64,000 nucleotides of DNA from Candidatus Heimdallarchaeota archaeon (lineage in GTDB: Archaea; Asgardarchaeota; Heimdallarchaeia; Heimdallarchaeales; Heimdallarchaeaceae): assembly GCA_018238545.1 (NCBI GenBank), contig JABCTC010000001.1:1-64000 (forward strand). The letters are read 5' to 3'. Below the pieces are notes generated by a model. The model ran no database searches. It was not told where the DNA came from and was given only the letters and a program-made list of their open reading frames with translations. The position numbers were made by a program, and so were the translations under genes. Positions 1 to 64,000 of the stretch are shown piece after piece. Each line of letters starts with the position of its first letter. Positions within the stretch are counted from its first letter, which is position 1.

Positions 1-1
1 T

Positions 2-685
2 TTCCACTCCTCTACCCTTCTCCACACCTATCTCCCGCTTATTTCAGGTCAGAAGAAGGCTGTTCTGGGTCTAGATATCAATCGCTTAGGAGTACATATG
101 TTGGCATTCAACACCTCCGTTTCTCTCCCTCCAAACGTCTTGCTTCTAGCTGAACGATATTCCCACCTTACAGCTAAAGTTCTCCCCGAACTTCATCGAG
201 GGTTGGTGCGCAAACGTAAAGCTCGAGACACTCATGGATTCTGTAAGTTGCAAGGAGAGCTCAATAGAGTTTATACTCGTCGCATGCGAATCATTCGCGA
301 GCTTACTCGCTGTTTACCACCCTTTCTTGCTGCAGTCATAGCGAAAAAACAGTGTAAAACCTTGAAAATTGAGCAGTTAACTGTTGACCCCTCAGGTACT
401 AAGGGTGCATTAGCTAAAGCTATTTACACCATGCCTGATAGTCTCTTTATTTACAAGAAAGCTGTCTGGTTAGCTTCTCAAGAGTTAGGTTATCAAGTGC
501 AATTAGAGTCTGTTCGCCCTTATCATACCAGTACTGTTCATTATGGTTGTGGGGGAACGTTAGTTCGCACCCAAAACCAGTATGATCATGCTCCTTGCAG
601 AAAATGTGGACGAAAAGTTAACACTCATACTAATGCTGCGCACAACATAGCTTCTCTCCCTGGTACGATCCTTCCTTCCTTCTGA
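2..685 (+). CDS. tnpB: TnpB (IS200/IS605 OrfB) nuclease, 5' end outside window
   Basis: This is the C-terminal part of a TnpB-family RNA-guided nuclease. The frame is open to the left edge, so the ATG at 98 is internal and the gene begins before the window. The RuvC-I motif GLDIN, with its Asp codon at 74-76, lies upstream of that ATG. A glutamate in KIEQL is in the right place for RuvC-II. A zinc-finger-like part follows (GCGG, then CRKCGR). The RuvC-III motif reads THTNAAHNIA: the Asp normally two residues before the Asn is His (codon 626-628), so nuclease activity is doubtful. No tnpA is visible. The family call is firm; whether the protein is active is not. Confidence 0.85.
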   Translation, partial: FHSSTLLHTYLPLISGQKKAVLGLDINRLGVHMLAFNTSVSLPPNVLLLAERYSHLTAKVLPELHRGLVRKRKARDTHGFCKLQGELNRVYTRRMRIIRELTRCLPPFLAAVIAKKQCKTLKIEQLTVDPSGTKGALAKAIYTMPDSLFIYKKAVWLASQELGYQVQLESVRPYHTSTVHYGCGGTLVRTQNQYDHAPCRKCGRKVNTHTNAAHNIASLPGTILPSF

Positions 686-689
686 TCCT

Positions 690-745
690 CTTCCCCTCAC
701 GTGCGTTGAGGGGACCCACTTAAACGACGGTTAGACCGCCTCTGG
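690..745 (+). other. Hairpins after tnpB: possible right end / guide-RNA scaffold
   Basis: Just after the tnpB stop there is a perfect 7-bp stem (693-699 with 707-713, loop 700-706), then a 4-bp stem (728-731 with 735-738). Structured sequence at this place is usual for the right end of IS605-type elements and for the reRNA (omega RNA) that guides TnpB. The element boundary could not be fixed because the left end is outside the window. Confidence 0.35.
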
Positions 746-822
746 CAAGTTTGACCAAGTTTCATAACGTGCGTTTATATTTAAAAAGTTAATGGGGATC
801 TAAAATCGCTAAAATCGACCCA

Positions 823-1959
823 TTACTTATTTGCTAGTTTATAGAATAATTTCTCTATCTGATTAGTGACACTTAAGAAAGAAAACTCATTTCTAATTCT
901 CTTTTTTGCTTTCGAGGCTTTGTTTATGCACAGATCATAGCTATCTACACAATCAATAATTGTTTTTTCAAGTGATAGAGTGTTTCCAACCTCAAAGAGT
1001 GTACCTTCATTTCCATTATTTAGTAATCGAGGGATATCGCCAATGTCAGACCCTATAACAGGTATTCCCATAGCCATTGCTTCTATTATTACAGTAGGAG
1101 ACCCTTCCCAAAAACTTGGAAGAATTAAAAAGTTAGTTTTCTCAAGCAAGGATGGTATTTCTGTATGAATAACTGAACCAAACAATTTGACTCTATTCTC
1201 ATTTTCATATTTCTTCTTCAAAACCGGGTATAATGAACCTTGACCTATAAACCAGAAGATTATGTCTTTTCTATGTTTGAGAATATTATCGATAACTTTA
1301 GAATAATAAGAAATGCCTTTCCAAGGTTCAAGATCACCAACGTAAGAGATAATCATGTTTTTGCTTTGAACAGGTTTCACTTCAGGAAATAGACTTGTAT
1401 CTATTGCATTATTTACTAATGTTAATCTTTCCGGGTTAGAATGTAAACTGTCTTTCAGTAATTCTTTATCATATTGACTAACAGAAGCGATTATGTCGGC
1501 CTGAGATAAAACAAATCGCCCTAAAGTATAATCAAAAAACATCTTAGCAAACTCTTTCACAAAACCTGTTTTATAAGGAGGTCTACCTACACCACCATGA
1601 ATGTGTAGGAGAAGAGGTATTCTTCTGAACAACTTCGTGATTGCAGCTTGTATGGTTGTAAAATAGATGTAAGAGTGTACGTGAAATACATCAATGTTCT
1701 TTATTTTCATTAATTGATGGAGCATTATACATGCAGGATTAATTCCAAAAATATCCATGGGGCTGAAAAATCTATGAACTGTCATATTATCATAATAACT
1801 CTGATATGGTATCTTTGTCGATTTTTTTGTTGTGAACACATCTATATGATGTCCTCGACTTGCTAACTCTTTAGATAGATAATTTACATATCTTTCAGTG
1901 CCACCATAGCTCTTTGATCCAAAGAAAGGAGTCACTTGAACTATTCTAAGACTATCCAT
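823..1959 (-). CDS. Glycosyltransferase family 4
   Basis: A GT-B-fold sugar transferase of 378 residues, of the kind that builds surface or lipid-linked glycans from nucleotide sugars in the cytosol. The N-terminal half starts with a beta strand and the acceptor-side loop GGTERYV. The C-terminal half has the GT4 donor-site signature EGSPTVIIEAMAMGIPVIGS, with the two glutamates that contact the nucleotide sugar. It starts at ATG. Only 3 bases separate it from the membrane gene upstream (1963-3732), so the two are probably co-transcribed. The sugar and acceptor cannot be read from sequence. Confidence 0.9.
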   Translation of the reverse strand: MDSLRIVQVTPFFGSKSYGGTERYVNYLSKELASRGHHIDVFTTKKSTKIPYQSYYDNMTVHRFFSPMDIFGINPACIMLHQLMKIKNIDVFHVHSYIYFTTIQAAITKLFRRIPLLLHIHGGVGRPPYKTGFVKEFAKMFFDYTLGRFVLSQADIIASVSQYDKELLKDSLHSNPERLTLVNNAIDTSLFPEVKPVQSKNMIISYVGDLEPWKGISYYSKVIDNILKHRKDIIFWFIGQGSLYPVLKKKYENENRVKLFGSVIHTEIPSLLEKTNFLILPSFWEGSPTVIIEAMAMGIPVIGSDIGDIPRLLNNGNEGTLFEVGNTLSLEKTIIDCVDSYDLCINKASKAKKRIRNEFSFLSVTNQIEKLFYKLANK

Positions 1960-1962
1960 ATT

Positions 1963-3732
1963 TTACACCCGAATATTGTAGAGAAGATAATTGTACCCAT
2001 TAGACATAACCAAATTAAACGTAGGTCGAGCGATAGTGAAGGGACCATAGTTGTAGTAACGTAACGTTCCTAGGTAATAGCTGATGTCGTCGTGGGAGAG
2101 ATAAAGTGGCGTGCGTAGCCACTGATCCATAACAGAGCCTATAACCACATATTTCAACCACGAAAATAATAGTCTGTTTGCATTGGTCTGAAGAGATGAA
2201 TTTGAATCAAGTAAGAGAGGTAAACTGTAGATGTTTATTCCATCAATATATTTGGAAACTGAAAATGACATGCTAGTAGTTGTGGGGCCTACATTAGCAA
2301 CAGCATTGAAACTATAAGCAAAGGTCATATTTTCATACGAACTTGTTAGATTATAACCAGGAAAATACTGTTCTCCCATATAAGTCATGCTAAAATAAGA
2401 GTTTGCTATTAATAGAATAAAAAATATTGGCAAGAATTTTCTTTTTACTTTACCAATTACATCAGAGATTGCTAGAAACGCTAGAATACTGATGAAAATT
2501 ATTGTAAAAATAAAAGTTCTAGGTGCTACCCAAGAAAGTTCGTGTTCAGCAGAACTGAAAACAAGAGAAAATACAACGGTCAACCCATAGAAACAAAAAC
2601 CTAAGGCAAATAGAGCTGATTTTACTGTATCCGGAAATAATAAAGCCACTCCACTCAAGAGAAATATAATTATCAATTCTACAGTAATATACCAAGAAGC
2701 AAGACTTGCAGTATAGTTAAACAATCCAACAATCTCTACAATAACTATACTCGTAACAAGACAAACCAATAAGCTAGTAATTATCTTCTTTCTTGTAAGG
2801 AAGGATTTCACTCTTTTGAAAAATGATTGAATACTGTTCTGAGCTTTTTCTGTAAAAAGTGAGAATAACGGTAATATAAGAAAGCGTTTTGTCAGATTTG
2901 ATAACTCTGTTTTTCGTGTGCGGAGAAGAAAACCAATAAGTGTCACAATTAACCACAAAATCAAGAGCATAAACTCGTTTCTTATGAATAGGTTGTACAA
3001 CATTTCATAGGTTTCATTTCTTGAGAAATAAAAATTTACAATTCCAAATTCTCTTGAATCCAATATAGTTTCAACAATTATCACGGCAGGGATCGCATAA
3101 ACTAAAGACAAAATGGTCTTCAAATTTTTAGAGAGAAAAATACTAGCAAAGAGAATTACAGGTAATAGAAAAATAGCTGATAGATGATGTACTTTTACAG
3201 TTACTATGGCTAGAAAACCAGCTATAATCTGACTTCGTAATCGCTCTTGCTTGCACAAATACATATACAAACACAAACTAAACAAACCTATCCCTAAAGT
3301 ATTAGGTCGTCCTAAGAGCATCTGAATCCCAATGATCGAGGGGAAAAGAAGTACCAGAGCAAGATACTTGAGATTGAAAACATGAGAAGTATAACCTTGT
3401 TTTTTCTTTTCTAGGTGGCGAATGAATGCAATTATTGAAAAATCAAAGAGCAAAATGGGGACCATTATACTAACAAATTCAAAGATAATGCTTGGTTTCA
3501 ATCCTGTCAATGCCGATAAAGCTGAGGCAAACACATGAAAACCTATAAAATCATAATATGATTTTGCGATATCCAGTTCGATTATGTGCTGATTACCTAG
3601 GATAGAATCAACATATTGTAAATGTATATACGCATCAAATCCATACATTCCCACATTGAAATATAAAATTAGAAACACTAGAAGTAGTTGTCCAAGTACT
3701 ATTGCGGGAATGAAAAATGATTTTCGAGACAC
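1963..3732 (-). CDS. Polytopic membrane protein, GT-C glycosyltransferase-like
   Basis: A 589-residue protein with roughly a dozen hydrophobic segments and a C-terminal non-membrane tail. After the first membrane segment comes GFDAYIHLQY. It resembles the first-loop acidic motif (D-x-x-x-H) of GT-C enzymes, which use lipid-linked sugars outside the membrane. It lacks the WWDYG motif of oligosaccharyltransferases, so it is not AglB. The start is GTG, preceded by an aggtg ribosome-binding sequence. The adjoining GT4 gene supports a role in glycan assembly. The GT-C assignment is inference; the membrane topology is clear. Confidence 0.6.
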   Translation of the reverse strand: MSRKSFFIPAIVLGQLLLVFLILYFNVGMYGFDAYIHLQYVDSILGNQHIIELDIAKSYYDFIGFHVFASALSALTGLKPSIIFEFVSIMVPILLFDFSIIAFIRHLEKKKQGYTSHVFNLKYLALVLLFPSIIGIQMLLGRPNTLGIGLFSLCLYMYLCKQERLRSQIIAGFLAIVTVKVHHLSAIFLLPVILFASIFLSKNLKTILSLVYAIPAVIIVETILDSREFGIVNFYFSRNETYEMLYNLFIRNEFMLLILWLIVTLIGFLLRTRKTELSNLTKRFLILPLFSLFTEKAQNSIQSFFKRVKSFLTRKKIITSLLVCLVTSIVIVEIVGLFNYTASLASWYITVELIIIFLLSGVALLFPDTVKSALFALGFCFYGLTVVFSLVFSSAEHELSWVAPRTFIFTIIFISILAFLAISDVIGKVKRKFLPIFFILLIANSYFSMTYMGEQYFPGYNLTSSYENMTFAYSFNAVANVGPTTTSMSFSVSKYIDGINIYSLPLLLDSNSSLQTNANRLLFSWLKYVVIGSVMDQWLRTPLYLSHDDISYYLGTLRYYNYGPFTIARPTFNLVMSNGYNYLLYNIRV

Positions 3733-3740
3733 ATTTACAC

Positions 3741-4415
3741 CTAACTATATTCTTTCAAATATTCTTCTATTGCTTCTTCTGGTTCAAAAAGGGGAGCTCC
3801 ATGACCAGGTAATATCACACTTGGTTTTGATTCCCTAAGTAATTTGATAGAAGATTTTAGAGCTTGTTCGTAATCTAGAGCATATCCCTTGTTTGGAGGT
3901 ATTAATTTCGTACCCTTCTTATCAGTGTTTAATATATCGCTACAGAACAATGCATGATTTTCTACATCTTCCAAAGCTATACTTCCTGGTGTGTGACCAG
4001 GTAAATAAAAAACTTTCAATCCATAGATTACTTCATAATTAGTGACAATCTGATCAACAGTGTAGCTAGATGAAAAAAATATCTTACTAAATAAAGAAAA
4101 TAATTTCCCAGCAAAACCCTCTTTTGTTGGCATGTCTTTAATTTTCATTACATAGTCTCTTTCCTCTTTATGTGCTATAACTGTTGAACCATATAATTGC
4201 CCTAGAGTCTCTAATCCGGCCATATGGTCTTGATGAGCATGAGTTATAATTATGCCAGCAAGAGGTTTATCCGCGCAAAAAGATTTAATTGTATCAATCA
4301 CTTTTTTTGCCTTTTTGCTCATTCCAGTATCTATTAGAACGGAGTGATGTTCTCTCTCTATCAAATAGCAATTGACAAAACCTGGAATCAGATAAATATC
4401 ATCTAGAATTCTCAT
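3741..4415 (-). CDS. Metallo-beta-lactamase-fold hydrolase
   Basis: A 224-residue MBL-fold enzyme with the binuclear metal site visible: THAHQDHMAG near residue 60, GHTPGS (His) near 140, CSDIL (Asp) near 155 and GHGAP (His) near 205. It is close to the glyoxalase II/flavoprotein-oxidase-like branch that hydrolyses thioesters or related substrates. It is cytosolic, without a signal peptide. It lies 8 bases upstream of the GT-C-like gene on the same strand, so it may share its transcript. The substrate is unknown. Confidence 0.85.
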   Translation of the reverse strand: MRILDDIYLIPGFVNCYLIEREHHSVLIDTGMSKKAKKVIDTIKSFCADKPLAGIIITHAHQDHMAGLETLGQLYGSTVIAHKEERDYVMKIKDMPTKEGFAGKLFSLFSKIFFSSSYTVDQIVTNYEVIYGLKVFYLPGHTPGSIALEDVENHALFCSDILNTDKKGTKLIPPNKGYALDYEQALKSSIKLLRESKPSVILPGHGAPLFEPEEAIEEYLKEYS

Positions 4416-4446
4416 TATTCTTTATATCTAAGTTGTACTTTTAAAA

Positions 4447-5616
4447 TCATTCCATTTTTCTCTCGCTAATTTTAGAGAAAAACTCATGACTGCAATGAGG
4501 GCATCCTTTAGTTTTCAATTCTTCAATTGTTGAAAATAATTGGTTAATCCCTAAATCAATGCTGGATTTGCAATTGAGACACTCATAAGTACGGATTACA
4601 GGATTAATCTCTCCTGTGTAAAGAGAGGACTTGTATTCACCTACAATTAATGGCGTAGCTGGATGAATAATTTCGAATCTGTACAAAGTAGATATACCAG
4701 CTAATTTCTGAGCTCCGATGTATTTGTTGAGATTTGGAACTATGTTGGTTATTGCGCAATTCATCTGGACTAAGCTTCTCTCCAATTCTAATATCTCAAT
4801 TGGGGATTTTACACCAAATGAAAGATATCCCACACCATTGTGTTTATCTGAAAGTAGTGTTAGACCACGTGAGATAAATAAATTCAACCCGTGAATAGTA
4901 TATGGTGGATCAGTGGAAATACAATCAAATTTCTTTTGATATTCAGTAGGGATAGGTTTTCTTAAATCGTGCTCAATAAATTCTATTTGTACACTGTTCC
5001 CTTGATTGGCAGAGTCTATAATCTCCTCTAATCGTTTATCCACATCAAAAACTGCAATTCTGGATGATTTATTAGCAAACATAGCTAAAGCGATACTTGT
5101 CAAATCACCATCACCCAAGAAGGCAAAGTTTCCTCTTACAAGATCATAATTTTGACTCATATAGAAAACTCTAGCCAAGCTAGTTCTTGGAGTAGCGAAG
5201 GATTGATCCAATTGAGTTAAGGGTTTACCTCTCATATTACTATATTTTTTCATCATTTCCAGTTCTTTCTGAAACTTTGAATAAGGAATAGTCATACTGG
5301 ATCCACTGCATCTAGTGCATTCAAACCCCTCATTAAAACCACTAAAAGAATTGAAAACATCGTGTCCTAATGGTGTAAGAAAAGCACCCTTTTTCCCCTT
5401 CGACACCCAACCAAGTTTCTCAAATTCATTTCGTATTGCTACACATATTGGAACTGGTAGCTTGCTTTCTTGAGCTACTTTACGCATAGGTTCTTCAGGA
5501 AAACGAGAAATAACCGCCAAGTTACGTAAAATACCAATGAATCCTTCTTTTATTGCTACATTTTGGGTAATCTCATGTAGTTGCTCAAGAAAAGTTAATT
5601 TTTTCATTAATAACAT
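4447..5616 (-). CDS. bpsA: Branched-chain polyamine synthase BpsA
   Basis: An aminopropyltransferase that adds two aminopropyl groups from decarboxylated S-adenosylmethionine to the internal nitrogen of spermidine, giving N4-bis(aminopropyl)spermidine. This branched polyamine is best known from thermophiles. An N-terminal winged-helix region (about 15-90) is followed by CxxC at 100/103. The catalytic Rossmann domain has GDGDLTS at 168-174 and DPPYT at 236-240, as in the BpsA family. A second zinc ribbon (C346/C349 and C372/C375) closes the protein. The acidic motif is GDGD; I recall GDDD in the Thermococcus enzyme. Start at 5616 or the in-frame ATG at 5607. Divergent from the decarboxylase at 5727. 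Confidence 0.85.
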   Translation of the reverse strand: MLLMKKLTFLEQLHEITQNVAIKEGFIGILRNLAVISRFPEEPMRKVAQESKLPVPICVAIRNEFEKLGWVSKGKKGAFLTPLGHDVFNSFSGFNEGFECTRCSGSSMTIPYSKFQKELEMMKKYSNMRGKPLTQLDQSFATPRTSLARVFYMSQNYDLVRGNFAFLGDGDLTSIALAMFANKSSRIAVFDVDKRLEEIIDSANQGNSVQIEFIEHDLRKPIPTEYQKKFDCISTDPPYTIHGLNLFISRGLTLLSDKHNGVGYLSFGVKSPIEILELERSLVQMNCAITNIVPNLNKYIGAQKLAGISTLYRFEIIHPATPLIVGEYKSSLYTGEINPVIRTYECLNCKSSIDLGINQLFSTIEELKTKGCPHCSHEFFSKISERKME

Positions 5617-5683
5617 TAGAAAACAATACTTTAATAATTTTTCAATAAGAAGGCAATATTTTTCAATTTCAAAATAATAAGGA

Positions 5684-5690
5684 CTATATA
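5684..5690 (+). promoter_or_regulatory. TATA box for decarboxylase gene
   Basis: The sequence ctatata lies about 40 bases before the ATG at 5727, in the 110-base divergent spacer between bpsA and the decarboxylase gene. The distance fits an archaeal promoter with a short leader. Purine-rich and T-rich flanks make the exact box uncertain. Confidence 0.4.
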
Positions 5691-5726
5691 CCTTCTTGTA
5701 TCGAAAAAATAGATCCGTGTGATAAA

Positions 5727-7016
5727 ATGAAGGAAATTGAAGATAAAATCAAACATTATCCGTATCTTAAGTATGAAGAAAACCTTCTTCACATTAACAA
5801 AAAATCGTCTTTAGATATATCAGAAAAGATAGCTACACCTTTCTTTCTTTATCTACCTGAACGTTTTGAACATAATTATAATCAATTAAAATCAGCTTTG
5901 AGTAAGCATGTTGCTAAATCAAACATCTCATATGCAATCAAGGCAAATTATTTAGGTCGTTTACTTCAGCAAGCTAAATCTTTGAACATGAATGTTGAAG
6001 CTATGTCCCTTTTTGAATTGTTACTAGCGGAAAAAGCTGGATTCAAATATAATCAAATTGTGTTTAATGGACCAGCAAAAACAGTGCAAGAATTGGAATT
6101 AGCTATTACAAATGGGATTCAACATTTGAATATTGAATCTATGAATGAACTTCAAACTATAGAAAATATTGCTAAAGTTAAAGAGATTAAACAAGAAATT
6201 ACAATTAGAATTCATCCTTTGTTAAGTGAGGAAACAGAAAAGAAATTGTTAATCAAGAAGAATAGCAAGTTAGGAATAGATTACGACAGAGCAATAAAAC
6301 TTTACAAATATGCTAAAAACAGTCCTTATCTTGAACCTAATGGTGTTCATGTTCATGTTGGGACCAATCTTATTTCTCACACATTTTTTGAAGAGTTGCT
6401 AGTTTTTATGAATAATTACATCAAGGATTTAGTGAACAAACATGGGATTAAGATTGAACACTTAAATCTTGGTGGGGGTCTTGCAAGCAAAAGTACACTT
6501 GATTTAAATGATTTTGATTTAAATCGATATGCAGAACAGATTTCAATAAGTATTGAAAATATAGACGACATGACCGTTATACTTGAACCCGGGAGATATC
6601 TCGTAGAGGATAGTTTTGTTGCCATTGCCAAAGTTTTGCGAACAAAGAGCTCGTGGGGAAGAAAATGGGCATTTATTGATGTAGGGGCAAATTCACTTAT
6701 ACCAATGCGATATTCACATTACACAGCTATTCCAGGTCAAATCAAAGGGAAGGGGCCATATTGTAGAATTGGGGGGCCTTTATGTCTCCCCGTTGATGTG
6801 ATTTCAAATGATTCTGTAATCTACCAAATCGATGAAGGGGATCAAATAGTGATTCTCAATTGTGGTGCATATACACTCTCAATGAGTGAACAATTTGGAT
6901 ATCCTCGTCCTGCTGTATATGAATTAGATAAAATAGGTAAAACTAGGATTATCAAAAAGGCTGACAATATCGAAGATATGGTGAAAGAAGCTTTCAGTTT
7001 TGAAACTGATAATTAG
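5727..7016 (+). CDS. PLP-dependent diaminopimelate/ornithine-type decarboxylase
   Basis: A fold-type III PLP decarboxylase of 429 residues. The PLP lysine is K72 in YAIKAN. HVHVGTN (about 208-214), the phosphate-binding GGG (249-251) and EPGR (287-290) follow. The cross-subunit catalytic Cys is C353 in GPLCLPVD. This family includes LysA and ornithine, lysine, arginine and carboxynorspermidine decarboxylases, and the motifs do not separate them. Sharing a divergent promoter region with bpsA favours a polyamine role such as making putrescine or cadaverine. LysA (lysine synthesis) remains possible. Confidence 0.8.
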   Translation: MKEIEDKIKHYPYLKYEENLLHINKKSSLDISEKIATPFFLYLPERFEHNYNQLKSALSKHVAKSNISYAIKANYLGRLLQQAKSLNMNVEAMSLFELLLAEKAGFKYNQIVFNGPAKTVQELELAITNGIQHLNIESMNELQTIENIAKVKEIKQEITIRIHPLLSEETEKKLLIKKNSKLGIDYDRAIKLYKYAKNSPYLEPNGVHVHVGTNLISHTFFEELLVFMNNYIKDLVNKHGIKIEHLNLGGGLASKSTLDLNDFDLNRYAEQISISIENIDDMTVILEPGRYLVEDSFVAIAKVLRTKSSWGRKWAFIDVGANSLIPMRYSHYTAIPGQIKGKGPYCRIGGPLCLPVDVISNDSVIYQIDEGDQIVILNCGAYTLSMSEQFGYPRPAVYELDKIGKTRIIKKADNIEDMVKEAFSFETDN

Positions 7017-7051
7017 TCAAGAACTTGTAATAAGAAAAATTGGTTGATTCT

Positions 7052-7564
7052 ATGGAAAATACTTCTGACGAGAAAATATGTAGTATAATATGCAAAAGCA
7101 AGTGTTGTCGCAGCACTCCAGCAGCATTGACAAAAGAAGATTTCAACAGAATAGAAGCAAATACAAAGAAGAAGGAATGGTTCAGAACTATCAACGAAAA
7201 AAATAATATTCGTGTTGTTGGTAAAAAAGAAAATCTAGTTGATTGCTATTTTCTTTCAGAAGAAGGTTTATGCCGCATCTATAAGTATCGACCGCTTGAT
7301 TGTAAACTATTTCCTCTTTTTGTGAAAATCAAGTCTGAGGGAGAAAAGGAGTATAGACTCAGGTGGTATGTATGGTATTGTCCACTTACAGAACAAAAAG
7401 GAATAGAAGAATTACTTAAGAAAGCTGAAACAATTGTTCATGACTATTTACTTGTTAAACCTGAGATTATATTTGATTATCAAAAAGCAATGGATGAATC
7501 TGGGGGTTACAAAAAGAAGCATTTTTTGAAGGAAGAATTATTAACAATAAAATCTAACGATTAG
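7052..7564 (+). CDS. YkgJ-family CxxCxxCC metal-binding protein
   Basis: A small cysteine-rich protein (about 170 residues) of the YkgJ family, thought to bind zinc or iron. The N-terminal ICSIICKSKCCR matches the family cluster. Later cysteines are in DCYFLSEEGLCRIYKYRPLDCKLFP in outline (C-x8-C with R-P-L-D-C) and WYCPL. I chose ATG 7052; the frame also allows TTG 7040. It lies between the decarboxylase and the GT2 gene with short spacers, so it may belong to the same operon. Its biochemical role is unknown. Confidence 0.8.
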   Translation: MENTSDEKICSIICKSKCCRSTPAALTKEDFNRIEANTKKKEWFRTINEKNNIRVVGKKENLVDCYFLSEEGLCRIYKYRPLDCKLFPLFVKIKSEGEKEYRLRWYVWYCPLTEQKGIEELLKKAETIVHDYLLVKPEIIFDYQKAMDESGGYKKKHFLKEELLTIKSND

Positions 7565-7569
7565 TAAGA

Positions 7570-8559
7570 ATGAAAACTGTCTCTGTAATCATCCCTACAT
7601 ACAATAATGCAAAAACACTTAGAGCGTGTCTACAATCTATAGTTAAACAAACCGTTAAACCACTTGAAATCATCATTTCAGATGGACACTCTACCGATGG
7701 GTCAATTGATATTGCAAAAGAATTTAATTGTACAATTACATATGAGGATGGCGGGTCCAGATCTGCAGCATGTAATAAAGCTCTGGAGATTTCACAAGGA
7801 GAGATTGTGGCTTTTACTGACTCGGATGTTATAGCTAAAGAAGATTGGTTAGAAAAATTAGTTAGCGCTTTTGAGGAAACTCAAGATGAAAAGATTGCGT
7901 GCGTAACTGGACCAAATATTGAATATCCAAATGAAAGTGTTTTTGGGAAAGCAGTAAGTGCAGTTTATAATACGTTTCTAGGTGGAAAATGGTCAGAACA
8001 AGTTCAAAGTATATTTAACAAAGAAAAACGATTTGTTGAAAGTGCTGCTGGATGCAATGCAGCTTATAAGAGAACAGCTTTAAATGAGATACTGCCATTT
8101 AATGAATCATTAATTACAGCTGAAGACACAGACATTAATTTTAGATTAATACAAAAAGGTTATTTGATTTTGTTTATCCCAGAAGCTATAGTATATCATC
8201 AACGCCCGCAAAGCCACAAATCATTCCGCAATAAATCAAAGAAGTATGCGTTAGGAAAAGTGCAATTTTACAGGTTACACAAAACAGGGTTAGAGATATG
8301 GCACCTTTTACCACCAATTTACTTTGTATCAGGTCTTTTTCTTATGTCTCTGTTATTAGTAAAATTATGGTGCGGATGGATCGTTCTAGGGTATTATGGA
8401 GTTTATTTACTTACAATTCTAATAGCTTCAATTGTACAGACAATACGCTTTAAACAACCCTCTTTCCTCTATTTGCTACCCATCATGTTTATAGAAGGAC
8501 ACATATGGTGGAGCATAGGTATTCTGAAAGAGATATTTAACCCACATTTCAAGAAGTGA
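7570..8559 (+). CDS. Glycosyltransferase family 2, membrane-anchored
   Basis: A GT-A-fold inverting sugar transferase of 329 residues. VSVIIPTYNN starts the domain, followed by SDGHSTDGS and the metal-binding FTDSDVIA (D-x-D). The acceptor-side AEDTDINFRL matches the usual E-D motif of GT2 enzymes. The last 90 residues form two or three membrane segments, anchoring the catalytic domain on the cytosolic face. The stop codon overlaps the GTG of the next glycosyltransferase, which indicates translational coupling. It is likely to make a lipid-linked or surface glycan. Confidence 0.9.
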   Translation: MKTVSVIIPTYNNAKTLRACLQSIVKQTVKPLEIIISDGHSTDGSIDIAKEFNCTITYEDGGSRSAACNKALEISQGEIVAFTDSDVIAKEDWLEKLVSAFEETQDEKIACVTGPNIEYPNESVFGKAVSAVYNTFLGGKWSEQVQSIFNKEKRFVESAAGCNAAYKRTALNEILPFNESLITAEDTDINFRLIQKGYLILFIPEAIVYHQRPQSHKSFRNKSKKYALGKVQFYRLHKTGLEIWHLLPPIYFVSGLFLMSLLLVKLWCGWIVLGYYGVYLLTILIASIVQTIRFKQPSFLYLLPIMFIEGHIWWSIGILKEIFNPHFKK

Positions 8560-9779
8560 GAAAAATGGTATTGAATATTACTATGCTCTTTGAACTGGGA
8601 CCTAATGATGAAGGAGTTATTGGAGGGGGCGTGGAATTACACGCCATCAATCTTTCAAAAGAACTGGTTAAGATGGGGCACAATGTAACATATTTGACCG
8701 GAGTTATACCCAATTCAAAAAAAGATACAATAATCGATGGTGTGGACATAAAAAGAATAGATTATCTCTCGCTTATCAGTAAAGCATATGATCCTCAGCA
8801 ACTAAAATTTTCGAGGCAACTTTTCTTTCTACTAAAAACGAAATTTCTTAGGAAAAAAGTGCATGATTCAATAGAGAACACTGACATTTTCCATGGACAT
8901 ATATATTCTTCAGGGCTAGCAGCATGTTTTTTGAGTAAAAAAGGAAAAGCAAAGGCAATAAATACCATCCATGGGTCTTACTATAAGTACTGGAATGAAC
9001 TAACTAGAAACCCTTTTGCTGTATGGTTTTACAAAGGAATGGAGAGACGATTAGCACCGTTGCTTGCAAGAAAAGCAGATTATCAGATACATACAGATTA
9101 TGATTTTGCAGAGACTGTGAAAAAATGGTGTAAACCAAAGAATGCAAAGAAGGTTGTAACTGTCCTAAATGGCGTAGATATTAAAAAATTCGATTACAAG
9201 ACCCAACCAAATCCTACTCTATCAGAAGAAGAAGGCCCCATCATCATGACAACAAGGAGGTTAGTTGTGAAAAATGGAGTTATATTCTTGGTAAGAAGTT
9301 TCAAGAAAATCATTGAAAAATATCCTTTAGCAAAGTTATACATTATTGGAGATGGACCAGAAAAAAACAACATATACCATGAAGTCCAGAGCTTAGGATT
9401 AGAGAAAAACGTGAATTTTGTAGGAATGGTGCCTAACGATAGTATTCCTTCATTTTTATCTGGAGCAGATATAATCGTAGTCCCAAGTATCGTCGAAGCA
9501 TCAAGCATAAGTGTTCTTGAAGCAATGGCCATGAAAAAACCTGTAGTTGCATCTGATATTCCAGGCATTAGGGAAATAACAAAGAAGGGAGAACATTGTA
9601 TTTTAGTTAAATCAAAAAATACCTCACAATTAGCAGATGGAATTCTGGGTTTACTGAAAGATAAAGAAAAATCTGAACGAATTGCACAATTAGGTTATAA
9701 TGAAGTAACGACCAACTTCTCTTGGAAAAAGAAAGCCAAGGAAATTGAACAAATATATTTTAATGCTTTAGAACATTAA
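8556..9779 (+). CDS. Glycosyltransferase family 4
   Basis: A GT4 enzyme of about 407 residues. The N-terminal domain has GGGVELHAINLSKEL, the glycine-rich loop typical for this family. The C-terminal domain has the donor-site pattern VPSIVEASSISVLEAMAMKK. The start may be the GTG at 8556, which overlaps the TGA of the GT2 gene, or the ATG at 8565. It belongs to the plus-strand glycan operon 7570-11849. The donor sugar cannot be assigned. Confidence 0.88.
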   Translation: MRKMVLNITMLFELGPNDEGVIGGGVELHAINLSKELVKMGHNVTYLTGVIPNSKKDTIIDGVDIKRIDYLSLISKAYDPQQLKFSRQLFFLLKTKFLRKKVHDSIENTDIFHGHIYSSGLAACFLSKKGKAKAINTIHGSYYKYWNELTRNPFAVWFYKGMERRLAPLLARKADYQIHTDYDFAETVKKWCKPKNAKKVVTVLNGVDIKKFDYKTQPNPTLSEEEGPIIMTTRRLVVKNGVIFLVRSFKKIIEKYPLAKLYIIGDGPEKNNIYHEVQSLGLEKNVNFVGMVPNDSIPSFLSGADIIVVPSIVEASSISVLEAMAMKKPVVASDIPGIREITKKGEHCILVKSKNTSQLADGILGLLKDKEKSERIAQLGYNEVTTNFSWKKKAKEIEQIYFNALEH

Positions 9780-9818
9780 TTACTTGAAGAAAACATACAT
9801 ATTTGTGAGCTTATAACA

Positions 9819-10691
9819 ATGAATTCTGAAACTAGTTTCTGCCTTAGAGTAGATGTCGACACTTTTGAAGGATTAACGAAAGGTATTCCAAAAGTTCTCG
9901 AAATTTCCAAAAAACATGAAATTCCCATTTCAATATATCTTAGTCTTGGGAAATATGAAACGGGTAGAAACTTATTCAGAAAAATACAAAAAAAAGAAAA
10001 GATAATGAATAAGATTCCACCATGGAAAAGAAACAGCCTCAAAAGTTTGTTGAGAGGGATTATACTTCCTGCAAAAAATATTGGGGACAAAGAGAAGAAA
10101 TTTCTACAAAGCATAGACAAAGATTCTAATGTTGAAATCCACCCACATGGTTACAATCATGTGCGTTGGTCATCAAAATTCCCAAATCTTTCAAAGGACA
10201 AAACCAGTGAAATAATTTCAAACCTTATTAATGAATACACAAGTATTTTTCAGAAGAAACCAATAGCAAATGCGGCGCCCAATTTCAGTGTAAACAAACA
10301 CTATTTTCAAGCTTTAGTTGATAAAAAATTCAAATTTTCAGCAGATTTCAGATACTCTGAACCATTTGTACTTCAGTTAGAAGAGAAAAAATCTCAACTT
10401 ACTCAGTTCCCAGTAACTGAATCGACAATTGAAGATCATATAACAAAAGGCAAATCTACAGATCAGATAGTTTCAGAATACAAAAAAAGATTCGGCAATC
10501 ATGTTGAAAATGGAGCAGAATATGTTTGTTTTTATGTTCATGCCATATACGAACCATTAAGACTAGAAAAAACAATGAACAAAATTCTTTCTTATGTAAA
10601 TAAATATGATTTCAATGCCACTACCCATTCCAAATTCCATCAAAAATGCTCAAAACTACCAATAATTAACATTCAAACTTTACTAGATTAG
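9819..10691 (+). CDS. ArnD-like polysaccharide deacetylase family protein
   Basis: A 290-residue NodB-fold protein. The N-terminus, CLRVDVDTFEGLTKGIPKVL, matches the opening of ArnD, the deformylase that acts on undecaprenyl-phosphate-linked 4-deoxy-4-formamido-arabinose. The metal-site Asp pair is in DVD, and the metal histidines are in HPHGYNHVRW. There is no signal peptide, so it acts in the cytosol, presumably removing an N-acyl group from a lipid-linked or nucleotide sugar. It sits between two GT4 genes and its stop abuts the next start. The exact substrate is not known. Confidence 0.75.
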   Translation: MNSETSFCLRVDVDTFEGLTKGIPKVLEISKKHEIPISIYLSLGKYETGRNLFRKIQKKEKIMNKIPPWKRNSLKSLLRGIILPAKNIGDKEKKFLQSIDKDSNVEIHPHGYNHVRWSSKFPNLSKDKTSEIISNLINEYTSIFQKKPIANAAPNFSVNKHYFQALVDKKFKFSADFRYSEPFVLQLEEKKSQLTQFPVTESTIEDHITKGKSTDQIVSEYKKRFGNHVENGAEYVCFYVHAIYEPLRLEKTMNKILSYVNKYDFNATTHSKFHQKCSKLPIINIQTLLD

Positions 10692-11849
10692 GTGAAAAAA
10701 ATGGATGAGAAAAAAGTTTGCTACCTCACTCAAGAATACAAGAAGGGAGCAACTTGGATATATTGTTTAAACCTAGCAAACAGCTTAGAAAAGATGGGTA
10801 GATGGAAACCCTATATTATTGCAGCAAATAGAGATAAATCGGAATCCGATGTTTATGAAGGCGTTTCTAACTTAATTCTGACCCAAACCACTAATTCCAA
10901 ATTTTTCTATTCGCGTAAGTTTTGGAAGAATTCTAGATATGAAGTAAATAAAATCAAGCCCACTTTAGTTCATGGAAATATGAACCTACTTTCTTCCTTA
11001 GGTATTAGAAATACGCTTCCTGTTATTGAAACAGTCCATACAACATTCAATAGAGAAAAAGAGGGAGCTAAGGCGGAACCCAATCGATCTTTAAGTTGGG
11101 TGGAAAAGCGAGTTCAGTATTTCTTTCCTTGGTTAAAAAAAATAGAGAAGAAGCTGCTTCACAGAGCCAAGCACCTTATAGCAGTCAGTGACACAATAAA
11201 AGAGGACTTAATAAGACATTATTCCTTAAAAGAAGAAAAAATAACTATTGTTCCAAACGGTGTTAATTCGGAGATACATAGAAGAGTAAGTAACTATGTT
11301 TACGAAAAGAAGGAGGATGAGTTCGTTCTTGGATTTCTAGCAAGGATGACAGCTTCTAAAGGAGCTAGAATGTTGTTGCCAATTTTGAACTTGGTCAAAA
11401 AAGAGATTCCTGGAATTAAACTACTTCTAGCAGGTGATGATCTAAATACCAAACAAGAGATGATGAAGCAAATGAACAAATATCAACTGCAAAACAATGT
11501 AATAAATTTAGGCTACATCTCCGATCTTGAAAGAAAAAATTCGTTTTTTAGCTCATTAGACTTATTTTTACTACCTTCAAGCCATGAAGGGATGAGTCTT
11601 ACTATTCTTGAAGCACTGTCTTGTCAAACACCCATTCTTGCTTCAGAAGGAGCAATTACTTTTGATCATAAAGATAGTATTATTGTTACACCAAGATCTA
11701 TTGGTGATTTTGCTGCAAAAATAGTAGAATTATACGAAGATAAAGAGAAACTTGAGAAGAAAAGAATTATTTCCAGAAATGTTGCAGAAACCTACACGTG
11801 GGAGAATACAGCGAAGCTAACTCAATCAGTCTATGAAGAAATTATTTGA
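10692..11849 (+). CDS. Glycosyltransferase family 4
   Basis: A third GT4 enzyme (about 385 residues). VSDTIKEDLI leads into the mid-domain sequence IVPNGVNSEI, followed by LGFLARMTASKGARMLLPIL and the donor-site segment LPSSHEGMSLTILEALSCQ. GTG 10692 follows directly on the stop of the ArnD-like gene; ATG 10701 is an alternative. It ends the plus-strand glycan operon and converges with the archaeosortase gene, only 9 bases away. Confidence 0.88.
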   Translation: MKKMDEKKVCYLTQEYKKGATWIYCLNLANSLEKMGRWKPYIIAANRDKSESDVYEGVSNLILTQTTNSKFFYSRKFWKNSRYEVNKIKPTLVHGNMNLLSSLGIRNTLPVIETVHTTFNREKEGAKAEPNRSLSWVEKRVQYFFPWLKKIEKKLLHRAKHLIAVSDTIKEDLIRHYSLKEEKITIVPNGVNSEIHRRVSNYVYEKKEDEFVLGFLARMTASKGARMLLPILNLVKKEIPGIKLLLAGDDLNTKQEMMKQMNKYQLQNNVINLGYISDLERKNSFFSSLDLFLLPSSHEGMSLTILEALSCQTPILASEGAITFDHKDSIIVTPRSIGDFAAKIVELYEDKEKLEKKRIISRNVAETYTWENTAKLTQSVYEEII

Positions 11850-11858
11850 AGAATAAGG

Positions 11859-12983
11859 TTATTCTTTGTTATTATTTGATTCAACATGTTCATGTGACAT
11901 ATTAGAAACAGTAACAGCATCACCTATTGAATCAGAGTTGGAATCTGAAGGTTCATTTATTGAATTGTCAGATGTTTTTGATTTTTTCTTCTTCTCAAAG
12001 ATAGGAAGAATAAACAACCAAAAAATAGGAACCCAAATCATCAAAAAAACATATCCAAGATAGTTATGAATAGGTCCAGCAACGGCCCATCCATTATAAT
12101 AATTAATAACAAAAATAATTGTCACACGTAAAATATTTACCAAATATGTTCCAATCATCCCAACAAGAAGTATGCTAATCACGCGCAGGAAATTGAGTGA
12201 AAAAGTACCTATGAAAATTAGAAGAGTTTTTGAACCTTGTTTATCAAAAATACCCTTTATACCATTCGCGCGTATTGAATCTTTTAAGTCAGAAGTAGTT
12301 TTATATTTGCTCCATCTCAATCGTTTTCTAGCTTCAAATAACATAAGCAAAAATATTGTAACAAAGATTGTGAGTGAATGTATTCCACTACACCTTGCAT
12401 CAATACCAATAGAAGAAAGGTCATTTGGTCCCTCGAATTGCACAATGGTTATTACATCTTCAGCACTCCAAGTTGTGCTAACAATATTCATGCCAAACAG
12501 TTTTACAAGGGCAACAATAATCACTGCTGTCGCCTGTGTTAACCATTTAGCTATAGCATTCTGAAAAAGGTACTCATCAACTCCTGAAAAAATCAGAATG
12601 TAGAATATCCCTGTTAATAAAATCATATAGAGTCCAGGAGAGCGAAATCTACTGAAAAATTTATCATTCCAAGAGACATAAAGAATAGCAATAAACGCTA
12701 ATACTAAAGCTATTGGGACTAATAAATAGGAAGCCATATCAAAGAAAAATACTCTGACAATTTCTTCTACTCTGTTTCCTTCAAAGATAATATAGAAATA
12801 TACAACAATTGCAATAAGGATAAAGGACACAGTGTATCGGAGAATACGATTTTTGATTATGGGTTCAATTGAAGAGTAAACTTGTTGAAATCTCCTACGA
12901 AAATCGCCTTCAGCTCGTTTATCAGGATCAGAAACCAGAACGAGCTTTTCGTTGTTTTCAGAAGTTTTATTCTCTTTCTCCAA
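11859..12983 (-). CDS. Archaeosortase/exosortase-family transpeptidase
   Basis: A polytopic membrane protease/transpeptidase that recognises C-terminal sorting signals on secreted proteins and removes or replaces them, probably with a lipid anchor. The whole catalytic triad is visible: C198 in ARCSGIHS, R267 in NFLRVIS and H306 in GPIHNYLGY, each in or beside a membrane segment. There are about eight hydrophobic segments, then a charged, low-complexity C-terminal tail of about 45 residues. The start is TTG with aggtg six bases upstream. Typical family length is 180-300 residues, so the 374-residue protein is extended at both ends. Candidate substrates are discussed under findings. Confidence 0.85.
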   Translation of the reverse strand: MEKENKTSENNEKLVLVSDPDKRAEGDFRRRFQQVYSSIEPIIKNRILRYTVSFILIAIVVYFYIIFEGNRVEEIVRVFFFDMASYLLVPIALVLAFIAILYVSWNDKFFSRFRSPGLYMILLTGIFYILIFSGVDEYLFQNAIAKWLTQATAVIIVALVKLFGMNIVSTTWSAEDVITIVQFEGPNDLSSIGIDARCSGIHSLTIFVTIFLLMLFEARKRLRWSKYKTTSDLKDSIRANGIKGIFDKQGSKTLLIFIGTFSLNFLRVISILLVGMIGTYLVNILRVTIIFVINYYNGWAVAGPIHNYLGYVFLMIWVPIFWLFILPIFEKKKKSKTSDNSINEPSDSNSDSIGDAVTVSNMSHEHVESNNNKE

Positions 12984-13145
12984 GTTTACACCTTTATATT
13001 GTGAGATTTCTTATCTCTATTTTATAGTTATGCAAATACAATTGAGCGAAGTAGCAGAAAGTAGGTAATTGTTTATCTGTTAAATTATCTGTTAAGTTTA
13101 ACTATTGTTCAATAAATGAAAAATAAAGAAAGGGGAGGAGATAGA

Positions 13146-13355
13146 TTAGTCATCTTCAAAAATAACGTTATTGTATGAATATTCCATATTTGGAAAGCGA
13201 AAATCAGTTGATTGTTTCACTGCATAGTGCTCTCTATAAAAATCACGTAATGCTAGTCTAATTGCCTCTGATCTTGATGCATATCTCCCCTGCAGAACCA
13301 TTTCATCAAGTATTTCTACGAACTCGCTCGGAAGTCTGATTGATATTAAATTCAT
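13146..13355 (-). CDS. Ribbon-helix-helix transcriptional regulator
   Basis: A 69-residue CopG/Arc-type DNA-binding protein. MNLISIRLPSEFVEILDEMV gives the beta strand and first helix, and GRYASRSEAIRLALRDFYRE gives the turn and second helix. I prefer ATG 13355, with ggggt just upstream, over the TTG at 13376. The C-terminal 20 residues are an acidic, aromatic tail. No toxin gene adjoins it, so it is more likely a stand-alone regulator than an antitoxin. Its target is unknown. The 190-base spacer downstream holds no gene that I could see. Confidence 0.8.
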   Translation of the reverse strand: MNLISIRLPSEFVEILDEMVLQGRYASRSEAIRLALRDFYREHYAVKQSTDFRFPNMEYSYNNVIFEDD

Positions 13356-13569
13356 GTGATAACCCCTAGTTTTCAAATCCTCAAATCTGAATCATTTTCT
13401 ATTATGAGCTTTGTCCAATTTATACATTTGTAACACAGCATCATACTAGATGACTTAGTGATGTACCCTCACTCACATACCTTATTTAAGCTTTATGCCG
13501 GATGTTTAGGGTATGATAATATGGATGAAGTTTATGTATTTTTATCTAGATGTTTTTGTTTAAACAATT

Positions 13570-14163
13570 CTAAATTTCTATTTTCTTTTTGCATTTTTCA
13601 CACTTTAAAGTACTACCGACCGGTAAAGGCTTGTTTGTTTTTTGGATAACATTTCCACAGTAACAAACATAACCTCTAAACTTCGCAGGATTTCCAAAAA
13701 CTAGCGTGAAGGGATCAGTACTTTTGGTTACCACGCTACCTGCACCAATCATCGAATATTCTCCAATTGTTATTCCACAAATAATCGTAGCATTAGCTCC
13801 GAGTGATGCTCCTTTCTTCACTAAAGTTTCAACTAATTCCCAATCAGGATAATTAGCTCTAGGTAGATAATCATTAGTAAAGCAAACATGGGGACCCACA
13901 AAAACATCATCTTGTATAATTACTCCGTGGTAAACTGAAACTAAGTTCTGTATTTTTACATTGTCACCAATTGAGACATCGAAGTCAATGAAGGAAGATT
14001 TACCTAAAATGCAGTTTTTTCCAAGTTTAGCCCCAGTTCGAACTTGCCCGAAGTGCCATATTTTTGTTCCTTCACCAATTGTTACATTGTCTTCTACAAA
14101 TGCTGTTGGATGGACAAAATAGTTCTTATCATCACTCATGAATCCAATAAAATGCAAGAGCAT
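13570..14163 (-). CDS. Left-handed beta-helix N-acetyltransferase, WlbB/WbpD-like
   Basis: A hexapeptide-repeat acyltransferase of 197 residues. Repeats run from NVTIGEGTKIWH through KNCILGKSSFID to GEYSMIGAGSVVTK, forming the trimeric left-handed helix. The opening YFVHPTAFVEDNVTIGEGTK and the middle FTNDYLPRA are like WlbB/WbpD. Those enzymes acetylate the 3-amino group of UDP-2-acetamido-3-amino-2,3-dideoxy-glucuronate. The C-terminus carries CYCG and CEKCKKK, a small zinc ribbon often found in this subfamily. The dehydrogenase at 15260-16261 would be the matching WlbA-type enzyme. An aminotransferase for the middle step is not in the window. Confidence 0.8.
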   Translation of the reverse strand: MLLHFIGFMSDDKNYFVHPTAFVEDNVTIGEGTKIWHFGQVRTGAKLGKNCILGKSSFIDFDVSIGDNVKIQNLVSVYHGVIIQDDVFVGPHVCFTNDYLPRANYPDWELVETLVKKGASLGANATIICGITIGEYSMIGAGSVVTKSTDPFTLVFGNPAKFRGYVCYCGNVIQKTNKPLPVGSTLKCEKCKKKIEI

Positions 14164-14193
14164 AAAAAAGTTTACTTGACTATTGTTTAAGAT

Positions 14194-15258
14194 TCAAATA
14201 CCTTTAAACTTATGATTGATTAATACAAATGGTCTTCTAATCATGCTTTTTACAACTCTCCAGAATATTTTTCGATCAATTAATCCTGATTGTAATGTCG
14301 GGTATTTACCTTGTTGAATTACAATAAATCCTGCTGCTACATCAGAGAAGAATTGCGCATGTTCTCTTTTTTTCTTATATCGTTTTGCTGCTTTTTTCTG
14401 ATAATTTAAACCAAAGCGCCTAGCTACAAAAGAATACCAAGGAGCCTGTTTAAAGCGAAAATTAGGTAGGTCTTCAATTTTCTCATGTTTTAATAGACTA
14501 ATTTTTTTCTTCTTAGCCAGCCTCAAAACTGGAACTCTACGCGGATTAATTCCCATAATTTTTGTTGCAACAACATCTGTTACAATTGGATCATCTCCAA
14601 AGAGTAGAAGGTTTGTTTTTCTTACATCTCCATCAGAAGGACCAGCTCCTTCCATTGAACATATCCCATCAACAACCGAAATATCAGGGGGAAATAAACC
14701 AATTAAATCAAGAAGGACTTCACTAAGAACTGGATGATATCGCTTCTTGTATCTTCTAGATATCAAACCAAATTGGTTTTTCAGAATGCAGGTTATTCTT
14801 GTCTGTGTATGTGTTTTGAGTTTTGCCACATTGATGAATTTGGTCATTTTGAGCAGAGTTTCTCCTACTGCTAATTCTGAAAAGTAGTATCCGTCAACTT
14901 CTATTTGCTTTTGATTATCAGTTGTTAAATTAACTAGACTTACATTTTCATATTTGTCTGTAAGGTAACTATAGTTCATTCTTTGGAATTCCTCATCTGC
15001 TGTAGCAAGAGCATGATCGCTTTCGACAATAGCAATTTGACAAGAAGATTGCTTTCGAATATAAACAATAATTGCCTCAATTATTCTTGGATCAGTAGTT
15101 CCACCTTGTTCAGGGGGTCTAAAGTCACATAAATTAGGTTTTATAGCTACAAAATCGTTATCTACAAACATAATTGATAAAGCATCAAAAGATTGACTAA
15201 CTTTCTTATTGACTTCCTTAGGACTATTTACATTAGACACAATAACTCGGGGAAGCAT
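14194..15258 (-). CDS. DUF362 domain protein
   Basis: A 354-residue cytosolic protein of the DUF362 family. Family features include FVAIKPNLCDF (about 35-45), GGTTDPRIIEAI, AKLKTHTQTRITCILKNQFG (about 143-162), SVVDGICSMEGAGPSDG and the later FGDDPIVTDVVATKIMG. The usual ferredoxin-like C-terminal part of some members is absent. The start is one base from the stop of the dehydrogenase gene upstream, so they are co-transcribed. The biochemical function of the family is not established. Its place in a sugar-modification cluster is suggestive only. Confidence 0.8.
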   Translation of the reverse strand: MLPRVIVSNVNSPKEVNKKVSQSFDALSIMFVDNDFVAIKPNLCDFRPPEQGGTTDPRIIEAIIVYIRKQSSCQIAIVESDHALATADEEFQRMNYSYLTDKYENVSLVNLTTDNQKQIEVDGYYFSELAVGETLLKMTKFINVAKLKTHTQTRITCILKNQFGLISRRYKKRYHPVLSEVLLDLIGLFPPDISVVDGICSMEGAGPSDGDVRKTNLLLFGDDPIVTDVVATKIMGINPRRVPVLRLAKKKKISLLKHEKIEDLPNFRFKQAPWYSFVARRFGLNYQKKAAKRYKKKREHAQFFSDVAAGFIVIQQGKYPTLQSGLIDRKIFWRVVKSMIRRPFVLINHKFKGI

Positions 15259-15259
15259 G

Positions 15260-16261
15260 TTAATCCTCCAACATAATGATTTTGTTTTTACTTGTTTCTT
15301 TGTATGCTATTTCAACAATTTTAGTATTTTGGATAATTTCTTGTTGTGTTACTATTGGGGGTTTATCCTCAGTAATAATTCTGTAAAAATGAAGTAACTC
15401 ATCTTGAAAAGGTGAGATAGTATGGTTAGGCTTAATTAGAATAGGTTGTTGAGCTAAGAAGTTTTTAGCATGGTATTGCATTTTCTTTGAATCTGATAAT
15501 GCACGCAAATACCCTTCTGTTCCAAAAACAGTAAATGAATTCACAGTAATGGTGTTCCAACCTATATTTAATGAAACAGAAACATCGTTTTCAAATATTA
15601 TATGCAAATTTGCAGTATCGTCGACAGGAGATTTCTTCTTCTTTTTAGATATTGCCGCAGTCATAGATATTGCCTTACCAAAATACCAGGTTGCTAAATC
15701 TACAAAATGCATCATCTCAAATAGTGCTCCTCCACCTTTCTGATTATCTATTTGAAACTTGGAAACACTTGGCCATTCAAATGCATTAGCAAAGTGCAAT
15801 CCTTGCCCCCCTATGAGTTCACCAAACATTTTCTTTTTTATGAGTTCTTTAATCTTTGAATACTTTCCATCAAAACGCATTTGATAACCTGGAAGAATAT
15901 GAACATTGTTTTTCTTGCATATATCAATAATTTCTACAGCCTCATTAACATTCATTGACAATGGTTTCTCGCAGAAAATTGCCTTTTTTGCCTCTGCTGC
16001 CAGAATTATTTGATCTTTATGAAGTGTAGGCGGTGTAAGAACCATTACGCCATCGAGTTGATCATCATTCAAAACTTTCTCAAATTTCGTTTCTATCTTA
16101 GAACTCATCCTAAAACGTTTTTTGATTGATTCTGCTCTATCCTTACTTAAATCCACAAGATATTTTACATTGTATTCTGGCATTCTTTGTAAAACAGGTA
16201 AATGATAATATTCTGCAACAGCACCACAACCAACTATGGCTACATCAAGTTTTTTCTTCAT
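15260..16261 (-). CDS. Gfo/Idh/MocA-family sugar dehydrogenase
   Basis: An NAD(P)-dependent oxidoreductase of 333 residues. The N-terminal Rossmann motif is VAIVGCGAVAEYYHLPVL, and the family hallmark EKPLS (catalytic-site Lys) is near residue 93. The C-terminal alpha/beta domain has GGGALFEMMHFVDLATW, with the substrate-side D and H. It starts at ATG. It precedes DUF362 and the WlbB-like acetyltransferase on one transcript. This supports a WlbA-type role, oxidising a UDP-N-acetyl-uronic acid, but other sugar substrates cannot be excluded. Confidence 0.85.
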   Translation of the reverse strand: MKKKLDVAIVGCGAVAEYYHLPVLQRMPEYNVKYLVDLSKDRAESIKKRFRMSSKIETKFEKVLNDDQLDGVMVLTPPTLHKDQIILAAEAKKAIFCEKPLSMNVNEAVEIIDICKKNNVHILPGYQMRFDGKYSKIKELIKKKMFGELIGGQGLHFANAFEWPSVSKFQIDNQKGGGALFEMMHFVDLATWYFGKAISMTAAISKKKKKSPVDDTANLHIIFENDVSVSLNIGWNTITVNSFTVFGTEGYLRALSDSKKMQYHAKNFLAQQPILIKPNHTISPFQDELLHFYRIITEDKPPIVTQQEIIQNTKIVEIAYKETSKNKIIMLED

Positions 16262-16332
16262 TATACTATAATTTCATAATGATGCTTTAAAGATTATCAA
16301 TAGAAATGAAAAGAAAGAAAGGAGTAAATAAA

Positions 16333-17046
16333 TCATATAATGAAGTAGAAAATCATTGAAGCTACAAAGGCTAAACCAGTTACAAAGAGACTAATCATCA
16401 AAGGAGCTTTGTGTTCTGAACTCATACCTACAGCTGCAATTATCATCGCATACAGACTTGTTATTGGGACAATTATATTACTCGCCAGAGTGTAATCACC
16501 TGAGAACACATTGAAGATTTGGATGATATCGTAACTTACGTTAACTGTATTATTTTGTAATAAGTAAGATCCCATTAGAGGGAATCCATATGGATAGATG
16601 ATAGACCGGGTTTGAGTACTAGCAACTATTGTAAGGATGATTAAGCCTAGAACAATTGGTGTTTGAGTAATTGAATAAATGGAGAGAGATTTCAGGAATT
16701 TCCCCTTCCCCCCTAAGAATATCATCAAACCATGAATGATTACTGACCACAATAGTATTTGAGGGATGACACCAATCAAAATACCAAAATAGGTACTTTC
16801 CTTAAAGAGCGCCATTAAATTTTCATCTGCAGGAATTAATTGCATTTTATTGACCAAAATAGTGAAATTAACTAAATTGAATGCGAGAATAAGAGCCAAA
16901 ATAATTATTGGTGTTGCAATCATGTATGCTTTGGACATATTTGTAAAACTTTGCTTATCTAGTAAATGATGACCAAGAAGACGTTGAAAAGGGTTGTATC
17001 TGAACAAATCTTCTTGTTCTTCAGGCTCAGTTGTTTTCTTTTTCAT
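16333..17046 (-). CDS. Yip1-domain membrane protein
   Basis: A five- to six-span membrane protein (about 237 residues) with a Yip1-like layout. A charged cytosolic N-terminus ends in YNPFQRLLG, then hydrophobic segments cover about residues 45-70, 90-120, 125-150, 185-210 and 215-240. FLGGKGKFLKSLSIYSITQTP is the most conserved kind of loop in prokaryotic Yip1 proteins. The likely start is ATG 17046 (TTG 17055 also fits the frame). In eukaryotes Yip1 proteins bind Rab GTPases; the role in archaea is not known. Confidence 0.65.
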   Translation of the reverse strand: MKKKTTEPEEQEDLFRYNPFQRLLGHHLLDKQSFTNMSKAYMIATPIIILALILAFNLVNFTILVNKMQLIPADENLMALFKESTYFGILIGVIPQILLWSVIIHGLMIFLGGKGKFLKSLSIYSITQTPIVLGLIILTIVASTQTRSIIYPYGFPLMGSYLLQNNTVNVSYDIIQIFNVFSGDYTLASNIIVPITSLYAMIIAAVGMSSEHKAPLMISLFVTGLAFVASMIFYFII

Positions 17047-17113
17047 TGATTTCAAATATTATCACTTGCTCCATCTTTTAAAACATTTTTTTAAGCCAAA
17101 AAATTTGTATTAA

Positions 17114-17878
17114 TTAATTATCATTGTTTTCTGAACAAATTATACAGTTATCATCTCTTTGAATGCTGTAAACCTCAAAATTATTGCTTTTTAACTCAAT
17201 ATAGAGGATTTTGTTAGTCAGTAGTTTTTCTGGATCTTCAAACACAATATATTTGATAGCTTCATTTGCCTCAATTATTCCAAATAATCCTGCAACTGTG
17301 CCAATAATACCTTCTTTATCTGTTGTTGGGTAACTTCCCTTTTCAGGTAATTCTTTGAATATACAGCGATAACATGCTGACTTTCTAGGAAGAACTGTCA
17401 TCAGTTGTCCTTCAAATTGCAAAACACCACCTATAACAAAGGGTATTCCCAATTTTATACAACAATCATTTACTAGAAATTTAGTTTCAAAATTGTCGCT
17501 AGCTTCAATAACAAAATCATAACCAGATAGTATTCCTTCCACATTTTCTTGAGTCAATGTTTCTTTATAAGGTATGATTTTGATATCCGTATTCAACTTT
17601 TGTATTTTTTCACTAGCAGAATCTGTTTTTGGTTGATTCAAATTTTCTTCATTGTGTAAGATTTGTCTATTAAGATTTGATAATTCAACATTGTCTTTAT
17701 CAATAATTCCTATCGTACCAATCCCAGCACTTGCAAGATAATAAAGTACACTTGAACCCAAACCTCCTAACCCTACAACAAGAACTTTGCTTGATTTAAG
17801 TTTGTGTTGACCTTCAGAACCAAAACCAGGAATAATGAGCTGGCGATTATATTTTTCCTTTTCTTTATCATTTAACAA
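17114..17878 (-). CDS. E1-like HesA/MoeB/ThiF-family adenylyltransferase
   Basis: An ATP-dependent enzyme of 254 residues that adenylates the C-terminus of a ubiquitin-like or sulfur-carrier protein. VLVVGLGGLGSSVLYYLASAG is the ATP-binding loop in outline (GxGGLG near residue 36-41). DKDNVELSNLNRQILH gives the nucleotide-contact Asp and Arg. CYRC (about 185-188) and CIIC (about 247-250) are the structural zinc cysteines. There is no rhodanese domain. It may serve molybdopterin or thiamin synthesis, tRNA thiolation or a ubiquitin-like system; no partner lies nearby. The start appears to be TTG. It is 16 bases downstream of mutL. Confidence 0.85.
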   Translation of the reverse strand: MLNDKEKEKYNRQLIIPGFGSEGQHKLKSSKVLVVGLGGLGSSVLYYLASAGIGTIGIIDKDNVELSNLNRQILHNEENLNQPKTDSASEKIQKLNTDIKIIPYKETLTQENVEGILSGYDFVIEASDNFETKFLVNDCCIKLGIPFVIGGVLQFEGQLMTVLPRKSACYRCIFKELPEKGSYPTTDKEGIIGTVAGLFGIIEANEAIKYIVFEDPEKLLTNKILYIELKSNNFEVYSIQRDDNCIICSENNDN

Positions 17879-17894
17879 TCTATTAACACCTTAC

Positions 17895-19718
17895 TCATGA
17901 CTTGTAGTCTCTTTGGAATATTTCTTCAATATATTTCTGATTTAGAATAACCATCGTTGGGCGCCCATGGGGACAAGTATAAGGTTCCTCCAAATTCAAA
18001 AGGTTCTCAATCAATGATTCAGCTTCACTAACTGAGATTTTATCACCAGCTTTAATGGATCTTCTGCAAGCAAAGATAGAAACTATGTCTTTTATGAAGT
18101 CTAAATCTTCAGGCTTTATTTGTTTGCTAATCTGGTCTATATTTTCTTTAAATATATCGATTAAATCTTTTGCCAACTCATATGAAATAGCAATGCCCAT
18201 TATAGAAGGTATTGAACGTATTAGAATCTCATTTTTACCAAAGATTTCCAATTCAAAACCATATTCTTTCAAGTTGGTTTTAAGACCATTTATAACCTCT
18301 AACTCCGAAGGTTTTATGCTAACAGAAACTGGAGCGAGTAAGCTTTGAACAGTAATTTTTTTCCTTTTAATTTGATTTACATATTTAGAATAATTAATTT
18401 TCTCATGCGCAGCATGTTGATCACACAAAAGAAGACCTTCATTCGTCTCAGCTATAATATAAGTATCCTTGATTATCCCTAGTATCTTAATTAGTATTTT
18501 TTGTGATTGTTCATGTTTTTGGTATGAAATTCCCCTTTGAGTAGAAGGTAAGAAATGATCTATTGATTTATCTCTTGTTTTCACTACCTTATATCCTAGT
18601 TTATCTTTTGCTAAAGAAGGAGCAGGTGATGACCGGATTTGGGTAGGTTGTTTTGAAACAACATTGGGTGTTGTTGGATGTTGATCTAGCTTTGTGGGTT
18701 TGTATTTTGGTTCTGACACCCGTTCAAATATCTCTAATCCACTCTTTTCTAGAGATTCTTTTACTGCGAGTTCAACTAGGGCAAATAACTTTGCTTCTTT
18801 ACTAAAACGAACTTCTCTTTTTGTTGGGTGAACATTGACATCAATTTCGTCCTTTGGAATCGTGATATTTAGAAAGACTATGGGTGTCCTATTATGTGGT
18901 AGGGCTGTACCGTATCCACGAAGTATCGCATCTGCGATTATTTTATTTACGACAGGTCGGTTTAAAACGAAGATATAAAGATAATCTCTTGATTTTCTAG
19001 AGAACTCTGGTTTAGTTATAAAACCTGTAACAGTGTATCCATCTTCTGTTTTAGAAACTGGAATACATGCTTTTGATATGTTTTTTCCAAAAATGGAGTT
19101 TATTTGAGAGATAAGATTTCCTTTAGGGGCAGTAATTACACTGCGGTCATTATGAACTAGAGAAAATGATATTTTTGGAAAAGCTAACGCTAGCTTTGTG
19201 ATGAATTCCGTAATATGGTTCATTTCAGTTGTTTCAGATTTTAGAAATTTCCTTCTTACAGGTACATTGTAAAATAAATTCCTTACCGTAATTTTGGTCC
19301 CGTTTGCTACTGAGATATTTTTATCTAAAAGGATTTTACCTCCTTCAACCTGAATATGCGTTCCTAACTCGTCATTTTCCCTTTTGGTAAAAATTTCAAC
19401 TTGGGCAACACTCACTATACTGGCTAAGGCTTCACCTCTAAAACCTAAACTTGCAATTGAAAACAAATCTTCAGCTGTAGCAATCTTACTAGTTGTATGG
19501 CGCTTGATAGATAACAAAGCGTCATCATGATTCATTCCAGATCCATTATCTGTGATTTCGATGAGTTTCTTCCCCCCTTCTTGAAGGACAACTTTGATTT
19601 GAGTACTTCCAGCATCAATTGAATTTTCTACAAGTTCTTTAACAACGGAAGCAGGTCGCCCTATAACCTCGCCTGCTGCTATTTTGCTTATTGTGAGAGT
19701 ATCAAGTTCAATAATCAT
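17895..19718 (-). CDS. mutL: DNA mismatch repair protein MutL
   Basis: A full-length MutL of 607 residues counted from ATG 19718 (a TTG lies 12 bases upstream). The N-terminal GHKL ATPase begins with IAAGEVIGRPASVVKELVEN and continues with DNGSGM and GFRGEAL. A linker of about 100 residues follows, then the C-terminal dimerisation domain. Endonuclease-type motifs are present: DQHAAHEKINY, ACRRSIKAGD and CPHGRPTM. In DQHA-x2-E-x4-E the second Glu is Ser here, though the other metal ligands are kept. It lies just downstream of mutS. Together they repair replication mismatches. This is a bacterial-type system, patchily found in archaea. Confidence 0.95.
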   Translation of the reverse strand: MIIELDTLTISKIAAGEVIGRPASVVKELVENSIDAGSTQIKVVLQEGGKKLIEITDNGSGMNHDDALLSIKRHTTSKIATAEDLFSIASLGFRGEALASIVSVAQVEIFTKRENDELGTHIQVEGGKILLDKNISVANGTKITVRNLFYNVPVRRKFLKSETTEMNHITEFITKLALAFPKISFSLVHNDRSVITAPKGNLISQINSIFGKNISKACIPVSKTEDGYTVTGFITKPEFSRKSRDYLYIFVLNRPVVNKIIADAILRGYGTALPHNRTPIVFLNITIPKDEIDVNVHPTKREVRFSKEAKLFALVELAVKESLEKSGLEIFERVSEPKYKPTKLDQHPTTPNVVSKQPTQIRSSPAPSLAKDKLGYKVVKTRDKSIDHFLPSTQRGISYQKHEQSQKILIKILGIIKDTYIIAETNEGLLLCDQHAAHEKINYSKYVNQIKRKKITVQSLLAPVSVSIKPSELEVINGLKTNLKEYGFELEIFGKNEILIRSIPSIMGIAISYELAKDLIDIFKENIDQISKQIKPEDLDFIKDIVSIFACRRSIKAGDKISVSEAESLIENLLNLEEPYTCPHGRPTMVILNQKYIEEIFQRDYKS

Positions 19719-19778
19719 TTTTTCAAACAACCAAAATTTTCTTCTTTCTTCTTTGTAAATTAGCTATTTACATCTACG

Positions 19779-22439
19779 TTATAGCTTATCCTTTTCAAGA
19801 TACTTCTTACTTTTCTTTACTAGTTGGTTCAATAAATTAAAAGCTTCTATTGGAGTGATTCTATCAGTATTGATACTTGAAAGTTCATCTATCAGCAGTA
19901 AGCTTTCTTCACTTAGTGTTTGGTCTTCTTCTTTGATTTTACTTTTTGTGGCCTTTTTGTTACCAAGTTTTCCATTATCTTTTTTCTCTTGCTTGTGTAA
20001 AATTGAAAGCATCGCTTCTGCATCTTTTATAACCTTCTTTGGCAATCCAGCTAAAGAAGCAACATGAACACCAAAACTTTCACTTATACCACCCTCTTTA
20101 ATTTTGTATAAGAAGTGAATTTCACCATTAATGTTTTTAACTGAAGCATGATAATTCTTTACTCTAGGCAGCAACTCTTCTAATTCTATTAATTCATGAT
20201 AGTGTGTAGCAAACATTGTCCTTGGTCCAATTTTACCAATATTATTGTGAAGATATTCAGTTATTGACCAAGCAATAGCAACGCCATCATATGTAGAAGT
20301 TCCTCTACCAACCTCATCTAAGATAACTAAACTTCTTTCTGTAGCATTATTTAGAATGTTAGCACATTCGTACATTTCCACCATGAAAGTAGATCTATTT
20401 TCAACAATGACATCGTGAGCACCAATTCTTGTGAATATCCTATCTGTTAGACCAATTTTTGCAGAAGTAGCTGGAACAAAGCTTCCGATTTGTGCCATTA
20501 GTACGATTAAAGCCACTTGTCTTAATAAAGTGCTTTTGCCGCCCATGTTGGGACCTGTAATTATCAATATTCTCTCGGAATCTTTCTTTAGAATAGTATC
20601 GTTGGGGATAAATGTTGTTCGTTCAAGTAATTGTTCAACTACTGGATGACGTCCTCCTTTGATTTCCAATACATCCTTATCAGTTATTTCAGGTTTAATG
20701 TAATTATAGTAAACAGCATTTTGTGCAAAGGTAGTTATTACGTCTAAAACTGCACAATTATATGCATCTAATTGAATTTCTGTTGCATATTTACTGATTT
20801 CTTCAAGCATTTCGTTAAATAGCCGTTCTTCTAACACCAGTATCTTTTCTTCTGCATTCAGTATTTTTTCCTCATACTCTTTTAATTCAGGAGTGATGAA
20901 TCTTTCAGCGTTAACCAATGTTTGTTTTCGTTCATATTCTGGAGGAACATTTTTTGAAACGGATTTAGGTATCTCAATATAATAACCAAAGACCTTGTTG
21001 AATCTAACCTTGAGAGTCTTTATACCTGTTTGAACTTTCTCTCTAGCTTCTAATGAAGTTAGAAAGGATTTCCCACTTCTTTGTATCTTCCTTAAATCAT
21101 CTAACTCAACATTATGCCCTTCTCTAACCACATCGCCATCTTTAATACTTGGGGGAACCTCATCTTCAATTCCGGTAGCTATAGTTTCAACTGCTTTTTT
21201 AACAGGGTCAAGATTATCCCTAATTTCTTGGAGTAGTGAAGTTTTAGTTTTAGAGAGTAGTTGTTTGAATGTAGGTATTAGTTCTAATGTATATCTAAGT
21301 GCCAATAAGTCACGAGGTTTGCTTCTACCCAAGCATACACGACTAATAAGTCTTTCAAGATCATTCATTTTACACAAAACATCTCGAAATTCATCACGTA
21401 AAATGCTATCATCAAACAATTCTTCAGTGGAATCGATGCGTGTTTGAATCGTAGAATGGTCTAAACTGGGACGAAGAATCCAAGAAGTTAACAATCGCGA
21501 ACCAGCGGAAGTTCTCGTATTATTTATTACTTGTCTTAGAGTTCCATACTCAGTTCTGTCACGCAAGTTTTCAATAAGTTCAAGATTTCTAATAGTACTT
21601 GAATCCAAGACCATGTAATCATGACTCAGAATGGGACTGATTTTAGTGATATTAAGGAAATTTTCTCTCATCTGTGTTTCCTTTATATAACTCAAGATGG
21701 CTCCCGCTGAACCAGTAGAAGGATTATAGTCCCCAATCCCGAAACCTTCCAAGCTTAATACATTGAAATGTTTACAAAGTATTTCTTTTCCTTGTTCAGA
21801 ATCAAAGAAGAAATCATCTCTGTAAGTAACTGTACATAGTTGTGTGTCCGAGTAAATATTCAGAGATTTCCATAAATCACTTTCAATAAGGATTTCTGAA
21901 GGTTGTAATCTTGTTAATTCCACTTCTAGTAAATTAATAGCATTCTCTTCTTCGAAATCGGTAACTAGAAATTCACCAGTAGATAAATCAAGTGCAGCCA
22001 ATCCATAAATCCCTTGTTCTCTTTTTATTGCAATAAGGTAATTATTTTTACTTTTTCCAAGAGATTCTGGTAAAGTAATTGTTCCTCTTGTTACAAGCTG
22101 AACTACTCCTCTCTTGACTATTTTTTTAGCAAACTTAGGGTCTTCTAGCTGTTCAACGATTGCTACTTTGTTGCCCGATTGTACCATTTTTGCTATATAT
22201 GCATCAACGGCGTGATAAGGCACCCCTGCAAGAGGAAATTTCTTTTCTCCAATATTGCGAGCTGTTAGAGTGATATTCAAAATCTCAGAAGCGACTTTTG
22301 CATCTTCATTAAAACATTCGTAGAAGTCACCAGCTCTAAAGAATAATATATAATCTGGGTATTGATTCTTTATCTTCTGCCATTGTTGCATCATTGGTGT
22401 AAGTTTTGGTTTTAATTTTCTATCATCAAACCGCTTCAT
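19779..22439 (-). CDS. mutS: DNA mismatch recognition protein MutS
   Basis: A complete MutS1 of 886 residues. The mismatch-reading motif is GDFYE at residues 37-41 (Phe39-x-Glu41). Connector, lever and clamp domains follow. The ABC-type ATPase has the Walker A motif GPNMGGKST, ILDEVGRGTSTYDG as Walker B with signature, and ATHYHEL. The C-terminal tail includes a lysine-rich linker and the helix-turn-helix end that holds the dimer. It starts at ATG. It is transcribed with mutL, 60 bases away. Presence of both with intact core motifs indicates working mismatch repair of the bacterial type. Confidence 0.96.
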   Translation of the reverse strand: MKRFDDRKLKPKLTPMMQQWQKIKNQYPDYILFFRAGDFYECFNEDAKVASEILNITLTARNIGEKKFPLAGVPYHAVDAYIAKMVQSGNKVAIVEQLEDPKFAKKIVKRGVVQLVTRGTITLPESLGKSKNNYLIAIKREQGIYGLAALDLSTGEFLVTDFEEENAINLLEVELTRLQPSEILIESDLWKSLNIYSDTQLCTVTYRDDFFFDSEQGKEILCKHFNVLSLEGFGIGDYNPSTGSAGAILSYIKETQMRENFLNITKISPILSHDYMVLDSSTIRNLELIENLRDRTEYGTLRQVINNTRTSAGSRLLTSWILRPSLDHSTIQTRIDSTEELFDDSILRDEFRDVLCKMNDLERLISRVCLGRSKPRDLLALRYTLELIPTFKQLLSKTKTSLLQEIRDNLDPVKKAVETIATGIEDEVPPSIKDGDVVREGHNVELDDLRKIQRSGKSFLTSLEAREKVQTGIKTLKVRFNKVFGYYIEIPKSVSKNVPPEYERKQTLVNAERFITPELKEYEEKILNAEEKILVLEERLFNEMLEEISKYATEIQLDAYNCAVLDVITTFAQNAVYYNYIKPEITDKDVLEIKGGRHPVVEQLLERTTFIPNDTILKKDSERILIITGPNMGGKSTLLRQVALIVLMAQIGSFVPATSAKIGLTDRIFTRIGAHDVIVENRSTFMVEMYECANILNNATERSLVILDEVGRGTSTYDGVAIAWSITEYLHNNIGKIGPRTMFATHYHELIELEELLPRVKNYHASVKNINGEIHFLYKIKEGGISESFGVHVASLAGLPKKVIKDAEAMLSILHKQEKKDNGKLGNKKATKSKIKEEDQTLSEESLLLIDELSSINTDRITPIEAFNLLNQLVKKSKKYLEKDKL

Positions 22440-22475
22440 TTAGATTTTCTCCTAGTCTTAGCCAAGTTCAATTAA

Positions 22476-23276
22476 TTACTTGCTTTTTGCTATATAATAC
22501 TCATATATGTCCTTGGGTTGTTTCTTTGAATCGGCAGCCCCCCAAGAATAAATTTCCTCAGGTTTATCATCATCTGAGTTAAACCAAGTACCATTTTCCA
22601 AGGTTTTAGTGAGAGAGTCGACAATTGTTATACCCGCACTTGCCCCTAATCGATCTGCACCAGCGTTTATCATCCGAACAGCTGTTTTAGCATTTCGAAT
22701 TCCTCCAGCAGCTTTTAATCCCATATCTTTTCCAATTGCGTTCCTCATAAGAGAAACATGATCAACGAAAGCTCCCATCGGACCAAAACCAGTTGATGTT
22801 TTCACATAATGAGCATCAGCATCCTTCGAAATTTGGCAAGTTTTAATTATCTGTTCATTAGTAAGATAACCTGTTTCAAGTATAACCTTAACACTTGCCC
22901 CATCGGCAGCTTTAACCACCATTTCAATATCTTCAGCTACAGCAGAAAAATTGCCGTCTCGGAAAAAACCTACATTCATAACCATGTCAATTTCCGTGGC
23001 CCCAAGTTCAATTGCTTCTTGAGTTTCACAAAATTTGGATTTGGATGTACAAACACCGAGAGGAAAACCTACAACAGCAGCTACTTCTGCATCAGACTGT
23101 TTCAACAACTTAGAACAATGTAAAACATTTGCAGTATTTACACAGACAGCGGCAAATCCATAATCTATCGCTTCGTTACATAGCTTAGAGATCTCATTTT
23201 TTGTTGCAAAAGATTTCAAATTTGTGTGATCAATAGTCTTTGCAACTTCTTCAACTGTCACTTTTTTAGAATACAC
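22476..23276 (-). CDS. deoC: Deoxyribose-phosphate aldolase
   Basis: A class I aldolase of 266 residues that cleaves 2-deoxyribose 5-phosphate to glyceraldehyde 3-phosphate and acetaldehyde, feeding deoxynucleoside carbon into glycolysis. IDHTNLK opens the barrel. The Schiff-base lysine is in YVKTSTGFG, and the second active-site lysine is in LKAAGGIR. EIDMVMNVG supplies the catalytic Asp. It starts at GTG. An extra C-terminal stretch of about 30 residues (SWGAADSKKQPKD) is longer than in many bacterial forms. It is on the minus strand just upstream of mutS. Confidence 0.93.
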   Translation of the reverse strand: MYSKKVTVEEVAKTIDHTNLKSFATKNEISKLCNEAIDYGFAAVCVNTANVLHCSKLLKQSDAEVAAVVGFPLGVCTSKSKFCETQEAIELGATEIDMVMNVGFFRDGNFSAVAEDIEMVVKAADGASVKVILETGYLTNEQIIKTCQISKDADAHYVKTSTGFGPMGAFVDHVSLMRNAIGKDMGLKAAGGIRNAKTAVRMINAGADRLGASAGITIVDSLTKTLENGTWFNSDDDKPEEIYSWGAADSKKQPKDIYEYYIAKSK

Positions 23277-23458
23277 AAATAATTGAATGAGACAAAATAC
23301 AAAAATTTTCCTACTGAATGAAAAATAAAACGCACAAAAATAGCCTTTTTGTTTTCTGAAAGAAAAATTATACTACAAAATAGCAATTTTAAGTATATTA
23401 TACGTTAATTTTATGAGAATTGCGTTGCATATAATATGAAATGTCTGATAAGCCAAAA

Positions 23459-23467
23459 TATTTAAAA
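23459..23467 (+). promoter_or_regulatory. TATA box upstream of OST1-like gene
   Basis: The sequence tatttaaaa is centred about 54 bases before the ATG at 23517, which predicts a leader of about 30 bases. The leader contains gagg about 12 bases before the start codon. The rest of the 240-base divergent spacer 23277-23516 is AT-rich, with no gene seen. Confidence 0.4.
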
Positions 23468-23516
23468 TTGCTCCGACTCATCTGCACAAGGACCGGATTA
23501 GACGAGGTTAGTATAA

Positions 23517-25625
23517 ATGCACAAAAACAAAAGTACAATGTTAACTTTTACATTACTTGTCATTGTTAGCATATCGTTTTCAGCTTTGCTGAATTCAACG
23601 CAGGGTTCCGCAGAAATGAGCCCTCAAACAGATCTATCGAATATTGTGAATAGTACCCCCCTCCTTACCTCAAGTGGTATGGTATACAGTGATGAAGGAT
23701 ACAATGATATCAGTGTCATCGACTATGGATTAAATGCAACAACTTCATTTAATAGAACAATTAACATAGAAAATTTTGGTGTGCTTTCAATCACGGATAG
23801 TATTAAATTAGATGTAATTGGTAATTTAAATTTGACCTATTTCAATTATACATTACCTAATATTCATACTGATAAAATATCATATGTTAGTTTTCGTGTT
23901 GCTAATGCCACTTATGAATCACTAATAGAAGGCAATGCTACTCGATCATATACATTTAACAAACTATTGAACTATACAACCTTCGTCATTCCTTTCAATG
24001 TAAATAAAACAGAAATTCACCAGAATGATGTTTATTTCATCAATTCTTATATTGAATTTTCTTTGCCGTATACTCACGAGCTTTACGCAGGAGAACAGAT
24101 TACTCATTACGAAGAGTTGTTGTATCCTCTTGTTAACGATATACCAATTGTTAATGGATCAGTCAAAGTTACAAAACAAGGTGGTGACCTATTTTTGGAC
24201 ATACCAGGATTTCCAATATCTCCAGGAAATAATACGGAAGGAATAACCGTCATCAATGACGCAGCAAGTGGTACTCTCAAATGGACAAACATTACGAGAT
24301 TACCCTTTAACTATAGTCAATCATATTCTGACGATCTTCTACTTAATGTACATATATCTTCAGTAAGTACCGCTGACATAGAACAACATGCAAGCACATT
24401 GTTGTTTAAAGCAACCGAGGTTCATAGAGTCGTAGAAATTGATCCTTATGGGTTAGTACAAATAACTGAAACACAGAATATCATTTTCTTGGGTGGTGAA
24501 AGACCTGAAGATTATGATTATTTCTCTCCAAAACTGTATGCTCTAAACGCATTTCCGATGGTGCTACCAAAAAACGCTACCGTCACTGATTTGTTCGATG
24601 AAACAGGATCCTTAAATCTAGAATACCAGTTAAACAAGGCAGGTTATTATGAAAAGGGCGCTTACAATTTAAGAGATAGTACATTTGAAGGGCACCAAGC
24701 TTTACTTATCTTTCCAAGAGAACCTCTTTTCCACGGAGAAGAAATGGAATTTACAATTGTATACACAGTTCCAATGGAAAGCATTCTAGAGAAAGAACAA
24801 GGAAGTACAAACTACAAACTCAAACTTTCTCCAAGCTCAATTGTGAATTGGAGCATAGACAAGTTAAATCTTGAAATAATTCTTCCCAAGGGAGCAATGT
24901 ATAAGGAAATTGTGTATGGAAATACAGATCCTTATCAAGATATGATAATTAATTATGGGAAAATCTTTGACTTCACAGCACTTGGAACAAAAAGAGTGGT
25001 AGGATTACAATTCACAAACTTCTCGGGAAGCGATAATGCATCAATAATCATAAAATATACTTATACTGGTTTTAACATGATTATCACAATTTTCTGGCAA
25101 TTTATGGCAGTGGGCATTATCTTTACCATATACCTTGGAATTCGTTGGTCAACAAAACAAGTAAAAGGACTTTCTGAAGCTGAGAAGAAGCAAGATTTCA
25201 TTCCTACAGATGAGATAGAAGAATTTGTAAAACAATATGAAGAAGTTCTAGCTATCAGAGAACGGCTCAGGCAGACCAAGGCGAAAATAGCAAGTAAGAA
25301 AATGAAAGCAAAAGAAGGTAAAGAATTACGTATTAAGCTAGAGAAACGTATGAGAGCCGAAGAAGTAACCTTGAAGGCATCAAAAATAAGTTTATCAGCT
25401 CTTGGTGGAAGATACAAGGAAGCTGTTCAGAAAATAGAAATTGCCGAAAGGAAACTCTACGAAGAAAGAAGAAATCTAAGAGCGCTTCAACAAGAATATA
25501 GAACTAAGAAAAGCATGACCAAAGAATCTTATGTTAAACTATTCCGCGAAAGACAACAAACCATAGAAAGACTCAAGAATGAGATTAATGGCCAGCTTGT
25601 AACTCTAAGATTATTATTAGAATAA
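23517..25625 (+). CDS. Ribophorin I (OST1)-like protein
   Basis: A 702-residue membrane protein that reads as a full-length relative of ribophorin I, a non-catalytic subunit of eukaryotic oligosaccharyltransferase. It has a signal peptide (about 1-32), a large extracytoplasmic region rich in N-x-S/T sites, one membrane span (about 518-544) and a cytosolic coiled-coil tail (545-702). Remembered human ribophorin I aligns by eye over the second half: HRVVEIDPYGLVQITE with TRVIEVSHWGNIAVEE, FPREPLFHG with RPRFPLFGG, LEIILPKGA with VKIILPEGA, then the span and the tail (MTKESYVKLFRERQ with LKKDTYIENEKLIS). The order of blocks is the same. The role in archaeal N-glycosylation is inferred. Confidence 0.8.
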   Translation: MHKNKSTMLTFTLLVIVSISFSALLNSTQGSAEMSPQTDLSNIVNSTPLLTSSGMVYSDEGYNDISVIDYGLNATTSFNRTINIENFGVLSITDSIKLDVIGNLNLTYFNYTLPNIHTDKISYVSFRVANATYESLIEGNATRSYTFNKLLNYTTFVIPFNVNKTEIHQNDVYFINSYIEFSLPYTHELYAGEQITHYEELLYPLVNDIPIVNGSVKVTKQGGDLFLDIPGFPISPGNNTEGITVINDAASGTLKWTNITRLPFNYSQSYSDDLLLNVHISSVSTADIEQHASTLLFKATEVHRVVEIDPYGLVQITETQNIIFLGGERPEDYDYFSPKLYALNAFPMVLPKNATVTDLFDETGSLNLEYQLNKAGYYEKGAYNLRDSTFEGHQALLIFPREPLFHGEEMEFTIVYTVPMESILEKEQGSTNYKLKLSPSSIVNWSIDKLNLEIILPKGAMYKEIVYGNTDPYQDMIINYGKIFDFTALGTKRVVGLQFTNFSGSDNASIIIKYTYTGFNMIITIFWQFMAVGIIFTIYLGIRWSTKQVKGLSEAEKKQDFIPTDEIEEFVKQYEEVLAIRERLRQTKAKIASKKMKAKEGKELRIKLEKRMRAEEVTLKASKISLSALGGRYKEAVQKIEIAERKLYEERRNLRALQQEYRTKKSMTKESYVKLFRERQQTIERLKNEINGQLVTLRLLLE

Positions 25626-25633
25626 TAACTTAG

Positions 25634-25680
25634 ATTTTTTTTCTCTTTCTTTTTTACTTCTTTTTCCCTTTTTGCTGTTG
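25634..25680 (+). terminator. T-rich transcription terminator
   Basis: Within 10 bases of the OST1-like stop codon, the plus strand carries several consecutive T runs over almost 50 bases. Archaeal termination, including the aCPSF1-dependent kind, uses such tracts at gene ends. Confidence 0.5.
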
Positions 25681-25740
25681 CATTCCAAAAAGAATATAAA
25701 AACAAGATAGAACTTAACTTAACGGACAATAGTGTTGAAT

Positions 25741-26145
25741 ATGCATCTTGAAAGTGTTACTGAGAGTGCAAGTATCATCAAAAAAGAAGTTCCTGGCCTC
25801 TCAGATGTTGCAAAAGAACTAGCTTCAGTTCTCAAAAAAAGTAGATTTTTCCTAAATAAATTATTTGACATATGTAATAAAGAAGCGTATAGCATTGATT
25901 TAACACCTGAAGAACAAAATGAGATATCACTAAAAGTTGCATTAGTAACTGCTCCAGATCAAGTATTTCAATATGCTAGAATTGTCCAACTGGTATTTCA
26001 ACTAAATTACTTTTCTAAATGCTATGACAAAGCTTTGAAATCAAGCATACTACCAAGCGTTGTGAACAATGAAGCAAAAAACATGTTTAAAAAAATAGAA
26101 AAATTTCGCAATTTAATTGAGAAAGAGTATGTTTCAAGCATATAA
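25741..26145 (+). CDS. Small helical protein of unknown function
   Basis: A protein of about 134 residues that I do not recognise. It is predicted to be mostly helical and soluble: no signal peptide or membrane segment, with alternating charged and hydrophobic residues. It contains two cysteines. ATG 25741 or GTG 25732 could start it. A TATA-like element (aatataaaa, 25693-25701) lies upstream, so it has its own promoter. It follows the OST1-like gene and precedes a two-span membrane protein on the same strand. Confidence 0.6.
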   Translation: MHLESVTESASIIKKEVPGLSDVAKELASVLKKSRFFLNKLFDICNKEAYSIDLTPEEQNEISLKVALVTAPDQVFQYARIVQLVFQLNYFSKCYDKALKSSILPSVVNNEAKNMFKKIEKFRNLIEKEYVSSI

Positions 26146-26213
26146 TTCTATAACAAACAGAGAGATTAAAAACAATATAAGCACGAAACAAAGTTTTGAT
26201 TGTGACGTAGAAA

Positions 26214-26531
26214 ATGAATCAGAAAACTGGAAAAAACAAAAGAAATACATTTACTTCTTTAGATAGCGCAGCGGCTGTTCAACTCTTTATGATAATTGTG
26301 GTTATTATTGCCTATATTATGTTCTTAACTTTTCAAAGATATTTGTTCTCTTTTGAGGAGTTATTACCAAAGTTGATCATAGTTAATGTTTTACTAGTAG
26401 CAGGAATAGTGATGGAAATTAGCTATTTCATATGGACTATGCATAAGAAAAAGAAAAAATTAGAAGCTAAAGCTAAATTGCAAGAGGTAGAAACTGAGAA
26501 ATCAAAACAAGAAAAACAAAATGAAGAATAG
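26214..26531 (+). CDS. Small two-span membrane protein
   Basis: A 105-residue protein of unknown function. A basic N-terminus of about 20 residues is followed by two hydrophobic helices (about 22-46 and 53-75). A highly charged Lys/Glu-rich C-terminal tail from residue 76 probably forms a cytosolic coiled coil. The start is ATG. No family was recognised. It converges with the Trm112 gene, 16 bases away. Confidence 0.6.
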   Translation: MNQKTGKNKRNTFTSLDSAAAVQLFMIIVVIIAYIMFLTFQRYLFSFEELLPKLIIVNVLLVAGIVMEISYFIWTMHKKKKKLEAKAKLQEVETEKSKQEKQNEE

Positions 26532-26547
26532 TTAAAAAAGAGCGAAA

Positions 26548-26940
26548 TTATTTCTTCTTTCCATAAATTTCCTCAAGTTGCTCAGAGCTAAGCATAACTG
26601 GAATTCCTTCTTTAATCTCATAAAGATGTTTTTCATCTTTAGAGCAAAGTAGCCTACCTTTTTGTATTTCAATTTGGAAACATTCTTTGCAATCTTCAGC
26701 AGTTACACTCTTACAGATGATGTCTAAAGATTTCTCAACCTCAACTCCTTCATCATTAACATCGATAAGATAGAACTTTTTAAAATGACAATAGAAGTTG
26801 CATACAACACCAGTTTTTGAGTTTACATGAGGTGGAGAAATAGGTTCAACTTCTTTCTCTTGTTCAATAATTTCTAGTTCTAAAGGCCAATCTTTGTCAA
26901 GAGGGCAAGCTAATAAGTCCATCAACCTGTACTTCATCAT
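26548..26940 (-). CDS. Trm112-family methyltransferase activator
   Basis: A small zinc-finger-type protein (130 residues) that partners and stabilises SAM-dependent methyltransferases acting on tRNA, rRNA and release factors. MKYRLMDLLACPLDK at the N-terminus and GRLLCSKDEKHLYEIKEGIPVML at the C-terminus in outline are family hallmarks. The middle holds an inserted helical part, as in eukaryotic and archaeal forms. The cysteine pattern is incomplete next to the four-Cys zinc site (C12, C-x-E-C-F, C in LLC). It starts at ATG. Confidence 0.85.
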   Translation of the reverse strand: MMKYRLMDLLACPLDKDWPLELEIIEQEKEVEPISPPHVNSKTGVVCNFYCHFKKFYLIDVNDEGVEVEKSLDIICKSVTAEDCKECFQIEIQKGRLLCSKDEKHLYEIKEGIPVMLSSEQLEEIYGKKK

Positions 26941-26986
26941 TTTTATTATAAAATACTTAATAATAATATTTTTCTATAATGCGAAT

Positions 26987-27766
26987 TTATTCGCTCATTT
27001 TTTGTGTGATGAACTTCCCATCTAATTTCTCATATCTTTCAATAGAACCTATATCTTCCCAATAGATGTTAGAGGGGATATAAGCTACCATTTGAGAGGC
27101 TTCAACAAACTTTGGAAAGATATTCTTGGATAAATCTATACTCTCTTTTTCATCAAGATCATCAAGAAAATCGAAAATGATTGGTTCAACAATGCTAATG
27201 CCTGTGTTCACTAAGAGAGGAAGAGTTGGTTTCTCAATGAATCTGGTAACATTGTTGTTGTCATCAATTTCTGCTGTGCCAACTCGAATCTTCCAACCTT
27301 TAGAAACAAATATAGTGGCCCATTTCTTGTTATTTTGATGGCATTCTAGCATATCTGTAAAATTGATATTAGTGATGATATCAGAATAATAAATTATCAT
27401 TCGCCTATTACCAATTTTTTCTTTAATATTCAAGAGTGCTGTTCCAGTGCCAATAGGACCCGGTTTATCCGGGATATATGTTAAATCCACACCCCACCTT
27501 TCGCCGTTCCCAAAGTAACCTTGTATTTGTTCCTTCTTATAATTTACTAAGAGAATTATATCAGTCACATTGTGTTTTTTGAAATGTTTGATAACATATT
27601 CTAAGATTGGAATCTGATCAGTACCAATTGGCATCATGACTTTTTGCATATAGTAAGTTAAAGGGCGCATTCTCTTTCCCTCTCCGCCACAAAACAGCAC
27701 AGCTACTGTATCCTTCATCTCAGTAAGTTCTTTTCTCTTTGTTGAAATGTTTTTCGCAATCACCAT
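26987..27766 (-). CDS. Sugar-phosphate nucleotidyltransferase
   Basis: A GlmU/RmlA-type nucleotidyltransferase of about 259 residues that joins a sugar 1-phosphate to a nucleoside triphosphate. VLFCGGEGKRMRPLTYYMQK holds the GG-G-x-R-x-x-P-L-T signature and the catalytic Lys. GPIGTGTALL and YSDIITNINF (Asp) are the sugar and metal sites. FIEKP is present. There is no C-terminal beta-helix, unlike GlmU. ATG 27766 is used; an in-frame ATG at 27718 begins closer to the conserved domain. The product would supply the glycan enzymes. Confidence 0.85.
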   Translation of the reverse strand: MVIAKNISTKRKELTEMKDTVAVLFCGGEGKRMRPLTYYMQKVMMPIGTDQIPILEYVIKHFKKHNVTDIILLVNYKKEQIQGYFGNGERWGVDLTYIPDKPGPIGTGTALLNIKEKIGNRRMIIYYSDIITNINFTDMLECHQNNKKWATIFVSKGWKIRVGTAEIDDNNNVTRFIEKPTLPLLVNTGISIVEPIIFDFLDDLDEKESIDLSKNIFPKFVEASQMVAYIPSNIYWEDIGSIERYEKLDGKFITQKMSE

Positions 27767-27850
27767 AGATAGTATCTAGGTTTTTTCTAATCTGTTTCAC
27801 TTTATTCCTTTTAAGAAATTCTTATTAATATGAAAAATAGATAATTAATC

Positions 27851-28501
27851 ATGGAATCCACCAAAACTTCAGTTCTATCTGAAATAACTGAAAAATTGCG
27901 AGAAAATATCGAGCCTTCATTCTGGAAAGGTAGAGGCAATAGAGAATCCTTTAGAAAAAGCGTCAAAGAACTAGTAGTCTCAGGAATACTTTCAAAGGAT
28001 GAATATGGCTATTTATTGAAAAATGAAAGAAGAATTTTGGTGAAGACTCAACTAATTCACTTAATTCCTGAATTACAGTCACAAGAAATTATCGAAACAA
28101 CACTCAAACACCTGTCCAACGTTATTCTCGAAAAAAGAGTTCAAGGAGCTGAAGGTAAAAGAGCTTCAGTTGAGAAAGAAATTCTATTGCAAATAAATGA
28201 ACATCTGCATGAGACATACCATCCAAAAATCTCAACAGGTGTGGACGCGTTTAGTATTTTGAAGCAACTTATTGAGGAAAGCACTGACATTAATAAAGAA
28301 TTAATAAAAATCGCTAATCATTTATTGGAAATTAGAGATAATTTGTTGGAAAAAGGTCATAAAGCAACCCTGCTTCATGAATTAGACAAAATATCAACTA
28401 GACTAATCTTTGCTGCTAAAAGCAATAATCCAGAAGATGTCCCAACAAAAGAAGAGCTACTTAATCTATTGAAAGAATTACAAGTTAAAGTTGAATCGTA
28501 G
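27851..28501 (+). CDS. Helical protein of unknown function
   Basis: A 216-residue soluble, charged, nearly all-helical protein that I cannot assign. It lacks cysteine, signal peptide and membrane segments. Leucine/isoleucine spacing in 60-100 and 130-215 suggests bundles or coiled coils. A TATA-like sequence (ttattaata, 27822-27830) is centred about 25 bases before the ATG, which would give a leaderless transcript. It is divergent from the nucleotidyltransferase and lies before metK. Confidence 0.55.
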   Translation: MESTKTSVLSEITEKLRENIEPSFWKGRGNRESFRKSVKELVVSGILSKDEYGYLLKNERRILVKTQLIHLIPELQSQEIIETTLKHLSNVILEKRVQGAEGKRASVEKEILLQINEHLHETYHPKISTGVDAFSILKQLIEESTDINKELIKIANHLLEIRDNLLEKGHKATLLHELDKISTRLIFAAKSNNPEDVPTKEELLNLLKELQVKVES

Positions 28502-28561
28502 GGGAGACTTTTCCCAACATATTTTTATTAAATCCGATTAATCGTAATAATTTTATAATGC

Positions 28562-28568
28562 TATATAA
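28562..28568 (+). promoter_or_regulatory. TATA box for metK
   Basis: The sequence tatataa lies 40 bases before the metK ATG at 28608. The implied short leader contains ggag about 13 bases from the start. I saw no recognisable SAM-responsive riboswitch between 28502 and 28607. Confidence 0.5.
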
Positions 28569-28607
28569 GAGTAATTTCAGTAAGTTTGAATTAGGAGAGA
28601 CAGGTAG

Positions 28608-29780
28608 ATGGTATTACGTAAAATTATTTCTTCAGAATCTGTAACAGAGGGGCATCCTGACAAAATTTGTGATCAAATTTCTGATGCAATCCTCGATGCT
28701 ATTTTAAAAGATGATCCTGATGCACATGTAGCATGTGAGTGTTTCGTTACAACGGGTCTTGTTTTAGTAGGTGGTGAGATTACCACGTCAAAAGTGTGTA
28801 CTGTTGAATATGAAAAAATCATTCGTGATACTATTAAAGAAATCGGGTATAATGATTCAAGTATTGGTTTTGATTATAGAGGTTGTGCCATAATAAACAC
28901 GGTTCACTCCCAATCAGAAGATATCGCACAAGGTGTAAAAAAAGACATGGTCGAGGAACAAGGGGCAGGAGATCAAGGCATCATGTATGGATATGCAACA
29001 AATGAAACCTCAGAATTTATGCCACTGCCTATAGTACTAGCCCATAAACTAACAATGAAACTTACTGAAGTTCGAAAAAATGGTACGTTACCCTTTCTAC
29101 GCCCAGATGGCAAATCACTAGTAGCAGTTGAATATGAGAATGATAAACCAATTCGAGTAGAAGCTATTGTTATTGCTGCACAACATACAGAAGAAGCAAC
29201 AAATGAAGAAATTGAATCTGGATTGAAAAAAGAAGTTATTGAAATGGTTATCCCAGCTAATCTAGTAGACGAAAAAACTAAAATCTTCATCAATCGAACA
29301 GGGAGATTTGTTACAGGGGGACCACATGGCGATGCAGGATTAACAGGAAGAAAAATAATCGTTGACACTTACGGAGGAGTGGACTCTCATGGTGGTGGCG
29401 CATTCTCCGGCAAGGATCCTTCAAAGGTAGATCGATCAGCGTCTTATGCAGCTAGATATGTCGCAAAAAATGTTGTTGCTGCAGAATTAGCTGATAAGTG
29501 TGAAGTTCAAGTTTCTTATGCAATTGGTGAACCCAAACCCTTGGCAGTTAATATTGAATGTTTTGGAACTGAAAGAGTTTCAATTGAAATTCTAAAAGAA
29601 GCTATTCTTTGCGTATTTGATTTCAGACCAGGAAGCATTATTGAACACCTTAAATTAAAGAGACCAATTTATCAAAAAACATCTTGCTATGGGCACTTCG
29701 GACGAGAATTACCTGGTTTTACGTGGGAAAAGACTGATCTTATTGAGAAATTAAGGGCTAAAGTGAATGAGTTGAAATAG
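28608..29780 (+). CDS. metK: S-adenosylmethionine synthetase, bacterial/eukaryotic type
   Basis: Makes S-adenosylmethionine from methionine and ATP; a tetrameric cytosolic enzyme of 390 residues. [19 protein letters not shown] holds the ATP-site His and Asp. [35 protein letters not shown] and [17 protein letters not shown] are all MetK (PF00438-type) motifs. Most archaea use a different, weakly related enzyme (PF01941), so the bacterial-type form is notable. It would supply SAM for the methyltransferases here and, after decarboxylation, for BpsA. Starts at ATG. Confidence 0.95.
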
Positions 29781-29854
29781 ACTAGGGTATTGTATTTTCA
29801 CCCACTTTCTTTCAAAAACATTTTTTTATACCCACACAATTAGTAATCGAAAGC

Positions 29855-30541
29855 ATGAATAGCGTTGATATATCAGAAATAAAAAAAGTCATTCAAAAAA
29901 TCATGAATGAAGATAAGCCAAAAACTGTTAAACAGCTTGTGACAAAAACATTAACAGTTACTGGGAAAGAGGAGCGCGAGATATATTTAGCTGTTCAAGA
30001 GCTTGAAAAGACCAATATCATTAAACTAGGCTCTCCAAAGATAACAAGAGAATTACCTAAATCAGTTCATGAATATCTTTTTAGAAATAGGTACTTTGTT
30101 GTGGAATTCTGGACTCTGCTTGTTTTTATTAGTATATTTTTCCCAGTAGGTCTATTTATTCCCGCAGATTCTTTCTTCTCTTTTCTAAGGATAATTTTTG
30201 GTGTTTTATTTGGATTATTCATCCCAGGCTGGATAATAACAAACCTGATTTTTCCTAGACTTTACGAGAATATAGATCAATTAGAGCGCGTTTTATTAGC
30301 AGTAGGTATGAATATAGGCATAATTATATTTTCAGGTCTTATACTCAATGCAATATGGTTAATTGATTCTGCTCCGTTTGTTATCATTATTGGGAGTTTT
30401 TCCCTTTTTATTCATTTATTATCAGTAGTTGTTAGGATCTTACTTGGCTCTAAAACACTCGAAGTAAAATCAAAGAAGATTCTAACGAAATTATCAGAAA
30501 TTAGTTTTTTCAGAAATAAAGTGAGGAACGATGAGAAATAA
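29855..30541 (+). CDS. DUF1616-like membrane domain with N-terminal winged helix
   Basis: A 228-residue membrane protein. Residues 1-70 are soluble and look like a winged-helix fold. Four membrane segments follow (about 80-100, 108-132, 145-168, 172-195). The stretch LRIIFGVLFGLFIPGWIITN, then IFP and D-x-x-E-R, matches the transmembrane half of DUF1616 proteins. The usual extracytoplasmic half is absent here but appears as a separate gene at 31054-31686. The next gene overlaps it by 11 bases. TATA-like ttttttata at 29822-29830 suggests an almost leaderless mRNA. Function unknown. Confidence 0.6.
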   Translation: MNSVDISEIKKVIQKIMNEDKPKTVKQLVTKTLTVTGKEEREIYLAVQELEKTNIIKLGSPKITRELPKSVHEYLFRNRYFVVEFWTLLVFISIFFPVGLFIPADSFFSFLRIIFGVLFGLFIPGWIITNLIFPRLYENIDQLERVLLAVGMNIGIIIFSGLILNAIWLIDSAPFVIIIGSFSLFIHLLSVVVRILLGSKTLEVKSKKILTKLSEISFFRNKVRNDEK

Positions 30542-31052
30542 ATTAGCAAATCGTTTGTTAGCCTGTAGCATTATTTTTTTGCTTTTTGTTTCCTTCACCA
30601 ATTTTGGAGCGTTTGCACAATCTAAGGAAGAAGCAGAACAAATTATCCAAGAAGCTTCTGATAAACTTAAAACAGTATTGTCTATTTTGGAAGAACTAGT
30701 AGATATTAACTCAGAGGTGAGAGCTATTATTTCACAGGTGGATAACTCGCTTCAATTGATTAATGAGGCCAAGCAATTATTCAGAGATTCTCAATATGAT
30801 CTTTCAATACAGAAAGCAAATCAAGCTTTAGACCAACTGGAAAATATAGAAGAAGAGATTGCAGAATTAAACAAATCTGCAATCAAAGAATCATGGTTAA
30901 TATACAGTATAATTGGAGTAGTTGCTGCTTTTGCTACTGTTGGTTTTGTTTTTCTCTTCATCAAGAAACTTCATCCTTGGTATAAGAAAAAACAAATTGA
31001 AGAATATAGCAATCTAGAAATAATCTATGACAAGGAATATGGAGAGAAATAG
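30531..31052 (+). CDS. Secreted coiled-coil protein with C-terminal membrane anchor
   Basis: A 173-residue protein with a signal peptide (about 1-30, ending FGAFAQS) and an extracytoplasmic helical coiled-coil domain (about 31-115). One membrane span (about 123-144) and a basic cytosolic tail of about 28 residues follow. It overlaps the preceding DUF1616-like gene and abuts the next, so the three probably form one membrane complex. No family name could be given. Confidence 0.6.
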   Translation: MRNKLANRLLACSIIFLLFVSFTNFGAFAQSKEEAEQIIQEASDKLKTVLSILEELVDINSEVRAIISQVDNSLQLINEAKQLFRDSQYDLSIQKANQALDQLENIEEEIAELNKSAIKESWLIYSIIGVVAAFATVGFVFLFIKKLHPWYKKKQIEEYSNLEIIYDKEYGEK

Positions 31053-31053
31053 A

Positions 31054-31686
31054 ATGGCAAAAAAGAACAATAAAAGTGATGGCAGAAATCCAAAAAAAAG
31101 ATTGCCAAAAATAGACCAAAATAAAATTGTAACGCTTGTCATTGTATTTTGCACTATTGGGGCGATAGTTGCGATCACATCCATAGTTTTCTTCCCAAAT
31201 CAACAAAATGGTTTCACAGAACTATCATTGTTGACATACAATGCTGCAGAAGAAACATATGTTGCAAACAATTACCCAAACCAGATATCTCAATCAGATA
31301 ACGTTACAATATTTTTTATGGTTAAGAATTTTGAGAATAAAATTACTTACTATCAACTCCAGATAAAAGTCACAAAAATATCTCAAAATATTAGTCTGGA
31401 ACACCCTCTCTCGCTTTCCAATTCCAAGTTGTTATATTCAAATGAAACATATGAGAAAATCTTATCACCAGCGACGAAAAGTGAGAAAGAGGAAGAAGGG
31501 GCGCAAACTGGTCAATATATTTGGGGGCATGTGAATACTACGCTATTTATGAATAACACATTAGCTACAATTTTAGAAGGAGATGATAGCCTGAAGATTG
31601 TTTTTGAATTATGGAAGTTTAATTCTCTTATCGATGATTTTCAGTATTCGGGGATTTTTACGTTCCTTGAGCTTTCCTATAATTAG
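31054..31686 (+). CDS. DUF1616-like extracytoplasmic domain, membrane-anchored
   Basis: About 210 residues. A lysine-rich cytosolic N-terminus leads to one membrane span (about 24-46) and an extracytoplasmic beta domain. FTELSLLTYN, then NYPNQISQSDNVTIFFMVKN and YYQLQIKV, follow the layout of the C-terminal half of DUF1616 proteins (F-T-E-F-Y-L-L ... Y-P ... V-N-H-E ... Y). I chose ATG 31054 because it follows the preceding stop and has ggag upstream; a longer frame could start at 31027. N-glycosylation sequons are present. Function unknown. Confidence 0.6.
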   Translation: MAKKNNKSDGRNPKKRLPKIDQNKIVTLVIVFCTIGAIVAITSIVFFPNQQNGFTELSLLTYNAAEETYVANNYPNQISQSDNVTIFFMVKNFENKITYYQLQIKVTKISQNISLEHPLSLSNSKLLYSNETYEKILSPATKSEKEEEGAQTGQYIWGHVNTTLFMNNTLATILEGDDSLKIVFELWKFNSLIDDFQYSGIFTFLELSYN

Positions 31687-31695
31687 GTGATCTAG

Positions 31696-32346
31696 ATGGT
31701 TCTAAGAGCATTAATTTTATCTGATATTCATAATCAAAAAATAACCTTGGAAAATATTCTAGCAAAAACAAAGGAGACAATAAAAAAACCTTTCATAGTT
31801 TTAATTGCAGGGGATATAACGAATTTTGGTTCAATAGAGAATATGTTATCACTACTTGAACTCGTTTCTAATTATAGTTCACATATTTATTTTGTATTTG
31901 GAAACTGTGATCCGATTTATGACATGGATAAACTTCAAACTTCTTCTTTCCACGTTGAATCTAATCCTCAATGTTTAGAAGGAGTCACGTTTGTAGGCTT
32001 CGGTTCAGCGCATCCAAAAATTAACAAGAAAGTACTAAAAAAACTAAAAAGAAATACCGAGAAAGTGTGCTTGTTAACTCACGTTCCTCCATATGGAACA
32101 AGCGCAGATTTGGCTTCATTAAACAAACATGTTGGATCAAGGGAGATAAAAAAGGTTCTAGAAACAAATCCAAACATATTTCTCGCTGTATCTGGTCACA
32201 TACATGAATCACCAACAATTTCATTTTTAGGTGATTGTTGTATAATCAATCCAGGACCCGTTACACGGGGAAATTTCGCAATTATCGAAATAGACAAAAA
32301 TTATGCAATTCAAGGAAAAATACACAACATTCACGAGATGAAATAA
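31696..32346 (+). CDS. Calcineurin-like metallophosphoesterase
   Basis: A 216-residue cytosolic phosphoesterase. The binuclear metal motifs appear in order: LSDIHN (D-x-H), AGDITNFG (G-D), FGNCD (G-N-x-D), THVPPYGT (H) and SGHIHESP (G-H-x-H). This is the YfcE/UPF0025-like branch, which includes phosphodiesterases of uncertain substrate. It is only 9 bases after the DUF1616-like gene and 2 bases before the HD gene, so it belongs to the same operon. Confidence 0.9.
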   Translation: MVLRALILSDIHNQKITLENILAKTKETIKKPFIVLIAGDITNFGSIENMLSLLELVSNYSSHIYFVFGNCDPIYDMDKLQTSSFHVESNPQCLEGVTFVGFGSAHPKINKKVLKKLKRNTEKVCLLTHVPPYGTSADLASLNKHVGSREIKKVLETNPNIFLAVSGHIHESPTISFLGDCCIINPGPVTRGNFAIIEIDKNYAIQGKIHNIHEMK

Positions 32347-32348
32347 TA

Positions 32349-33017
32349 ATGCAAAAGTCCAAAATGAAGCTTGGTTTCTTCGATTCAAATCAGGAATTTC
32401 AAAAGTTTATAGTTTCTACATATTACCATGTGGAAAGCATATTTACGACAAATAACCAAAGTCAAACTCATTCACTTGAGCATACAATAAGAGTTGCTAA
32501 CACTTGTATAGATATTGCGAAACGCCTTGGAGCTTCAATTGATACTCTGTTAACTGCGGCTCTTTTTCATGATGTGGGTAGAGCAGAAGAAGAAGAAACA
32601 GGAAGGAATCATGCGGACATAAGCACGGAGTTGGCAAGAGAGTACCTAGAAAAGCAAGAGAAATACGACATGATTCCAGAAGTTTGTGATGCAATAAAGT
32701 CTCATAGGTTTAGTACTAAAATAGAACCAAAATTCAAGGAAGGGAAGATCCTCAAGGATGCTGATGCTTTAGATGCACTTGGGATAATTGGGCTATATAG
32801 GGTCATTAGCTACTCTGCAGAAAGAAATGTTGATATGAAAAAAACTAACATGCATTTTCATGAAAAATTATTCGTTCTACCATCGCTAATGCATTTTAAA
32901 TATAGTAAAAAACTAGCTAAAAAGAAGTGCAAAATTCTAAGCACATTTTCTAAAGGTCTAGAAAAAAACATGTATAGATCTGACTTTGAAAAACTGCTTA
33001 CCCGTTTAGAAAAATAA
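32349..33017 (+). CDS. HD-domain phosphohydrolase
   Basis: About 222 residues, counted from ATG 32349; the frame stays open 114 bases upstream, inside the phosphoesterase gene. The HD metal site is complete: H in HSLEHTIRV, the HD pair in LFHDVGRAE and the final Asp in DADALDALG. IKSHRFS gives a further His. It resembles the YedJ/PF01966 family of nucleotide phosphohydrolases. The C-terminal 60 residues are helical and lysine-rich. Substrate unknown. Confidence 0.85.
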   Translation: MQKSKMKLGFFDSNQEFQKFIVSTYYHVESIFTTNNQSQTHSLEHTIRVANTCIDIAKRLGASIDTLLTAALFHDVGRAEEEETGRNHADISTELAREYLEKQEKYDMIPEVCDAIKSHRFSTKIEPKFKEGKILKDADALDALGIIGLYRVISYSAERNVDMKKTNMHFHEKLFVLPSLMHFKYSKKLAKKKCKILSTFSKGLEKNMYRSDFEKLLTRLEK

Positions 33018-33092
33018 ATTACTCCAAAACCAGAATTTTAAATAGGACAAACACATTAAGGTTTAGTTGACAACAAAAAATCAGGTGAAATT

Positions 33093-33788
33093 ATGTCAAA
33101 TATCAAACTTGGTGACATGGTAAAAATAAACTATACTTGCAAAACTGCTGATGATGGAAAAGTTTTCGATACAACTTTCGAAAAAATAGCAAAAGAGCAT
33201 GATATCTTTGATGAGAAATTTATATATCAACCATTTACTCTTATTGTTGGAAATCATAAATTGCCTGTTGGATTAGAAGAGGGTCTTATTGGTTTAGAAG
33301 AAGGTGACTCTAAAACAATCAACATTGAAGCTAAAAGAGGATTTGGTTTAAGAGACCGTTCAAAAATCCGTTTAATTCAAAGGAGAGAATTTCAGAAACA
33401 TCAAATAAAACCAAAAGAAAATGCAGAAGTAGAAATTGGTGGTCAAAAAGGTAGAATTCTCAAAGTATCAAGCAGTAGAGTAAAAGTTGATTTTAATCAT
33501 GATTTAGCCGGATTTGATTTAATATATGATATAAAAATAATTAAAAAAGTTACAGATATAAAGGAGCAATGTATCTGTCTTCTTGAAAAACGATTACCTG
33601 GTGTAGATTTTTCTGATACAAAAATTGAGATAGAAGACAAGGCAATAATTATAGAATTCCCAAAGGATACTCGGTTTATGGAATACATCCAATTTACTCG
33701 AAATGGTCTAACAAGGGATTTGGGAGAAATAACTAAAAAATATGATAAAGTAACTTTTATTGAGCATTATGAAATAGAAAAGAAATAG
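33093..33788 (+). CDS. FKBP-type peptidyl-prolyl isomerase, archaeal long form
   Basis: A folding helper of 231 residues. The FKBP core (KLGDMVKINYTCKTADDGKV, FDTTFE, then GLEEGLIGLEEGD) is interrupted by a SlyD-like flap insert around residues 95-130 (VEIGGQKGRIL, VDFNHDLAGFDLIYDI). The C-terminal 90 residues form an extra alpha/beta domain typical of archaeal FKBPs of about 26 kDa. It starts at ATG; TATA-like tttaaata lies about 50 bases upstream. It is cytosolic. Confidence 0.9.
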   Translation: MSNIKLGDMVKINYTCKTADDGKVFDTTFEKIAKEHDIFDEKFIYQPFTLIVGNHKLPVGLEEGLIGLEEGDSKTINIEAKRGFGLRDRSKIRLIQRREFQKHQIKPKENAEVEIGGQKGRILKVSSSRVKVDFNHDLAGFDLIYDIKIIKKVTDIKEQCICLLEKRLPGVDFSDTKIEIEDKAIIIEFPKDTRFMEYIQFTRNGLTRDLGEITKKYDKVTFIEHYEIEKK

Positions 33789-33791
33789 TCA

Positions 33792-34232
33792 CTATTCTTT
33801 ATCTACTTTCCTTGTATTTACTAAAATCAGATCAAAATTAAGAGGGCAGTTCAGTTTCCTTAGAATGCCTTGAACTTTTATTTTACTAGTTTTATCAAAA
33901 AGCGGTGACATACAGTAATCGTAATTCTCACATAAGATTTCTTTGCAATTCAAAGAATTTCTTTTGAGAACCATATTTTCCAGATATTTTTGATTTTCTA
34001 CACTTATAATATAGTCAGCTTCCTCTACAACGCACACTAGCATCGGTTGATTCTCTATTAAACAAATATGTTCCTTTTGCCTCACTTCAACTACACTGTA
34101 TGAATGATTTTCCTTCAAAACATCAACACATACCTTCTTGAGAGAACAATTATCACAGATTTTCGAAGCACCTACATGTGTAAATGTATAGTTGAGTTCC
34201 GCAACTTCCTTTTCAACTAGAGTTATAATCAT
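33792..34232 (-). CDS. UPF0179-family cysteine-rich protein
   Basis: An archaeal conserved protein of 146 residues with function unknown. The pattern ITLVEKEVAELNYTFTHVG, then CDNCSLKKVC and a second cluster LNCKEILCENYDYCMSP, is the family layout and suggests an Fe-S or zinc site. It converges with the FKBP gene (3 bases apart) and is divergent from the methyltransferase gene. Confidence 0.75.
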   Translation of the reverse strand: MIITLVEKEVAELNYTFTHVGASKICDNCSLKKVCVDVLKENHSYSVVEVRQKEHICLIENQPMLVCVVEEADYIISVENQKYLENMVLKRNSLNCKEILCENYDYCMSPLFDKTSKIKVQGILRKLNCPLNFDLILVNTRKVDKE

Positions 34233-34314
34233 TTCATGAGGTAATTATAGAATAGCTTTTTTAAGATTAAGAAATACGTCTTTTAATCTAGATTCGAAAA
34301 GTAGATGCAGTATT

Positions 34315-35280
34315 ATGAAAAAGGAACTTAATTGTATTAATCCCTACAAATTAGGAGAAGAATATGATTATGATCCTTATATGATTGAAAGGTTTGTAGA
34401 AATATTGGGCGAGGAGGAAACATCAAACTTACTTCAATTTAACGAAACCAAATTAAACAAAACAATTAGATTGAACACATTAAGATCTAGTATCGCGCGC
34501 ACAGTAGAACTTTTAGAAAGAAAAAGGGTTCAGCTTGAAGATATTGTAGGGATGCCTGAAGCAAAAGAAATCATCAATTCTCCTGTACCAATAGGAGCAA
34601 CTCCAGAGTATTTAGGAGGGTACTACATGCTGCAAGGAAAGAATTCAATGCTTTCAAGCATGATTCTAAATCCAAAAAGCGATGAGTTGATAGGAGATTT
34701 CGCTGCAGCTCCTGGTGGCAAAACATCACATCTAGCACAATTAATGAATAATGAGGGGACAATAATTGCACTTGAATTAAGTTCTAACAGATGCAGAAGT
34801 TTGAAATCAGTTCTAGCTAGAATGGGTGTTGAAAACACAATCATATTACAATACGACACCAGAGAAATATATAAATTGGATTTAATGTTTGATAAAATTT
34901 TATTAGATGCACCTTGTTCAGGATCAGGGGTAATTATCTCAGATCATTCAAGGAAACAATCCAAAACACTATTTGACATTCTAAATTATCACAAATATCA
35001 GACTGAGCTATTAACAGAATCCTTGCGAGTTCTTAAACCGGGAGGAGAACTAGTTTATTGTACTTGTTCCTTGGAGCCAGAGGAAAACGAGCTTGTTATA
35101 ACAAAAGTTCTTGAAAATTTTGATTGTAAAATACAAGAATTGAATATTGAAGGAGAAGTAGGTTTAGAAAAATTCCAACAACATGAATTTCATCCCGACA
35201 TAAGAAAAGCCAAAAGAATTTATCCACATACATCAAAAGGAGAGGGCTTCTTTATAATTAAAATGGTGAAAGAAAAATGA
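34315..35280 (+). CDS. NOL1/NOP2/Sun-family RNA cytosine-C5 methyltransferase
   Basis: A SAM-dependent RNA m5C methyltransferase of 321 residues. TIRLNTLRSS is the RNA-binding opening. The SAM site is DFAAAPGGKTSH. The two catalytic cysteines are in LDAPCSGSG (motif IV) and YCTCSLEPEENE (motif VI). It probably modifies tRNA or rRNA. There is no PUA domain of its own, but a PUA-domain NIP7-like protein is encoded next, overlapping by 4 bases (ATGA). Confidence 0.92.
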   Translation: MKKELNCINPYKLGEEYDYDPYMIERFVEILGEEETSNLLQFNETKLNKTIRLNTLRSSIARTVELLERKRVQLEDIVGMPEAKEIINSPVPIGATPEYLGGYYMLQGKNSMLSSMILNPKSDELIGDFAAAPGGKTSHLAQLMNNEGTIIALELSSNRCRSLKSVLARMGVENTIILQYDTREIYKLDLMFDKILLDAPCSGSGVIISDHSRKQSKTLFDILNYHKYQTELLTESLRVLKPGGELVYCTCSLEPEENELVITKVLENFDCKIQELNIEGEVGLEKFQQHEFHPDIRKAKRIYPHTSKGEGFFIIKMVKEK

Positions 35281-35825
35281 ACAATATAACAGTAAATTTC
35301 CGAAAAGCAACCAAGAAGGAAGAAGAAATTGTTCGAAAAGAGATTGGCAAGCATTTTGGGCAAGAGGGGTTGGATTCGTTACAAAACCGTTTTTTGTGGA
35401 TAAAAGATGGAAAAATCAAAGAGGTTTGTGCTTTACATCCAAATATTGAAGCAATTGTAAAAACTATCCCCCATAATTTGTATTTTGCTGGCATACCAAT
35501 TGGTTCAATAAAGAATAATAAATTTCAGTTAGAAATTGAGGGGAGTGCATTAATCAGATTAACTTCAAAGAAGGTTTTACATGTAAAAACCGATCAATTC
35601 CTTTATGGTAAATCAATTTTCACAGACAATGTTTTTCAGTTTGATGAAGCATTCCAAAGTGGAGATTTAGTTATAATTGAGGGGAGAAATAACATTCATT
35701 ATGGAGTTGGAGAAACAAGTATAAGTTCAGAAGAGCTCAAGAGTGCGCTCTCAAATACAGTGATAATTAAGGGGAGTAAAAACATTCCTAGGGATAGAGG
35801 CTGGTATTTGAGGAAGGGTAACTGA
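35277..35825 (+). CDS. NIP7/UPF0113-like PUA-domain protein
   Basis: A 182-residue RNA-binding protein. The N-terminal domain reaches about residue 90 (FAGIPIGSIKNNKFQLEIEG corresponds to the pre-PUA sheet of NIP7). The PUA domain follows with DQFLYGKSIFTDNV, GDLVII and the closing RDRGWYLRKG. NIP7 takes part in large-subunit rRNA maturation in eukaryotes, and archaeal relatives bind RNA. Overlap with the methyltransferase gene suggests the two act together. Distant to canonical NIP7, hence moderate certainty. Confidence 0.75.
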   Translation: MNNITVNFRKATKKEEEIVRKEIGKHFGQEGLDSLQNRFLWIKDGKIKEVCALHPNIEAIVKTIPHNLYFAGIPIGSIKNNKFQLEIEGSALIRLTSKKVLHVKTDQFLYGKSIFTDNVFQFDEAFQSGDLVIIEGRNNIHYGVGETSISSEELKSALSNTVIIKGSKNIPRDRGWYLRKGN

Positions 35826-35966
35826 AGGTATTTTATTTTGTTCCTTCAACAACAACCAACCTAGCGCCTAAATTCAAATAACACAAAGTATTTAAGGCGT
35901 GTTCAGTGATTTACATTAGTTTAATCTTTTTGTTTAAAAAAGAGGAAAACCTATTCTAAAAAACAC

Positions 35967-37910
35967 TTGTATTTATATGAATTAGAAGAGTCGGGTATCT
36001 TGAGTTATAAAGAAGTACTAGAACAAACATCCAAAGACATTCATGAGGAACTGCCAAGCAACTCTGAAATTACACAAATAGAGTTTGAAGGACCAGAAGT
36101 CGCAGTTTATTCTCGAAATCCTAGAGTATTAGTAGACGATGAAAATATAGTTAAGGGATTAGCAAAAAAATTACGGAAAAGAATCGTTATTCGATCTGAT
36201 CCTAGTGTCAGATTACCCAAAGATGAAACAACTTACTTGATTACAGAGTTGGTGGGAAAGGAAGGAGAAATCACTTCAATAGATTATGACGAGCTTGTTG
36301 GAGAAGTAATTATAGAAGCTATGAAACCAGGGGTTATTATTGGAAAATCCGGTGAAATGTTACGAACAATTATCGCTAAAACATTATGGCGACCAAATGT
36401 TATGCGAACGCCTCCAATCGAATCTAGGGTAATAAAAACTGTTAGACATCTCTATCAAGAACATTCAAAGAAAAGACAGGAAATCCTGAAAATAGTTGGT
36501 AAACGAATTCATCGCCCCATTATTTACAGGGATGATACAATTCGCGTAACAGCCTTAGGCGGTTACGCAGAAGTTGGTAGAAGTAGTTCCTTAGTCCAAA
36601 CTGGTGAAAGTCGAGTGTTGGTAGATTGCGGAATCAATGTAGGAAGTAATTCACCAAACAACACCTTCCCCCGATTTGACCTTCCTGAATTTGACATTGA
36701 TAATTTGGATGCCGTTGTGATATCACATGCTCATCTTGATCATTCTGGTTTTGTCCCTTATCTTTTCAAATATGGTTACAAGGGAGCTGTCTATGTCACA
36801 AAACCAACAAGAGATTTAATGACAATGCTTCAGATAGATTATCTTGATGTAGCGAAAAAAGAAGGAAAAACCCAACCATATGAACAAAAGGACATAAGAG
36901 AGTCAGTACTTCACGCCATTGTTTTAAACTATGGAGAAGTAACCGACATCTCACCTGACATTCGTCTAACATTTCACAATGCGGGACATATTGTAGGAAG
37001 TACAATCCCTCATCTTCACATTGGTGAAGGCGTTTATAACATCGCATTTGCACAAGACATTAAATTTGCTAGATCAAACCTTTTAGATCCAGCAAATTGC
37101 AGATTCCCAAGATTGGAAACGCTCTTCATAGAATCTACCTATGGAAAACCCCAAGATATTCTTCCTCCAAGAGCTGAATGTGAAAAAATGTTGAGAAACA
37201 TTGTTAATGACACTATAAAGAAAAATGGGAAGGTTCTTATTCCAGTTCTAGCGGTTGGCAGAGCTCAAGAAATTCTTGTCGTTCTAGAGAATTTAATGAG
37301 AACCAAGGAAATACCAACAATTCCAATTTACACAGACGGTATGATTCGAGAAGCATCAGCAATCACAACCGCTCACCCCGAATTTTTATCAAAAAGTCTT
37401 AGAGAAAGGATATTCCATGCAGGTCAAAACCCATTCCTATCTGAACAAATGAAACATGTAGCTTCTAATGAAGAACGAGAACTAATTGTAGTAGGAGATC
37501 CTGCAATAATTGTAGCTACAAGTGGTATGCTAAATGGAGGACCAAGTGTTCAATACTTCAAAGCACTATGTTCTGATTCTAATAATGCACTAGTGTTTGT
37601 AAGTTACCAAGGAAAAGGAACTATGGGAAGTAAGATTCAGAAAGGCATTACCGAGATTCAGATGATGGAAAATCGCAAAACAGTCATGTATCATATAGAA
37701 ATGCAAGTTCATAGTATTTCAGGTTTCACAGGACATAGTGACAGAAGAGAATTAGAAAACTACATTCGCAAAGTTACTCCTAAACCAGAAAGAGTTATAG
37801 TGTTTCATGGTGAAGAATCAAAAGCAAATAAATTTGCTTCGTGGATATACAAAACAACTAAAAGAGAAAGTATGGCACCTCCAAATGGTACAACTATAAG
37901 ATTAAGATAA
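35967..37910 (+). CDS. KH-domain beta-CASP ribonuclease aCPSF1 (FttA)
   Basis: The archaeal CPSF73-like endoribonuclease that cuts nascent RNA and drives transcription termination at T-rich sites; 647 residues. The KH part is N-terminal (residues about 1-180, with IIGKSGE at 125-131). The metallo-beta-lactamase domain has HAHLDH at 254-259. The beta-CASP domain and later motifs (GRAQE, ATSGMLNGGPS, VHSISGFTGHSD) complete the active site. There is no ATG near the start: TTG 35967 or TTG 36000 must be used. A TATA-like element (gtatttaag, 35889-35897) lies upstream. Confidence 0.95.
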   Translation: MYLYELEESGILSYKEVLEQTSKDIHEELPSNSEITQIEFEGPEVAVYSRNPRVLVDDENIVKGLAKKLRKRIVIRSDPSVRLPKDETTYLITELVGKEGEITSIDYDELVGEVIIEAMKPGVIIGKSGEMLRTIIAKTLWRPNVMRTPPIESRVIKTVRHLYQEHSKKRQEILKIVGKRIHRPIIYRDDTIRVTALGGYAEVGRSSSLVQTGESRVLVDCGINVGSNSPNNTFPRFDLPEFDIDNLDAVVISHAHLDHSGFVPYLFKYGYKGAVYVTKPTRDLMTMLQIDYLDVAKKEGKTQPYEQKDIRESVLHAIVLNYGEVTDISPDIRLTFHNAGHIVGSTIPHLHIGEGVYNIAFAQDIKFARSNLLDPANCRFPRLETLFIESTYGKPQDILPPRAECEKMLRNIVNDTIKKNGKVLIPVLAVGRAQEILVVLENLMRTKEIPTIPIYTDGMIREASAITTAHPEFLSKSLRERIFHAGQNPFLSEQMKHVASNEERELIVVGDPAIIVATSGMLNGGPSVQYFKALCSDSNNALVFVSYQGKGTMGSKIQKGITEIQMMENRKTVMYHIEMQVHSISGFTGHSDRRELENYIRKVTPKPERVIVFHGEESKANKFASWIYKTTKRESMAPPNGTTIRLR

Positions 37911-37913
37911 TAT

Positions 37914-38405
37914 TTAGAACTTAGCAGACCACACTTTATCTTTCAAATGATGGATTAGTTTTACTACTTTACCCTTTTTGTTTTTACTAAATTCTTTTGC
38001 ATCTATAAGAGATATACCCACACCAAGAATTGCATTAGCTTTTTCTTCATGAATAACAACATAATCATCTTTTGTTATGTTATCATCAAAAAACACTATG
38101 CCCGGAGCCATAACATCCGCACCATTTGTGATAAACCTGATTGCTCCCACATCAACTATTATTTTGTGCAGACCAGGATTTAACTCTCTAAGAAAGTGTA
38201 TTGAAGGGATGTGCTTTCCATCATGAAGGAACCACCAGATCTTTTTGTCTTTAACAATAAACGTTCCTTCTTCAGTTTTTATGCTTTGGAGTATTAATGA
38301 TTTCTGAAAAGATGGTGATACCTGATCGTCGTATAATTCTATCAATTTCGTTTGTAAATCACGTTTTTCTTTATTAGATAAAGTTTTCTTAGATTTCATA
38401 TGCAT
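37914..38405 (-). CDS. MCT-1/Tma20-like PUA-domain protein
   Basis: A 163-residue RNA-binding protein related to eukaryotic MCTS1 and archaeal homologues, which work with initiation or recycling factors on the small ribosomal subunit. The PUA core reads VDVGAIRFITNGADVMAPGI, matching the V-D-x-G-A-I-x-F-V-L-x-G-A-N-I-M-x-P-G pattern. The end, HHLKDKVWSAKF, resembles the MCT-1 end (Y-L-N-D-G-L-W). Start at 38405 or ATG 38399. It converges with aCPSF1, 3 bases apart. Confidence 0.8.
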   Translation of the reverse strand: MHMKSKKTLSNKEKRDLQTKLIELYDDQVSPSFQKSLILQSIKTEEGTFIVKDKKIWWFLHDGKHIPSIHFLRELNPGLHKIIVDVGAIRFITNGADVMAPGIVFFDDNITKDDYVVIHEEKANAILGVGISLIDAKEFSKNKKGKVVKLIHHLKDKVWSAKF

Positions 38406-38426
38406 GTTATCACAAACTTATCATTT

Positions 38427-38858
38427 CTATAACCCTAGCTTTCCTAAAATAGAGCTATATTTTTCTTTAATGGATTCATACCTTTCTTTAGATGACATAC
38501 CTAAGAGGTAAAGTTGTTCTTCATTTTCCAATCTTCTTGAATAATCATCTTTTATAGATGTAACAAACTCTTCAATGGAATCTTGTATATTTGACATCAG
38601 GTCAACGCTTGGTTCAGGGATTGTGTAAAGGTATTTCAGTGTGGGATAAGTATCGGCCATTCTTTCAATCAATCCAATATCCAGCATTTGTTTCAAATGT
38701 TTCTCAACTGCTGGACGTGATATTGCTAGTTCCTTTGTTAATTCATCAGCAGTTAGTTTCATATTACTAAGTAAAGTAAGTATTTTTCTTCTCGTTGCAT
38801 CTCGTAAAATAGAATAGATTTGATCTATAATCTGAAAATCCTTATCCTCTTTATTCAT
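38427..38858 (-). CDS. ArsR-type winged-helix transcription regulator
   Basis: About 143 residues. Residues 10-85 form an ArsR/TrmB-like winged helix: LRDATRRKILTLLSNMKLTA, then DELTKELAISRPAVEKHLKQ, with the recognition helix SRPAVEKHLKQM. The C-terminal half is a charged helical coiled coil, probably for dimerisation. Metal-site cysteines are absent. The preferred start is ATG 38858. It is divergent from the 612-residue protein gene, with palindromes between, so it may control that gene or itself. Confidence 0.8.
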   Translation of the reverse strand: MNKEDKDFQIIDQIYSILRDATRRKILTLLSNMKLTADELTKELAISRPAVEKHLKQMLDIGLIERMADTYPTLKYLYTIPEPSVDLMSNIQDSIEEFVTSIKDDYSRRLENEEQLYLLGMSSKERYESIKEKYSSILGKLGL

Positions 38859-38956
38859 AATCAATTCTTTATTACCACGGTTCCTTAAATTATTGTCGGT
38901 TGATAATTGTACTTGCGAAATAGAGCGTTTAGCGATAATGTTTGAAGGGTTCTAAG

Positions 38957-38991
38957 CTGTTGCAACAACAGTAAGTATTAATTGCTAGCAA
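38957..38991. promoter_or_regulatory. Two palindromes between regulator and 39027 gene
   Basis: A 15-base palindrome (38957-38971, CTGTTG-CAA-CAACAG) and a 10-base palindrome (38982-38991, TTGCTAGCAA) lie upstream of a TATA-like agatataaa before the ATG at 39027. They are candidate operators for the divergent ArsR-type regulator. No binding evidence can be read from sequence. Confidence 0.35.
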
Positions 38992-39026
38992 TGGACTCTT
39001 AAGATATAAACAAAGAGGGTTTTATA

Positions 39027-40865
39027 ATGAAAGCTACGATACATTTAGAAGAACATGTTGAAATAAAAGTAGGACCTAAAGATGAGGTTGTTACAACAGA
39101 ATCAAGAGGTGTTTTGAAGGTTATTAACCCAAGCAAATCTACAACATTATGGGGAATTGAACTGAAAGCTGATTTCAGCGATGATGTGGATGAGATACCA
39201 GTTACAAACATCCCGCACGTAGAAGCAGGTAAAGAACATCTTGTGGAGTATACCACAAAAAATGAACCAGCAATCAAGATAACAGAGGTTTATGATACTG
39301 ATTACAAGGGAGATGAAATTAACTCCTTGAATAAGGACTTGATTTTTAATTTGGATCAAACACTCGCTTTTCAGATTACTGTTAAAAATAATTATGATAC
39401 AAAAATCAAAAATTTGGCAGTCGAAAAGCACTTTCCTTTAGATACAAGAGATATAAGGGCAATAGAACCATATCCTGGAGACACAACAATTGTAGAAGGT
39501 GAAAGAATTGCAAATTGGGTAATTCCCGAACTAGAAGCTGGAGGAATTGCAATTGTTACAATTGTTTGTACTATTAATCCAACAAATGTACAACCATACA
39601 AAAATGGAATTATAACAGCAAGATGTGAAACAGAGATCAAAATGAGTTCATTGAAGCCAGTGTTAGATGGTGATTGTGATAATGTGGATTTAGGTGTAGA
39701 AGTTATTGAAACAGCAGAACCCAATCAATGGAAACTCAGTATGGGGTTAAGAAACGCAAGTGAGTTTGAAATATTGTTAAAATATGTTAAAATAGAAGTT
39801 AATGGTGAAGAAAAATATTTCAAAGAACCTATGATTGAAGTAGAAGGAAATCTTGATGAACCAATCTGGAAAGAGCAGATTACAATTGAATCTTCAACAT
39901 TTCCTGAAATTACTAAGAAGTTTGATTATACGGCGCTTTTCAAAATAACTGAACACTCAACGATAGCTTATGAAAAAGCGAGTGACCAAATATTCATTGT
40001 AAAAGCTGGAGCGTCCAAACTATTTGATCCAGTAGAAGTAACAACTTATGCATTTTCAGATATAATAGCAACAATTGATGTCACAAATACTGGGTCCGCT
40101 ACAATTGGCAAAATAGAAATTGAGGATTCAATACCAAGCTACTTTGATGTTAAAATGGTAACAGCAGAATCATCTGGCAGAGAGGTTGAAATTGTTTTCG
40201 AAGAAGAGTCTAAAGAAGAGATCAAACCAACAATCGAAGACAGAGAAACTGCAACTTTCGAAGAAATCGAGAAAGAAGACGATTATGTTGAAGAAGTCGA
40301 AGATGAAGATGTTAAAAACTACTTAGAGAACATTTCGGAAGGTATTGAGAAGGAAAGAGTTTACAATTATGTTATTGAAAATCTCAAATTAGATCCAGGC
40401 CAAACAGTGAAAATTAAAGCTGTTTGTATTGCTGACAAACCTAGAATTGAAGGTAGTCATTCAGCACCTGCTACAATCAAAGCATATGCCGAGCACCCAG
40501 CTAAACCTTTTGTAACAGATGCTCGATCTGATGGAAAGGTTCCAACAATAGTTGTACAATTTAAGCAAAGATCATACAAAATAACATCAATATTCACAAA
40601 GCAAGCTGATGATAGTTACAATGTTGAGATACCAATAACAAATACCGGAGACGTTCCTTTAGATAATGTTACTCTCATCCAACCAATTTTCTCTGCTGAA
40701 TTTGTAGATCATACTCCTCCAACTGTTGATGTATCTGTTGAATCATCTAATGTCAAATGTGTGATAAAACGAATAAATTCAGGTGAAACAATAGTAATCA
40801 ACCTTAGCATAAAAGCAGATGGACCATTGAGACAACAACAAGCCACAATACGAATTGAAGATTAA
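39027..40865 (+). CDS. Large cytosolic protein with repeated Ig-like beta domains
   Basis: A 612-residue protein of unknown function. It has no signal peptide or membrane segment, so it seems cytosolic. At least four beta-sandwich-like units show the phrase pattern of CARDB/DUF11-type domains (FQITVKNNYDTKIKNLAVE; IIATIDVTNTGSATIGKIEI; YNVEIPITNTGDVPLDNVTL), which are normally found on cell surfaces. A very acidic insert sits around 390-440. gagggt precedes the ATG by about 10 bases, and agatataaa lies about 25 bases upstream. It is divergent from an ArsR-type regulator. Confidence 0.65.
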   Translation: MKATIHLEEHVEIKVGPKDEVVTTESRGVLKVINPSKSTTLWGIELKADFSDDVDEIPVTNIPHVEAGKEHLVEYTTKNEPAIKITEVYDTDYKGDEINSLNKDLIFNLDQTLAFQITVKNNYDTKIKNLAVEKHFPLDTRDIRAIEPYPGDTTIVEGERIANWVIPELEAGGIAIVTIVCTINPTNVQPYKNGIITARCETEIKMSSLKPVLDGDCDNVDLGVEVIETAEPNQWKLSMGLRNASEFEILLKYVKIEVNGEEKYFKEPMIEVEGNLDEPIWKEQITIESSTFPEITKKFDYTALFKITEHSTIAYEKASDQIFIVKAGASKLFDPVEVTTYAFSDIIATIDVTNTGSATIGKIEIEDSIPSYFDVKMVTAESSGREVEIVFEEESKEEIKPTIEDRETATFEEIEKEDDYVEEVEDEDVKNYLENISEGIEKERVYNYVIENLKLDPGQTVKIKAVCIADKPRIEGSHSAPATIKAYAEHPAKPFVTDARSDGKVPTIVVQFKQRSYKITSIFTKQADDSYNVEIPITNTGDVPLDNVTLIQPIFSAEFVDHTPPTVDVSVESSNVKCVIKRINSGETIVINLSIKADGPLRQQQATIRIED

Positions 40866-40879
40866 AAAAGGGAAGGGGG

Positions 40880-40892
40880 TTTTTTCTTTTTT
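40880..40892 (+). terminator. T-tract terminator between convergent genes
   Basis: A run of T6-C-T6 follows a G-rich stretch right after the stop at 40865, in the 26-base gap before the convergent carboxypeptidase gene. It ends plus-strand transcription. The complementary A-rich side does not serve the opposite gene. Confidence 0.45.
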
Positions 40893-42409
40893 CATAAATT
40901 ATATATCTTCGAGAATTTTTTCTCTATATACTCAGAGAAATATTTTGTTGAAAGAGGTTCATTTGTGATTTCTTCAACTAGTTCAAGACCATCATGAATT
41001 CCACCCTTTTCATGTACATTTTCAGCTAACCACCGTTTGATATTAGTGAAATTACCTTCCAATAAATCATCTCTCCAACCAGGAAGTTTCTTACTCATCG
41101 TATTAGTAATTTGTGCAGAGATAAGATCCCCTATGCCATAACCATGAAAATAGCCATAGTATTGACTGTACCAATGTAAATCTTGCATTAATCCTAAAGA
41201 ATCATTTGGGATGTCAACACCCAAGTACTCTTTGTATTTCTCATTCCAAACTTGGGGCAATTCTTTAGTGGTAATTTTTCCAGCAAACCATTCTCGTTCG
41301 ATTTCAAATCTGATGATAACGTGTAGAATATAGGTCACTTCATCAGCTTGTATCCTTATAAAACCAGGAGTTACAGCATTTAATGCAGAGTAAAAAGTAT
41401 TCATATCTATATCATCGAATATACCTTGAGTAACTTTCTGAAACTTAGGATAATAGTAGGTCCAAAATTCTTCTGAACTAGCGATCATATTTTCCAACAT
41501 ACGTGATTGTGATTCTCCGAAACTTGGTGAGGAAACACGATAGACTGGCTGATTAAACCACTCGGCTTTTCCTTGAAGACCATGGATAGCATGGCCACAC
41601 TCATGAGCTCCAGCGAGGAAGGCGGATAATACATGATCTTCATGATATTTTACCGTTACTCGTACATCATTTTTACCACAACCTATTGTAAGTGGGTGTT
41701 CCACCTCGTCTATTCGACCGTTTGCTTTGTTTGAGCTGAAATCATAGCGTAGAAAATCCGCAAGTTCGTGAACCATTTTTACTTGAACCGCCTTTGGAAC
41801 AGTTCTAGATATAAAAGAACGGTCTATCTTTACATCTGAATCTCGACATTTTTTAACAAATGGAATTAAGAAAGATTTAACTTCGTTGAAAAGTTTACTC
41901 AATGAATCTACACTAAAACCACTATCATTTCTATCTATTAGAGCATTATATGGATCATTCATCCCTTTTGTTACTGCTAACAACTCTGCAGATTCTACAT
42001 TTAATTGGAATAATTTTTCCAAATCAGGGAGAACCTTTTGAAAATCTTTCTTTTCTTTAGCAACTTTCCAAATTTCTAAAGTGCGATTTGACTGAGATGC
42101 GATTCTACCAACTAGTTCTGTTGGCAATATAGTTCTATTATCGTAAGAACGTTTGATTAGTTCGAAGTTTCTTTTCTGAATTGTATCAAGTGATTCATCT
42201 TTCTGACAAGACTCGATTAATGAAGACATTGTCTCATCTACCCATAGTTGATGTGTTTTTGTGCTAATATATTGAAATTGCTTAGCTCTATACTCGACTG
42301 CGGCAGGAGGCATGCATGTGTTCATATCCCAATACAAGACACCACTAACAGAATTCAAAAGCTGAATTTCTTCATATATTTCTAGTAATTGTTCATAAGC
42401 AGTTTTCAT
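40892..42409 (-). CDS. Carboxypeptidase Taq (M32 family)
   Basis: A zinc metallocarboxypeptidase of about 505 residues, removing C-terminal residues from peptides in the cytosol. The zinc motif HECGHAIHG (H-E-x-x-H) is followed by the third-ligand region (ESQSRMLENMIASS, with Glu). HGYGIGDLISAQ (H-x-x-x-x-x-x-x-x-A-Q) and GFIRIQADEVTY are also M32 features. I chose ATG 42409, which opens at MKTAYEQLLE; a longer frame from TTG 42454 would add 15 residues. Length is normal for the family. Confidence 0.93.
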   Translation of the reverse strand: MKTAYEQLLEIYEEIQLLNSVSGVLYWDMNTCMPPAAVEYRAKQFQYISTKTHQLWVDETMSSLIESCQKDESLDTIQKRNFELIKRSYDNRTILPTELVGRIASQSNRTLEIWKVAKEKKDFQKVLPDLEKLFQLNVESAELLAVTKGMNDPYNALIDRNDSGFSVDSLSKLFNEVKSFLIPFVKKCRDSDVKIDRSFISRTVPKAVQVKMVHELADFLRYDFSSNKANGRIDEVEHPLTIGCGKNDVRVTVKYHEDHVLSAFLAGAHECGHAIHGLQGKAEWFNQPVYRVSSPSFGESQSRMLENMIASSEEFWTYYYPKFQKVTQGIFDDIDMNTFYSALNAVTPGFIRIQADEVTYILHVIIRFEIEREWFAGKITTKELPQVWNEKYKEYLGVDIPNDSLGLMQDLHWYSQYYGYFHGYGIGDLISAQITNTMSKKLPGWRDDLLEGNFTNIKRWLAENVHEKGGIHDGLELVEEITNEPLSTKYFSEYIEKKFSKIYNL

Positions 42410-42480
42410 TTTACCAAGAAGAAAATGAAATGTCGCTTCAAAAAGATTATCCAATTTATATTGAAACTATGATGCTTATT

Positions 42481-42499
42481 TGTCTTCTTGTCTTATTAG
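42481..42499 (+). repeat. Inverted terminal repeat, tnpB 3' side
   Basis: TGTCTTCTTGTCTTATTAG. Its reverse complement recurs at 43858-43876 with one mismatch. It overlaps a hairpin (stem TTGTCT with AGACAA) that may belong to the guide RNA or the element end. Confidence 0.6.
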
Positions 42500-42529
42500 A
42501 CAAAGCCAGGTAAATGTCGTGCTTAGAGG

Positions 42530-43789
42530 TCATGATATAGGGCGAAGACACTCTATACTCACTCTGAGTGGATACATCACGTATCCTCCTACCCCGTTCA
42601 CCCTGCGTTTAGGCAAGGCTTTCGGATCGCTTTTTATCAGAATATTATATGCAGCATTAACGTCAGCATTGATCAAGTGACCTTGAGCTGAACAAAACAA
42701 CCCTCGGTGGATCCTTTTCCCTTTGTACTTCTTACGATTACGGGGAAACTCATTATCCAGGAAACTGCTTTTGGAGGTGTATTCTTCAGGAATCGTCTCC
42801 ACCTTTATCCCTTGCTCTGCTCCTTTGTATTTTAGCATATCGATGATTTTAAGGAAGGGGAGGGTGACGAACATCTGGGTGGTTTTCTTCCAGAAATGCA
42901 CTCCTTGTTTCCACAGAGGATTATAGCCTATAATCACTTCATGGAGCCCTCGTTCGACCCACAAGTCTACCAAATACTTGGTTAATTTGTGGATAGCATC
43001 ATTCAGTTTCCTTCTCCACTTTTCTTTGAGCTTATAGTAAGCTGGACCATACTTCAAACGATTGTTTTTTTGCAATTGTTTTCTCTGCTGCTGACTATAC
43101 TGTAGTTGTAATTTTTTCTGTTCTTTCAAATAATATTGTGTAATGGATTTTATCCCTTTCCCTGCATCTTTGATAACAATCGGTCTTCCTCCGAGGTTAT
43201 CCACGAAAGCGGCAAGGTTGTCCATCCCTAAATCTATCGCTCCTTTTCTGATCAACTTCTTCCTGAGATTGGGTATACTCTTCAGATAAACAATTTCAAG
43301 GGTATAGTGAGTTCTTCGGGGAATGATTCTTACTTCTCTTAACTCTGCTTGAGCTGTTAGTCTTGTCTTGTAAGTGTATTTCACTTTCTTCGGCAACACT
43401 AGCCAACCATTAATTATTTTCGCCTGCTGATTGGTGAAGATGGCTACCACTTCCCCATCCTTCTTTTTGTAGTTAGGTGGCTTAGGCATGGCAAAAAACA
43501 GATAAGGTTTCTTCTTCCACTCTTGTTTAGCTCGAAAATAGCTCTTCCAACATCTAGAAAGGAGTTTGAGTGTCTGTTGGGCAACATGAGCGGGAAGGGC
43601 TCTGTAGCACTCCTCTTGTTTCAATTGTCTGTCGAGATCGTAGTAAAAGAGAAGTTTGCTTGTTTGCTTCAAAGAGGTTTTTATCAGAAAATTGGTTCGA
43701 TTATAGAGATTTTTTGCTTGATGACAGATTCTGCTCAGTGCTGGATGATACGCCACTTCTATACGCTCTGCACGCAGTACCTTTGCCAT
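42530..43789 (-). CDS. tnpB: TnpB RNA-guided nuclease with rearranged RuvC-II site
   Basis: A full-length TnpB of 419 residues. RuvC-I is AIDLGMDN (D186) and RuvC-III is INADVNAAYNI (D376). The usual RuvC-II Glu is Gly (VIIGYN, G288). Instead two glutamates appear in EEYTSK (E335/E336), which is the position change known from a TnpB branch with a rearranged active site. The zinc finger is degenerate, with only C366 in the usual four-Cys area. All key features for that branch are intact, so it may be active. It starts at ATG and is the only gene between the inverted repeats 42481-43876. Confidence 0.9.
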   Translation of the reverse strand: MAKVLRAERIEVAYHPALSRICHQAKNLYNRTNFLIKTSLKQTSKLLFYYDLDRQLKQEECYRALPAHVAQQTLKLLSRCWKSYFRAKQEWKKKPYLFFAMPKPPNYKKKDGEVVAIFTNQQAKIINGWLVLPKKVKYTYKTRLTAQAELREVRIIPRRTHYTLEIVYLKSIPNLRKKLIRKGAIDLGMDNLAAFVDNLGGRPIVIKDAGKGIKSITQYYLKEQKKLQLQYSQQQRKQLQKNNRLKYGPAYYKLKEKWRRKLNDAIHKLTKYLVDLWVERGLHEVIIGYNPLWKQGVHFWKKTTQMFVTLPFLKIIDMLKYKGAEQGIKVETIPEEYTSKSSFLDNEFPRNRKKYKGKRIHRGLFCSAQGHLINADVNAAYNILIKSDPKALPKRRVNGVGGYVMYPLRVSIECLRPIS

Positions 43790-43857
43790 CCTTCGTTAAC
43801 CTAGAGTTCACTATAAAAACACCCGTACTATCACTAAAATGTTACTCAATTTACACA

Positions 43858-43876
43858 CTAATAAGACAAAAAGACA
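43858..43876 (+). repeat. Inverted terminal repeat, tnpB 5' side
   Basis: CTAATAAGACAAAAAGACA, the near-perfect reverse complement of 42481-42499. It lies 69 bases upstream of the tnpB start. No hairpin is formed at this end. Confidence 0.6.
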
Positions 43877-43971
43877 AAAACACATTCATAAAAGAACTCT
43901 GTGAAAGTCTCGAAAACCAACAATCAAATCAATTTGATTGCTCATATGATTAGTTCTGAAGAATGGTTCTA

Positions 43972-44238
43972 TCATCGATAAACTTGCTTTCGATGAGCTA
44001 TTTTGATAATAACTACTACACATTCGTCTGTGTAAATTTTGTAAAGAATTCGATAGTCACCAATTCTTGTTCTGTAGATATTTTCAACACCCTTTATTTT
44101 TTTGGAAGAAATTAGAAAAGGATTCTTAAAATTTGGTAAAAAGTTTTTGATTTGTTGTTTTGTTTTCTTAGGTAATTTCTCTAATTCCTTTGATGAAACA
44201 GGTAACAGGAAAACTTCATAGATCTGGCTACCTGCCAT
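43972..44238 (-). CDS. RelE/ParE-family toxin
   Basis: An 88-residue toxin of the RelE superfamily, which cuts ribosome-bound mRNA (RelE) or blocks gyrase (ParE). YEVFLLPVSSKELEKLPKKT is the first strand and helix, and YRTRIGDYRILYKIY and AHRKQVYR give the basic core (Arg and Tyr) and C-terminal active-site region. The start overlaps the stop of the antitoxin gene (TAATG). Activity is likely mRNA cleavage, but ParE cannot be excluded. Confidence 0.85.
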   Translation of the reverse strand: MAGSQIYEVFLLPVSSKELEKLPKKTKQQIKNFLPNFKNPFLISSKKIKGVENIYRTRIGDYRILYKIYTDECVVVIIKIAHRKQVYR

Positions 44239-44429
44239 TATTCCACCTTGATTAATCTCTCAAAATCCTTTTGTTTAATAATTTTATCAGCTTGACCAAT
44301 TCTCTCTTTTTCCTCCTCAGAAAGATATTCTTCTTCAACTAATAGTAATAATAGCTCCTCAATTCTATCAATCTTCTTCTTAAGAAAACTGATTTTATCT
44401 ATAAGAATTTCCACTTTATCTACAGTCAT
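44238..44429 (-). CDS. Antitoxin of RelE pair, coiled-coil family
   Basis: About 63 residues (ATG 44429; GTG 44438 also fits). It has a helical leucine-rich N-terminal domain reading ISFLKKKIDRIEELLLLLVE and a short lysine-rich C-terminal tail that would cover the toxin. It is not a typical RelB or PHD protein. The same N-terminal domain recurs in the antitoxin at 47420-47749, which is paired with MazF. Translational overlap with relE supports a toxin-antitoxin operon. Confidence 0.75.
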   Translation of the reverse strand: MTVDKVEILIDKISFLKKKIDRIEELLLLLVEEEYLSEEEKERIGQADKIIKQKDFERLIKVE

Positions 44430-44535
44430 TGGTGACACGTTTATAACTCTACAGAAGTATTTAATGTTTATTATTTGTTAAGAAGTTCATATTGGTAAAG
44501 CAAAAAAGAGCGTATCTATGAAAATAAAGGAAGAA

Positions 44536-44552
44536 TCAACCTCCCAAGTTGA
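44536..44552 (-). repeat. Intergenic hairpin repeat, copy 1
   Basis: TCAACCTCCCAAGTTGA forms a 5-bp stem. It is one of four copies in 44.5-48.6 kb. Read on the minus strand, the hairpin is followed by a T/C-rich tract. It lies in the 220-base spacer 44430-44649, which holds no gene. Confidence 0.5.
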
Positions 44553-44622
44553 AAAAAATTAATAGACATTGGAGACTGTTACAATTATTAATCTTATATT
44601 AGGTTAACTTTATTAACTCAGT

Positions 44623-44630
44623 TATATAAG
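44623..44630 (+). promoter_or_regulatory. TATA box, leaderless promoter of 44650 gene
   Basis: tatataag-like sequence is centred about 24 bases before the ATG at 44650. In archaea this spacing places the transcription start at or next to the start codon, giving a leaderless mRNA. Confidence 0.5.
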
Positions 44631-44649
44631 TATACTTAAGTGAAAAAAT

Positions 44650-45033
44650 ATGTCTGTACTCATAAAAGAAGTTGACAAAGAACTTTATGCAAAATTCAAA
44701 TCAAAAGCAGCTCTAAAGGGTTTGCGTATAAATGAAGCTTTTGCTGAAGCAATGATTAAATGGTTAGCTGAAGAGCAAGAAAAAGGTGAGAAGGATTTGA
44801 TGAGACAACAGAATAATGCAACGTATAGACGAACGCTACCAAATTTAATGAAAGAATATGAAGGCAAATGGATAGTTATTTCTGAAGGTTTAATAATTGG
44901 GATTTTCGAAAACCGAGACGAAGCGATAAAAGCTGTTAAAATCAACAAGCTTGAAAATAAGAATAATATAGTATCACCTATTCTTAAAGAAGGTCGAAGA
45001 ACAGAATTTGGTTTCAGGAGGAAAGATTCTTGA
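44650..45033 (+). CDS. DUF5678-type protein with N-terminal RHH-like region
   Basis: A 127-residue protein. Residues 1-45 resemble a ribbon-helix-helix antitoxin (SVLIKEVDKELYAKFKSKAA ... LRINEAFAEAMIKWL). Residues 70-115 match the DUF5678 layout: YEGKWIVISEGLIIGIFENR, then DEAIKAVK. The gene overlaps the aspartic-protease-like gene by 4 bases. This pairing is common in archaea and cyanobacteria, as I remember it, but its purpose is unknown. Confidence 0.7.
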   Translation: MSVLIKEVDKELYAKFKSKAALKGLRINEAFAEAMIKWLAEEQEKGEKDLMRQQNNATYRRTLPNLMKEYEGKWIVISEGLIIGIFENRDEAIKAVKINKLENKNNIVSPILKEGRRTEFGFRRKDS

Positions 45034-45446
45034 AGAATATCTTTGATTACAAACCGTCATCAAGTTCAAGTGAACTAGCTCCATATGTTGATTTATTAAT
45101 AAGCGATCCTCTTGGTTCAAAGTCAATAGAATGTAGTGCAATGATAGATACTGGATACGATGGGGAAATTGTTGTTCCAGTAAAGCTATATGATGACCTA
45201 AATTTATCCGCTTTTGAATATAGTGAAAATCTATTTGCTAAAGCTGAAACAATTACAGGAGAGAAATTTGTTTTAAGAACAGCAAGTGGTTCTGTAACTG
45301 TAAAGGGTATAGATGTTTCAATCGTGACAACAATTGATACTCATCGATCTTTAACTGAAACTCTAATTGGAAGGAAGTTTCTGGAATCATTTGATGTGTT
45401 ACTTAAAGGAAAAGATAAAAAAATAGAATTAACCTTCATTGAATGA
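45030..45446 (+). CDS. Clan AA (retropepsin-like) aspartic protease
   Basis: A 138-residue protein with the retropepsin catalytic motif MIDTGYDGEIVVP (D40-T41-G42), followed by hydrophobic strands and LIGRKFLESFDVLL, which matches the L-I-G-x-x-x-L closing motif of the fold. Such proteins work as dimers. The start is TTG, overlapping the stop of the DUF5678 gene. The protein may be a protease for the DUF5678 partner or a separate regulator. Substrate unknown. Confidence 0.8.
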   Translation: MKNIFDYKPSSSSSELAPYVDLLISDPLGSKSIECSAMIDTGYDGEIVVPVKLYDDLNLSAFEYSENLFAKAETITGEKFVLRTASGSVTVKGIDVSIVTTIDTHRSLTETLIGRKFLESFDVLLKGKDKKIELTFIE

Positions 45447-45508
45447 TTATAAAAGATAGACAATCAAGATCATGGTTTTTTGTAAGCGTCTTTCCTCCAT
45501 CCTATAAA

Positions 45509-45694
45509 CTAAATAAGAATCTTGCTCTCATTCCATGAAACGGTATAGACAACTCTGATATTTCCAAAACGAGCGCGAAAAGTATTTGTAAAGGTTTTGA
45601 GTTTAACAATGTCATATTTCTTGCTTGGAACAGCATGATCCTTGATGACAAGAAGAAAATCGTGGATTACCGTTTTTTGAGATTTGTCTAAACC
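45509..45694 (-). pseudogene. RelE-family toxin relic
   Basis: On the minus strand, an open stretch of 61 codons without a start reads as the C-terminal two thirds of a RelE toxin. KTVIHDFLLVIKDHAVPSKK and YDIVKLKTFTNTFRARFGNI are followed by RVVYTVSWNESKILI and a stop. The frame is closed upstream by TAA at 45695-45697. The typical R-x-x-x-G-x-x-R-V-x-Y core is kept. The antitoxin-like gene at 45738-45929 precedes it, so this is a decayed toxin-antitoxin pair. Confidence 0.65.
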
Positions 45695-45737
45695 TTAAAT
45701 GAATTTTAAAGCAGACTTTTTATTGAAATTTCAAAAG

Positions 45738-45929
45738 TCAACTTGTTAGCTCCTTAAATAAAATTTCCTCGCTAACAGTGTCTTCATTGTTTTTAATTAC
45801 TGAAATTTCATCAGAATAAGCTTTTTCTTCTTCAGTGATAAGCAAGTGAAGAATAGTATTTGAAATAGTAAAAAGCTCTTCTAATCTGTCTTTTATTTTT
45901 TGAATTTCTTGTTCTAATGAAGATGTCAT
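45738..45929 (-). CDS. Antitoxin-like small helical protein
   Basis: A 63-residue acidic protein with a coiled-coil N-terminus (LEQEIQKIKDRLEELFTISN). Its C-terminal part SDEISVIKNNEDTVSEEILF resembles PDEIVAINSNEETVKVDNLF in the MazF-paired antitoxin at 47420-47749. It lies upstream of the RelE relic on the same strand. No intact toxin remains next to it, so it could be an orphan antitoxin. Confidence 0.55.
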   Translation of the reverse strand: MTSSLEQEIQKIKDRLEELFTISNTILHLLITEEEKAYSDEISVIKNNEDTVSEEILFKELTS

Positions 45930-46013
45930 GACAATTTCACTAATTAATTGTTGGTTTCAATCTTATTAAAGACTATTAATCGATATCAAAGAAGAAATAG
46001 AAGAAAAGAAAAT

Positions 46014-46032
46014 TCAACCTCCATAACGTTGA
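46014..46032 (-). repeat. Intergenic hairpin repeat, copy 2
   Basis: TCAACCTCCATAACGTTGA, with a 5-bp stem, 28 bases past the hepT stop. On the minus strand, a T-rich tract follows, as expected for a terminator. Confidence 0.5.
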
Positions 46033-46059
46033 TAGAATTAGATGTTAAGTTCTTATTTG

Positions 46060-46494
46060 TCAAGATTGCTTTAGTTTCTTCATCCAAGAGAGTATTGTTG
46101 CCTTGAATTTTTCGAAGTCAGAATCTAGCATCTTTAAACTTGTAAAAAGAATTTCTAGATTAATTATTCCATATTGATGAACTAGTAAATTTCTCATTTT
46201 AATAATATTGATAAAATTATTTGAATCTTCCTCTTTTATAACCCCAATATCTACTAATTTATTCATACAATCAGAATATGTAGAAGGAGGAGTTTCGCTT
46301 GAATGAGCAATTATATGAGTACAAATATCAAGCATTAATTGGGAAATAACTTCAAAAATCCTTTCAGATTCTAGTTGAAGAGAAAAATCATCCAAAAATT
46401 CTTTTTCAGAAATCTCAATAATTCTCTTAAGTCTTTCAATGTATTTCTTGCTATAAACTAATTTTTCTTTGAGAAAATCAGAATTAACCGCCAT
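46060..46494 (-). CDS. hepT: HepT-like toxin (HEPN RNase)
   Basis: A 144-residue all-helical HEPN protein. The RNase motif R-x4-H-x-Y is exact: RNLLVHQY. Upstream, ERIFEVISQLMLDICTHIIA is the second helix typical of DUF86/HepT. It would cleave RNA until AMPylated on the Tyr of this motif by MntA, which is encoded 6 bases upstream in the same operon. Starts at ATG. Confidence 0.88.
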   Translation of the reverse strand: MAVNSDFLKEKLVYSKKYIERLKRIIEISEKEFLDDFSLQLESERIFEVISQLMLDICTHIIAHSSETPPSTYSDCMNKLVDIGVIKEEDSNNFINIIKMRNLLVHQYGIINLEILFTSLKMLDSDFEKFKATILSWMKKLKQS

Positions 46495-46500
46495 AAACTT

Positions 46501-46974
46501 TCATCCTTCAACTGCTTGACTAAGATAGCTGTTATACCAAATCTTGTGATCATAATAGTATTTTAAGAGGTTTTCTAAGAAGTTTAATCTAACCTCTTTG
46601 TATTCCTCATAAAGCAATATCCCGTCTTTAATAGCTTGAAATTGAACGTGGAGAGGTACTCTCTCTAGAATAGTGATTTCAAGATTATCTTGCTTTGTAG
46701 CCACACTTGCTTTTCGGGAGAAATCACTCAACAGAATAACCGTTTCTTTAGGGGATATTGTATTAAAAGAAGGTAGAGAAACAAAAATGTCTATGTCACT
46801 TAAAACACTTTGCTGACCTCTAACCCAGGAACCACTAAAATAAGCAAACGATACTTTGTAATCTTTAAATAGTGGAGATAACTTGTTCCTCAAAGTTTCA
46901 ACTAACTTTGCGAGAGTTTCCTCTTGGTTAGATATAGTCATGTTTCTCAAGAGAATATACATATATTCATACAT
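46501..46974 (-). CDS. mntA: MntA-like minimal nucleotidyltransferase antitoxin
   Basis: A 157-residue nucleotidyltransferase. GSWVRGQQSVLSDIDIF fits G-S-x10-D-x-D exactly, and a third Asp/Glu follows in LEITILE. It adds AMP to the HepT toxin and so neutralises it. The annotated ATG at 46974 may be too early; ATG 46941 (MTISNQEE) is also possible. It is co-transcribed with hepT. Confidence 0.88.
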   Translation of the reverse strand: MYEYMYILLRNMTISNQEETLAKLVETLRNKLSPLFKDYKVSFAYFSGSWVRGQQSVLSDIDIFVSLPSFNTISPKETVILLSDFSRKASVATKQDNLEITILERVPLHVQFQAIKDGILLYEEYKEVRLNFLENLLKYYYDHKIWYNSYLSQAVEG

Positions 46975-47022
46975 AATAGTTTCTATTAGTTTTACAAATC
47001 AAACAAAGTTAAAAAAATCAAT

Positions 47023-47039
47023 CAACCTCCCTAATTGAA
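47023..47039 (-). repeat. Intergenic hairpin repeat, copy 3
   Basis: TCAACCTCCCTAATTGA, with a 4-bp stem, in the 132-base spacer between mazF (stop 47107) and mntA (start 46974). Read on the minus strand it is followed by a T-rich run. Confidence 0.5.
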
Positions 47040-47106
47040 AAAAGTGAAAAGGTTCGTAGATCCCTATTTACTATCATTGTTTAAGATATTTTATGATGTT
47101 AAGCAA

Positions 47107-47427
47107 TTACTTTGATGAGAATCTCCCACAGATTTTGCTCTTTATTTCTTCACAAACTATCTTTTTCTTTTCCTTCTTTAGCTTGAATAATTTGCGAACA
47201 ATAATACTTTTGCCAACTGTGAACAAATAATTTGTTTTAATTATACTCTCTCTTACAGCTCCTTCATCAACAGATAAACTAATACCTTGCATTTTCAGAT
47301 TGCTCGTAATCCCTGCTACTATGCTATTGTCGTGCTCCTCAAAAAGAACAAGAGCAGGTCTTCTCTTTGCAATACTTTGATCAGTGAATGTAATCTCTGT
47401 TAGAATAACATCCCCAAAATCATACAT
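47107..47427 (-). CDS. MazF/PemK-family toxin
   Basis: An mRNA interferase of about 106 residues. GDVILTEITFTDQSIAKRRP contains the G-D-V start and the R-R-P motif, followed by ALVL and IVAGITSNLK with the T-S loop. I chose ATG 47427, which overlaps the antitoxin end (ATGTATGA); frames starting at 47451 or 47466 run further into the antitoxin gene. It belongs to a two-gene operon with the antitoxin at 47420-47749. Confidence 0.85.
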   Translation of the reverse strand: MYDFGDVILTEITFTDQSIAKRRPALVLFEEHDNSIVAGITSNLKMQGISLSVDEGAVRESIIKTNYLFTVGKSIIVRKLFKLKKEKKKIVCEEIKSKICGRFSSK

Positions 47428-47749
47428 CGTTCCATACTTCGTCTTCTTCATTATCCCAGAGTTCATTCATCTTTTCTTGTTGAGTTGAATCAAGATTAAA
47501 TAGATTATCTACTTTCACAGTTTCTTCATTCGAATTAATCGCAACAATCTCATCAGGAAAAGATTCTTCTTCAGGAATAAGTAGTTCCTTTGTTTTGATA
47601 GTTTCATCAGCTTGAGCAATCCTCTTCTTTTCATCTTCAGAAAGGTAATCCTCTTCTACAAGTAGTAATAATAGTTCCTCGATTCGATTAATCTTCTTCT
47701 CAAGTGAAGAGATTTTATTGACTATAAGCTCTATTTTATCACTAATCAT
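47420..47749 (-). CDS. Antitoxin of MazF pair, coiled-coil family
   Basis: A 109-residue antitoxin counted from ATG 47749; a longer frame reaches a TTG at 47848. The N-terminal domain (ISSLEKKINRIEELLLLLVE, then EDYLSEDEKKRIAQADE) is nearly the same as in the RelE antitoxin 44238-44429. The acidic C-terminal half (PDEIVAINSNEETVKVDNLF) resembles that of 45738-45929 and would wrap the toxin. It is not a MazE/AbrB-fold protein. Operon with mazF. Confidence 0.75.
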   Translation of the reverse strand: MISDKIELIVNKISSLEKKINRIEELLLLLVEEDYLSEDEKKRIAQADETIKTKELLIPEEESFPDEIVAINSNEETVKVDNLFNLDSTQQEKMNELWDNEEDEVWNDV

Positions 47750-47941
47750 TAAAGTCAGATTATAGATTGAACAAAAATATTTAATCTTTATCATCAAAAA
47801 GAAATCTAATCTTTTGTAAATAATAAATATAGAGAAAAGAAAAACCAACCTTTAAGATGTCCTCATAAAAATAAGACACATTTATTCAGTAGAACAGGTA
47901 TTATTCATGACGATACTGGAATAAAAATCAAACAGAATTAT

Positions 47942-47949
47942 TTTTATAT
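47942..47949 (+). promoter_or_regulatory. TATA box of hicBA
   Basis: tttatatt is centred about 27 bases upstream of the hicB ATG (47973), consistent with a leaderless hicBA transcript. The remaining spacer 47750-47941 is AT-rich, with no gene seen. Confidence 0.45.
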
Positions 47950-47972
47950 TTCGTAAGACTTGTTGACATATA

Positions 47973-48206
47973 ATGAGTATTTTTAATTACAAGGTTTTGT
48001 TAAGAAAGGAACCAGAAGGAGGATACACAGTCATAGTTCCCACTCTTCCTGGTTGTATAACATATGGTGAGGATATCGATAATGCAAAAAAGATGGCAAA
48101 AGAAGCTATAGAGATTTACTTAGACAGTTTGCGAGAACACGGAGAGGAAATACCCACAGAAGATGAAGTTCTTGAATATACTGTAATGGTTGAGTTAAAT
48201 GCCTAA
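47973..48206 (+). CDS. hicB: HicB-family antitoxin
   Basis: A 77-residue HicB protein. YKVLLRKEPEGGYTVIVPTL then PGCITYGEDIDNAKKMAKEA is the degenerate RNase-H-like HicB fold. It has no DNA-binding C-terminal domain, so self-regulation may be through other means. It overlaps hicA by 8 bases, in the HicB-HicA order. Confidence 0.9.
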   Translation: MSIFNYKVLLRKEPEGGYTVIVPTLPGCITYGEDIDNAKKMAKEAIEIYLDSLREHGEEIPTEDEVLEYTVMVELNA

Positions 48207-48414
48207 ACTTCCTTCTCTAAATTCAGATAAAGTCATCAAAATACTCAAGAAAAATGGGTTTATATTGGATAGGACAAAAGGTAGTCATCGAATTTATTAC
48301 AATCCTAAAACTAAACGAAGAGCTGTTGTTCCGTATAAGAAAAAAGATTTACCTAAGGGGACATTGATGTCAATAATACGACAAGCAGGACTTGAAAAGG
48401 AAGACTTGTACTAG
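48199..48414 (+). CDS. hicA: HicA-family mRNA interferase toxin
   Basis: A 71-residue toxin with the dsRBD-like HicA fold. SDKVIKILKKNGFILDRTKG then SHRIYYNP holds the catalytic His (G-S-H), and VVPYKKKDLPKGTLMSIIRQ closes the family pattern. It cleaves mRNA when free of HicB. ATG overlaps the hicB end. Complete and probably functional. Confidence 0.92.
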   Translation: MPKLPSLNSDKVIKILKKNGFILDRTKGSHRIYYNPKTKRRAVVPYKKKDLPKGTLMSIIRQAGLEKEDLY

Positions 48415-48523
48415 TTTCTTTGCTTATATGTGAAAGACATTATTATATTTCATGAAGTAGAATTACATTTTTTTCTCACAAATATTAACGAGGATAAAAC
48501 TAACTTAAAGAAAGAAAAGGAAA

Positions 48524-48541
48524 TCAACCTCCCTTGGTTGA
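48524..48541 (-). repeat. Intergenic hairpin repeat, copy 4
   Basis: TCAACCTCCCTTGGTTGA, with a 6-bp stem, 14 bases after the stop of the minus-strand gene 48555-49715. On that strand the hairpin is followed by TTTCCTTTTCTTT, the best terminator-like case of the four. Confidence 0.55.
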
Positions 48542-48554
48542 AAAAATGAATTGT

Positions 48555-49715
48555 TTAGTAGACTCCTAATTGCTGACCTTGAGAGAGATCTCTGTGAGGA
48601 TCACGAGCACCATCTGTATAGTCGAATTTTCCTTTTGGCTTAATCAAAGTAGCAATATCACCATTTTGAACAAGTGCAGGAATAACTGTTTCAGGACTGA
48701 TTCGTTGAGAAACAACGGTACCCATTTCACCATAATTTATTCGGCTCTTGATGTCATTTTCATCAGAGACTAGGAACATATTCATTCTTGGGTGACTGTA
48801 GTAATCAATATGATGGTTATCAAAGTCAGGACTCTGGAAAGCTGTACCAAACAAACTTTGACCGTAGAAACCTATTACAGGAAGTCCCATATCTTCAGTT
48901 AGAACCTTCAGAGTTTCATTCGATAAAGGTGTGCCCCCATGGACAATTACTTGAAGATTACCTTTCTCTTTCAAAGCTTGAATAAGTGGGAAGGATTTCT
49001 CAATTAGTACACCAGTAGTGAATAACCCTTGGATGAATGGGAATTCTTGCTTGACAAGAGCTTGAGTCTGGTCTTGCATGTGTTGCAAATACATACCCAT
49101 GATCCTTTTATCAACCATTGCTGCTTTCTTAACGAAACGAGAATCCATGTCAATCATGAAAATGGATTTAGCTATGTCACGTTCGAAAGATTTGATTGTC
49201 CATTTACCTATAGTATGAGGTCCTGTTGGTACAGTTGCTAGATAAGTCAAATGAAGTGGAATACCAAAATCTTCGAATTGAGTCATACAAAGTTTTGTAA
49301 GAACATTGAAGGTATCAGTTTCGAGGTCGAAATAATCCATGCTGTCAAAGTCTATTCTAGTGGTGTTAGCCGCCAAAATATTTTTTTTCGGCGCGCCAGT
49401 TGTGCCTCCAGTTTCTGCTACTTGCAATTCTGCACCAGGTGTGCGAGAATACCATTGGTGAGCCCATTTGGTGGTAGTATAGTTTACCGAGTGTTCTCGG
49501 AATATGTTCGGGTCGGTGGGTCCAAAATGTTCTGCTAGGTCAAACCAATTGTTGACGTCTCCTTTATTTATTCCCCTTTCCTTTGCTAACTTAATCATAT
49601 AGGGCGAACCTGTTTCTTCCCCTATTGCTATATCGACACATTCCATCAGGAAATCTGTCTGATCAGTTTTGTTTATTATTGATGTTTTGTTTTTTGTGGA
49701 TGTAGATGAAGCCAT
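48555..49715 (-). CDS. Adenylate-forming (PaaK-like) enzyme lacking C-terminal domain
   Basis: A 386-residue protein of the ANL superfamily, close to phenylacetate-CoA ligase-type enzymes. The ATP loop is AETGGTTGAPK (residues 100-110). GLFTTGVLIEKSFPLIQALK and HGGTPL precede FYGQSLFG (A5-like). NYGEMGTVVSQRI then ALVQNGDIATLI matches the E-x-G-E-L ... G-D region. The C-terminal lid with the catalytic lysine (about 100 residues) is missing; the protein ends soon after the hinge-like region. It could bind a substrate-AMP but not finish thioester formation alone. ATG start. Substrate unknown. Confidence 0.7.
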   Translation of the reverse strand: MASSTSTKNKTSIINKTDQTDFLMECVDIAIGEETGSPYMIKLAKERGINKGDVNNWFDLAEHFGPTDPNIFREHSVNYTTTKWAHQWYSRTPGAELQVAETGGTTGAPKKNILAANTTRIDFDSMDYFDLETDTFNVLTKLCMTQFEDFGIPLHLTYLATVPTGPHTIGKWTIKSFERDIAKSIFMIDMDSRFVKKAAMVDKRIMGMYLQHMQDQTQALVKQEFPFIQGLFTTGVLIEKSFPLIQALKEKGNLQVIVHGGTPLSNETLKVLTEDMGLPVIGFYGQSLFGTAFQSPDFDNHHIDYYSHPRMNMFLVSDENDIKSRINYGEMGTVVSQRISPETVIPALVQNGDIATLIKPKGKFDYTDGARDPHRDLSQGQQLGVY

Positions 49716-49838
49716 GTCTTATCAACTCCAACCTATATCTCAGTAAATTAGTATATATACGTGGTAAAAAAGTGCGACAAAAATAATAAGTGCATTACAA
49801 GTCTTAGACTCCTTTGACAAACTTCTCTCGACAAAACT

Positions 49839-49848
49839 TAAATATTTT
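49839..49848 (+). promoter_or_regulatory. TATA box, leaderless promoter of 49869 gene
   Basis: A ttaaatattt-like sequence is centred about 25 bases before the GTG at 49869, which implies a leaderless transcript. The spacer 49716-49868 shows no other signal. Confidence 0.4.
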
Positions 49849-49868
49849 TACATATTTAGCTAACTATT

Positions 49869-50573
49869 GTGAAGAGTAAAGGTTCAATTATTGCATTTCT
49901 AATTTTCCTTCTTTCCTTCAACGTTCTCAGTGTCAGTTCTAATGTCTCTGCAGAGGGTTCACCAAACAAGGCACTGTCCTCTTCTTATGACTCTGTTGGT
50001 GATTATAATTGGACGGAAGTGGCTTTTATTCCTCACTACGAGACAGGTTATGCAGAATCAACACCAGAAAATTTTTCCAGTTCTATTTCTTCCTCAGAGA
50101 TTCATGTTTACGAAACTTCTTCTTCATATTATCACTTATATGCAGGAGTATATGCATTAGTTCCCACATTTGAAAATTCCTTGAATATGTCCTTTGAAGG
50201 AAGAGCTTCTTCAGACAGATATGATCAGGTGATTATGGGTGTAGCTATTATAGATTCTCTTACCATGGAATACCTTGACGTGAAAAGACCTTATGACTAT
50301 CAAGATACAGGGATTTCATATTCACATGATACTGGGTATCAAACATTTAATTACACTTTTAACACATCTGGTTACGCTGATGTTCTACTTTTCTTCTTCT
50401 ATGTTGATGCTACTGTTGCTTTCTGGGATCAAAATATCTGGGTAGATGATTTATTGATTTTTACAGATAGTACTGCAGAAAATGAAGACCCAAATACGTA
50501 TTTAATTTCATTCACAATCCCCATGATATGTCTCCTTTCGGTTGCTTTTGTAGTGTTCAGAAGAAGAAAATGA
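49869..50573 (+). CDS. Secreted protein with C-terminal membrane anchor/sorting-like tail
   Basis: A 234-residue exported protein of unknown function. Signal peptide about 1-29, an extracytoplasmic beta-rich domain rich in Ser and Tyr with N-x-S/T sites, then a C-terminal tripartite end: a short polar stretch (ENEDPNTY), a hydrophobic helix (about 211-230) and RRRK. That end has the general shape of an archaeosortase sorting signal, but no known CTERM motif was recognised. It starts at GTG. Confidence 0.65.
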   Translation: MKSKGSIIAFLIFLLSFNVLSVSSNVSAEGSPNKALSSSYDSVGDYNWTEVAFIPHYETGYAESTPENFSSSISSSEIHVYETSSSYYHLYAGVYALVPTFENSLNMSFEGRASSDRYDQVIMGVAIIDSLTMEYLDVKRPYDYQDTGISYSHDTGYQTFNYTFNTSGYADVLLFFFYVDATVAFWDQNIWVDDLLIFTDSTAENEDPNTYLISFTIPMICLLSVAFVVFRRRK

Positions 50574-50650
50574 AGCTTTCTGCTCCTCCCATATCACTAT
50601 AGTCTTCCCAAGCGAAATGATTATCCTAACTCTTCGAATATTAAGAGAAA

Positions 50651-50660
50651 GATATATGTA
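50651..50660 (+). promoter_or_regulatory. TATA box of vapBC
   Basis: gatatatgta is centred about 28 bases before the vapB ATG at 50684, fitting a leaderless vapBC transcript. The spacer 50574-50683 holds nothing else visible. Confidence 0.4.
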
Positions 50661-50683
50661 CTGCTTGTCATACTGTATATACG

Positions 50684-50929
50684 ATGACCTCAATTAGTGT
50701 TCGTGTACCTGATGATCTAAAGAAGAAAATGAAGAAGCTAAACCATATAAACTGGAGTGACGAGCTAAGAGCAGTAATTTTAAGGATTATTGATCGAGAA
50801 GAAAATATAAACATTGCAAAAGCTTTACTTTCAAATGAAGAATTAAGAAAAGAAGCTCCTTCAAAATGGGATTCTACGGATTTAATAAGATATTGGAGAG
50901 ATAATCGCTATGGAAACAGTAGTAATTGA
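50684..50929 (+). CDS. vapB: VapB-family antitoxin
   Basis: An 81-residue antitoxin. TSISVRVPDDLKKKMKKLNH is the ribbon-helix-helix DNA-binding half, and WSDELRAVILRIIDREENIN its second helix. The acidic C-terminal WDSTDLIRYWRDNRYG should block the VapC site. The end overlaps vapC by 20 bases. Confidence 0.85.
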   Translation: MTSISVRVPDDLKKKMKKLNHINWSDELRAVILRIIDREENINIAKALLSNEELRKEAPSKWDSTDLIRYWRDNRYGNSSN

Positions 50930-51323
50930 TACAAGTGTATTGATTAAATGGTTCGTAGATGAAATAAAATCAGATTCTGCGATAGCCATAAGAGACAGTT
51001 ATATTAAAGGGGAACTGAGTTTACTTGCACCTAATCTGATTTTGTATGAGTTATTGAACGCTTTGAAATATATTAATCTTCACAATCAAAATGAAGTTGA
51101 AAGAATATTTGAAACAATAACAAACTATGGAATAGAGTTTTGTTCTTTAGATACAGAACTAGCTAACAAAACAATAGAAATCGCAATGACTAGTAAGCTA
51201 ACGATATATGATTCTACCTATGTGGCACTTGCGAATTTAAAAAAGGGGAAAATAATTACGGCAGATGAGAAAATGCTGAAAAACACTCCAAAAGAATACA
51301 AAAAATATGTCAAACTTCTATGA
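50910..51323 (+). CDS. vapC: VapC-family PIN-domain toxin
   Basis: A 137-residue PIN-fold RNase. Acidic residues of the Mg site are visible: VVIDTSVLIKW (D7), YELLNAL (Glu), IYDSTYVALA (Asp) and ITADEKML (Asp). It would cut tRNA or rRNA when released from VapB. ATG start within the vapB end. Complete. Confidence 0.92.
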   Translation: METVVIDTSVLIKWFVDEIKSDSAIAIRDSYIKGELSLLAPNLILYELLNALKYINLHNQNEVERIFETITNYGIEFCSLDTELANKTIEIAMTSKLTIYDSTYVALANLKKGKIITADEKMLKNTPKEYKKYVKLL

Positions 51324-51351
51324 TTTGATTAATTAAACACTTTTTTTTCGC

Positions 51352-52200
51352 TTAAAATTTTATTACAAAATCACCTAATTGTTCTAGATATTTCATTCTC
51401 TCTTCAGGTTTAATATCACCTCTAGACAGATCTAAAATCACTCTATTTATCCCATTTTCTTCATACTCAGTAAGCACTGATTCTACATCTGTATCTTTGT
51501 AGATATCAACATGAACAGACAAAAAGAACTCTCTATCCTCTAATTTATCTTTGTAAGGAGAGATTATCTCTTGAATTTCTTTTCCTGTTACACCTGCTGG
51601 ATGTAATCCGTCACCATATTTTATTGCAGTTTCTAGCATATAGTCTGAGCTGCCAGCAACAATTAGTGGTAATTTGGCAAGTTCTGGTCGTATCGGTGTG
51701 AAACAGACATCATGGAATTGATAGTATTTCCCTTCAAAAGATGTCTCACCATTCCACAAAGATTTAATGATTTGTAAACCTTCACGAAGTTTACTACCAC
51801 GTTTCTGGAAATTTTCACCAAGAAAATCAAACTCCTTTTCATTCCATCCCGCACCGAAAGTCATAACCACTCTCCCATTAGTTAAATAATCAAGAGTTGC
51901 TAATTGTTTAGCGACTATGATTGGATTTCTGATAGGTAGAACGAGAGTAGAAACACCAAGTTTTATCTTAGTTGTGTGTACAGCAAGGAAAGCAATAGTT
52001 GTTAAGGGCTCAGTAATTGTGTTATAGAGTGCTGTAGTTGTTTCGCCATAGATAGTCAAACCTTCCTCATTAGCTTGCATGAGATGATCAACTGTCCAAA
52101 GAGATTCAAAACCAGCTTCCTCAGCAATTTTAGCTGATTCAATTAAGTACTTCCTTTCTAAGTTAGCATCGAAATTCTCTAAAGTATAACCTATTTTCAT
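51352..52200 (-). CDS. Luciferase-like (LLM) F420/flavin-dependent oxidoreductase
   Basis: A 282-residue TIM-barrel oxidoreductase of the bacterial luciferase-like family, in archaea commonly using F420 or FMN. KIAEEAGFESLWTVDHLM (with the cofactor-site H), LDYLTNGRVVMTFGAGWNEK and the middle RGSKLREGLQIIKSLW motif are typical. Its substrate is not predictable. ATG start; convergent with vapC. Its upstream spacer has no gene. Confidence 0.88.
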   Translation of the reverse strand: MKIGYTLENFDANLERKYLIESAKIAEEAGFESLWTVDHLMQANEEGLTIYGETTTALYNTITEPLTTIAFLAVHTTKIKLGVSTLVLPIRNPIIVAKQLATLDYLTNGRVVMTFGAGWNEKEFDFLGENFQKRGSKLREGLQIIKSLWNGETSFEGKYYQFHDVCFTPIRPELAKLPLIVAGSSDYMLETAIKYGDGLHPAGVTGKEIQEIISPYKDKLEDREFFLSVHVDIYKDTDVESVLTEYEENGINRVILDLSRGDIKPEERMKYLEQLGDFVIKF

Positions 52201-52328
52201 GATTAGTACAGCATTCTTTGTGTTCAGACAGTAAAAAATGTTTCTAGAAAATAGAAATCAAGCCCTCTTATGTAGAAAAAAAGAAAAAACTAACGTTTCA
52301 ATGATTTATCTAAAATGAAGCAATCGCT

Positions 52329-52538
52329 CTATTTTGTCTCTGTATCTTGTTCCTTTAAGACACCCTTTATTCCCATGTAATAGGAGAAACTAGCCATAAT
52401 AACTAAAACTGCGAATCCAACTATCATATACCATTCTGTGGGTAAGAGTACAAATAAAATGATTGATATTATTATTGAAGGGACAACAAAAGTGATTAAA
52501 GGCATGAATTGTTTGAGTGTATATGTCATTTTTTTCAT
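52329..52538 (-). CDS. Small two-span membrane protein
   Basis: A 69-residue hydrophobic protein with two predicted membrane helices (about 12-32 and 37-56), a basic N-terminus and a short charged C-terminus (KEQDTETK). No family was recognised. It stands alone between divergent spacers. Low confidence beyond being a coding sequence. Confidence 0.45.
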   Translation of the reverse strand: MKKMTYTLKQFMPLITFVVPSIIISIILFVLLPTEWYMIVGFAVLVIMASFSYYMGIKGVLKEQDTETK

Positions 52539-52650
52539 CTCTGAATCTGAGTTTCCTGTTTTGGATATACTAATGTTACTTACATTAAAGATTATTTGAA
52601 GCTATCCTTTATCTTGAAAAGATTTGTCTTCACTTCAATTTGTTTGCAAT

Positions 52651-52660
52651 TATTTATAAG
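52651..52660 (+). promoter_or_regulatory. TATA box, leaderless promoter of 52683 gene
   Basis: tatttataag is centred about 28 bases before the ATG at 52683, so the mRNA probably starts at or near the start codon. Confidence 0.45.
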
Positions 52661-52682
52661 TGTAAAATACCTATTTTCATAG

Positions 52683-53834
52683 ATGAAGTTCAAAAAAATT
52701 TATGTTGTTTATGTTGTAATTATTCTTTCTATTGCTATTCTTCTACCTGTTCTTTTAACATTAGACTCTTCTGATGAACCTATTCTTATTTTATCTGATG
52801 AAGATTTTCTAAAATATAATTTTCCAGGTATTGGAACAGTTGACGATCCTTACTTGTTAGAAAACTTGGAAATGACTGATCAAGGAAAATACAGAACTAC
52901 TGCAATTTATATTAGAAATACTACCAAGCACTTCATTATCCAAAACTGCATAATATCAAATTTTGCTAGAGGCATATACATTCTTAATGTAGCAAATAAT
53001 ACTGCGCAGATATTAAACAATCATATTGATACTGACGACATTATATCTGGAAGTTTATCTGTATACGATTGTGATTCTATCCTAATTTCTAATAATACAA
53101 TTGTGGATTCATATACAGCAATTTACATGATCGAATGTGATTATTCAGAAATTTCTCAAAATACTTTGTATCATAATAGATTAGGAATTGATATTTACAC
53201 TTCTTATGGTGTCGATGTCTTATTGAATAATTGTAGTTACAATATTAATGGAATCACTCTTCATAGTTCAAACTCAATAAACATTTTAAATAATATTTTT
53301 AATTCTAATTTTGTATGGTGGGATCTTGAACCTGACCCTACCAGTTTAGGAAATGGAATAACTATCTATTCAGGTTCTAACCTTCAAATCCTTAATAATT
53401 CTTTTTCAGAAAACAGTAGATATGGAATTTATGCAGCAAACCTTCAGTGGAGTACAATTTCTTTTAATAATATTAGTTATAATAGATTAGCAATTGACCA
53501 TGGATATGGGATTTCATTAGATCAATCTCATAACAATTCTATAACTTATAATCTAATTGAAGAAAACAGAAAATATGGTATTTATTTCTATCAATCTAGG
53601 GCTAATATTGTTCATCACAATGCATTTATTCAAAATGGTGATTCAGTAACAAAAAATGCTTATTCTTACTCTTATTGTAACAACACATGGTTTGATGTTT
53701 ATAGCTTGGAAGGTAATTATTGGCAAGGGTGGAACACAAGTCTTCCCTTCTTGGTTCAAGAAGAATCAAATGTTGATCCTTATCCTCTTTATACTAATCC
53801 AGTCAATTTAGAGCTTTATGTCCTTAAATTCTAA
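52683..53834 (+). CDS. NosD-like right-handed beta-helix surface protein
   Basis: A 383-residue exported protein. An N-terminal hydrophobic segment (about 5-28) acts as signal or anchor. The rest is a parallel beta-helix of PbH1-type repeats such as ILISNNTIVDSYTAIYMIEC, NILNNIFNSN and NSITYNLIEENRKYGIYFYQ, as in NosD and periplasmic copper-binding/carbohydrate-binding proteins. Many N-x-S/T sequons are present. It is more likely a structural or sugar-binding surface protein than part of a denitrification system, since no nos genes lie nearby. Confidence 0.8.
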   Translation: MKFKKIYVVYVVIILSIAILLPVLLTLDSSDEPILILSDEDFLKYNFPGIGTVDDPYLLENLEMTDQGKYRTTAIYIRNTTKHFIIQNCIISNFARGIYILNVANNTAQILNNHIDTDDIISGSLSVYDCDSILISNNTIVDSYTAIYMIECDYSEISQNTLYHNRLGIDIYTSYGVDVLLNNCSYNINGITLHSSNSINILNNIFNSNFVWWDLEPDPTSLGNGITIYSGSNLQILNNSFSENSRYGIYAANLQWSTISFNNISYNRLAIDHGYGISLDQSHNNSITYNLIEENRKYGIYFYQSRANIVHHNAFIQNGDSVTKNAYSYSYCNNTWFDVYSLEGNYWQGWNTSLPFLVQEESNVDPYPLYTNPVNLELYVLKF

Positions 53835-54003
53835 ATGTAGATTAAATAGAAAAACAATTTTTTTCTTTTTGTAACTCTTGAAGAAATAAGAAAAATACCT
53901 ATTACATTGTGGGTGTTGATTTAGGTTTTCAGAGTACATTTCAAGAAAGCCATCCGAGCACTTATAAACATTATATCTCAAAGATATAACATTGGTTGAT
54001 TAC

Positions 54004-54996
54004 ATGAGATGGCGAGAAGAAACAGATTTCAACAATATTGCTAGTTTTCTAGGGCAATTGTTTGGGGCAGATTCAAAAGAAATAAACGAAAGGTTCGTTA
54101 ATTTAGAAGAAATGTTTGTTCTCAAATTTGTCGATGATGATGAAGCAATTCATGGAGCCATTATATCCATTAGAGATAACAAGGAGCCTTCAATTGTAGA
54201 ATTGATCTATACTGCTTTTGAGGTAGATTTTGATTTCGAGCTTCACAACCCTTTTCAGCGTTTAATTAACTATTCCAAAACTGAATATATCGATTTTATT
54301 TATACAAGCACATACGTCACCGAAAACAGTTTTGTAAATGTAGATTTAGATTATCTTAGCAATTATTTAACCACTCTTGAAAGAGTTACCATGAATTTAG
54401 ATGAAAAGAAATACAAGTCTATTTGGTACGATGAAACTGGAGACAAATTAGATATCTTGAAGTATGATTACCTTAAACCCAATCAATCCATAAAGCTCTC
54501 AAAAGGAAGGAAATCCGCCAAATTCAAGATGTTTGGGTTGCAAGATGTAACTCCTGAACAGATAGCTGTTCTCCAAAGGAAGGTCTATTCAGCCACAGAA
54601 TTCGAAGACAATCTCCACATCCTTTCAAAAGAAAAATCTGACTATAATTTGTTGCATACCTCTCGTTTACTAAATAGTTACTATGGAGAGCTTGATGAGG
54701 ATATTTCTTTGCTAGCAATGACAGATAAAGGAAAACTTGCAGGCTATATTCTAGGCATGAAATCTTTCATCAAGAGTGGATTTATAATCGATTTTGCTGT
54801 AGACCCAACTTTCCAAGGTTATGGTCTAGGTAAGGTTCTTTTCCGTAATGCCATAATCAAATATTTTGAGAAGTTCAACTGTGAAAATGTAGGCGTAGAA
54901 GTAACACTATCTAATGAGAAAACGATAAATCTATTTTTATCAAACGGTTTTGAGATAGTTACTACAGGAAAAGAAGGAATACTGGTTATCAAATAA
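54004..54996 (+). CDS. GNAT-family acetyltransferase with extra N-terminal domain
   Basis: About 330 residues, counted from ATG 54004 (TTG 53992 is in frame). The C-terminal GNAT domain has GFIIDFAVDPTFQGYGLGKV, the acetyl-CoA P-loop-like Q-x-x-G-x-G, and the closing N-x-x-x-x-x-L-F-L-S-N-G-F. The N-terminal 170 residues look like a second, degenerate GNAT half without a clear CoA loop. Acetylated substrate unknown. Confidence 0.75.
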   Translation: MRWREETDFNNIASFLGQLFGADSKEINERFVNLEEMFVLKFVDDDEAIHGAIISIRDNKEPSIVELIYTAFEVDFDFELHNPFQRLINYSKTEYIDFIYTSTYVTENSFVNVDLDYLSNYLTTLERVTMNLDEKKYKSIWYDETGDKLDILKYDYLKPNQSIKLSKGRKSAKFKMFGLQDVTPEQIAVLQRKVYSATEFEDNLHILSKEKSDYNLLHTSRLLNSYYGELDEDISLLAMTDKGKLAGYILGMKSFIKSGFIIDFAVDPTFQGYGLGKVLFRNAIIKYFEKFNCENVGVEVTLSNEKTINLFLSNGFEIVTTGKEGILVIK

Positions 54997-55018
54997 GATT
55001 GTTCGGGATATTAGGAAT

Positions 55019-55798
55019 TTATTCAAACTCAAATTCAGCGATTTCTCCGCCTACAATGTGATAGTGAATATCTATCCTTTGTTCTTCAGGTATCTTCTCT
55101 TTGTCCATTTCTTTAGCTATTTCCTCTTTTAATCTAGCAAAATTAATCGCAATATCATTTAAGAAACTAAGAATTTGGAACAGATGTCTAGGTTTAGCAA
55201 TCTTCATGTCCAAAGGAAAATTGGCTATACTTCCAAAGGGATACTCTTTGTTTTTTGGCTTAGCTCCTTCTTTGAAAGCTTTTTCAGCGTTTCCCATATT
55301 GTTTAGCATTATATTCTCCAAATTGTGATTATATGCCAGACTTCTCCTTTCTTTTTCTGTCATATTGCCTAGATCTGGATGGTTTGCAATCATTCTTAGA
55401 TAAATATTCGCAATTTCTTCATCTGTCTGTTCTAATATCTCTTTAAACGCTTCCGGTAATTTTGTTTCTAGAGTGTCTAAAGGCGGTTCTCCAAAATTCC
55501 TTTCAGCTATTTTGGAAAGTTTGTAAAAAATTCCTTTATTCTCCCGAGTCTTCTTGTTATCCACTATTAATAATTCGGGTTCTCTGGTTAAATCTTTTAA
55601 ATGATGATAAATTGTAGCCTCATTCTTCCCCAGAATCCTTGCAAGTTTTTTGATATTTGATGATCCAAAGTTATTAATCGCTAATATTATAGCATACCTC
55701 GTTTCAACCTTGTAAACTTCATTCACTCTATCTAGCGTTTTCTTTCCTTGTGCCTTCAGTTTCTTGTAGTCTACTTTGATTTTTTTTGGTTTGCTCAT
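55019..55798 (-). CDS. Winged-helix transcription regulator
   Basis: A 259-residue regulator. Residues 30-85 form the HTH: RYAIILAINNFGSSNIKKLA, then GKNEATIYHHLKDLTREPEL with the recognition helix. The remaining 170 residues are helical and charged, probably for dimerisation or ligand sensing. It is divergent from the GNAT gene at 55957 across a spacer with two palindromes, which suggests control of that gene. Confidence 0.75.
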   Translation of the reverse strand: MSKPKKIKVDYKKLKAQGKKTLDRVNEVYKVETRYAIILAINNFGSSNIKKLARILGKNEATIYHHLKDLTREPELLIVDNKKTRENKGIFYKLSKIAERNFGEPPLDTLETKLPEAFKEILEQTDEEIANIYLRMIANHPDLGNMTEKERRSLAYNHNLENIMLNNMGNAEKAFKEGAKPKNKEYPFGSIANFPLDMKIAKPRHLFQILSFLNDIAINFARLKEEIAKEMDKEKIPEEQRIDIHYHIVGGEIAEFEFE

Positions 55799-55859
55799 TT
55801 CTAAGTCGCCTTGTAATCCTCTTTATTTGTACTCTTACTAAAACTATATAAATTTAACC

Positions 55860-55925
55860 ATCAAATTGTTTTGATATCCAAATGTTTAAATACCTCGTGC
55901 TAAAATAAAGATTTAATGATTAAAT
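55860..55925. promoter_or_regulatory. Candidate operator palindromes in divergent spacer
   Basis: Two inverted repeats lie between the regulator and the GNAT gene: 55860-55875 (ATCAAA-4-TTTGAT) and a perfect 15-base palindrome 55911-55925 (ATTTAAT-G-ATTAAAT) about 32 bases before the GNAT ATG. AT-rich sequence makes chance palindromes possible. Confidence 0.35.
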
Positions 55926-55956
55926 TATTATCATCACCAAATCATAAAAGGTGTAA

Positions 55957-56979
55957 ATGATGAATGCAAAGATTAAGACTGAAAAAGGCGAATTAAAGAT
56001 ACGAGAATGGGATTTTGAGAAAGATCATGAGGATGTCATTAAACTATTAGATATTGTTTTTGAAAAAGAATTGGAATCAAAGGGATTGAATGTTAAGGTA
56101 ATATTTGATGAATTCAAATCAATACTTCCTCTCATGAAATTCATGGGTGTTTTTTCTAAAAACTTTAAACACACACTAGATGGGTACGTTTTCGAAAACG
56201 AAGATGGAGAAATTGTTGCATCAGTAAATATAGGTTATGGCATCTTTCATTGGGAAGTTGCAATGGTAGCTACTCATCCCGATTATAGACGTCGAGGGTT
56301 AGCGAGACAACTTGTAACTGCATCGATCGTTCATGCTAAGGAACTTGGCGCTAAGTTAATTGTGTTAGAAGTGTTAGACATAAATGAACCTGCTTACAAA
56401 TTATACCGTAGTTTAGGTTTTGTTCATTATGATAGTTTAACTAGATTAAAATTAGACTTTGGTAAACTTTCTGATATTCCTTCAATAGCTCTTCCAGAAG
56501 GCTATGAACTTCGAGAATTTACTAGAAGCAAGACAACTAATCAAGCAAGATATGATTTAGACATGAGAGTAACTCCTGAAGATGTGCAAGTTTTTCATCC
56601 TGTAGATAGAAAGAAATATTTCAAACCTCTTATGATTCGAATGGTACGACCCATTGCTAAAATTCTACTCAAGATGAAACGTTTTAATTGGTTAATCTAT
56701 TATGGAGACAATCTTGTAGGAGATGTTGCAGTGTATCCTAGTAGAAAAGAAGGTTCTCCTCACAGAATAGATTTGATGCTTGATCCAGCTCATAGTGAAA
56801 TCCTTTCAGAACCGATGATATCTCATTGTTTAATGACACTAAGTAATAATACAACCAATGAAGTAAATACGCTTGTGGAGTTTAGAACATCTGATGCAAA
56901 ACAACTGGATACAACAAGAAAGTATGGTTTTGTTGATGTCGAAATTATGCATCTTTTAGGGTTGAAAATTGAGGAATAA
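55957..56979 (+). CDS. GNAT-family acetyltransferase
   Basis: A 340-residue acetyltransferase. The N-terminal GNAT domain has WEVAMVATHPDYRRRGLARQ, containing the CoA-binding R-R-x-G-L-A, then LEVLDINEPAYKLYRSLGFV. The C-terminal 170 residues resemble a second GNAT-like fold without the CoA loop, as in double-GNAT proteins. ATG start (the ATG at 55960 is equally possible). Regulated probably by the divergent winged-helix protein. Confidence 0.82.
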   Translation: MMNAKIKTEKGELKIREWDFEKDHEDVIKLLDIVFEKELESKGLNVKVIFDEFKSILPLMKFMGVFSKNFKHTLDGYVFENEDGEIVASVNIGYGIFHWEVAMVATHPDYRRRGLARQLVTASIVHAKELGAKLIVLEVLDINEPAYKLYRSLGFVHYDSLTRLKLDFGKLSDIPSIALPEGYELREFTRSKTTNQARYDLDMRVTPEDVQVFHPVDRKKYFKPLMIRMVRPIAKILLKMKRFNWLIYYGDNLVGDVAVYPSRKEGSPHRIDLMLDPAHSEILSEPMISHCLMTLSNNTTNEVNTLVEFRTSDAKQLDTTRKYGFVDVEIMHLLGLKIEE

Positions 56980-57017
56980 CCTCAATCATTTCTTTTTTCA
57001 ATGAATCTTAACTAAAG

Positions 57018-57028
57018 ATATTTTAAAT
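57018..57028 (+). promoter_or_regulatory. TATA box, leaderless promoter of 57047 gene
   Basis: gatattttaaa is centred about 24 bases before the ATG at 57047, the spacing expected for a leaderless archaeal mRNA. Confidence 0.45.
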
Positions 57029-57046
57029 CAGTTTACTTTAGGATAG

Positions 57047-58246
57047 ATGATGCGGTTCAACAAGAAGTATCTCCTCTTAGCTATCACTTTCATTTTTTAT
57101 GTGCTTCTGAGTGTTCTCATTGAACCTGATCTATTATACAACTATGACTTTCTGATCCCTTGGTATGCTGCACTTTACATAACAAGAGGAGTCCCTCTTT
57201 ACGAACAACCTGAATTCAAGATAATTAACGGTGAATCGATAGCCTTCCCCTATCATCTACCCATCTATATCTATTTCTTAGCCTCTTTAATCTGGGTTTT
57301 TGGTGAAAGTTTCATAGCAGGCAAAATAAGCCTCGTAATTTTCGTTTTCTGCGATGCTATCCTTATTGAACAACTAATACACAAGAAGCTTTCAGAAGAA
57401 GTAAAGGAAAAAAAAGTATGGAAATATTTTAGTCTAATAATTCTTCTCAATCCATTGATTATAATTTATACATTCACGGGGCAATTTGACAGTTTACCCA
57501 TACTCTTTTTTCTTGTCAGCTATTATTTCTTCGATAAAATAGAGGGAGAAACAAATTACAAGACCGTTCTTTACTCCTTTCTTTCAGGTCTATCTTTGGG
57601 TGTAGGTTTCTTAACGAAAATAATTCCAGTACTTCTCGCACCCGTAATATTTCTAGTACTTATTTTCAAGAAAAAATATGTTGAAACAGCAGTGTTTACT
57701 GTAACCTTTTTGGGTTTCAGTGGAGGGATGTTAACCTATCTGTTCATAGTTTATCCTTTCATAAAATATTTAGGTATTGGATGGCAGATTGAGCGGGGAG
57801 CTAATTCCATGAGTGTTTACTATTATCTCTTTGATCTAAATTTCAATCTTAACGTGATTCTGATTGGAGTAGGTATGTTCGCTTTAACAGCATTTTTCAT
57901 CTTCGAACTTTACAAAAAGAAGAAACTGGATTTATTCATGTTCTCTGGAATTTATGTCCTTTCCTTCTTCTTACTCTATAGAATTTTTTATCCTCACTAT
58001 TTACTCTGGGTAATTCCTTATCTTTCAATTATCGTAACAAAATATATAGAGAAAAAACAATTTAGAAATATGATTTTACTTTTCAGTGTAATTTTCATTG
58101 AAGTTATTGCAATTATTTTGTGGTATTTGGAATTTTTTGGTTTATATCAACTTCCGTTTTGGGCTTTATTGACAATTTCTTTCTTTAATATGGGTTGTTT
58201 GATCTATTATCTATATCTATTTTTTATGTTTAGAGAAGAATCTTGA
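57047..58246 (+). CDS. GT-C membrane glycosyltransferase, GT87/DUF2029-like
   Basis: A 399-residue polytopic membrane protein with 9-10 spans. Early loop features YNYDFLIPWYAALYITRG (acidic, substrate side) and the internal TFTGQFDSLPILFFLVSYYF resemble GT-C mannosyltransferases such as GT87 and PIG-M, which use lipid-linked sugars. It would add a sugar on the outer face of the membrane. Start at 57047 (ATG ATG). Its 3' end overlaps the convergent gene by 30 bases. Confidence 0.7.
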   Translation: MMRFNKKYLLLAITFIFYVLLSVLIEPDLLYNYDFLIPWYAALYITRGVPLYEQPEFKIINGESIAFPYHLPIYIYFLASLIWVFGESFIAGKISLVIFVFCDAILIEQLIHKKLSEEVKEKKVWKYFSLIILLNPLIIIYTFTGQFDSLPILFFLVSYYFFDKIEGETNYKTVLYSFLSGLSLGVGFLTKIIPVLLAPVIFLVLIFKKKYVETAVFTVTFLGFSGGMLTYLFIVYPFIKYLGIGWQIERGANSMSVYYYLFDLNFNLNVILIGVGMFALTAFFIFELYKKKKLDLFMFSGIYVLSFFLLYRIFYPHYLLWVIPYLSIIVTKYIEKKQFRNMILLFSVIFIEVIAIILWYLEFFGLYQLPFWALLTISFFNMGCLIYYLYLFFMFREES

Positions 58247-59338
58247 AAATAGAAACTGTTTCTCTTCTCTTCTTTTTGTTGCATCTATTCGTTTGAAGTT
58301 ATCCAAGAAAATTTCCAAAAATAGTTGTTCATCCTTTTCAGTAAGTACAGAAGCAGATTCCAGATACTCTAAGTTGGTTTTTTTATCGAATTCTCTGAAA
58401 GCTGTATAAGTTGCAGAAATACAATTATTATCGATTTTTCTCCCTATTACTAAGCAGTTGAAGCTTCCTACATTCATGAACTTGAATTCTTTATCTTTCA
58501 TTTTAAGTGTCCTTGGTGTTTCAGGAGATTTTATGCTTTCAGAAATAACTTTTGTTCCGGCTAAAATTAATTGAATCTCTTCTAGCTCCCTAACAATCTT
58601 ATTTTCTATCAAATCTAGTCTTATCAGAGGTTGTCTAAGCTTATTCACGAGAATTATTTCTTCAGGAAGAATAATTGTTGCTAACAAACTTAGAGGATTT
58701 TTAAAGAGGGTCAAACCAAGGAGAAAGAATGCTATTGGAAGAACAAATATTCTAACTACTTTCATAGAATCTATAAAAGCTGCAATAATCCAAAATATTA
58801 GCAACATAAATGCTACTATACTAAGATTCATCCTTTTATTGTGTCTTAGTTTTCTGATGCTTCTTTTTGAATTTAAAACGAAATATGAGAACAAAATCAA
58901 AGAAGAGATTGCTGTCATTATTGGTATCATAATACTGTCAAAATTAACAGCCCAAAAAGCATTGCCAACGGAAATGAGTTGATTGTACTCAATATCGGTA
59001 GATAAAATCATTGTAGCTCCAACAATAAGAGCAGCTAAATAAGTATAGACTGGTAATCTGTCTTCTCTTATCATGATCATTCCACTAAAAATTGAAAGCA
59101 AAGACAAACTAATGGAAATATTTGCAATAATTATAAACCACACTACTACAACACTTGCAACTGTATAGAAACTTGCTACGCTTATACATACGTTTGCAAC
59201 TAAGCCTAAGACAATCCCAGCTAAGATGTGTATATAAGCAATATTTTTTGTTACTATTATTGCTTGAATGAATGCATAGATTGAGTATCCTATAAGTAAG
59301 ATAGTTTCAATCATCAGTATCAATGCTGGAATTTGCAT
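58217..59338 (-). CDS. Seven-span-like membrane protein with C-terminal soluble domain, paralog A
   Basis: About 373 residues. Seven hydrophobic segments fill the first 225 residues. The cytosolic C-terminal domain (about 226-373) shows alternating strands and helices. It has about one-third identity by eye with its tandem neighbour 59376-60518: IREDRLPVYTYIAALIVGAT against IREDKLPIFSYIAALLIGAS, and FRQPLIRLDL-like against RQPVIRYNV. The preferred start is ATG 59338 (TTG 59347 in frame). No family recognised. Its 3' end overlaps 57047-58246 by 30 bases. Confidence 0.65.
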   Translation of the reverse strand: MQIPALILMIETILLIGYSIYAFIQAIIVTKNIAYIHILAGIVLGLVANVCISVASFYTVASVVVVWFIIIANISISLSLLSIFSGMIMIREDRLPVYTYLAALIVGATMILSTDIEYNQLISVGNAFWAVNFDSIMIPIMTAISSLILFSYFVLNSKRSIRKLRHNKRMNLSIVAFMLLIFWIIAAFIDSMKVVRIFVLPIAFFLLGLTLFKNPLSLLATIILPEEIILVNKLRQPLIRLDLIENKIVRELEEIQLILAGTKVISESIKSPETPRTLKMKDKEFKFMNVGSFNCLVIGRKIDNNCISATYTAFREFDKKTNLEYLESASVLTEKDEQLFLEIFLDNFKRIDATKRREEKQFLFSRFFSKHKK

Positions 59339-59375
59339 GCTAATCAATTCTCAAATAATTTGCTTTCTATTAAAT

Positions 59376-60518
59376 TTATTCGTTAGAATTTTCATTTGTT
59401 TCCATTAGAAACTTTCTTTTTTTTCTTCCATCAATTCTCTTAAAATGCTTTGCGAATATGTTGGTGAACAGAGTTTCATCTGATTCATTTAGGACTGAAG
59501 ATGATGCTACATAATCTAAATCTGTTTTTGATTCAAAGTCTCTGAAGGCAGTTTTTACTGCTGAAACAACATTACTATTTATTTTTATACCTACAGAAAT
59601 AACATAGAAATTTTTTAGATATATGATTTTAACTTCTCTATTTTTCATTATTAGTTCGCTGGGAGCTTCATTAGCTTTAACAGAATCAGAAATGACTTTT
59701 TTTCCAGCTATGAGCAATCGAATTTCTTCGATATTTCTATCGATCTCATTTTTCTGAACATTGTATCTAATCACAGGTTGTCTGTGCTTTGTCACAAGAG
59801 TGATTTCTGAAGGCAATATGTTTGTAACTAACAAGTTTAATGGATCTAAGAACACAGCAAACCCTAGTAAGCCTAAAGATACGGGGAAAAGGAAAAATCG
59901 AAAAGCGCTTAGCTCACTGAGGAAAGCTGTAATTATCCATATCGCTAAGATGAAGATGGCTATGAAACCAATATCAAGGTTTTTGATGCTCTTTATTTTT
60001 TGGCTTTTTGTAATCAAATATAATATAAGATATGTGAAGAATACTATTTGACTAATAATTAATAATATCCAAAAGGAAATCGGTAATGGCTCCTTTAAAT
60101 AATCAACTTTCCAGACATTATAGATATCATTATACTCGAGATTTCCTGCATTTATTTTCGTTACTAAAGCAGTTGAAGCACCTATCAGAAGTGCAGCAAT
60201 ATAAGAGAAAATCGGTAATTTATCTTCTCGGATGAAAATTAGGCCATTAAAAATTGAAAAAAGTGAAAGTGAGAAACAAATGTTTGTAATTATGATAACT
60301 ATTAGCACAGTTTGGTTGTAAATTTCCTCATTAGGAAATAAGTTAGCTATACTTGCACATAGACTTGCAAAGAAACCTAAGACTACTCCAATTCCTATAT
60401 GCAAATACCCTGCATTTCTAGTTATCAAAAATGCTCTCGTAAATGAAAATATAGCAAATCCAATAAATAGAATTGTTACAATGAGTAAGATAAACGCAGT
60501 TATAGATGCTATAGCCAT
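59376..60518 (-). CDS. Seven-span-like membrane protein with C-terminal soluble domain, paralog B
   Basis: A 380-residue paralog of the next gene downstream, 38 bases away, likely in one operon. Seven membrane segments (about 1-225) lead to a soluble domain with conserved phrases LVTKHRQPVIRYNV, IRLLIAGKKVISDSVKA and VVSAVKTAFRDFESKTDLDY. The domain pattern could fit a small mixed fold of the longin/roadblock kind, but this was not established. The membrane part looks like a receptor or sensor layout. It starts at ATG. Function unknown. Confidence 0.65.
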   Translation of the reverse strand: MAIASITAFILLIVTILFIGFAIFSFTRAFLITRNAGYLHIGIGVVLGFFASLCASIANLFPNEEIYNQTVLIVIIITNICFSLSLFSIFNGLIFIREDKLPIFSYIAALLIGASTALVTKINAGNLEYNDIYNVWKVDYLKEPLPISFWILLIISQIVFFTYLILYLITKSQKIKSIKNLDIGFIAIFILAIWIITAFLSELSAFRFFLFPVSLGLLGFAVFLDPLNLLVTNILPSEITLVTKHRQPVIRYNVQKNEIDRNIEEIRLLIAGKKVISDSVKANEAPSELIMKNREVKIIYLKNFYVISVGIKINSNVVSAVKTAFRDFESKTDLDYVASSSVLNESDETLFTNIFAKHFKRIDGRKKRKFLMETNENSNE

Positions 60519-60606
60519 CGATAAAATCTGCTAAAGTGGTCACTTTTAAATCTAATCTTAATACCAATAGACTGGAAATGTAAGATTAAAAGAGTAGATA
60601 TGCCTC

Positions 60607-61866
60607 CTATTTTTTCTTCAAACTCAGTTTTATAGATGTTAATAGTAGTGGCACTGCAAGTTTTGGTTTGAAGAAACTCAATTTTGATTGAGAACCTGTC
60701 ATTATTTTAGCCCACATTATCATATAACTAGGACCTTTATCATTACACAATTGCGCAAAAGCATCAATGAAAATGGGTTTTTTAACTAAAACTTTCACCA
60801 TTCGGGTAGACCATTTGAAATCTCTTCCAAAAGTTTTCATCCATTTTTTCTGATATTTTTTCAGACTTTTTTTACTCAAATCATTTTTGTCAAATGCTTC
60901 ATCTAGAACATTCGCGGCAATTTCTCCTGCATCCATAGCGTACTGTATACCTTCTCCAGTTAATGGATCGATCATACCAGCAGCATCACCAACAATTAAC
61001 AGATGATTGTCATAACTTCTCTTTACTCCTCCTAATCTCAAAGGGGCTGAATTCATTGGCTCTATCTTTGCTTTAGGTCCTAGAGCTCTTGATAAATATG
61101 GTTCACCAGATAGGAAACTTAGATGAACATGTTGAAGATCACTTGTTTTGTATCTCCCACCAGGTATAATATAGCAACAGAAAACTAAATCCCCATCTGC
61201 TTCTTTGAACAAAGCTGTATACCCGGGAAGAATGTCTTGAGTGTATAAGCAGACTCCATCTTCCTTGTACTGATGTGTGCCCGCTTTGATGTAGACACTG
61301 CTGCAAACTGCTTGAGGTGGAGTGTTGATAATACCTAAAGATCGAGCAATTTTCGAGACAGCTCCATCAGCTGCAATCAGAACTTTAGCTTTGATCTTAT
61401 TTTGTTTTTTATCATGAGGAATAATCGTCCAGAGTTGTTGTTTCTCAGAAAATTTTACTTCCTTTACATTGTACTCATCAATTAACTCAGCTCCTTCTCT
61501 TTTAGCTGCTAAGACCATTTTGTAATCCATAATCTCTCTTTTAATTGAAATCATAAGATGACTGCCAATTTCCTCTGCTGAGTTGTCGATATAGGTGATT
61601 CTTCTTGGGCTTATTAACCCTCCAATTTCGGCCCAGTGCCCCTTATTCTCCTCTAGTATCTCTTGAAGAACACCCATTGTATTCAAATGTTCTTGAGCTA
61701 TTTGTGAGATAGCGTCTCCGCAGATTTTTCTTCTGGGAAGTTTCTCTTTATCTAAAATTACAACACTCCTACCTAATTTGGATAAATAGAAAGCAGCTGA
61801 TGATCCACTAGGTCCAGAACCAATAATAGCTACTTCATAGATCTTATCAGAATTTATCTTTGACAT
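60607..61866 (-). CDS. Geranylgeranyl-reductase-family FAD oxidoreductase
   Basis: A 419-residue flavoprotein that in archaea saturates the isoprenoid chains of membrane lipids. The FAD site is VAIIGSGPSGSSAAFYLSKL with the ribose-binding acidic ILDKEKLPR. KICGD holds the conserved Cys. VLIAADGAVSKIARSLGI and LIVGDAAGMIDPLTGEGIQY are the other FAD contacts. The C-terminal helical part fits archaeal GGR length. ATG start. Family members also reduce menaquinone or chlorophyll chains, so lipid saturation is the likely but not the only role. Confidence 0.85.
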   Translation of the reverse strand: MSKINSDKIYEVAIIGSGPSGSSAAFYLSKLGRSVVILDKEKLPRRKICGDAISQIAQEHLNTMGVLQEILEENKGHWAEIGGLISPRRITYIDNSAEEIGSHLMISIKREIMDYKMVLAAKREGAELIDEYNVKEVKFSEKQQLWTIIPHDKKQNKIKAKVLIAADGAVSKIARSLGIINTPPQAVCSSVYIKAGTHQYKEDGVCLYTQDILPGYTALFKEADGDLVFCCYIIPGGRYKTSDLQHVHLSFLSGEPYLSRALGPKAKIEPMNSAPLRLGGVKRSYDNHLLIVGDAAGMIDPLTGEGIQYAMDAGEIAANVLDEAFDKNDLSKKSLKKYQKKWMKTFGRDFKWSTRMVKVLVKKPIFIDAFAQLCNDKGPSYMIMWAKIMTGSQSKLSFFKPKLAVPLLLTSIKLSLKKK

Positions 61867-61971
61867 CTTATCAATCTAATTTAGAAATTAGGTTTAATTT
61901 AAATTTGGTGCTGGGTATTTTTTAGCAAAAACTTTTAGAAACAAAAAGACTAATGATGGTTAGTGCTTTTT

Positions 61972-63835
61972 ATGAGAATTAAAAATATCTTTTTTGGAAT
62001 AATGTTGAGTATACTTTTTGTTTCATCAGTATCTGTGTACAGAAATTATTCTGTTTTAGCTGCTCAAGTAGGTGATGACTTTTTGAATCCTATTATTGTT
62101 CCTGAAGTACCTACCTATAATTGGACACAAACTTCTTTGGTGTCGACTGAAAGTATAAATGAGACAGCTCATCCCTCACAGGCTGTAGACAGCCAAGGAA
62201 ACGTCCACGTAGTTTGGGCTGATTCAACTTACTATACTGATTCTGGTTGGGATTCAGATATTTTTTACAAGTATTTGAATAGAGAAACAGGAGATTGGTC
62301 CACCACAGAAATAATTTCTTTTGATAGTACAGTAGATTCTATAACTCCTGAAATAGCAATAGATCAAGATGATAGAATCAATGTTGTTTGGGTAGAAATA
62401 ATTGCAAATCCAGTGGCAGCTGATGTCATAGATATTTATTTCTCATATAAAGATGAAAATTCGGGAGAATGGTCATTAAAGGAATTCCACAGAGAGCTCA
62501 GACGATTCTTACAACCCTTCTATCGCAGTAGATACTACTGGTGATGTTTTTATTGTCTGGGAGGATTCTACTGATTACGCTAGTTGCAGCTCAGACTGGG
62601 ACATATTCTTTAAGATACGAAGCAAAAGTTCTGATTTATGGTCATTAACAGAGGTCTTATCAACAGAAAGCTCTGGAGACTCAGTTCAACCTTATATTGC
62701 TGTTGACAGTCATAGAGACCTTCATGTAGTTTGGGCCGATTCTACAGATTTTGGTATTCCTGACGATATTATCCTACAAAAAATTGTGCATAAATTCCGA
62801 GAATCTTACCTTTTATCTTGGTCTGATCTTAAAATACTAACAAAAAATCCTGCATCACAAATTCAACCTGTTTTCATTGGGCAAGTTTTATTTTACAATT
62901 ACTTGCCTATTATTTCAATTGATAGTGAAGATGATGTTCATCTAGCATGTTACAATGAAGAAGTGTATGATGAATTTCATGGAATGCTCCCTCCAGAATT
63001 TACTTACAGAATCCTTTATTCTGAAATTGATTCAACCTGGATTAAGTTGGATCCTGAAATTACTCCTTCTAGTGAGGATATAGTTGAAATCGTTATAGAA
63101 TCTATTGACCATCTTGCTCTTGATAATTATGTTATTCAAGTGTATGATTCTATAATTAATTCAAGACCAGCTCTATCTGTTGATATTCAATCTAATGTTC
63201 ACTTAGCGTTTCCAGCTAAATTTTGGTTTTTTGACATGAGAGTAACTATAAGTGACTGTATTTTTTACGTTCAATTAAACTCAACAAACACTCATATAAT
63301 GTTTACAGTTAATGCCACTCTTTCATACGCACCAACTTTATCAGCTGATACAAAAGGAAGAATTAATCTAATTTGGCAGGATTACTTGTATCATAATGAG
63401 AGCGATACTCATCTAGATATTTTTCACGTTAATTGCATTGTTGCCCCTTTACCACCTATTCTAAACGACGTATTTTCTACTAATAAAGAAGTTACACTAA
63501 ACTGGCAAGGTTATGGTTTTGTTGACAAATACTATGTTCTTCGTGATACAAAAATGATAACCGCTTACACAGCTTATTTTCTAGACCCAATTGCTGAAGT
63601 TACAACAGAATATTTTGAAGAAACTGTATTAGCTGGATATGAGTATTTTTATGCAATTATTGGAGGTAATAGTTTAGCTAATGGTACAATTTCTAATTGT
63701 CTTTCCGTAGATGTAAAATTAGGTTTTATTGCTAATTTTGATATTACTTTCTGGACTTTTACAGGGATTGTAGGAGCATTATCCGTTACATCAATAGTTT
63801 CAATTTCCTTTAATATATTTTTAAGAAAACGATAA
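61972..63835 (+). pseudogene. Surface repeat protein (Asp-box-like), one frameshift
   Basis: Two open frames join across a single frameshift at about 62485: 61972 to about 62484 in one frame and 62486-63835 in the next. The intact protein would have about 620 residues. It has a signal peptide and three or more repeats of the type IAVDSxGxVHVVWADST followed by W-D-x-D-I-F-x-K (BNR/Asp-box-like propeller blades). An FN3-like segment and a C-terminal membrane helix ending RKR follow. The repeat logic restores S-T-E-S-S after the shift, so bases were lost or added recently, or this is an assembly error. Confidence 0.7.
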
Positions 63836-63874
63836 TTTCATTTCTCGTTTTTTCTTTTTCTTGTAAATCAAAAA

Positions 63875-64000
63875 ATGTTTATAGCTTCAAAGAATCTTCC
63901 AGATAGCATGAAGTATATGCTTGCACCGATGGAAAAATTGGCAGATTCTGGTTTTAGATATCTTTGTCATAAATATGGTGCTGATCTCACTTTTACAGAA
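63875..64000 (+). CDS. tRNA-dihydrouridine synthase, 3' end outside window
   Basis: The first 42 codons of a Dus-family enzyme, which reduces uridine in tRNA D-loops using FMN. LAPMEKLADSGFRYLCHKYG then ADLTFTE matches the L-A-P-M ... F-R-x-L-C-x-x-x-G-A-D-L-x-x-T-E opening. ATG 63875 or ATG 63908 could start it. The rest is beyond the window. Confidence 0.85.
   Translation, partial: MFIASKNLPDSMKYMLAPMEKLADSGFRYLCHKYGADLTFTE

What the first reader, a model, noticed from the sequence alone, without database searches (positions are those of the whole stretch)
23517..25625. Full-length ribophorin I (OST1)-like protein in an archaeal genome
The order signal peptide, glycosylatable lumenal-type domain, single span and coiled-coil tail is that of eukaryotic ribophorin I. 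Short blocks match in the same order, including the post-span tail. Asgard archaea have been reported to carry ribophorin homologues. A copy with a recognisable cytosolic tail lets one ask whether archaeal OST has a multi-subunit form. It adjoins no AglB gene.
Basis: partly seen in the sequence, partly recalled or inferred. Interest (0 to 1): 0.85.

Follow-up and report, generated by a model that had tools for sequence, protein, structure and literature searches.

The report
Heimdallarchaeal OST1 (ribophorin I) gene
A Heimdallarchaeal (Asgard archaeon) genome carries a genuine full-length relative of ribophorin I/OST1, a helper subunit of the eukaryotic protein-glycosylating machine that also touches the ribosome; such archaeal relatives were already known, so this is a clear but expected further member.

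Summary
Window 23517-25625 (+) encodes a 702-aa protein with an N-terminal hydrophobic segment, a sequon-rich ectodomain, one membrane span and a 155-aa helical tail. It matches Pfam Ribophorin_I (4.2e-16, over the cut-off) across ectodomain 2 and the span. A profile of 21 Asgard homologues aligns with human OST1 almost end to end (1.4e-39, human residues 63-582), with yeast Ost1 (5.3e-27) and with the crystallised OST1 tail of the Lokiarchaeon MK-D1 (8.3e-29). The modelled tail is a four-helix bundle whose only significant PDB fold match is that structure (8WHN, TM 0.76/0.82). The ectodomain fold could not be modelled (shallow alignment). The same genome encodes STT3/AglB with the eukaryote-like double sequon and an OSTC-like subunit, on other contigs. 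The family is widespread in the phylum (106 of 196 genomes). Asgard OST1 was already reported, and the MK-D1 tail was crystallised and shown to bind human ribosomes in 2024 (PMC11417166, PMC10307638). This is a sound new member of a known kind. One useful extra: in a sister family of the same class, OST1 lies within about 10 kb of Sec61-alpha/SecY and an OST48-like gene.

The parts
23517..25625 (+). OST1/ribophorin I gene, 702 aa plus stop
23517..23606 (+). N-terminal hydrophobic segment (residues 7-25 core), probable signal peptide; cleavage site not predicted
   Evidence: hydropathy 2.17
23607..23735 (+). poorly conserved Ser/Thr/Asn-rich linker, residues about 31-73, shorter in OST1 of other Asgard classes
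23736..24365 (+). ectodomain 1 (residues about 74-283), aligned with OST1 domain 1 only through family profiles and relatives
   Evidence: L012 matches PF04597 from position 4
24363..25139 (+). direct Pfam Ribophorin_I match: ectodomain 2 and membrane span (residues 283-541)
25080..25136 (+). single membrane span, residues 522-540
25158..25622 (+). cytosolic tail, residues 548-702, basic, four-helix bundle; like the ribosome-binding domain of MK-D1 OST1
25732..26145 (+). 137-aa downstream ORF of unknown family, next to OST1 in the genus relatives examined and in one further genus; possible operon partner, role unknown

Best explanation
The gene encodes the Heimdallarchaeal orthologue of OST1 (ribophorin I). 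The protein is exported by its signal peptide, anchored by one span in the cell membrane with a sequon-rich ectodomain outside, and carries a basic four-helix bundle inside. Most likely it sits beside STT3/AglB and the Sec61 channel, where the tail touches the translating ribosome and the ectodomain helps present nascent chains to STT3 for N-glycosylation. Shown here: homology over the full length, topology signals, the tail fold, and the presence of STT3 and an OSTC-like subunit in the same genome. Inferred from relatives and published work: ribosome binding, complex formation with STT3 and Sec61, and the role in glycosylation.
For: PF04597 4.2e-16. Profile of 21 Asgard homologues: human OST1 1.4e-39 over human residues 63-582, MK-D1 OST1 tail 8.3e-29, yeast Ost1 5.3e-27. 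Genus-only profile still finds human OST1 at 6.5e-8, from ectodomain 2 into the tail. hhalign of the genus profile against OST1 of other Asgard classes: 547 columns, 99.9%, tail included. Tail model pLDDT 86.6; only PDB match below 0.001 is 8WHN. STT3 with WWDYG and NATTNKT double sequon; OSTC-like protein. Sister-family neighbourhood with Sec61-alpha/SecY and an OST48-like gene. MK-D1 OST1 tail binds human ribosomes (PMC11417166).
Against: Ectodomain 1 has no direct Pfam match in this protein itself. The ectodomain fold was not resolved. In this genome the gene is not beside STT3 or Sec61. The genus-only profile matches 8WHN only weakly by sequence (0.061). No biochemical data exist for this protein.
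Confidence: 0.93

Rival explanations
1. It is a homologue of OST1 by descent but in this lineage acts mainly as a ribosome or translocon receptor at the membrane, not as an OST subunit.
For: The tail is the best conserved part within the genus (106-119 of 157 residues identical in the roughly 56% relatives) and the MK-D1 tail binds ribosomes (PMC11417166). In a sister family the adjacent translocon gene is Sec61-alpha, not STT3.
Against: STT3 with the eukaryote-type double sequon and an OSTC-like subunit are in the same genome, and an OST48-like gene is in the sister-family neighbourhood.
Confidence: 0.15
2. It is an S-layer or other glycosylated surface protein with a helical tail that only resembles OST1 by composition and layout.
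For: Sequon-rich ectodomain; helical tails give weak tropomyosin matches.
Against: Specific PF04597 match far above cut-off; OST1 structures found at 1e-27 to 1e-39 against 0.013 for tropomyosin; the tail fold matches only OST1 significantly.
Confidence: 0.02
3. The gene is a eukaryotic contaminant in the assembly.
For: The family is best known from eukaryotes.
Against: The contig carries prokaryotic genes and the same gene order occurs in several Heimdallarchaeota MAGs; the family is found in all 18 same-genus genomes sampled.
Confidence: 0.01

Closest known systems
OST1 (WP_147663064.1) of Candidatus Prometheoarchaeum syntrophicum MK-D1; tail structure PDB 8WHN (PMC11417166)
   Same: Signal peptide, ectodomain, one span, cytosolic four-helix bundle; tail fold TM 0.76/0.82; both Asgard archaea
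   Different: 702 aa here; MK-D1 OST1 about 607 aa (its tail construct is residues 449-607); extra ectodomain loops here; about 20% identity in the tail; ribosome binding tested only for MK-D1
Human ribophorin I / OST1 (PDB 6S7O chain E, 8B6L)
   Same: Same domain order and end-to-end profile alignment
   Different: ER membrane in humans, cell membrane expected here; longer ectodomain here; OST48, DAD1 and ribophorin II partners not established in this genome
Yeast Ost1 (PDB 6C26 chain 1)
   Same: Two lumenal domains and the span align with the family profile
   Different: Yeast Ost1 (476 aa) ends soon after its span and lacks the cytosolic bundle that this protein has

Membership tests
OST1 / ribophorin I (PF04597) | Profile match above the curated cut-off | tested here: met
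   59.5 bits against cut-off 25, residues 283-541
OST1 / ribophorin I (PF04597) | Both lumenal domains represented in sequence | tested here: met
   By family profile, human residues 63-582, and by orthologue L012, Pfam positions 4-435; not by this sequence alone
OST1 / ribophorin I (PF04597) | Two-domain lumenal fold | tested here: inconclusive
   AlphaFold2 pLDDT 20-50 over the ectodomain with 7 sequences
OST1 / ribophorin I (PF04597) | Signal peptide plus a single membrane span after the ectodomain | tested here: met
   Hydropathy peaks at 7-25 and 522-540 only; no dedicated signal-peptide predictor was run
OST1 / ribophorin I (PF04597) | Cytosolic four-helix bundle (human and Asgard forms) | tested here: met
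   Tail model pLDDT 86.6; 8WHN E 3.4e-4, prob 1.00
OST1 / ribophorin I (PF04597) | Physical part of an STT3-containing complex | not testable with these tools
   Needs biochemistry; STT3 is present in the genome
OST1 / ribophorin I (PF04597) | Ribosome contact by the tail | not testable with these tools
   Shown for MK-D1 OST1 (PMC11417166), not for this protein

The most novel reading that the evidence does not exclude
Heimdallarchaea assemble a multi-subunit OST (STT3, OST1, OSTC-like, OST48-like) docked on Sec61 and the ribosome at the cell membrane, encoded in part as a conserved OST48-like / OST1 / Sec61-alpha gene neighbourhood in one genus, so that the eukaryotic cotranslational OST-translocon arrangement predates the ER.
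Probability: 0.5. Interest if true: 0.6.

Novelty: new member of a known kind. Interest (0 to 1): 0.28.

Why it matters
OST1 in Asgard archaea bears on how the cotranslational glycosylation machinery of the eukaryotic ER arose. This copy adds an intact, full-length member with its tail from Heimdallarchaea, and the related loci suggest that OST1, Sec61-alpha and an OST48-like protein can be genetically linked in archaea, before any ER. The existence of archaeal OST1 and ribosome binding by its tail are already published, so the gain is incremental.

Tried and rejected
Ost5 (PF05251) in the own genome: best 16.7 bits, under cut-off; the 90-aa candidate did not stand up as a gene on inspection, so rejected. 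DAD1 (PF02109): only a frame with stops. TRAP alpha and gamma: no match, but the controls were silent too, so absence is not shown. The neighbouring 105-aa ORF 26214-26531 gave many weak matches to unrelated membrane and charged-tail families, TRAP_alpha among them; treated as composition, not a TRAP subunit. Own-genome OST48 candidate (L064) is below cut-off and the GIFT fold is shared with IFT52 and ABC_transp_aux models, so left inconclusive although hhalign gave 96% against the sister-family proteins.

Full report
Observation. The ORF at 23517-25625 (+) is as described: 702 aa from an ATG, hydrophobic peaks at residues 7-25 and 522-540 and nowhere else, and a charged tail of about 155 aa. 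The ectodomain (27-515) has 16 sequons where shuffles of the same residues give 6.0 +/- 2.1. The gene lies among MutS, MutL, DeoC-like, Trm112p-like, nucleotidyltransferase and S-adenosylmethionine synthetase genes; this is not a glycosylation operon, and the only STT3 found in the genome is on a different contig.

Identity. Pfam finds Ribophorin_I and nothing else significant (E = 4.2e-16, 59.5 bits against a cut-off of 25, residues 283-541). A single-sequence search of the PDB already puts human OST1 first and the MK-D1 OST1 tail second, though weakly (0.026 and 0.26). With 21 Asgard homologues as a profile the match becomes decisive and covers the protein: human OST1 1.4e-39 (human residues 63-582 of 607), MK-D1 OST1 tail 8.3e-29, yeast Ost1 5.3e-27, next unrelated hit tropomyosin at 0.013. 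To check that this is not carried only by other lineages in the profile, a profile of the genus alone was used: human OST1 6.5e-8 from ectodomain 2 into the tail, yeast Ost1 2.6e-4, MK-D1 tail 0.061; and the genus profile aligned with OST1 of other Asgard classes over 547 columns from residue 75 to the C-terminus (hhalign 99.9%, 3.2e-36). A same-genus orthologue, 56% identical, matches PF04597 from position 4 to 435, that is, both lumenal domains.

Structure. The tail alone gave pLDDT 86.6 with helices at about residues 564-592, 598-628, 631-664 and 669-699. Foldseek against the PDB returned one match below 0.001: 8WHN, the cytosolic domain of OST1 from MK-D1 (E 3.4e-4, probability 1.00, TM 0.76/0.82, rmsd 2.5, 20% identity). 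The lumenal fold remains untested.

Lineage and spread. Named relatives (55-90% identical) are all Candidatus Heimdallarchaeota MAGs, four of which keep the flanking gene order as far as their contigs reach. In the phylum 106 of 196 sampled genomes match PF04597, 101 over the cut-off, including every same-genus genome sampled. The proteins of this class are mostly about 680-720 aa against about 580-640 in most others; the excess lies in an N-terminal linker and several ectodomain loops.

Partners in the same genome. STT3/AglB (752 aa) carries WWDYG and the double-sequon stretch NATTNKT; a double sequon is noted in the literature as shared by eukaryotic Stt3 and Asgard/TACK AglB (PMC8993221). 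A 141-aa protein matches only the membrane part of OST3/OST6 and, in the PDB, human OSTC (5.5e-4), the subunit that in mammals links OST to Sec61 (established knowledge). A TRAP-beta-like protein (254 aa, 7.2e-10, over cut-off) is present, though that Pfam model also rings in other prokaryotes. An OST48-like GIFT protein about 3 kb from the OSTC-like gene is below cut-off and inconclusive. DAD1 and Ost5 were not found; TRAP alpha and gamma searches were uninformative.

Gene neighbourhood in relatives. In three genomes of another family of the same class (L053, L056, L060) OST1 is divergently adjacent to Sec61-alpha/SecY with its plug domain, and an OST48-like protein lies 4.2-4.5 kb away on the other side. 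The three OST1 proteins are only 51-54% identical to each other, so the order has persisted over real divergence, but the genomes belong to one genus, so this is one lineage's arrangement; and the OST48 Pfam match is shared with other GIFT-fold models. In the window's own genus OST1 is instead followed by a 137-aa protein of unknown family.

What is known. Ost1 and Ost3 had been reported in Asgard archaea before 2023; Ost4 and Ost5 in most Asgard classes and Ost2, Wbp1 and Swp1 in Heimdallarchaeia only were added then (PMC10307638). Ribophorin is listed among eukaryotic signature proteins found across Asgard phyla in the paper on complete Heimdallarchaeum genomes (PMC8813620). For MK-D1, the OST1 tail was crystallised and pulled down human ribosomes, while its ectodomain did not (PMC11417166). 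The finding is therefore correct and ordinary for this lineage: a new member of a known kind. I did not find the OST48-like/OST1/Sec61-alpha neighbourhood described in the papers searched, but that library lacks most subscription journals.

Noticed in passing
L053:1240-10851, L056:1488-11369, L060:1330-10972: In one genus of a sister family, an OST48-like GIFT protein, OST1 and Sec61-alpha/SecY lie within about 10 kb in the same order and orientation.
   Followed up: partly
L039:1408-1833 (G000:C86): Stand-alone 141-aa OST3/6 membrane-domain protein without thioredoxin domain, closest in the PDB to human OSTC.
   Followed up: partly
L064:976-2055 (G000:C86): 359-aa signal-peptide protein with one C-terminal span and a sub-threshold OST48_N match, about 3 kb from the OSTC-like gene.
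   Followed up: partly
L065:1390-2154 (G000:C48): TRAP-beta-like protein beside an ArsA/GET3-like ATPase gene (the latter judged by eye).
   Followed up: no
window 25732-26145: 137-aa protein of no known family that follows OST1 in genus relatives and in one further genus, and is nearby but inverted in another.
   Followed up: partly
window 26548-26940; L053:6139-6408: A Trm112p-like zinc protein lies near OST1 both here and in the sister family.
   Followed up: no
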